A DNA stretch of 27,100 bases from IMG/VR virus record IMGVR_UViG_3300007623_000030, positions 1 to 27,100 of that record; one strand, written 5' to 3'. Origin of the DNA: a virus. Made by a program: the position numbers and the translations under genes. The notes beneath the pieces are model-generated. The model did no database searches. It was not told the DNA's origin and worked only from the letters and a program-made list of their open reading frames with translations. Below, piece after piece: positions 1 through 27,100 of this stretch (position 1 is its first letter; every line of letters starts with the position of its first letter).

Positions 1-2
1 AT

Positions 3-680
3 AATTTAATCGAACTTAAAGATACGTTTATAGAGGTATTTAAAACATATGGCGAAGAGTACTATGAAGATGGTCTCGGAAGATTTAATCACAATAGTGG
101 TCTTTGGATTAATCGTACTTGGCAAAGTCCTAGCTTTAGGCGTGCTCACTTAGACGTTGTAGACGCTAGGAAAGAAAAGGGGCTTTGGATGATGCACGTG
201 TGCGTCTTTCCTCACTTGGGGTCCAAAGCCCCCATTTACGGGTTCGATGTTATTGCCGGTAAAAATAAGATGACCGGTGCGTTTTTAGATTTCTCACCCA
301 CAGTTGATCCTGACAATCAACTTATCACTGACTTTGCAGAACTTACCTCTGACTTGAAATGGAAGCGAGAACGAGAACTGCCAGAATGGGCTCAAAAGAT
401 ATTCACTGAGCATATGGTAGCCGCTGGTAACGTAAGAGAAATGGATGAAATTCTCCAAGTGAAGAAAGTCGCAATCAAAACGCTTGTACACTATGTTGCA
501 AGAGTTGGTGAGTACAACAACCAAGCTAACATAGCTCCTACTGCATTAGCGCAGAATCGCTATGCAAAATACCAAAAACAAAACCCGCACACTCCAAGAG
601 TCATGAAGTCACTCGGTCTAGATGAGAACGATGTGGACCTTTTCATAAAAGAATGTCTCTTTCCTGAAATACGCTATTGA
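3..680 (+). CDS. pcyX: PcyX-type ferredoxin-dependent bilin reductase (5' end outside window)
   Basis: The frame is open from the left edge; 225 residues are visible and roughly 25 N-terminal ones are missing by comparison with PcyA (about 248 aa). The enzyme family reduces biliverdin IXa with electrons from ferredoxin to give phycobilins. Recalled PcyA landmarks align well: HLE (His74/Glu76) appears as HLD at nt 147-155; His88 sits in MMHVCVFP (His at 195-197); Asp105 sits in YGFDVIAG (Asp at 246-248); and ELPEW follows further on. Known for PcyX: the Asp-His pair is kept, the PcyA Glu is Asp, and the product is phycoerythrobilin although PcyA is the closest relative. That is the pattern seen here. 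The internal ATG at 189 is not the start, because conserved family sequence lies before it. A heme oxygenase gene is expected just upstream, out of view. Cyanophage PebS is the main alternative. FDBR family is near certain; the PcyX subgroup is probable. Confidence 0.85.
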   Translation, partial: NLIELKDTFIEVFKTYGEEYYEDGLGRFNHNSGLWINRTWQSPSFRRAHLDVVDARKEKGLWMMHVCVFPHLGSKAPIYGFDVIAGKNKMTGAFLDFSPTVDPDNQLITDFAELTSDLKWKRERELPEWAQKIFTEHMVAAGNVREMDEILQVKKVAIKTLVHYVARVGEYNNQANIAPTALAQNRYAKYQKQNPHTPRVMKSLGLDENDVDLFIKECLFPEIRY

Positions 681-705
681 CAGCCACGCTATAGCCTGCT
701 ATAGT
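677..705 (+). promoter_or_regulatory. sigma70-like promoter for gp33-gp59
   Basis: TTGACA at 677-682 and TATAGT at 700-705 are separated by exactly 17 bp. The -35 overlaps the stop codon of the bilin reductase. Two GCTATAG copies (688-694 and 698-704) lie 10 bp apart, one helical turn, and the second overlaps the -10, so a regulator could bind here. Host RNA polymerase could use this site early in infection; that is inference from the consensus match. Confidence 0.7.
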
Positions 706-733
706 ATATACATTGTTATGAGGAGATATCCAA

Positions 734-955
734 TTGAAAGAACTAAGCAACGAAAGCGTAGTTAAAGAGATACAACAGTATATTGATAATGGTGTGCCCT
801 ACATTGATGCTGTGGTCGAATATGCCGAACGACACAATATTGAAATTGAAGTCCTAGGTGAACTTATTCGAGGTACACCTATTCTAAAAGCGGCTGTACA
901 AGCCGAAGCTGAAGAGTTGAATCTATTAGAGAGGACTGCAAGGTTACCCGTATGA
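734..955 (+). CDS. 33: gp33-like late promoter transcription co-activator
   Basis: A 73-aa acidic helical protein matching the short gp33 form of marine T4-like phages, including the C-terminal stretch EAEELNLLERTARLPV. In T4, gp33 bridges RNA polymerase and the gp45 sliding clamp so that gp55-holoenzyme fires at TATAAATA late promoters; such boxes occur elsewhere in this window. The start is TTG at 734, chosen because AGGAG (721-725) sits 8 nt before it. An ATG at 718-720 lies upstream of that ribosome-binding site and is out of frame. The gene overlaps gp59 by ATGA. T4 gp33 is longer (112 aa), so the assignment rests on the short marine family form plus its place beside gp59 and gp32. Confidence 0.75.
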   Translation: MKELSNESVVKEIQQYIDNGVPYIDAVVEYAERHNIEIEVLGELIRGTPILKAAVQAEAEELNLLERTARLPV

Positions 956-1545
956 GTATGTACAGTACACGTGATGCATTTGATGTATATGTGTATTACC
1001 TCGCACTGAAGAGACACTTTACATCATCATATGACTTTTTTAAATATAATGGCAAGGTGAAAGCCAATGCCACGTCTTTCGAGAATCGAAAAGACAAATT
1101 CTTCTTCTACAAGCTATCTAAGAGAAAGGACAACAGGGACTACATCTTAGCTAACTTATTAGTGAAACCGAATGCTTGGGCGGGTGATCTAGTAGATGAT
1201 AATGCTGAAGCAATCTATAATGATTGGCTAAAGCGAAAACAAGCATTGACATATCGGTTCAAGTCTGATATTATGGAACTCAATGAAGACTTCAACTCGA
1301 ACTTCATTGTAGAGGATGGTCAACACCCTCGTGTATTGAAACTTTACAGCATGAATCGAATTAGTCTAGAGACCCTTGTGATACTATGTGATCTAACGGG
1401 GTGCTTAAAATATTGGGAAAAAGCTATACAGGATACGATAGTTTTTCCAGATATAAATAGATTAGTCAAGAAATACTTTCCCTTCATGGAGTATGATAAA
1501 GCGAAAATGAAGAAAATATTGCTTGACAACTTCGAACAAATATAG
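952..1545 (+). CDS. 59: gp59 loader of the gp41 replicative helicase
   Basis: A 197-aa basic, largely helical protein close in length to T4 gp59 (217 aa). The N-terminal pattern (DAFDVYVYYLALKRHFTS followed by YDFFKYNGK) and the aromatic/basic run FFFYKLSKRKD are typical of the family. gp59 binds fork DNA and gp32 and loads the gp41 helicase at replication forks and recombination intermediates. The start overlaps the gp33 stop as ATGA, implying translational coupling. The next gene is its partner gp32, and the gp32 promoter begins inside the last codons of gp59. Confidence 0.88.
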   Translation: MSMYSTRDAFDVYVYYLALKRHFTSSYDFFKYNGKVKANATSFENRKDKFFFYKLSKRKDNRDYILANLLVKPNAWAGDLVDDNAEAIYNDWLKRKQALTYRFKSDIMELNEDFNSNFIVEDGQHPRVLKLYSMNRISLETLVILCDLTGCLKYWEKAIQDTIVFPDINRLVKKYFPFMEYDKAKMKKILLDNFEQI

Positions 1546-1551
1546 TAATAT
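1523..1551 (+). promoter_or_regulatory. sigma70-like promoter for gp32
   Basis: TTGACA at 1523-1528 and TAATAT at 1546-1551 with a 17-bp spacer. The -35 lies within the end of gp59 and the -10 starts just after its stop. gp32 has AGGAG at 1589-1593, 8 nt before its ATG. No MotA-like middle-promoter box was recognised, so direct use by host polymerase is the simplest reading. Confidence 0.7.
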
Positions 1552-1601
1552 ACACAACGTAAACAACTCGCAATATAGCGCATATACTAGGAGATACAAA
1601 T

Positions 1602-2534
1602 ATGTCTACATCTTTTGCCGCACTCAAAAAGCAACGTTCATCTTCATTCGATAAGTTGAACTCTCAGCTTCAAAAACTAAACAACACCGCACCATCTCAG
1701 TCAGATGATTACTGGAAACTAGAAGTCGATAAAGCAGGCAATGGCTATGCTGTTATTCGTTTCTTGCCAGCACCTGAGGGTGAAGACTTGCCATTTGTTC
1801 GTGTATTCGATCACGGCTTTAAAGGTCCAGGCGGTTGGTATATCGAAAACTCTCTCACAACTATCGGTCAAGATGATCCAGTTTCAGAGTACAATTCCCA
1901 GTTGTGGAATTCAGGCATTGATGCCAATAAAGAAATCGCACGTAATCAGAAGCGCCGTTTGTCTTACCACGCAAATATCTATGTGGTCAAAGATCCTGCA
2001 AACCCACAGAACGAAGGTAAAGTCTTCCTCTACAAGTTTGGTAAGAAAATCTTTGATAAGCTAAATGCTGCAATGAATCCTGAGTTTGAAGATGAAACAC
2101 CTATCAATCCTTTCGATTTCTGGGAAGGTGCTAACTTCAAACTTAAAGCTCGTAATGGTGACGGTGGGTATCGCACTTATGAGCCTTCATCCTTCGAAGC
2201 GCCAAGCGCACTACTCGAGGATGATGAGGAGCTAGAGGCAGTCTGGAAAGCCCAGAAGTCTCTACAAGAAATCGTTGATCCTAAAAACTTCAAGTCGTAT
2301 GACGAACTAAAAGCCAAGCTTTACAAAGTTCTTGCGCTTGACGGCAGCCATCACGCACCCACTCAAAAGGCTGAGGATGACGATATGGAGATGGACTTCA
2401 CTCCGAAGTTCAAAGAGCGTTCTGCTCCAGAAATGGACACAGCGCCCGCTCCAAAAGCTGAAGCAATGTCGTTCGGAAGTTCATCTGATGACGATGACGA
2501 CCTCGACTTCTTCAAAAATCTAGCTGATGACTAA
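1602..2534 (+). CDS. 32: gp32 single-stranded DNA-binding protein
   Basis: A 310-aa protein (T4 gp32: 301 aa) that coats ssDNA in replication, recombination and repair and contacts gp59. Three parts are visible: a basic N-terminal cooperativity region (about 1-25), the OB-fold core (about 30-215) with KRRLS at 117-121 and the hallmark NIYVVKDPANPQNEGKVF, and an acidic tail ending SSSDDDDDLDFFKNLADD. T4 gp32 has a zinc site (one His, three Cys); this protein has no cysteine anywhere, so the metal site is absent. It has its own promoter and ribosome-binding site and is followed by a terminator, fitting high independent expression. Confidence 0.95.
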   Translation: MSTSFAALKKQRSSSFDKLNSQLQKLNNTAPSQSDDYWKLEVDKAGNGYAVIRFLPAPEGEDLPFVRVFDHGFKGPGGWYIENSLTTIGQDDPVSEYNSQLWNSGIDANKEIARNQKRRLSYHANIYVVKDPANPQNEGKVFLYKFGKKIFDKLNAAMNPEFEDETPINPFDFWEGANFKLKARNGDGGYRTYEPSSFEAPSALLEDDEELEAVWKAQKSLQEIVDPKNFKSYDELKAKLYKVLALDGSHHAPTQKAEDDDMEMDFTPKFKERSAPEMDTAPAPKAEAMSFGSSSDDDDDLDFFKNLADD

Positions 2535-2552
2535 TTGGTAAGACGCTAGTTT

Positions 2553-2580
2553 AAAGGGGGAGTCAAAAGCTCCCCCTTTT
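2553..2580. terminator. bidirectional rho-independent terminator
   Basis: A 10-bp perfect stem: AAAGGGGGAG (2553-2562) pairs with CTCCCCCTTT (2570-2579) around a 7-nt loop, with T residues at 2577-2580 on the + strand and the complementary T run on the - strand (2553-2555 plus nearby TT). It lies between convergent genes, gp32 and the tape measure, and should end transcripts from both sides. Confidence 0.9.
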
Positions 2581-2581
2581 C

Positions 2582-4372
2582 TTATCTAGGGAGTGCACCA
2601 TCCAAAGATGAGGTAGGTACAGTTGTAGTGTAGTAGTTTGCTACAGTTGAAGTTGTGTTACCACCGCTATTAACTGTAGTAGGTGCAATAACATTGGCAG
2701 CTGCCTGTCTTGCTTGATTATCTAGCTCGGCTAGTTGTTCAAGTCTTCTACTTTCAATAGCTTTAATTTTTGCATCTAGGTCGCCTGATCGACTGGACAT
2801 TGCTTGACGGGCTGATGCAATATCATCATCGTCTACAATTAAACCACCACCAGGAAGACTGCGGATAACTTCTAGTCCGGCTATCTTAATTCTATCTGGA
2901 ATAGATGCGAACCAATCGCCAAACATTAAGAAGCCACGTTCTAGTTTAGCTTTCAAGTTAATGTACATTTCTTTGCCTGCGATCATGATTCGGTCTGGTA
3001 TACCTGAAATCCAATCTCCAAACTCAGCGAACTTAGTTCTTACAGTATCTACAACACCCGAGAACTTATCTTGTACATATTTCACAGCTACGCCAACGGT
3101 ATCTGCAATGAAGTCTTGAAGCTTAAACGGTTCGTCTTCTTCACTACTGAATCCAAACAAACCTTTAACAAAGTTGATAGCCATGTTAACAGGTGCATAC
3201 ACGAGATCGGTTAATTTGCCAAGGGCGCCAAGTAGTGTCTTGTCTTCTTCTCCGAACGTGAATAAGTCTTTAATTACGTTTATGGCACCTTTGACTCCAT
3301 CAAATATAGAGCCTACAATATCATTGAATAGTTTAGTAAACGAGAATGACTTGATTGATTCTGCTGTATCGGTAAATCCAAGTTTAGATACTACCCAAGC
3401 TACAGCGTCCTTTACTAAGTCCAAAGGCTTAGTGATAAGAGAATTGAAGAAGCCTGTGATAGCGCCTTCTAGTCCTCCTAGAATACCACCTTCGGCATAT
3501 CCATCGATTGCGCCCTTAACTGTATCAAATAGAGTGATGACTACTGCAATTGGAGCAAACAGTTTGCCGACTAGACCAGCTACCTTGCCTATAACGGTTC
3601 CAAGAGACTTAAAGTAGCCTCCAATTCTGGCTGCTATATTCTTAATTCTACTAAGTGGACCACCCTCAGCTGGAGCAAGACCCTTGATAGCTTCGGCTGC
3701 TGATGTGAATAGTTCTGTGATAGGTGCAAAGAATGATTTGAAACTAGCAATTGCTTTGCCTAGTTTACTCTCTTCACCTATACTTAGAAATGATTTGACA
3801 CGCTCCATGCCAGAGGTGACTGCGGTTCGAACAGCCGTGATGCGTTCATTCACTGCGGCTTTGAATAGCTCTAGTTGCATTGCAATGCCTACCCGCAATC
3901 CTCTAAGATTTTTAGATAGAGACTCTGGAGTAAACATCTTTCCAAAAGCTTTTATGGCTTTGAATTGACCAGATAGTATACCTAGTGTTGCTCCTAGAGT
4001 ACCAGCTATTGCAGTGCTAAGTCCTCCTAGTCCACCGAAGACTGCTAAAGAATCTCCTCCTCCTGCTGGGCTTTGAGGAGCGACAGATGGCTTATCTTCG
4101 TCTTTCTTCGGTGCGCTAGTGTCTTTAACTTGTAAGTCGTTGCCTCTGCGCATATCTTCTAGCTGTTCAGCCGATAGATCATTTGCTTTGGCAAGAAGTC
4201 TGCCTATGGTCTGCAACTCTATATTAGTCGCTGATAAAGAAGTCTCTATTGCCTTCAAAACTGGGACAACAGCCTCTTTCACCGACTTGATTGAGTTGGT
4301 GCCTGAATTCCGAGTTAACTTGCCCTCAGCTTGTATGCGGGCGATTAGATCGGGTATTGATGCTTCAGCCAT
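2582..4372 (-). CDS. 29: gp29-like tape measure / tail length determinator
   Basis: A 596-aa helix-rich protein with alternating Ala/Gly-rich hydrophobic segments (about 110-135 and 260-285) and amphipathic helices, as in tape measures. It follows the gp26/gp51 frames, where T4-like phages and the lambda-type layout place the tape measure, and its length is nearly that of T4 gp29 (590 aa). A 33-residue tandem repeat is visible: FGDWISGIPDRIMIAGKE from Phe451 and FGDWFASIPDRIKIAGLE from Phe484. The ribosome-binding site AGGAAG lies inside the end of the preceding gp51-like frame. It is the last gene of the leftward operon. Assignment rests on position, length and composition, not on a diagnostic motif. 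Confidence 0.72.
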   Translation of the reverse strand: MAEASIPDLIARIQAEGKLTRNSGTNSIKSVKEAVVPVLKAIETSLSATNIELQTIGRLLAKANDLSAEQLEDMRRGNDLQVKDTSAPKKDEDKPSVAPQSPAGGGDSLAVFGGLGGLSTAIAGTLGATLGILSGQFKAIKAFGKMFTPESLSKNLRGLRVGIAMQLELFKAAVNERITAVRTAVTSGMERVKSFLSIGEESKLGKAIASFKSFFAPITELFTSAAEAIKGLAPAEGGPLSRIKNIAARIGGYFKSLGTVIGKVAGLVGKLFAPIAVVITLFDTVKGAIDGYAEGGILGGLEGAITGFFNSLITKPLDLVKDAVAWVVSKLGFTDTAESIKSFSFTKLFNDIVGSIFDGVKGAINVIKDLFTFGEEDKTLLGALGKLTDLVYAPVNMAINFVKGLFGFSSEEDEPFKLQDFIADTVGVAVKYVQDKFSGVVDTVRTKFAEFGDWISGIPDRIMIAGKEMYINLKAKLERGFLMFGDWFASIPDRIKIAGLEVIRSLPGGGLIVDDDDIASARQAMSSRSGDLDAKIKAIESRRLEQLAELDNQARQAAANVIAPTTVNSGGNTTSTVANYYTTTVPTSSLDGALPR

Positions 4373-4375
4373 ATG

Positions 4376-4549
4376 TTAGTCTTCCTTTTGGGACTCTATG
4401 TAGTCTATTAACATGTCATAGTATATGTCTCTTTCAAAGGGAAGCAGACTTTCAATTTCACTTATCTGATATTTATGATGCTGTGCTAAGCCAAAAACCA
4501 TTCTATAGTATGATGCCAGAGTGATGTGACTCAGCACTAGATAAAAAAA
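4376..4549 (-). CDS. 51: gp51-like frame, probably made as a -1 frameshift extension of gp26
   Basis: An open frame of 55 codons after the slippery site, ending TAA at 4378-4376, four bases before the tape measure ATG. Its first ATG is at 4501 (41 codons); a GTG is at 4537-4535. Neither has a Shine-Dalgarno sequence, while other genes of this operon do. The sequence reads LASYYRMVFGLAQHHKYQ then ISEIESLLPFERDIYYDML, the compact helical pattern of gp51/tail-chaperone C-terminal extensions. By position it matches T4 gp51, the hub assembly factor (249 aa in T4). Expression as a gp26-gp51 fusion (about 287 aa) is inferred; a short independent protein from 4501 is the alternative. Confidence 0.6.
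   Translation of the reverse strand, partial: FFYLVLSHITLASYYRMVFGLAQHHKYQISEIESLLPFERDIYYDMLIDYIESQKED
4514..4549 (-). promoter_or_regulatory. predicted -1 programmed frameshift site (slippery heptamer plus stem-loop)
   Basis: Reading the - strand, T TTT TTT occupies 4549-4543 with zero-frame codons TTT TTT, then ATC TAG ends gp26. Six nt after the heptamer a stem-loop can form: TGC (4536-4534) with GCA (4516-4514), and GAGT (4532-4529) with ACTC (4522-4519), around a 6-nt loop with a small internal bulge. A -1 slip continues as FF-YLVLSHITLASYY into the gp51-like frame. Heptamer, spacing and open -1 frame are seen; frameshifting is inferred. The stem is modest, and the T7 run could also cause transcriptional slippage. 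Confidence 0.65.
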
Positions 4550-5238
4550 GTTTCGGTTCCTTCAGCAACAAAAGTCTTTTCTTTCCCATCTTTAGTTGTA
4601 TACTTTGCTTCGTATTTCATCTTTGGTATAGTATCAAAGAAGTCACGAATATCATTAATGACTTTAGAATCTAGAGAGTCGATAAACGAATCAACTTCCT
4701 CATCTGTGAAGTCCTTAATTTTGTAAATCGTTTCGTCTTCAATTACAGACTCAATGCATGCCTTCATAACATCGAATAGGGCACTTTCTTGATTCTCCTC
4801 TGAGCCTTGTAGACTGCGAATGAAATCGATTGTTGGGTACTTCATACTCAACTTGATATTATCTGTTACGTCAACCAACTTAGTGTGCTTGTCAGAACGG
4901 ACAATTGTGATATCGTCAACGTTCAAAGACAGTTCGACCTCTTCTTCAGTCTCAGGGTCAATTACCTTGAAAGTCATTTGGTTGTTCACTGCTTTAGCAC
5001 GAATTTGAAGTAGTACATACTCAAGGTCAAATACTGCTAACTTATTAATATCATATCCCTGTAAACAGTTAGTAAGGATTTGCTTAATAGATAGAATCAC
5101 CTGATCTATATCGTTTGACTCTTGAGCAATCAAGAGAATTTTTTCTTCCTTAACTGTAAACGGGCGATATTTTACTTTGTCACCCGATGATGGGATAGTC
5201 AATTCAAATAAGGGTTGACTTATCTTAGGTAATGGCAT
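4537..5238 (-). CDS. 26: gp26 baseplate hub subunit / probable tail assembly chaperone
   Basis: A 233-aa acidic protein (T4 gp26: 208 aa) with the family N-terminus: KISQPLFELTIPSS, then KYRPFTVKEEKILLIAQES, then a region around INKLAVFDLEYVLLQIRAK. This is the T4-type baseplate protein family needed for hub assembly. The ribosome-binding site GGAG precedes ATG 5238. The last codons are ACT TTT TTT ATC TAG, which hold a slippery heptamer, so a minor longer product is expected. It lies directly before the tape measure, the place of gpG/gpGT chaperones in lambda-like phages. Confidence 0.85.
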   Translation of the reverse strand: MPLPKISQPLFELTIPSSGDKVKYRPFTVKEEKILLIAQESNDIDQVILSIKQILTNCLQGYDINKLAVFDLEYVLLQIRAKAVNNQMTFKVIDPETEEEVELSLNVDDITIVRSDKHTKLVDVTDNIKLSMKYPTIDFIRSLQGSEENQESALFDVMKACIESVIEDETIYKIKDFTDEEVDSFIDSLDSKVINDIRDFFDTIPKMKYEAKYTTKDGKEKTFVAEGTETFFI

Positions 5239-5258
5239 AATATACTCCTATAATGTAA

Positions 5259-6029
5259 TTATTTTAAAGATCCGAGAATCGTGTTCACGTCAGTTACGGT
5301 GTTAACTAAGTCCTGTAAATTTCGTGGTCTATTCAAGTTATTTAGTGCTTGCCCAAATGTGTTAGCCGCAGACAAGAATCCTAGAATGCTGTTAGGTGAT
5401 CCGAAGTCGCCTGTCAATTTACCGTTTTCAGTTGCTTCCACTTTGATAGAATCGTATGCAAACTGAACAGGCAATGTTAGAACTTCAGCCGCATTCTCCC
5501 ACGATACAGTCTGATTGCCAACAACGATTGGATATGCATTGTTAAACTTATACTTGTAAGTTTTATCAGTCTGATTCTGCGAATATACTGTCACTTCGAT
5601 AGTACATGCATATTCGTCTCTGTATCCAAATTCGTATGGACGTTGACCGCCATTTACTTCTGATGAATAGCCAGCTTCAACATCATAGTTTACAATTGTC
5701 TGCATCCAACGATGAAAGAATCTAAGTACGCCAAAGTTACTGTCAACCATGAAGACAGTAGGCAAAGGAGCAAGCTCAAACCCCACGGGGCGTTTTTCAC
5801 TTGGACCGTAACCTCTAGGCTTAAAGTCTGCCGTTACAACTTCTACCGCTGGCAAGTCAACGCTCTTACACAAGAAGGTTAGTGACCGAGTATCCATCTT
5901 ACTCGCTTCGACTAGATCGCCTGCGAGTTTCATATTCTGACCCATTTGAATTGTCATAACGAATAGGTTACTCTTAGCTAACCCGTGCTTATTGATTGCC
6001 GCAGTGAAATCTGATATATTAAATGCCAT
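5259..6029 (-). CDS. 54: gp54-like baseplate tail-tube initiator (gp19 tube fold family)
   Basis: A 256-aa protein with tail-tube family features: an N-terminal NLFVMTIQMG strand, RSLTFLCKSVDLPAVEV, then the central FMVDSNFGVLRFFHRWMQTI and late strands TLPVQFAYDSIKVE. The C-terminal tail (LVNTVTDVNTILGSL) resembles the end of T4 gp54 (320 aa), which starts tube polymerisation on the baseplate. It lies between the unassigned 196-aa gene and gp26. The tube terminator gp3 shares the fold and is the main alternative; gp48 is assigned elsewhere in the window, which favours gp54 here. An AGGAT ribosome-binding site precedes the ATG. Confidence 0.65.
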   Translation of the reverse strand: MAFNISDFTAAINKHGLAKSNLFVMTIQMGQNMKLAGDLVEASKMDTRSLTFLCKSVDLPAVEVVTADFKPRGYGPSEKRPVGFELAPLPTVFMVDSNFGVLRFFHRWMQTIVNYDVEAGYSSEVNGGQRPYEFGYRDEYACTIEVTVYSQNQTDKTYKYKFNNAYPIVVGNQTVSWENAAEVLTLPVQFAYDSIKVEATENGKLTGDFGSPNSILGFLSAANTFGQALNNLNRPRNLQDLVNTVTDVNTILGSLK

Positions 6030-6033
6030 CTTT

Positions 6034-6624
6034 TTATCCTATTGCTCTTCTTGAGTCTGCAAATACAGTAGACTTGCTTGCACCCTGGAATCTTTCAAGC
6101 GGCATAAATAATGCAATATCCCATTCGGAAGGATATATGTACATAAACTGGCTGCGCAATTGACTAGTCAAATAACGCTTCACACAAGGCTTGAAATAAC
6201 GATACTTCGCCGCACTAGACAAAACTTTATAAGAAAGATTCAGTTTAGTGCTTTCATCATATCTGGTGTTATTGCTTATTTCGTATAATGAGTCCATGAG
6301 TTTGGCTCTATACGCAAGTGGTAGATAGTGAAGGTTGATACCGTAGAACCCGCCCTTCACTTTTCTAAATGGAAATACTAAAGGGAATCTGTCATAGTAT
6401 GGGAGAGTCTGTGCATGTTTAGCCTCGTAGTAGTACATATACATATGCCCTATTAGAGGTCTTGTAGTGAGACGGTCTTTGTCTCCACGCATTAACTTTC
6501 CTTCATTCACACGTTTGTAAGACTTAGCCGTTTCACGGTACCAATCACGTGCTTTAGATTCACGTGCAGGTATCTGTCCAGCTCTTACGCCTTTTGTGAG
6601 AATTTCGTCAAATATGATTGCCAT
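6034..6624 (-). CDS. conserved T4-superfamily protein of unknown role in the tail operon
   Basis: A 196-aa basic, aromatic-rich protein with no T4 counterpart I can name safely. Visible are MYMYYYEAKHAQTLPYYDRFP, with LVFPFRK and a GINLHYLPLAYRAKLMDSLY block at about residues 92-115, and a C-terminal EWDIALFMPLERFQGA then DSRRAIG. The same pattern recurs in proteins of other marine T4-like phages, as I recall it. No signal peptide or membrane segment is apparent. The start is 1 nt past the nuclease stop and the next gene begins 4 nt after this one ends, so it is co-expressed with hub and tube genes and is probably a structural or assembly factor. DNA end protector gp2 was considered but not supported. 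Confidence 0.55.
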   Translation of the reverse strand: MAIIFDEILTKGVRAGQIPARESKARDWYRETAKSYKRVNEGKLMRGDKDRLTTRPLIGHMYMYYYEAKHAQTLPYYDRFPLVFPFRKVKGGFYGINLHYLPLAYRAKLMDSLYEISNNTRYDESTKLNLSYKVLSSAAKYRYFKPCVKRYLTSQLRSQFMYIYPSEWDIALFMPLERFQGASKSTVFADSRRAIG

Positions 6625-6625
6625 A

Positions 6626-7084
6626 TTACTTCATCTTTTTAGCGGCTTCCTGAACTTCTCTGGGATCAACAACACCCTCGCTCATTAGCCTGTTACGATT
6701 ACCTAGATGTGCTACTTCAACATCTGCTTTATTTTGCCCATGATACTTTACAGCATGACCTTCTTCGATAAGAATCTCTGATACAGTTTTATCGCCTACA
6801 ATAAAGTCTCCGAGAATACGCCCGAACTTGCCTTTCATGTCTTCACCGTCTTTTGCGGCAAATGTTTTAAGCGTACATTCTTTTCCAAGTAACTCTTTGA
6901 GGCGATGCTTTGACGCTAGACCAAAAATCTTTTCTACTTGATCGCTAGTACGTGACTCAGGAGTATCTATACCCATGATGCGGACTCGCTCATCTTTTAG
7001 CCAGACGCCAAAGCCTAAGTCGATATCAACATCAACCGTGTCACCATCAACTACTTTAATTAGCTTTGCTCTATATTCGTACAT
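6626..7084 (-). CDS. staphylococcal-type thermonuclease (SNase family)
   Basis: A 152-aa OB-fold nuclease with all family active-site positions: VVDGDT (Asp15, equivalent to Asp21 of the staphylococcal enzyme), ERVRIMGIDTPES with Arg35, Asp40, Thr41 and Glu43, and GKFGRIL with Arg89 (Arg87 equivalent). It hydrolyses DNA or RNA phosphodiester bonds with Ca2+ in characterised members. No signal peptide is seen, so it acts in the cell or in the particle. TAATG overlap with gp4 and an AGGAGT ribosome-binding site inside gp4 show tight late co-expression with virion genes rather than with replication genes. Roles in host DNA breakdown or in DNA packaging/entry are both possible. Confidence 0.9.
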   Translation of the reverse strand: MYEYRAKLIKVVDGDTVDVDIDLGFGVWLKDERVRIMGIDTPESRTSDQVEKIFGLASKHRLKELLGKECTLKTFAAKDGEDMKGKFGRILGDFIVGDKTVSEILIEEGHAVKYHGQNKADVEVAHLGNRNRLMSEGVVDPREVQEAAKKMK

Positions 7085-7545
7085 TACTTTACTCCTAAAT
7101 GACCTTCATGCATAATCTGAAACTTCCATCCTCGATCTTTACAAAACTCCTCAGCCGCTTCCCACTTTGCTTGGTTCACACCCCAAGTCTTAACTTCGTT
7201 TATGTAACGTGGGCTAACTCGACCAGTTTTAGTCTTTGCTTTGCTCACGTCAGGTGGTACTGTCTGCGCCTTAGGCTTAACTTCGATTACTATAGTTTCT
7301 CTTATGCCCTCTTTATTTATCTGTTTTACAATGAAGTCTGTGAAGTATCTATGTATCTTTCCATCGATTGGACTACGGTACGGTATGACCAATTCTTCAC
7401 TTCCCCATTGTATAACTTTAGGATGAGAGTCTAGGTAGCGCATGAGTTTGAATTCCCAACTACTTCTATAAATAATATTGGTGGGATCACCCATGTATTT
7501 CTTTGGATTCTTAGGTTTAAACCTACCTTGATGATATCTTCCCAT
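7084..7545 (-). CDS. 4: gp4 head completion protein (TnsA/VSR-like nuclease fold)
   Basis: A 153-aa protein matching T4 gp4 (150 aa) in length and start (MGRYHQGRFKPKNPKKY). The nuclease-like core is intact: IIYRSSWEFKLMRYL (Glu31), RYFTDF (Asp70) and IVIEVKPK (Glu88, Lys90), the Glu-Asp-ExK pattern of TnsA-type endonucleases. In T4 gp4 acts after DNA packaging to make heads competent for tail joining. It is the first gene of the leftward operon; GGAAG lies 5 nt before ATG 7545 and a - strand late promoter lies about 40 bp upstream. Confidence 0.9.
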   Translation of the reverse strand: MGRYHQGRFKPKNPKKYMGDPTNIIYRSSWEFKLMRYLDSHPKVIQWGSEELVIPYRSPIDGKIHRYFTDFIVKQINKEGIRETIVIEVKPKAQTVPPDVSKAKTKTGRVSPRYINEVKTWGVNQAKWEAAEEFCKDRGWKFQIMHEGHLGVK

Positions 7546-7568
7546 CGGACTTCCATTATGATTAACGA

Positions 7569-7576
7569 TATAAATA
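7569..7576 (+). promoter_or_regulatory. T4-type late promoter, rightward
   Basis: A perfect TATAAATA box at 7569-7576, 32 bp before the gp48 ATG (7608). T4 late promoters consist essentially of this box, read by gp55-holoenzyme with gp33 and gp45. No -35 element is needed or seen. Confidence 0.85.
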
Positions 7577-7586
7577 CTAGTAATGC

Positions 7587-7594
7587 TATTTATA
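7587..7594 (-). promoter_or_regulatory. T4-type late promoter, leftward
   Basis: The + strand reads TATTTATA at 7587-7594, giving a perfect TATAAATA on the - strand, 42 bp upstream of the gp4 ATG. It is only 10 bp from the rightward box, so the two late transcripts would start within each other's promoter region. Confidence 0.82.
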
Positions 7595-7607
7595 GGGAAC
7601 AGGCAAG

Positions 7608-8477
7608 ATGACTGTAGAAAAAGATAAAAGTGCGAAAAAGGACAAAAGTAATATTGTCCAACATCGTTATCCTCTCACGCCCGGAGAGCATAACATCGTA
7701 CTTATTTTTAAGAACTACTCGTACAATAGTAGTCAGGGCGGATTCGTTAAGGGTGCGGCTGCTGAAAGTATAGGTACGTGTACGCTTCCTATTCCTTCAA
7801 ATCTAGTAGACACTTATAGCGTGAAAGTTGGACCAAACGAATTAGGCATGGCTGGAGCTCTGACTGTAGATGCACTAACGGGCAATGCGTCTGGACTAGG
7901 TTCTGATGTTGTTTCTGGACTCAATAACCTAGCAGGCGGATCAGGTGGATTTGCTGAGAGTGCGGCTGCTGTTGCATCATCGGCTAAACTATTCGGGCAG
8001 TTTATAGGAAGAAACGCACTAGATTCTATTCCCGGTGGTGGAGGCATAGCCTCAGGTATTGACATTGCAACTGGTACAGCTATCAACCCTCACGTAGCAT
8101 TGAAATTTGATGGTGTAGACTTAAAGCAACATACGTTTAACTGGCAGTTGTCACCACGCAATGAAAGAGAAGCGACTGAGATTAACACAATTTCTAGATT
8201 CATCAAAGCGAACATGTTGCCTGATTATCCAACTCAAGGCGAAAGCGCACTCTCTAGGGCATTACTTGAGTACCCAGCACTTGTTGACGTATACTTCACA
8301 GGTATTAATCAGAGATACTTCTATTATTACAAGACGGCTATGATTAATACGTTTACGACCGACTACACTCCTAATGGTCTAGCACTAAACAAAGGCGGTA
8401 AGCCGGCTTTCGTTAATATGTCTATGACTATAACCGAAGCGCAAATTCACACCCGTAAAGACATATTAGATCAGTAG
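7608..8477 (+). CDS. 48: gp48 baseplate tail-tube cap
   Basis: A 289-aa protein (T4 gp48: 364 aa). The C-terminal half carries the family pattern: NPHVALKFDGVDLKQHTFNW, then QLSPRNEREATEINTISRFI and a final tube-like set of strands. The middle (about 80-160) is Gly/Ala/Ser-rich, as in other gp48 forms. gp48 caps the hub and, with gp54, templates the tail tube. It is the first gene of the rightward late block, after a TATAAATA box and an AGGCAAG ribosome-binding site. gp53 follows 9 nt later. Confidence 0.8.
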   Translation: MTVEKDKSAKKDKSNIVQHRYPLTPGEHNIVLIFKNYSYNSSQGGFVKGAAAESIGTCTLPIPSNLVDTYSVKVGPNELGMAGALTVDALTGNASGLGSDVVSGLNNLAGGSGGFAESAAAVASSAKLFGQFIGRNALDSIPGGGGIASGIDIATGTAINPHVALKFDGVDLKQHTFNWQLSPRNEREATEINTISRFIKANMLPDYPTQGESALSRALLEYPALVDVYFTGINQRYFYYYKTAMINTFTTDYTPNGLALNKGGKPAFVNMSMTITEAQIHTRKDILDQ

Positions 8478-8486
8478 GACTAAATC

Positions 8487-9092
8487 ATGCCTAAGTATTT
8501 TCAGAACTTTCCAGTAGTAAAGCATACTAATCAGAACTTAGTTGATATTACTAAACGTGCGAAATTTAAAAGCACTATAGCAGAGAATCCTAATGTCTAC
8601 ATGCCTTACACAATTAAGAATGATGAGACGGTCGAGGAACTATCTTATTACTACTACGGAACAGTTGACTACGTGTGGATGATTTGGCTAGCAAACGACT
8701 CGCTTGATCCATACAAAGACTGGCCGATGACTGATGCTAACTTGAATGCATACATTGCAGATAAGTATAAAGAAGAATATGTTGCAAGCACTGGAGATAC
8801 GAATCCAACTCCGCAGCAAGTAATTGAATGGACAATGAATGCTACTATTGATGATAACATATTATATTACGAAGCGCAAGACGAAGACGGAGAAACCATC
8901 CAAGTAAGTTTAGAGACTTGGCAACTAGCAAGCATATTCGACCAAGAGTACGCTGGCAAGTATGAATGGACTGCTGTGCGAATCTATGACGCTGAACTTG
9001 AAGCGAATGAAAATAAGCGAGTTATTCAAGTAGTCAATAAAGACTATGCAGAACAAATCGCCCGTGAATTTAAGAGACTGATGAATGGCTGA
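8487..9092 (+). CDS. 53: gp53 baseplate wedge subunit
   Basis: A 201-aa protein matching T4 gp53 (196 aa). The LysM-like N-terminal half shows IKNDETVEELSYYYYGTVDY, then VWMIWLANDSLDPYKDWPM, and the C-terminus ends in a helix (YAEQIAREFKRLMNG). gp53 joins adjacent wedges during baseplate assembly around the hub. GGA lies before the ATG, and the end overlaps the next start by 8 nt. The neighbours gp48 and hub agree with a baseplate role. Confidence 0.85.
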   Translation: MPKYFQNFPVVKHTNQNLVDITKRAKFKSTIAENPNVYMPYTIKNDETVEELSYYYYGTVDYVWMIWLANDSLDPYKDWPMTDANLNAYIADKYKEEYVASTGDTNPTPQQVIEWTMNATIDDNILYYEAQDEDGETIQVSLETWQLASIFDQEYAGKYEWTAVRIYDAELEANENKRVIQVVNKDYAEQIAREFKRLMNG

Positions 9093-10488
9093 TCAAACGC
9101 AATTTAAACCTGCAGGCAAGTATACGCTCAAGAAATTTGAGCTATCAACAATCACTACTGAAGGTAGTAGTGAGGCTGGTGCAGGAGATAGACCTACTGA
9201 CCAACAAGCAATATCAGATGCTAAGTCAGACATAAAAGGTCTAGTACATGTATGGAACATCGAAGAGTCCATCATGAAAGGCTATCTACGTGGTAGCGCA
9301 AAGATTTACGATGCAAATGGAGTGTACTACGGCTTCCCTATACGTGGGCAAGAAAAACTCACTATAGTATATGAAGATTGGGCAGGTGAGTCACGTACTG
9401 AAGATATGATGATTTATGCAGTGACAGATATCCGTCGTGGCAAAGAAAACGATGACTCTATGCTTGAATACACCATTCACTTTGTATCATGGGGCAAGTT
9501 CTGGTCAGATAGATATACAGTTTCACGTTGTATCGCTGACGGCACAGGATCGAATAGACGATATGTTAGTGTGGATCAGCAAGTAGAAGTTTTATTTGAT
9601 GACTACTACTATGACAATGGACAAGGCACTCAAAAAAGATTGTTCTTGCAACCTACTGATGGTGATGCTAAAATAGTAATACCGAATTATCGCCCAGAAG
9701 AAGCCATGCATCTAATGTCGAGAAAGGCATATGACGCAAACTTCAAATCACACTATTTCAGATTCTACGAAAACCGTGATCAGTACAACTTCGTCAATCT
9801 CGAAAGTATGGTATATCGTGCGCAAAAGGCTAAAAAGAAATATTCATATGGTGCTGGTACACTAGATCAGACGCCAGAAGCCGAGAAAGAGCGCATGAGC
9901 AGATTGATTACAATTGAAATGCAAAGCCCTGTTGATACGTTTGAGTGTATGAAATCTGGCGCATATCGTAGAAAGTTGAGTGAAGTTGATATCATCAACC
10001 GAAGAGTTATCACTACGGAGTATGACCATACAGAATACGCTACGTTTGAATATTACTATCCTGGCAGTGGCATACCCGGTGCACCTCTAGCAGTCAATCT
10101 ACTGCACACTCAGGACTTCATTGACGAACATCTAAATAATCCAGCAGAAGACTTTGTTATTAAAGATTATCCGGATAGCGATAGGGAAAACGCTTACGGG
10201 TTATCTCCAAAAACTAATTATGGTGAAGTCTATCCTCAGAAGAAATCTTACTTTTACGATTACAAGCAATCAAGATACGTGGTGAAGATTTACGGAGATA
10301 ATAAAATCGTAGCTGGCGATATCATTGAACTAGAAATACCATACTTTACTACATGGGATAAAACAGAACAGCCTATAGATAGACAACGTTCTGGATACTA
10401 TCTAGTAGAGTCTATTAATAATGAATTTGCGGAATCGACTTACGTTCAGACACTAACAGTCTCACGTGGTCCACTAGCAGACGCATAG
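9085..10488 (+). CDS. gp27-like baseplate hub protein
   Basis: A 467-aa protein placed where the hub barrel is expected, directly before the gp5 OB-fold gene. The N-terminal half has the early-strand pattern LVHVWNIEESIMKGYLRGSA then YYGFPIRGQEKLTIVYEDW, typical of hub proteins of the gp27/gpD type, with helices and strands around PNYRPEEAMHLMSRKAYDAN. The C-terminal part ends in strands that include RSGYYLVESINNEF. T4 gp27 is 391 aa and forms a trimer that holds gp5. I see no diagnostic gp27 motif; the call rests on pattern, length and neighbours. The start overlaps gp53, and AAGAG lies before the ATG. Confidence 0.65.
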   Translation: MADQTQFKPAGKYTLKKFELSTITTEGSSEAGAGDRPTDQQAISDAKSDIKGLVHVWNIEESIMKGYLRGSAKIYDANGVYYGFPIRGQEKLTIVYEDWAGESRTEDMMIYAVTDIRRGKENDDSMLEYTIHFVSWGKFWSDRYTVSRCIADGTGSNRRYVSVDQQVEVLFDDYYYDNGQGTQKRLFLQPTDGDAKIVIPNYRPEEAMHLMSRKAYDANFKSHYFRFYENRDQYNFVNLESMVYRAQKAKKKYSYGAGTLDQTPEAEKERMSRLITIEMQSPVDTFECMKSGAYRRKLSEVDIINRRVITTEYDHTEYATFEYYYPGSGIPGAPLAVNLLHTQDFIDEHLNNPAEDFVIKDYPDSDRENAYGLSPKTNYGEVYPQKKSYFYDYKQSRYVVKIYGDNKIVAGDIIELEIPYFTTWDKTEQPIDRQRSGYYLVESINNEFAESTYVQTLTVSRGPLADA

Positions 10489-10499
10489 CGGAGTTATAA

Positions 10500-10847
10500 A
10501 TGTTTACACCTGAAACTGGAATGCAATTACATTGGTTTATCGGCGAAGTTGTCGATAAAGATGATCCCACGAATAGTGGTCGGGTGCGTGTACGTGCTTT
10601 CGGATATCATCCATCATCGAATCCAAACGATCCTAAAATCGATAAGACTGAGAAAGACGAAGTATTTGATGAAGACTTGCCATGGGCATTTGTTGTAAAT
10701 GGAACATACGGTAAAATGATGTGTATTCCTGATGAGGGAGATTGGGTAGTAGGATTCTTTGCTGACGGTAGAGACGCACAACATCCATTTATTATAGGAA
10801 CACTCTATGGTCAGAACATAGACGATAACGGAGCGGCTGATGGCTAA
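10500..10847 (+). CDS. 5: gp5 N-terminal OB-fold protein (spike base), separate gene
   Basis: A 115-aa protein corresponding to the gp5 OB domain (residues 1-129 of T4 gp5). Family features are MQLHWFIGEVVDKDDPTNSG then RVRVRAFGYHP, LPWAFVV, and the closing GDWVVGFFADGRDAQHPFII then GTLYGQN. In T4 this domain attaches the needle to the gp27 hub. The gene ends here, with no lysozyme domain following. GGAG lies before the ATG, and the end overlaps the needle gene by 8 nt in another frame. Confidence 0.85.
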   Translation: MFTPETGMQLHWFIGEVVDKDDPTNSGRVRVRAFGYHPSSNPNDPKIDKTEKDEVFDEDLPWAFVVNGTYGKMMCIPDEGDWVVGFFADGRDAQHPFIIGTLYGQNIDDNGAADG

Positions 10848-11841
10848 AATATCAAAAGACTATCTTGACAACTTTGGAAAGGTACCGATCAGTCCATGGT
10901 TGAGTGGTGAGCAAGCCCATCATACTTCTACTGTTGTTCAAGGCGGTGCAAAGCGTGATAAGATTGAGGGACCTGGTGAACGCACTTGGGCTGAACCTGA
11001 TACAATCTCTCCTTCACGTAGTATGAACACTGTTGTCTTTCAAGCTAAGAATGGCGGTAACTCTGTTGTTATCAATGACGAAGGTTCAGATGGTGATGGC
11101 TATATGCTTATCACTCACAACACAGGTACCGTTGTACAGATAGATCAACATGGTACTGTATTTATTAAATCATTCGGTGATACGTATAACACCACTGAGG
11201 GTATCATGTACCAACGCTCAGACGGTGACACTAATCAGAATGTTGGGGGTGACTGGAACGTAAAAGTAGAAGGTGGCTCTAATAACGTATTTGTACAAGG
11301 TGACGTTAACATCGAATGCGAGAATTACAATTTAGAAGTTCGTGGTAAAGCGACTATCAATGCCGCTGAAGCATTGGAACTACGTGGTGCTAAAGTTTCT
11401 ATCGAAGCACACTCTACTGACATAGACGTAGCTGCGGCTGAAAACGTCCGTCTAGGTGCTTTGTCAGGAAGAATGAGTTTTGTTTCTGAAGCAGATATGG
11501 TACTCAACACGAATGCCATATTGAATGCATTCGGTAAGAGTCAGTTAAATATAGGCTCAGAAGGAATGATCGGCATCAAAAACGATGGAGCGTTTAATGT
11601 TAATTCTGGTGGCAACATAGATATGCTATCTGGTGGAACATCTTATCTTGATGGTAAGGAAGTACGTCTTGGTGAGAACGGCGGGGCGGGTTCAGTTGTA
11701 CCTGCACAACCAGAGCTACCTAAGATGCCTAAACTTAAAGACCCAGAAGCACGTAGACCTTCGCAGAATAGTGAAGCAGGCGTTTCGACTGTTTACCCAT
11801 CGCCTTCACCACATACAGATAGACTTGGAGACGATACCTAA
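10840..11841 (+). CDS. gp5 C-terminal-like beta-helical needle protein
   Basis: A 333-aa protein. From about residue 60 it is a chain of short beta strands with Gly/Asn turns; part has the octad spacing of the T4 gp5 needle (NVGGDWNVKVEGGSNNVFVQ then GDVNIECENYNLEVRG). After about residue 280 it becomes Pro-rich and disordered (VPAQPELPKMPKLKDPEARR). It probably trimerises into the membrane-piercing spike. In T4 this part is joined to an OB fold and a lysozyme on one chain; here it is its own gene. Its start has GGAG and overlaps the OB-fold gene; its stop overlaps the peptidase start (TAATG). Confidence 0.75.
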   Translation: MAKISKDYLDNFGKVPISPWLSGEQAHHTSTVVQGGAKRDKIEGPGERTWAEPDTISPSRSMNTVVFQAKNGGNSVVINDEGSDGDGYMLITHNTGTVVQIDQHGTVFIKSFGDTYNTTEGIMYQRSDGDTNQNVGGDWNVKVEGGSNNVFVQGDVNIECENYNLEVRGKATINAAEALELRGAKVSIEAHSTDIDVAAAENVRLGALSGRMSFVSEADMVLNTNAILNAFGKSQLNIGSEGMIGIKNDGAFNVNSGGNIDMLSGGTSYLDGKEVRLGENGGAGSVVPAQPELPKMPKLKDPEARRPSQNSEAGVSTVYPSPSPHTDRLGDDT

Positions 11842-13727
11842 TGAAGTGTTTTCCTAAAACAACGGCAAGTATCTACGGAGATTATATTCTAGAGACGGGT
11901 TCTGCCCCAAACTTGAATATGTTTGACATTGTTAATAAGCAGAACAATCCTGCCGATAACTACGATACGCAAACGCTACTAGATATCTCAAGTGGACTAG
12001 CGGCTGTTTTGCCAGTAACTAACACCTCTGCATATCCGTATACTGATAGTCGATACAAGCAAGGTCCTATTCTCTTCCCAGAGATAGCTGACTTTCTGAA
12101 TGAGACTGGTCTGAATGCGGAACAGGTTAGTGAAACTCTGAAAGACTATCGTGCTTCAATTCCAGAAGACATTAATGGAGTGATGCCTAATACGCCTAAA
12201 GACGTTGACATTCTTTTAAAGCAATTAGAATTTTACTATGCAGATAACCTTGGTCTAACTATAGCCGGTGGTCTATGTAGTGCCTCAATCAACCCGTTCG
12301 GCAAGCTAGGGGATCTTCTTAGCAAGATAACACTAGCCGGACAGTTGCTTGGTGCGTTACTAGATTTTAACCTAGCTGACATACTTGGACCATTTACTGC
12401 ACTAAAAGCCAAACTTGAAAAGATTGTTGATGAATTAGCCGAGACGCTGAAAGCACAGGTTGATGGTATTGTCAAGTCTGCACAATCATTTGTTAAGAAT
12501 GTGAAAGCAGGCGCTAAGAAGATCAAAAAGAAACTACAGAAAATGGTTTCTAACATTAAGAACTTCTTTTCTGGCGATAGCGTTACTGGCTTGAAAGATA
12601 AGATTGGCGAATTCGTAAGCAAAGCAGTTGATCAGTTCGAAGAAATCACTCCTGCTGTTATCGGTCTTTTGATGTTCCGTTTCTGTCAATTCACAGAAAT
12701 GCTTCAATTGTTTATGTTGTCTCCAGTCAATGTATTGAAAGACTTTATGAGCAAATTGAAAACCGAAGAGGCTGTAGTACGTGATGTTGCTCAAGTACGT
12801 ACACAAGACGCAGTGAATGCTGGCGCAGTACGTATTGATGAGAAAGGCATTCAAGAAGGTAAAGCGAGAATTGTAAAAGCGCAAAACGAACCTTCAATTG
12901 AACGTGACAGTAAGCCTACAGAGTTGCCTGTCGATTTACCAGAACCAGAACACTATGTCGCTTCAGACGATTTGACTGATGCTGAAAACGAAGCACTATC
13001 TGCACTTGGTCCAAGCGGTATGGACGGATACTTGAAGTTTGCGCCTTCTGTGATAAACATGGGCAAGTCAGTAAGTGATGCTGGTCCAAACGCAGGATTC
13101 TCTGAGATTCGAACAGAAGTTATGCAGAAGCTAGTGATTGTAGCAAGACGCATGGGTAAGACTTTGACAATCAACAGTGGATATCGCTCACCAGAATATA
13201 ATGAGCGTATTGGTGGAGCTAAAAACTCTCAACACAAATCTGGTCTAGCAGTTGATATCAGTATGGCAGGATTTAGTGATGACGATATTCGCAACTTCAT
13301 CCGCATTGCTTCTCAAGAAGGTTTCTTAGGAATTGCATATTACACTGGTGGCAACTTCACTCACTTAGACATTGGATCAAGACGCACTTGGGAAAGAGGT
13401 CACAGATTCGACAACTACTTGGCTATGCACTTGCAAGATGGATTCAGAAAAGGTAAAGCCGCACCAGTGCCACCAGTTGAAGAGCCTGCATTGCCTGAAG
13501 GTATTATTGCGGGAAGACGTGGATACATTGTAAAAGCGACTGATCCAACAGGTATGGAAGAAATTACAGTTGTAGCTTCATATGCATCTTTGGACCAAGC
13601 GATAGCTGTTAAGGATGCACTTGAGAATGGTAAAGGATATTCATACACATACAACGATGCTATAAGTGGTAGAAGAGGTCGATTCACTGTAGACGAACTA
13701 GGTAATGCTGAACGACAATTGATATGA
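11841..13727 (+). CDS. tail-associated M15-type peptidoglycan peptidase with coiled coil
   Basis: A 628-aa protein. The segment at about 415-515 is a D-Ala-D-Ala carboxypeptidase / L-Ala-D-Glu peptidase-like M15 domain: INSGYRSPEYNERIGGAKNS, QHKSGLAVDISM with His465 and Asp472, and FTHLDIG with His508, the three zinc ligands. Before it come a long Lys-rich coiled coil (about 180-250) and a hydrophobic helix (about 272-300); after it comes a beta-rich C-terminal tail with repeated GRRG. It lies between the needle and gp25, so it probably opens the cell wall during entry and replaces the T4 gp5 lysozyme. GGAG precedes the start. An endolysin role is less likely given the position. Confidence 0.82.
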   Translation: MKCFPKTTASIYGDYILETGSAPNLNMFDIVNKQNNPADNYDTQTLLDISSGLAAVLPVTNTSAYPYTDSRYKQGPILFPEIADFLNETGLNAEQVSETLKDYRASIPEDINGVMPNTPKDVDILLKQLEFYYADNLGLTIAGGLCSASINPFGKLGDLLSKITLAGQLLGALLDFNLADILGPFTALKAKLEKIVDELAETLKAQVDGIVKSAQSFVKNVKAGAKKIKKKLQKMVSNIKNFFSGDSVTGLKDKIGEFVSKAVDQFEEITPAVIGLLMFRFCQFTEMLQLFMLSPVNVLKDFMSKLKTEEAVVRDVAQVRTQDAVNAGAVRIDEKGIQEGKARIVKAQNEPSIERDSKPTELPVDLPEPEHYVASDDLTDAENEALSALGPSGMDGYLKFAPSVINMGKSVSDAGPNAGFSEIRTEVMQKLVIVARRMGKTLTINSGYRSPEYNERIGGAKNSQHKSGLAVDISMAGFSDDDIRNFIRIASQEGFLGIAYYTGGNFTHLDIGSRRTWERGHRFDNYLAMHLQDGFRKGKAAPVPPVEEPALPEGIIAGRRGYIVKATDPTGMEEITVVASYASLDQAIAVKDALENGKGYSYTYNDAISGRRGRFTVDELGNAERQLI

Positions 13728-13731
13728 TCAG

Positions 13732-13739
13732 TATAAATA
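13732..13739 (+). promoter_or_regulatory. T4-type late promoter for the wedge genes
   Basis: A perfect TATAAATA at 13732-13739 in the 30-bp gap between the peptidase stop and the gp25 ATG (13758), followed by an A-rich leader with AAGG. It should start a late transcript for gp25-gp6-gp7-gp8. Confidence 0.85.
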
Positions 13740-13757
13740 AAACAAAAAGGTAAAGAA

Positions 13758-14168
13758 ATGGCTACCAAAACACCTATTACTGCCAAGCGCACACTGTATA
13801 CGGACTTCTTCTCAGATTTCTATAGGAATCCTGTGAGTCAGGACCTTGCACGTATCACAAACGAAGAGGCAGTAAAACAGTCAATTAGAAATCTGCTGTT
13901 GACTGATAAGGGAGAAAGACCATATCAGCCTAAACTCGGATCTGATATCCGTAAATTACTATTTGAGAACATCATGCCAGATACAGTTATCTTGGCAAAG
14001 CAGATTATAAGAGAGACAATAGAAACGTATGAGCCTAGGGCTAACCTGATTGGTGTAGATGTTTTGGCTAATCCAGACTTACATACGATTCAAATTATTG
14101 TTGTATTCAACGTAATAAATAGTGAAGACGATATAACGTTAGTCACAACTCTAACAAGGGTACGATAA
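13758..14168 (+). CDS. 25: gp25 baseplate wedge subunit
   Basis: A 136-aa protein (T4 gp25: 132 aa) of the gp25-like sheath-initiator family. It has the early FSDFYRNPVSQDLARITNEE, then LLTDKGERPYQPKLGSDIRK, and the conserved EPR at residues 92-94 before the final strands. gp25 starts sheath assembly and binds the gp6 wedge core. It has its own late promoter and an AAGG ribosome-binding site. The stop overlaps the gp6 start (TAATG). Confidence 0.93.
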   Translation: MATKTPITAKRTLYTDFFSDFYRNPVSQDLARITNEEAVKQSIRNLLLTDKGERPYQPKLGSDIRKLLFENIMPDTVILAKQIIRETIETYEPRANLIGVDVLANPDLHTIQIIVVFNVINSEDDITLVTTLTRVR

Positions 14169-15979
14169 TGGCACAGGCACCTTTTACCGAACTAGATTTC
14201 TTCCAGATTAAGGAAAATCTGAAAAACTTTTTGAAGTCACAGGATCAATTCCAAGACTATGACTTTGAAGGGTCTAACATGAATGTTCTACTAGACATTC
14301 TTGCGAAGAATACGTTCCAGAATAACTTCTACAATAACATGGCATTCTCTGAAATGTTCCTCGACTCTGCACAGTTGAGGGAAAATGCTATGTCCCATGC
14401 TAAAGAGTTGAACTACGTTGCTGGTTCTCGTAACTCTGCAAGAGCATATCTAAATCTACGTTTTAATACAGACGTGTCTGCTACATCTGGTCTATCACGT
14501 ACACCACCATTCATTACTATCCCAAGACATACTAAGTTTAAAGCACAATGTGGAACTAAGACTTACACATTCCTAACTGATGAAGATTACGTTGTTAAGC
14601 CTACATCTGGTGGAGCTTATCGTGTAGAAGGACTTAAAGTATATGAAGGGAAGATTCTTAAAGAATATTATACAGTAGATTCGTCTAGAAGTCAAGACTT
14701 TATTGTAAATAATGAGAATGTTGATGTAGATAGTATCCGTATTAAAGTATACGACAGTGCAGCCGATAACGCTAACAGCACAGAATACAAGCGCACCTCT
14801 TCTATCTTTGGTGTATCCGAATCTGATCCAGTGTTCTATGTTGAAGCGCACTTCGATAACCTTTACAAAATAGATTTTGGTAGAAACAAGTTTGGTCGTC
14901 AACCTTCTAACGGTGAAGTGATTGAAATTGAATACCGTGTGACTAAAGGTGAAGAAGCAAACGGTGCAGGTAACTTCGTTGCAGTATCAAACATTAACGG
15001 TTACTCAGCTTCAGTTCGTAACAACGGTAACAACAAAGCATCTCAGGGGTCAGAACGTGAGACGCTAGAAGATATCAAATTCTTTGCTCCTAAGTCTATT
15101 CAAGTACAAGAACGTGCCGTAACTAAGACTGACTATGAAGTTCTGCTGATGAACGAGTTCCCAAGTATTCAGACTATCTCTGTTTACGGTGGTGACGAAG
15201 TTGATCCTCCACAGTACGGTAAAGTAATCATCTCAGTTGACGTGTACAATGCTGACGGTGCATCTGCTACGGACATTAAAAACTTCCGTGACTTCATTCG
15301 CACAAAGACTCCTCTCACAATTGAGCCAGTCTTCTTGCCAGCGCAATTCATGTATGTTGATTTAGAGATATCTTCAGTGTATGATACTCGTGTGACTTCT
15401 AAGAGTCCTTCACTAATCGAAAGTATCATCCGTGATAAGATTACGACTTACAGCGATACCACACTCAACAAGTTCAACTTCACTTTGCGCCAATCACGGC
15501 TTTCAAATATGATTGATGCAAGTGATCCTTCTATCGTATCTACCGATATCTTTGCTCGACCAATTATCGAGTACAAGCCAATCTTGTCAGACCTTGCTAA
15601 CCCATTGTTTGACTTCAGTGCTGAATTGGTAGTGCCTTACGGCTTCAATGAAGTAGAAGGATTCGCCGCTTACAAACCATCTATTGAAACAAGTCGCTTT
15701 ACATTGAACGGCTCAATTGTTAAACTACAAGACGATGGTAGAGGCAACATCATTGCTATTACTGCTGACACTGCCACCCCTCGTGTGTTCAAGAAAGGTG
15801 TTGGTACGGTTGACTATGAAACAGGTAAAGTACGACTAACAAACTTCGTTGTTGACGCATACGTTGGCAACGCTATTAAGTTCTACGCTAACACTGTTAA
15901 GAAAGATATTAGTTCTACTAAAGATAGAATTCTTGTCATTCGTAACCAAGACATTAGAATTTCAATGAGCACGGTGTAA
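14168..15979 (+). CDS. 6: gp6 baseplate wedge core protein
   Basis: A 603-aa protein (T4 gp6: 660 aa). The N-terminal helical part shows the family pattern MNVLLDILAKNTFQNNFYNN then MAFSEMFLDSAQLRENAMSH. The middle is strand-rich, with VTKTDYEVLLMNEFPSIQTI typical of gp6/gpJ-type wedge proteins. gp6 dimers form the inner iris ring of the baseplate with gp7 and gp53. AAGGG lies before the ATG, one base overlaps gp25, and gp7 starts 2 nt after the stop. Confidence 0.93.
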   Translation: MAQAPFTELDFFQIKENLKNFLKSQDQFQDYDFEGSNMNVLLDILAKNTFQNNFYNNMAFSEMFLDSAQLRENAMSHAKELNYVAGSRNSARAYLNLRFNTDVSATSGLSRTPPFITIPRHTKFKAQCGTKTYTFLTDEDYVVKPTSGGAYRVEGLKVYEGKILKEYYTVDSSRSQDFIVNNENVDVDSIRIKVYDSAADNANSTEYKRTSSIFGVSESDPVFYVEAHFDNLYKIDFGRNKFGRQPSNGEVIEIEYRVTKGEEANGAGNFVAVSNINGYSASVRNNGNNKASQGSERETLEDIKFFAPKSIQVQERAVTKTDYEVLLMNEFPSIQTISVYGGDEVDPPQYGKVIISVDVYNADGASATDIKNFRDFIRTKTPLTIEPVFLPAQFMYVDLEISSVYDTRVTSKSPSLIESIIRDKITTYSDTTLNKFNFTLRQSRLSNMIDASDPSIVSTDIFARPIIEYKPILSDLANPLFDFSAELVVPYGFNEVEGFAAYKPSIETSRFTLNGSIVKLQDDGRGNIIAITADTATPRVFKKGVGTVDYETGKVRLTNFVVDAYVGNAIKFYANTVKKDISSTKDRILVIRNQDIRISMSTV

Positions 15980-15980
15980 A

Positions 15981-18599
15981 ATGGCTGTAAGAGATAACGT
16001 AAGTCGAATTAGAGAGAATCTGCATACAGATATTCCGAGTCAGTTTCCTGCGATTTATCGGGAAGAGTCGGGGCTGTATGTCGAATTCGTAAAAGCATAC
16101 TACCAATACATTGACGAAGAGTTGCCTAAGTTTCGTGATGCTTTTTACGCACGAAACGTAGACACGGCAGATTTCGATAAGTTCCTATTGTTCTTCAAAG
16201 AGAAGTACATGAAGGACTTCCCGTACGAAACTTCCATCGATCTTCGCTTTGTCATTAAGCATATCACAGATTTTTATAGAAGAAAAGGTACAGAAGAGTC
16301 GCTAAGACTCTTTTTCCGTATGTTCTTTGATGAAGAGGTTGAGGTATTCTATCCTAGTACTTCTATTCTAAAGCCTTCTGATTCTGTCTACGGCACCAAT
16401 ACGTATCTTGAAATGCGCCCTATTGAAAACCTTCTCAATGTGCGTAGCATGTCTGCGGCTGTTACTGCTAAAGATTCTGAGAAGGTATCTATGACTTCTC
16501 AAACATATCACAATCTTTCTGACAATCAGAATGTTACGCTAAGTCTGGCGACTGGTACTGGGATAGACTCGTTTATATTTGAAGTAGAGTATGTTGATGA
16601 TTACAACTTTAATGCATATTTTGATCCTGAATCATCATCCGATACTGTTGATAATCCTCTAGACTATTTGATAGTTGGCTCTACATACGAATTCCAATAT
16701 ACTCCTGTCAACACTCTAGCATACTCTATCGCAAAAGGCGCTAAGATTCGTGGAGATACCTCAAAGGCAGAAGCATTCGTTGATGATGTAATCTTTAAAA
16801 ACTTTAATGGTTCGATTACTCCAGTACTATTCATATCGGCTGTAAATGGTAAATTCATCTCTGACGATGGTATCGAAGTAACTGACGGAGACAGAACGTA
16901 TAACGTCGGTAAACTTATTAAAGGTAGTATTAGTGACATTGAAGTAACCAAGAATGCGTCTATACCATTTAACAAACTGGGCGATAAGATACTGCTACGC
17001 TCAAACAGATATGGTATAGAAGCTGAGGCTATTGTTGATGGTGTATCAGAAACTACAACTGGCATTATTGGTTTTGAAATTGAACAGCCTGGATTTGGCT
17101 ATGCTATTTCAAAGAATGGTCTGACCTCAGAACAATTAGGATTCGACCTAAATGAACACTATATCAGTAATCAAGTTCTAGTCACACCTTTTGGTGCGCA
17201 GTATGATCTTGAATTATTTGATGAAATTGAATATGTGGGTGCAGAGATTAAATATCTCGCTGACGACACTCAAGTTCCAGGTTATACAGCGGCTAATATT
17301 ACAGTCAAGGTTCTCGCTAACGAAGGCTCTTTGATTTATATTTTCGCTGACGAAGAACAGATACCAGTTATTCCTTTAGGTTCTTACATAGAAGGTACTT
17401 GTATAAGGACTGGAGAAACTATTCGTGCTGTTCAAACTTCACTGTATAAGACGGATGCGCAGTTCCGAGTATCTTCACTAGGTTCTCCTGAAACAGTTCT
17501 CTTGATTCCAGATATCATCGAAGACTTCATTGATGTTCCACTTGACTCATCTGATTATGGCATGTCTGGTACTGTTGAGCCTGAAACGCTTGACACCAAA
17601 CTACGTGATGCTTTCACGATTGATGAATATATTATTGGCGAAATAGAAAAGATTAATATTCTAAACTCTGGTTCTGACTACAAGAACGATGTTGTAAGTG
17701 TTATCACTCAGCCAGCTATCACAAACTTTGACCAGCGTGATATAGGTATCATCTTTGACACCGTTGACTTCTTACTTGAAGAGGGTAACTATATTATCCA
17801 AGAGCGTCAAATTGAAGACTTGACTAACACTTCGGACTTCACAACTTACGTTAACTACACCGTAAGATTACAATTCTTGCGCCGTGAAGAAAACGTGTTC
17901 TACTTCAGACAGAAAAGTTTTTATGGTGTTGACCCAGATTTACCATTGACAGTTAAAGGTGATGAGTATAATATTGTACGTATATTTGAAGATGACAACT
18001 CGTTGCCAATGGGCGCTAACGGTGTCATATCAGGTAGAGCGTTCTTTGCTGAAGGCTTGATAACTTCACTTCGCATGACTGAAACTGGATATAAGTACAG
18101 TGATGGCGAAACTGTAGACTTGATAAACAATGAGCCTGATAGCGTCAACTATGGTGAGAAAGTTGGAGAAGCTAAAATCAGAGTTCGTGGTATGGGCTTG
18201 ACCACAGGTGGATGGGAAACTTCTACATCATTCTTGAATGACTCTACCAAAGTTATTCGTGATAATTACTACTACCAAGAGTACTCATACGATATTTCAT
18301 CTATTGTTAACCCAGACAAATATGAAAAACTTATTACTTCAGAAGTGGCGCCAGTTGGCACAAAACTCTTCAGTTCTCCACTCATAAATAGTAATAATAA
18401 ATTTGAACCGAATGTGGATATAGTGATGGAAATCTACAACGTAGACGATGTTCTGTACGCACAGGAAGACAACGTACAAACCGATGCTATCCAAGCTAGA
18501 TTTGCATTCAACCCAACAACGCAACAGGATATTGTTGCACGTAATGCGGTATTGGTAGAAGATGAAACAGAAGCACTCAATGCACAAATTAACAGTTAA
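15981..18599 (+). CDS. 7: gp7 baseplate wedge subunit
   Basis: An 872-aa protein (T4 gp7: 1032 aa). The conserved N-terminus is visible: FVKAYYQYIDEELPKFRDAF, DFDKFLLFFKEKYMKDFPY, FVIKHITDFYRRKGTEESLR and LFFRMFFDEEVEVFYP. The remainder is a long, strand-rich, acidic region. gp7 pairs with gp6 to form the wedge and carries peripheral baseplate parts. The start is almost directly after the gp6 stop and the gene is followed by gp8 after 11 nt, so it is part of the gp25 transcript. Confidence 0.9.
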   Translation: MAVRDNVSRIRENLHTDIPSQFPAIYREESGLYVEFVKAYYQYIDEELPKFRDAFYARNVDTADFDKFLLFFKEKYMKDFPYETSIDLRFVIKHITDFYRRKGTEESLRLFFRMFFDEEVEVFYPSTSILKPSDSVYGTNTYLEMRPIENLLNVRSMSAAVTAKDSEKVSMTSQTYHNLSDNQNVTLSLATGTGIDSFIFEVEYVDDYNFNAYFDPESSSDTVDNPLDYLIVGSTYEFQYTPVNTLAYSIAKGAKIRGDTSKAEAFVDDVIFKNFNGSITPVLFISAVNGKFISDDGIEVTDGDRTYNVGKLIKGSISDIEVTKNASIPFNKLGDKILLRSNRYGIEAEAIVDGVSETTTGIIGFEIEQPGFGYAISKNGLTSEQLGFDLNEHYISNQVLVTPFGAQYDLELFDEIEYVGAEIKYLADDTQVPGYTAANITVKVLANEGSLIYIFADEEQIPVIPLGSYIEGTCIRTGETIRAVQTSLYKTDAQFRVSSLGSPETVLLIPDIIEDFIDVPLDSSDYGMSGTVEPETLDTKLRDAFTIDEYIIGEIEKINILNSGSDYKNDVVSVITQPAITNFDQRDIGIIFDTVDFLLEEGNYIIQERQIEDLTNTSDFTTYVNYTVRLQFLRREENVFYFRQKSFYGVDPDLPLTVKGDEYNIVRIFEDDNSLPMGANGVISGRAFFAEGLITSLRMTETGYKYSDGETVDLINNEPDSVNYGEKVGEAKIRVRGMGLTTGGWETSTSFLNDSTKVIRDNYYYQEYSYDISSIVNPDKYEKLITSEVAPVGTKLFSSPLINSNNKFEPNVDIVMEIYNVDDVLYAQEDNVQTDAIQARFAFNPTTQQDIVARNAVLVEDETEALNAQINS

Positions 18600-18610
18600 G
18601 GCACGAATCA

Positions 18611-20380
18611 ATGGCTAAGATTATTACAGAAAACTTTAGAGTTCAAACTACGAATGAACTTTTCCGTTCCTTTACCGAAGGTAATGCCAGCATTGTTTCT
18701 GAGTTTGGATCCGAGATGACCGACTTCGTTAACAGTGGCGCACTTAGCCTAAGTAACGAAGAGCGCACAATTCTATTTGATTATTTCCCAGATGCTCTAC
18801 TAGACGTTATGAATGCGTCTCGCCCAGATAGCACATACTACGTTATGGGCTCTAGTTACACTAAGGGCGATACAATCAATAACACTCAGTTCCAAAAGCG
18901 AGAGTTTCAGCGCAGGGTTATCTTCGGAAACAAAATAACCCAAAGTGATATTCGCTACATGTTCGATATCAATCACTGGCAAAGCGGTGTGACATACGAT
19001 TCATTTGATGATACTAAAGATATCTCCGAATTGAATATGTACGTTACAGTTCTGGACGGTACCATCAATGAGGGCTCATACAAAGTATTCAAATGTTTAC
19101 GTAACTCTGATGGCAAGCCTTCTGTTTACGCACCTTCTACCCAAGACGTTGACACGCAGTACGAAACGATTACTCCTGACGGCTATGTTTGGAAGTACAT
19201 GTTCGAAGTGCCACCGGCTGAATACCTAGTATATTCTACAACTCAGTCGCTGCCTTACTACAAAAATCAATCTGTTATCAATGCAGCCGAAGAAAGCCTT
19301 TCAGACATTCTAATTGAAAAGACTCAGGCTTCACTGTTCTTGGATTATTATCTCAGTTCTTTGACTGTACAGCAAGTGGTTAATGTCGGTGGTAATAAAT
19401 GGGAGATTGAAATTCTATCTTCTAATAATGCAGTGCCAGTTAAAGTAACTCCAAACGCATACACTAACATGTATCTCAAGTTCTCTGGCGGTGAAGTGTT
19501 TGACATTGTAGAATCAGATGCGCCAAGCGTGAACAACCAGACTAGTGCTAACCGTGCGTTCATGTACATCAACTATGATGGTCCTGATCTAAACATCTTG
19601 TTCCCTAAGAACACTCCATGTCAGATCGTACCTAAAGTTAAGATTTCGTCTACAAGTGGCGTACAAGCAAAAGCATTCGGTATCGTTGATACTTCAGGCA
19701 CTCTAGTTGATGTTGAGTTTGCCAATAAAGGTACAAAGTACAAGTACGCTAAAGCTTCTTTACTTATGCCACCTGCTTTGCAAGATAGGGCTGATGACAC
19801 TGAGTTGCGAGTCGTATGCTCTCCTCGTGGAGGTCATGGCAGCGATCCAATCTCTGAATTGTACATGTCTAAACTTGCGGTTATCACAAACTTCTTTAGC
19901 AGTACACTAAACAATATTCCAGAAGGTGGTACGTACACAAGAGTGGGTCTAGTTAAGAACCCTGTCTTCCGTGACGGATCACAACCAAACTCATTCGATA
20001 ACAGAATGAAGTTATATGTCTCAGGTGATATTACAGCAAAAGATTATATAGGTAAAACTATTAAACAAACTAACGGTGAAGATGTTGTAACTGGTGTTAT
20101 ACATGAGATGGAATACATGAGTCTAGAGGATACTACGGCCATCTATCTAGTAGACTATGTTGGTGACTATGCACAAACATTCACAGCTGGAACTATAGAG
20201 ATTGTTCTTGATACCCAAGACACAATTAAAAGCGATACGCTTACTATAAATACAGTAAGTGAAACAGACCAAGGTTTATACACCGATTATAGTGGTGACC
20301 TTTTACACTACGTTGACTTTGACGCTATTGAGCGCCAGCAAGGTAGACGTGAAAAGGTTAAATTCGTATTCGACTTCTAA
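18611..20380 (+). CDS. 8: gp8 baseplate wedge subunit
   Basis: A 589-aa protein. The N-terminal half fits gp8: a family-like segment SSYTKGDTINNTQFQKREFQ then RRVIFGNKITQSDIRYMF, DEYVWKYMF-type wording (here ITPDGYVWKYMFEVPPAEYL) and a two-domain beta fold. T4 gp8 is only 334 aa; longer forms are usual in marine T4-like phages as I recall. gp8 is a wedge protein bound to gp7. It sits between gp7 and the giant DUF4815-type gene. The ribosome-binding site is weak (AAGG 10 nt upstream). Confidence 0.87.
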   Translation: MAKIITENFRVQTTNELFRSFTEGNASIVSEFGSEMTDFVNSGALSLSNEERTILFDYFPDALLDVMNASRPDSTYYVMGSSYTKGDTINNTQFQKREFQRRVIFGNKITQSDIRYMFDINHWQSGVTYDSFDDTKDISELNMYVTVLDGTINEGSYKVFKCLRNSDGKPSVYAPSTQDVDTQYETITPDGYVWKYMFEVPPAEYLVYSTTQSLPYYKNQSVINAAEESLSDILIEKTQASLFLDYYLSSLTVQQVVNVGGNKWEIEILSSNNAVPVKVTPNAYTNMYLKFSGGEVFDIVESDAPSVNNQTSANRAFMYINYDGPDLNILFPKNTPCQIVPKVKISSTSGVQAKAFGIVDTSGTLVDVEFANKGTKYKYAKASLLMPPALQDRADDTELRVVCSPRGGHGSDPISELYMSKLAVITNFFSSTLNNIPEGGTYTRVGLVKNPVFRDGSQPNSFDNRMKLYVSGDITAKDYIGKTIKQTNGEDVVTGVIHEMEYMSLEDTTAIYLVDYVGDYAQTFTAGTIEIVLDTQDTIKSDTLTINTVSETDQGLYTDYSGDLLHYVDFDAIERQQGRREKVKFVFDF

Positions 20381-20395
20381 GAAAGAGACTTATAG

Positions 20396-23300
20396 ATGGG
20401 CATTAATAAAGACCTCAACATTGATCCTTACTTTGAGAATTTCTATGATCCTGCTAACCCGCAATACAAGCAGTACAATAGAATTCTTTTCAGACCAGCA
20501 AGGGCAGTTCAAGCACGTGAATTGACTCAGCTCCAAACTATTCTTCAAGAGCAGATTGGACGCTTTGGCTCAAACGTGTACCAAGAAGGTACTATCATTA
20601 CTGGTATCAACACTAACCAGCGTAATGATATCTTCTACGTTAAGCTAAAAGACACTGAGGATCTTCCTGATCCAACAATCTATGAGCCTGTAACTAATTA
20701 CAACGATATTCAAGGCGAAGAAGTTACCACTGAATACTTTCTCCAAGGTCAGACAACTGGTCTACGTGCTAACATCTTGAAAGCTGACAACGGCTTCCAA
20801 ACACGTGATCCTGATCTAAAAACGTTCTACATTAACTACTTGAACACTGTTCAAAATGATCAGAATGAAGACGTTAAAGAATTCGATGCGGGCGAAGTTC
20901 TTGAGATTCAAGACGTAAATGGCGAAATTCTAAACTATGCTGTGGTTGCAGAGGTCGATAACCACGCAGGTCGCTCTTTCGGTATCTCTGTTGACGAGGG
21001 TATCATCTATCAGAAAGGTCACTTTATCTTTGCTGAACCACAGCTAATCATCCTCGAAAAGTATGCTGATACTCCTCGTGATGTTTCTGTCGGATTTAAC
21101 GTCAACGAAAATATTGTTACCTCTAACCAAGATTCGACACTACTAGACAACGCACAAGGCTACAACAACGATAACGCACCAGGTGCGGATCGACTACAAC
21201 TACAGCCTGTTCTAGCCGCATACGAAAACGGATCTACTCCTGATGACTTCTTCTCGCTTATTCGATTTGAGCGTGGCGAAGCAATCTCTATTCGTAACGT
21301 AACAGAGTTTAACTCTATCGCTACAGCAATGGCTCGCCGTACATATGAAGAGTCTGGCGACTATGTTGTATCTGGTATGAAACTAACGCTTGACAAAGAC
21401 GCTGATGGCACGTATGCTGTAGTTAGTCCTGGTAAAGCATACGTTAAAGGCTACGAAGTATCTCTAGCAGGTAAGAAGTACATCAATCTAGAATCTGCAT
21501 CATCTACTGATACGCTAACTCGCAATCAGCAAGGTACAGGCGCAGACTACGGGCAATACTTTGAGTTCACATGGGCGCCACCATCTGCTGGTGATGCTAC
21601 TATCATGCCTGAACTACTCATGGATGGTACTCGCTACACGATGTACGATGTGGGTGATGTGCCAATCGGTCGCTGTTCTATTCGTGCGATCACTGCTGGC
21701 GCAGGTGCTACTGGAGTAACTCAAGGACGTATCTACGTATACGCAATTGAGAAGTTTGCGGGTAAAGAGGCTTCTGAAGTATTCAAGATCGGTAGCATTG
21801 CACAGCCAAACTCTGCTGTTACTGTAACCTCATCTTTGCTTGAAGTGAGTAGAGGTGCTATGATCTTCCCAACTGGGGCTAGAACAATGCGCAGCATTTC
21901 TAACCTACAGTTCGTACAACGTACTCGTGAAAGTATCTCTTCAACAACTGGTTCGTTTGTTATCGAAGCTGGTACTAACACTCAGCCATTGCCAACTAAC
22001 ATCTTTGTTGTTAACTCAGTTAACGAATTGTGTATTCCATCATCTGTTGTTGCTTCAACAGGCACAAACGGTACTAACTACACCGTAACATTGACTGACT
22101 TGGGTAGCGGCGATATCACTTCTAACTCATTCGTTTACTACGACCGCTTGATTTCTGAAGTATCTCCTGATAGTCTACAAGCTGTTGATGTTTACGTGTA
22201 CAGCAACTACACTGGCGGTAAAGCTAATCTAGGTATTCCTAACTGTGTTAAACTACTTGAAGTAATTGATGACGGTGGTAACGGTGAAGATATCACCTCA
22301 CGCTTCAAACTCGTTACTAACGCAAAAGACGGCTACTACGACCACTCTTATCTTTCATTGAAGAAGGGTCAGACTCTAGGCGCTTCTACTAACTTGCGTA
22401 TTAAGTTCACTGCATTGCGTAGAACGTCTACAGTTGGTAGCGGTTACATGACAATCAATAGCTACGCAGGTATTGATCCTACACTAGTTATTAAGCACTC
22501 AACTCAAGATGGTCGTGAGATATCTCCTCTAAACAGTATCGACTTCAGACCATACGTTGAGCCTGATGTTGAATACGCTCTAGGTATTGGTGCGGCTCAA
22601 ACTGTGAGTTCGTCTATCACTAGATCATTCCCATCTATCGGCATGTCTATCTCGCCAAGCTCGACAATTCTTTCTACACAAGAAAGCTACTTGTCACGTA
22701 TTGATGCAATCGTAATCACCTCTAACGGTAAGTTCGATGTTGTTAAAGGTACACCGGCTGAGAATCCAAGCAAGCCACTTCTAAGGGACGTGTTCCAACT
22801 CGGGGAAGTATTTATTCCTGGCGGTAATCTAGAGATCACTGGTTCTGATCCATTGCGTATCACAACTAAGACTATTCGCAACTACACAATGAAAGACATT
22901 GGTAAGTTCGATAGACAGATCAAACGCCTTACTGAACAAGTATCTCTAAATGCACTTGAAAATAGTGCTAAAGATATGTACATTCCAGACGCAACTGGCG
23001 CTAACAGATTTAAGAATGGCTTCTTTGCTGACACCTTCGCTAACCTACAATCAAGTGATGTTGCTGATCCAGAATTCAGCATGTCAATTGACACAGGTAA
23101 GCAAGTAGCACAGCCAGCACTAGACACATTCTCTATTGACCTCAAGCGTAAAGTATTCCGCAACGAAAGCGAAACTATTGTCTACTCTGACAACGTTACC
23201 GCATTCAGCGAAATGACTACATTGAGTGAGACTGGCAATCCTGTTGCTATCATTGAACAGCCATACGCAACTAGCTTCCGTAACTGTGTATCTAACTTCC

Positions 23301-25852
23301 ACAGATACAGCGGTAGCCCAAGTATCACTCCTCAGTTTAGTGCTGACCATGATACAGTTCGTAACCCAGATGTTAACTTGAACATCGATTTGGCTACACC
23401 TATGATTGACCTTCTTGAAACTATCCAAGAAGTGATTCCATTGACAAGCATTGTTCCAGACGGTGAAGAGTTCCACGTAGAAGCCCTTGATGTTGCAGGC
23501 GAAAGACGTGGCGCTAGTCGCTGGATGATGAGTGGTGTTACTGAAACCTGGAGACAGAATCTTCAAGAGCTATCAGTTGGATTCGACACTACTGGCTCAA
23601 CAGAACCTGTCGGCGACTTCGTAACAGACTTGACATTCCGACCATTCATGAAGTCTAAAGAGATCAAGATTCTTGTTACAGGTCTACGTCCTAACACTAG
23701 ACACTACTTCTTCTTTGACGAAGGCACAGACGTTAACGCACACGTAACTCCTGGTACGTACATTGTTAGATACGATGATACTGGCTCAGAAGGTACAGTT
23801 AATGTCAATGACGTATATGTTGCCGCTGGCGCTGCTGGACAAGAAACCTTGCCTGGTAATCCAGTTCGCTCTGATGCGAATGGTGTACTAGCCGCAGTGT
23901 TCGTTATCCCAGAAGGAACTTTCTATGCTGGTGAATCAAGACTTGAAATTACCGACTCTCCAGATTACAACAGTATCGAGTCTGCTGGTACTTCATACGC
24001 TTCAGTAGCTTACCGTGCTTACAACTTCGAGGTTTCACGTACTGCATTGGATGTAACTACACGTACTCCTGACTTCAGAGTTGACAGTGAACCTGCCGGA
24101 TTTGAAGACAGAACAGAATGGCGTACAATCAACGCACAAGCACGTTGGTTAGGTGATCCACTAGCTCAAACATTCTTCGTTAAGACTGGTATGGCAGACG
24201 GAGCCAAGTCGATTTTCTTACGTGATATTTCGTTGTTCTTCAAACGTAAAGACGCAACTAAAGGTATCACTGTCGAAATTCGTGAAGTACAGAATGGCTA
24301 CCCATCTCCTAAAATCTTGCCATTTGCTAAGACTTACTTGACTTCTTCACAGATCAAAGTATCTGATAATGGTACTGCTGAAACTCTAGTTACATTCACT
24401 AATCCAATCAAATTGGATATCGAAAGAGAATATGCTATTGTATTGATGCCTGACGGTAACAGCCCAGAGTACCTAGTATGGACTTCTAAAGTAGGCGAGA
24501 CTGATCTATCATCTGGAGCTGGTGTACCTGTTACACAAGATTGGGGTGACGGTGTTCTCTTCACTTCTACTAACAACCGTGCTTGGAAATCTTACCAAGA
24601 TGAAGATATCAAGTTCCGTGTACGTAGATGGGAATTCTCTGATCAGCCTGGCTATGTTGACCTAGTTCCTAACAACCCAGAGTTCTTGTCTATTCAAGAT
24701 CCTTCTGGTGGATTCAAAGTTGGTGAAATCGCTTACGTTAAGAAAACTTCTGGTGGTTCATACACAATCAGTGGTGTAAGCGCAGATGGTCGCTCGTTGA
24801 CTATCAACTCTTCAACTGGATTCAGTGAAGGCGACTATGTTATCCTAGAGAAGAATGCTTCTCGCAAGATTACACGCATTGAAGAGAAGACTGATGACGC
24901 AGGCATTACAACTCTAGTTGTTGATTCTCCTGTGCCATTCGATACAAGCTCTACTGGTAACATTACTGTAACATTTGCTGTTGCAGGTGAAGTTGAATAC
25001 TTCAACCCATCTTACCCAGATAGCTTGCATCTAAAAGGCTCATCTGCAAGAACATTGTTTAGAATCATCGGTGATGGTAGCGAGACAATCTATGGCGAAA
25101 CTACTGGTGCAGCCGCAACTGTAACTGCGGTAAATAATATTCCAGTATCATACTTCCAGCCTATGATTTACTCATACAACACAATGAAGTCACACACAAG
25201 TCTACAGCTTATGAATGGCACGACTGGTGTTGATAAGTCTTTCCAATCTAACGACAACGTTTACTTGACTGGCGAACCACGCTACGTGCCAAGTACATCT
25301 AACATCGTTGATCCTGGTCAGACTACTACAGAAAACTTTATCATTCGTGTGAACATGACTAACTCTGGCTTCACAGCAACTTCTCCTCTAGTGGATGATG
25401 ACTTGTCGATTCTTAACTGCTACCAGTACCGCATTAGTGATGATGTGGACCGCACTGGTACATACGTATCTAAAGTCTCTACACTATCTGATAGAATGTA
25501 TGCTGAAGGGCTTAAAGTGTATGTTGGCGCATATCGCCCAGCTGGAACAGTAGTAGACGTTTACGCTAGATTCACTCTACCAACTGATGTTGAAAACACG
25601 ACTGACTGGGTTCTACTAAATAATCTGAATAAGCATATGTTCTCTGCATCTTATAACACACGTGATTACCGTGAGTTCGAATATGAGTTAGACGAAGAGG
25701 CATTTGACAGCGAGTTTAGTGCGTTCCAGGTTAAAATCGTGATGCGTCACATGACAACGCAAGAGTTAGTCGATAATTCAATGGACGATATCAACCCTGA
25801 GATCAACCTATTTGCGCACCTATCTGACATAAGAGCAATTGCGGTTACTTAA
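20396..25852 (+). CDS. giant DUF4815-type baseplate/tail-fibre network protein
   Basis: An 1818-aa protein, the largest in the window. The N-terminus has the DUF4815 hallmark YNRILFRPARAVQARELTQL then QTILQEQIGRFGSNVYQEG. A helical segment at about 820-890 includes GKFDRQIKRLTEQVSL and NRFKNGFFADTFANLQSSDV. A strand-rich part follows, with FMKSKEIKILVTGLRPNTRH, DPLAQTFFV and VEIREVQNGYPSPKILPF. Such proteins occur in many marine and jumbo myoviruses beside baseplate genes; their exact role is not established here. It follows gp8 and precedes the fibre, where T4 has gp9-gp12, so linking fibres to the baseplate is a reasonable inference. Ala/Gly-light, Ser/Thr-rich composition fits an extracellular virion protein. 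Confidence 0.8.
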   Translation: MGINKDLNIDPYFENFYDPANPQYKQYNRILFRPARAVQARELTQLQTILQEQIGRFGSNVYQEGTIITGINTNQRNDIFYVKLKDTEDLPDPTIYEPVTNYNDIQGEEVTTEYFLQGQTTGLRANILKADNGFQTRDPDLKTFYINYLNTVQNDQNEDVKEFDAGEVLEIQDVNGEILNYAVVAEVDNHAGRSFGISVDEGIIYQKGHFIFAEPQLIILEKYADTPRDVSVGFNVNENIVTSNQDSTLLDNAQGYNNDNAPGADRLQLQPVLAAYENGSTPDDFFSLIRFERGEAISIRNVTEFNSIATAMARRTYEESGDYVVSGMKLTLDKDADGTYAVVSPGKAYVKGYEVSLAGKKYINLESASSTDTLTRNQQGTGADYGQYFEFTWAPPSAGDATIMPELLMDGTRYTMYDVGDVPIGRCSIRAITAGAGATGVTQGRIYVYAIEKFAGKEASEVFKIGSIAQPNSAVTVTSSLLEVSRGAMIFPTGARTMRSISNLQFVQRTRESISSTTGSFVIEAGTNTQPLPTNIFVVNSVNELCIPSSVVASTGTNGTNYTVTLTDLGSGDITSNSFVYYDRLISEVSPDSLQAVDVYVYSNYTGGKANLGIPNCVKLLEVIDDGGNGEDITSRFKLVTNAKDGYYDHSYLSLKKGQTLGASTNLRIKFTALRRTSTVGSGYMTINSYAGIDPTLVIKHSTQDGREISPLNSIDFRPYVEPDVEYALGIGAAQTVSSSITRSFPSIGMSISPSSTILSTQESYLSRIDAIVITSNGKFDVVKGTPAENPSKPLLRDVFQLGEVFIPGGNLEITGSDPLRITTKTIRNYTMKDIGKFDRQIKRLTEQVSLNALENSAKDMYIPDATGANRFKNGFFADTFANLQSSDVADPEFSMSIDTGKQVAQPALDTFSIDLKRKVFRNESETIVYSDNVTAFSEMTTLSETGNPVAIIEQPYATSFRNCVSNFHRYSGSPSITPQFSADHDTVRNPDVNLNIDLATPMIDLLETIQEVIPLTSIVPDGEEFHVEALDVAGERRGASRWMMSGVTETWRQNLQELSVGFDTTGSTEPVGDFVTDLTFRPFMKSKEIKILVTGLRPNTRHYFFFDEGTDVNAHVTPGTYIVRYDDTGSEGTVNVNDVYVAAGAAGQETLPGNPVRSDANGVLAAVFVIPEGTFYAGESRLEITDSPDYNSIESAGTSYASVAYRAYNFEVSRTALDVTTRTPDFRVDSEPAGFEDRTEWRTINAQARWLGDPLAQTFFVKTGMADGAKSIFLRDISLFFKRKDATKGITVEIREVQNGYPSPKILPFAKTYLTSSQIKVSDNGTAETLVTFTNPIKLDIEREYAIVLMPDGNSPEYLVWTSKVGETDLSSGAGVPVTQDWGDGVLFTSTNNRAWKSYQDEDIKFRVRRWEFSDQPGYVDLVPNNPEFLSIQDPSGGFKVGEIAYVKKTSGGSYTISGVSADGRSLTINSSTGFSEGDYVILEKNASRKITRIEEKTDDAGITTLVVDSPVPFDTSSTGNITVTFAVAGEVEYFNPSYPDSLHLKGSSARTLFRIIGDGSETIYGETTGAAATVTAVNNIPVSYFQPMIYSYNTMKSHTSLQLMNGTTGVDKSFQSNDNVYLTGEPRYVPSTSNIVDPGQTTTENFIIRVNMTNSGFTATSPLVDDDLSILNCYQYRISDDVDRTGTYVSKVSTLSDRMYAEGLKVYVGAYRPAGTVVDVYARFTLPTDVENTTDWVLLNNLNKHMFSASYNTRDYREFEYELDEEAFDSEFSAFQVKIVMRHMTTQELVDNSMDDINPEINLFAHLSDIRAIAVT

Positions 25853-25853
25853 T

Positions 25854-26039
25854 ATGCAAACAGAAAATCTTGTAAGAAGAGACACGACACTTGTAAACGA
25901 AGACTTGGCAGCCTATGCGGCTGCCAAGTTGAGAAAAAAGCGTGTAAAGTGGGAAAAGTCTCTAGAGGAAAGAATAAATACTCTTGAAAGTGCAGTAGCA
26001 CATCTTGAGGCAACCATAGAAGAGATGAAAAGCCGATGA
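25854..26039 (+). CDS. small coiled-coil protein between DUF4815 gene and tail fibre
   Basis: A 61-aa, highly charged protein if started at ATG 25854; a TTG at 25839, inside the preceding gene, would add five residues. Neither start has a strong ribosome-binding site. The C-terminal half (KWEKSLEERINTLESAVAHL then EATIEEMKSR) has clear heptads and should form a coiled coil. The stop overlaps the fibre start (ATGA). It is not recognised. A fibre-assembly or fibre-attachment cofactor is plausible from position only. A perfect 11-bp inverted repeat lies within its coding sequence. Confidence 0.6.
   Translation: MQTENLVRRDTTLVNEDLAAYAAAKLRKKRVKWEKSLEERINTLESAVAHLEATIEEMKSR
25903..25929. repeat. 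perfect 11-bp inverted repeat (hairpin) inside a coding sequence
   Basis: ACTTGGCAGCC (25903-25913) and GGCTGCCAAGT (25919-25929) are exact reverse complements around a 5-nt loop TATGC. No T run follows on either strand, so it is not a standard terminator. It sits about 50 bp after the stop of the 1818-aa gene. Confidence 0.85.
25973..25980 (+). promoter_or_regulatory. possible late promoter for the tail fibre gene (one mismatch)
   Basis: AATAAATA differs from the late consensus TATAAATA by one base and lies 55 bp before the fibre ATG. It is inside the coiled-coil gene, so chance is a real possibility. Confidence 0.3.
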
Positions 26040-27100
26040 GCGTCACATTAGATCCAATTGTTAATAGTAACACGTTCGGAGTCTGGAAAAATCGGACAAA
26101 CGAAATCATTCAAGAACTAGAGAGTGTAGCACAGATTGGCTCCGCTAGTGATACAAATGCCATTGGTGACTTGATTATTCGTGGTAATATCTCTGGCACT
26201 GGTGTACTCACTATAGACACAATTCAACCTTACACTGCTGGACAAGAAATTGTTCTCAGCACATCGTTTAAAATTGATGACCAACTCACAATCACAAATG
26301 GTGGTAGTGGCACAGCTTCTATTCAATTGCAAGATGATGGGCTAAACACTTGGTCAATCACAACAGACGGTGAACATGACCTTATCGATATCAAGAAAGG
26401 TGCTACATTCTTCCGTGTGGATGCTAGCACTGGCGAGATAACTGGATCAAATGATCTAGTAATATCTTCTAATATTATGCCTACCACAGACTCTATCTCA
26501 GAGGGCACATCAAACAAATACTATTCAGATGACCGAGCCCGTAACGCTTTGAGTGTAGCTGAAGGCAGTTCGATTCAGTATGATCCAGAGTCAGGCGAAT
26601 TCGACTTTGTTCTACCTCATATTCCAGAGTATGGAGTTACTGCCAAAAAAGCACTTACTCGAACAGCGGTAGAAGCAGGTGATGACACAAACTACACGTT
26701 TGGTGTTAACGTTGACGATTCATCTATTAAGATTAGCACTACTAGTAACCAACTATATGTTCCTGATTCATTCGTTCGAGGATTGTATTCTCAGGGTACC
26801 GGTGTAACTATCAACAATGATGGCGAAATCTCTATTGGGCAAGCAGTAGGTACCGCTGACACGGTCACCTTTGGAAGCGTAACTTCTGGCGGTAACGTTA
26901 ACGTTAAAAGTGGTGCTGATACCAAAATTCAGCTTAAAGCATCTGACGGATCTATTGTAGCTGAAGGCGATATCACTGCATTCGGTACAGCGTCGGATGA
27001 AAGACTAAAAGAGAATATCGAAAGTATTGATGGCGCTCTAGAAAAAGTAAATTCTATTGGTGGTTACACATTCAACTACATTGATACTCCTGATGTTAGA
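26036..27100 (+). CDS. tail fibre protein with S74 self-cleaving chaperone (3' end outside window)
   Basis: The frame is open from ATG 26036 to the window edge (355 codons, no stop). The N-terminus (MSVTLDPIVNSNTFGVWKNR then TNEIIQ) is the usual attachment start of such fibres. Strand-rich repeats follow, including SNKYYSDDRARNALS, a motif common in phage fibres. At about residue 315 the intramolecular chaperone of the Peptidase_S74 family begins: FGTASDERLKENIESIDGAL, with Ser320 at the expected autocleavage point and Arg323, Lys325 and Asn327 conserved. Known members trimerise the fibre and then cut themselves off. It overlaps the coiled-coil gene by ATGA. It should recognise the host surface. 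Confidence 0.85.
   Translation, partial: MSVTLDPIVNSNTFGVWKNRTNEIIQELESVAQIGSASDTNAIGDLIIRGNISGTGVLTIDTIQPYTAGQEIVLSTSFKIDDQLTITNGGSGTASIQLQDDGLNTWSITTDGEHDLIDIKKGATFFRVDASTGEITGSNDLVISSNIMPTTDSISEGTSNKYYSDDRARNALSVAEGSSIQYDPESGEFDFVLPHIPEYGVTAKKALTRTAVEAGDDTNYTFGVNVDDSSIKISTTSNQLYVPDSFVRGLYSQGTGVTINNDGEISIGQAVGTADTVTFGSVTSGGNVNVKSGADTKIQLKASDGSIVAEGDITAFGTASDERLKENIESIDGALEKVNSIGGYTFNYIDTPDVR

Follow-up and report, generated by a model that had tools for sequence, protein, structure and literature searches.

The tail assembly chaperones of T4-like phages were reportedly identified by Vladimirov, Gautam & Davidson (2022, Virology 566:9-15), in a study that is said to name gp26 and gp51. In the passages of later papers that cite it, this study stands as the source for short and fused-long copies (PMC10885494) and for the presence of poly-T slippery sites in the chaperone genes of T4-like phages (PMC12846349). 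In the lambda gpG/gpGT system and the G-T frameshift of long-tailed phages, a -1 frameshift near the end of the short gene adds a C-terminal extension just upstream of the tape-measure gene (Xu, Hendrix & Duda 2004; PMC5009743), and Atkins et al. 2016 present G-T frameshifting as widely conserved, with T4 excepted (PMC5009743). In T4 itself, gp26 and gp51 have been listed as hub assembly chaperones, gp51 is required for assembly and missing from the final particle, and some genetic work put gp26 in the hub (PMC3004832). A conserved -1 frameshift is also reported for the Vandenendeviridae/Andersonviridae (Pseudomonas phage Adele, PMC12846349), where it takes place at GTTTTT in a chaperone gene of a myovirus that had wrongly been annotated as two, although these are other phage families and the motif given there is shorter.

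Here we describe the corresponding locus in a 27.1 kb fragment of a T4-like phage taken from a virus record (the window). As far as the citing passages go, it shares with the system of Vladimirov et al. 2022 the short/long pair and the poly-T slippery site, and it is a new marine member of that system. Judging from the sequence, programmed -1 frameshifting very probably yields short and long tail assembly chaperones from one gp26/gp51 gene. A preliminary description of the window had proposed this fusion and did not know of it as described for T4-type gp26 and gp51; in the light of the passages citing Vladimirov et al. 2022 for T4-like tail assembly chaperones, the frameshift idea is right in substance but not new, and most of the picture is published. 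New here are at most the three-part signal, the two RNA architectures and the correlation with copy number. In addition, since the mechanism stressed in the title of that study is not frameshifting, the spread of frameshifting found here may be wider than described there, as far as title and citing passages tell.

Gene order at the gp26 locus

From 7545 to 2582 on the minus strand, the window encodes, in order, a head-closure protein, an endonuclease, a DNA end protector, a tail tube protein, gp26, a small ORF in the -1 frame and the tape-measure protein. The genes at and around the junction are as follows.

5259..6029, minus strand: tail tube/initiator protein (gp54/gp19-like), adjoining gp26 on its upstream side (phrog_45 tail tube, E=8e-34)
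4537..5238, minus strand: gp26 homologue (T4_baseplate family PF12322), 233 aa, zero frame, the putative short chaperone form (PF12322 E=2.5e-54; phrog_150 E=5.1e-58)
2582..4372, minus strand: tape-measure protein (gp29-like), 596 aa, directly downstream of the extension (phrog_4200/305/8125 tail length tape measure, E 4e-9 to 2e-8)

The matches of gp26 to PF12322 and phrog_150 run end to end, and the PF12322 score of 184.7 bits (residues 11-232) stands against a cut-off of 24.5. The order of gp26, small ORF and tape-measure gene is the layout typical of tail-chaperone genes, and the comparison with gpG/gpGT drawn in the preliminary description holds in this respect; the tape-measure ATG (4372..4370) lies three bases past the end of the -1 frame, and not four as given there. 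Family searches by sequence returned no match to known lambda-type chaperones, and a PDB search by sequence returned no relative. When the predicted gp26 fold (pLDDT 86) was compared with the PDB, the best-probability matches among those listed were 3fgx (0.57) and HK97 2ob9 (0.28), which are non-significant (E 1.4-1.8) and cover the fold in part. Both structures are tail assembly chaperones (PMC9603447), and these model-based matches lend weak support to a chaperone role.

Two other regions of the window deserve mention. An edge ORF at 3-680 on the plus strand matches phrog_7278, labelled ferredoxin oxidoreductase and auxiliary metabolic gene (E=5.7e-21), and its neighbours are genes for a late-transcription regulator, a helicase-loader and an ssDNA-binding protein. 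In the region 10500-13727, also on the plus strand, a short hub gene (10500-10847) matches only the start of gp5 tail-lysozyme profiles, and a 628-aa protein near it (11841-13727) has a peptidase/endolysin-like region; the functions of gp5 seem to be divided among several genes in the window.

The slippery heptamer at the end of gp26

On the minus strand the 3' end of gp26 reads GAA ACT TTT TTT ATC TAG, and the heptamer within it lies in the phase originally assigned to it.

4543..4549, minus strand: slippery heptamer T TTT TTT in gp26 phase (X XXY YYZ), kept as T6Y/T6G in 109/112 non-redundant gp26 genes

The lambda heptamer is G GGA AAG, as against T TTT TTY here. Across the window's main genes (26.4 kb of coding sequence), TTTTTTT at 4549..4543 is the sole T6Y heptamer, and the other homopolymer heptamers are two A6G runs, both out of phase. 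To place this site among relatives, gp26 loci were gathered from viral contigs and named phages and clustered at 80% protein identity into 112 genes; single-protein scans of viral contigs with distant gp26 queries gave few loci. The set covers cyanophages, pelagiphages and phages of Methylophilales, Caulobacter, Stenotrophomonas, Delftia, Agrobacterium, Sinorhizobium, Vibrio (Schizotequatrovirus) and Aeromonas. The preliminary description had allowed that the T7 run might not be conserved in relatives, and the distribution observed is the opposite: in 109 of the 112 genes a heptamer lies in phase close to the stop and the -1 frame is open (TTTTTTC in 66, TTTTTTT in 42 and TTTTTTG in one), as at programmed -1 frameshift sites, and in 103 genes the heptamer sits exactly one codon ahead of the stop. 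The stop of phage Mosig is displaced by 24 nt downstream and the heptamer is retained, which argues that selection acts on the slip site rather than on the position of the stop.

One may argue that, in an AT-rich genome, the T run reflects nothing more than the conserved Phe-Phe with which gp26 ends, and Phe-Phe is indeed conserved in the protein, T4 included. However, codon usage predicts TTT as the first Phe codon in 72/109 genes and a T-ending preceding codon in 57/109, while both are observed in 109/109, and the joint chance of this combination in all 109, calculated from each gene's own codon usage, is about 1e-58. Moreover, only 1/111 internal X-Phe-Phe sites in the same gp26 genes has the slippery form, and T4-type gp26 genes, which need no frameshift, do not retain the heptamer. 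Codon bias was accordingly rejected as the source of the heptamer, and the chance that no recoding is involved is close to nil. Within 76 kb of the gp26-set genes, only four further heptamers occur.

Transcriptional slippage, which would add or drop a base on the T7 run and make the fusion without ribosomal frameshifting, can point to the seven consecutive T's of the window. It was rejected because most relatives have T6C: in 66/109 the run is six T's followed by C, and a six-T run is too short for efficient slippage by known bacterial polymerases. In addition, it needs neither in-phase placement nor the SD-like element and downstream stem described below, and we consider it exceedingly improbable. 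Ribosomal frameshifting is the reading that we retain.

The heptamer varies at a few sites. In Sinorhizobium phage phiM9 the gp26 end has T TTT TTG (Phe-Leu), the sole such case among the 109, where pairing after slippage would be weaker. Two Ackermannviridae phages (Menlow and BSP101) and Vibrio phage D509 have one PF12322 gene in the same layout and an open, gp51-like -1 frame but no canonical heptamer; their sites read GAG ATT TTC ATT TAA or TCA CTT TTC AAG TAA, and the heptamer is therefore not universal. In these three phages slippage seems to follow another mechanism or to use another site; one tRNA slipping alone at TTC may be the case.

Flanking elements and the -1 frame

The -1 frameshift signal of E. 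coli dnaX consists of a Shine-Dalgarno (SD)-like element about 10 nt upstream, a homopolymer heptamer and a stem-loop about 5 nt downstream, and the same three-part layout is found around the heptamer of the window.

4558..4563, minus strand: SD-like GAAGGA, 8 nt upstream of the heptamer, a probable frameshift stimulator (anti-SD energy -5.7 kcal/mol)
4538..4542, minus strand: 5-nt spacer ATCTA between heptamer and stem, holding the first two bases of the zero-frame TAG at 4539..4537 (sequence and fold)
4527..4537, minus strand: 5' arm of the downstream stem, GTGCTGAGTCA (fold of the window strand; homologous stem in 36 relatives)
4483..4493, minus strand: 3' arm of the downstream stem, TGGCTTAGCAC (fold; homologous stem in 36 relatives)
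4376..4543, minus strand: -1 frame extension, gp51-like, 55 codons and TAA, predicted to read TETFF|YLVLSHITLASYY... after slippage (phrog_634 E=1.2e-20)

An SD-like tetramer ending 8-10 nt before the heptamer is present in 104/109 relatives, and it pairs more strongly with the 16S tail than synonymous nulls do (mean -6.97 vs -5.49, sd 0.15). Downstream, the stem of the window has 11 bp and an MFE of -21.1 kcal/mol (z = -3.8 vs dinucleotide shuffles); the stem-loop of the preliminary description thus exists, although it starts 5 nt rather than 6 nt after the heptamer. A homologous stem with compensatory changes, relative to which that of the window is partly shifted in register, occurs in 36 relatives, starting about 5 nt downstream of the heptamer and closing a loop of about 38 nt. 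In these relatives, 87.6% of cells in columns 13-23/62-72 are paired, against 24-42% when the columns are slid, and 24 cells are changed on both sides, a count that, like the covariation score, was reached by 0/500 shuffles. It is also the best of 2850 possible 9-bp stems, with 94% paired against a mean of 38%.

The stem of the window clade was not found in cyanophages, which instead fold a compact region with unusual stability within the first 40 nt; one universal downstream stem is thereby ruled out. In both clades, stretches of 75 nt fold with a mean energy about 10 sd lower than under a null in which synonymous codons are permuted within columns (z about -10), a large effect, although shuffle and permutation nulls of this kind leave the relatedness between sequences in place. 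Constraint beyond protein coding is shown at the site, and a stimulatory RNA structure a few nt downstream of the heptamer, as expected of a -1 frameshift site, is seen both in the covarying stem and in the folding energies. An Rfam search at the site returned no known RNA family. The signal differs from that of dnaX in having a U-run in place of an A-run and, in the window clade, a stem that closes a loop of about 38 nt; moreover, the shift in dnaX shortens the product whereas the shift here would lengthen it. The upstream SD-like element and the downstream stem also set the window apart from lambda.

The -1 frame is open from the slip to the TAA at 4378..4376, for the 55 codons originally counted, and its gp51-like character is borne out by the match of the small ORF to phrog_634, labelled 'baseplate hub assembly catalyst' (gp51), and by alignment to residues 201-252 of T4-type gp51 (hhalign prob 96.7%, E=4e-10). 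An example of the predicted fusion peptide is GTETFFYLVLSHITLASYY, and the conserved gp51 sequence begins immediately after the slip.

Database annotations assume that gp51 is a separate small gene. Ribosomes would then re-initiate on a start codon that coincides with the end of gp26 or closely follows it, where the window reads TAGTG and some relatives TAATG, and many records do list gp26 and gp51 as distinct genes. In the -1 frame, codon 2 is ATG in 22/109 relatives and codon 3 in 30/109, and the window has a GTG at codon 2. However, neither the position nor the identity of the start is conserved: among 95 aligned relatives, the first 14 codons of the -1 frame, which are conserved, contain no ATG in 35 and none of ATG, GTG and TTG in 19. 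The synonymous share of differences over these codons is 0.33-0.42 in the -1 frame, against 0.11-0.18 in the other frames. SD strength at candidate gp51 starts is about that of background or random positions, which agrees with the earlier remark that the extension of the window lacks an SD-preceded start and goes against a clear start with a ribosome-binding site in relatives. A separate gp51 gene with its own start was rejected because starts are not conserved and lack an SD; it would further leave unexplained the heptamer, the SD-like element (whose spacing is wrong for initiation) and the occurrence of T4 gp51 as a full fusion, and we regard it as very unlikely.

To the earlier remark it should be added that the GTG of the window (4537) shares bases with the stop codon of gp26 (TAGTG), and that translation of a 53-aa protein from it is conceivable. 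As a rule, GTG starts in this position have no Shine-Dalgarno sequence and are not conserved across relatives, so that a small chance is left for the one in the window as a minor start. An ATG within 7 codons of the slip, in some cases overlapping the stop, occurs in about half of the relatives, and coupled re-initiation could add some separate gp51 to the product of frameshifting. In the public records compared (L001-L005 and L088-L105), the gp51 part is given inconsistent starts, with genes of about 93 to 183 nt that often lose conserved residues; this is a systematic annotation error.

One gene or two for the probable chaperone pair

PF12322 is matched along the length of T4 gp26 (208 aa) as well as of T4 gp51 (249 aa), and the family matched by the extension of the window is also matched by the final portion of T4 gp51. 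Direct BLAST of the extension against T4 gp51 gave no signal and profile comparison was needed, in which the gp26-gp51 fusion made in silico could be aligned with T4-type gp51 over its entire length (hhalign E=1e-24). Taken by itself, the extension matches the gp51 C-terminus only, and not gp26. By these alignments T4 gp51 consists of a gp26 homologue followed by the C-terminal domain also seen in the window extension, in keeping with the earlier suggestion that the T4 genes are split equivalents of the pair. Copy number follows this division: among 26 records searched, exactly one PF12322 gene is present in 20/20 one-gene phages (17 with the heptamer and three Ackermann-type) and exactly two in 6/6 T4-type phages. 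The heptamer is absent from the short gp26 of all six T4-type phages, and T4 gp26 retains Phe-Phe, written TTC TTT.

In an unrooted tree, the long gp51 copies form one well-supported group and the frameshift genes another. Because frameshifting is so widely spread, we infer that duplication replaced it and not the reverse, a direction that the unrooted tree itself does not set. In Klebsiella phage KP15 (L228, 2001-3295), genes 51 and 26 are arranged in tandem and share a strand, while the T4 pair is divergent; the KP15 arrangement is possibly closer to the original duplication. A broader reading, to which we give somewhat less than an even chance, is that the tail chaperone gene of the T4-like superfamily has an ancient recoding signal of three parts, similar to that of dnaX and hitherto undescribed. 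Its RNA architecture would differ between two clades, with a compact hairpin in cyanophages and, in the window clade, a long-range stem around a 38-nt loop, and the signal would have been discarded once, at the duplication into T4 genes 26 and 51.

Under the mechanism proposed here, most ribosomes would halt at the gp26 stop and give the short form, while a minority, held up by the SD-like element before the heptamer and the stem after it, would slip -1 on T TTT TTT and continue in the -1 frame to give gp26-gp51, the long form. If the pair acts as gpG/gpGT does in lambda, the short form may coat the tape-measure protein and the long form may recruit tail tube subunits, both departing before the virion is complete; T4 and its near relatives would obtain the same pair from separate genes, the short form from gene 26 and the long form from gene 51. 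It is the occurrence and efficiency of slippage and the chaperone action that we infer here. Two forms that share an N-terminus and are encoded just upstream of the tape measure, as in the layout of the window, with two-gene equivalents in T4, are characteristic of a lambda-type pair, and layout, forms and homology are consistent with gpG/gpGT-type tail assembly chaperones.

Most T4-like phages outside the T4 branch thus probably make both chaperones from one gene, in which case many records wrongly annotate 'gp51' as a separate gene with an arbitrary start. The superfamily offers a natural comparison between frameshifting and gene duplication as routes to setting the chaperone ratio.
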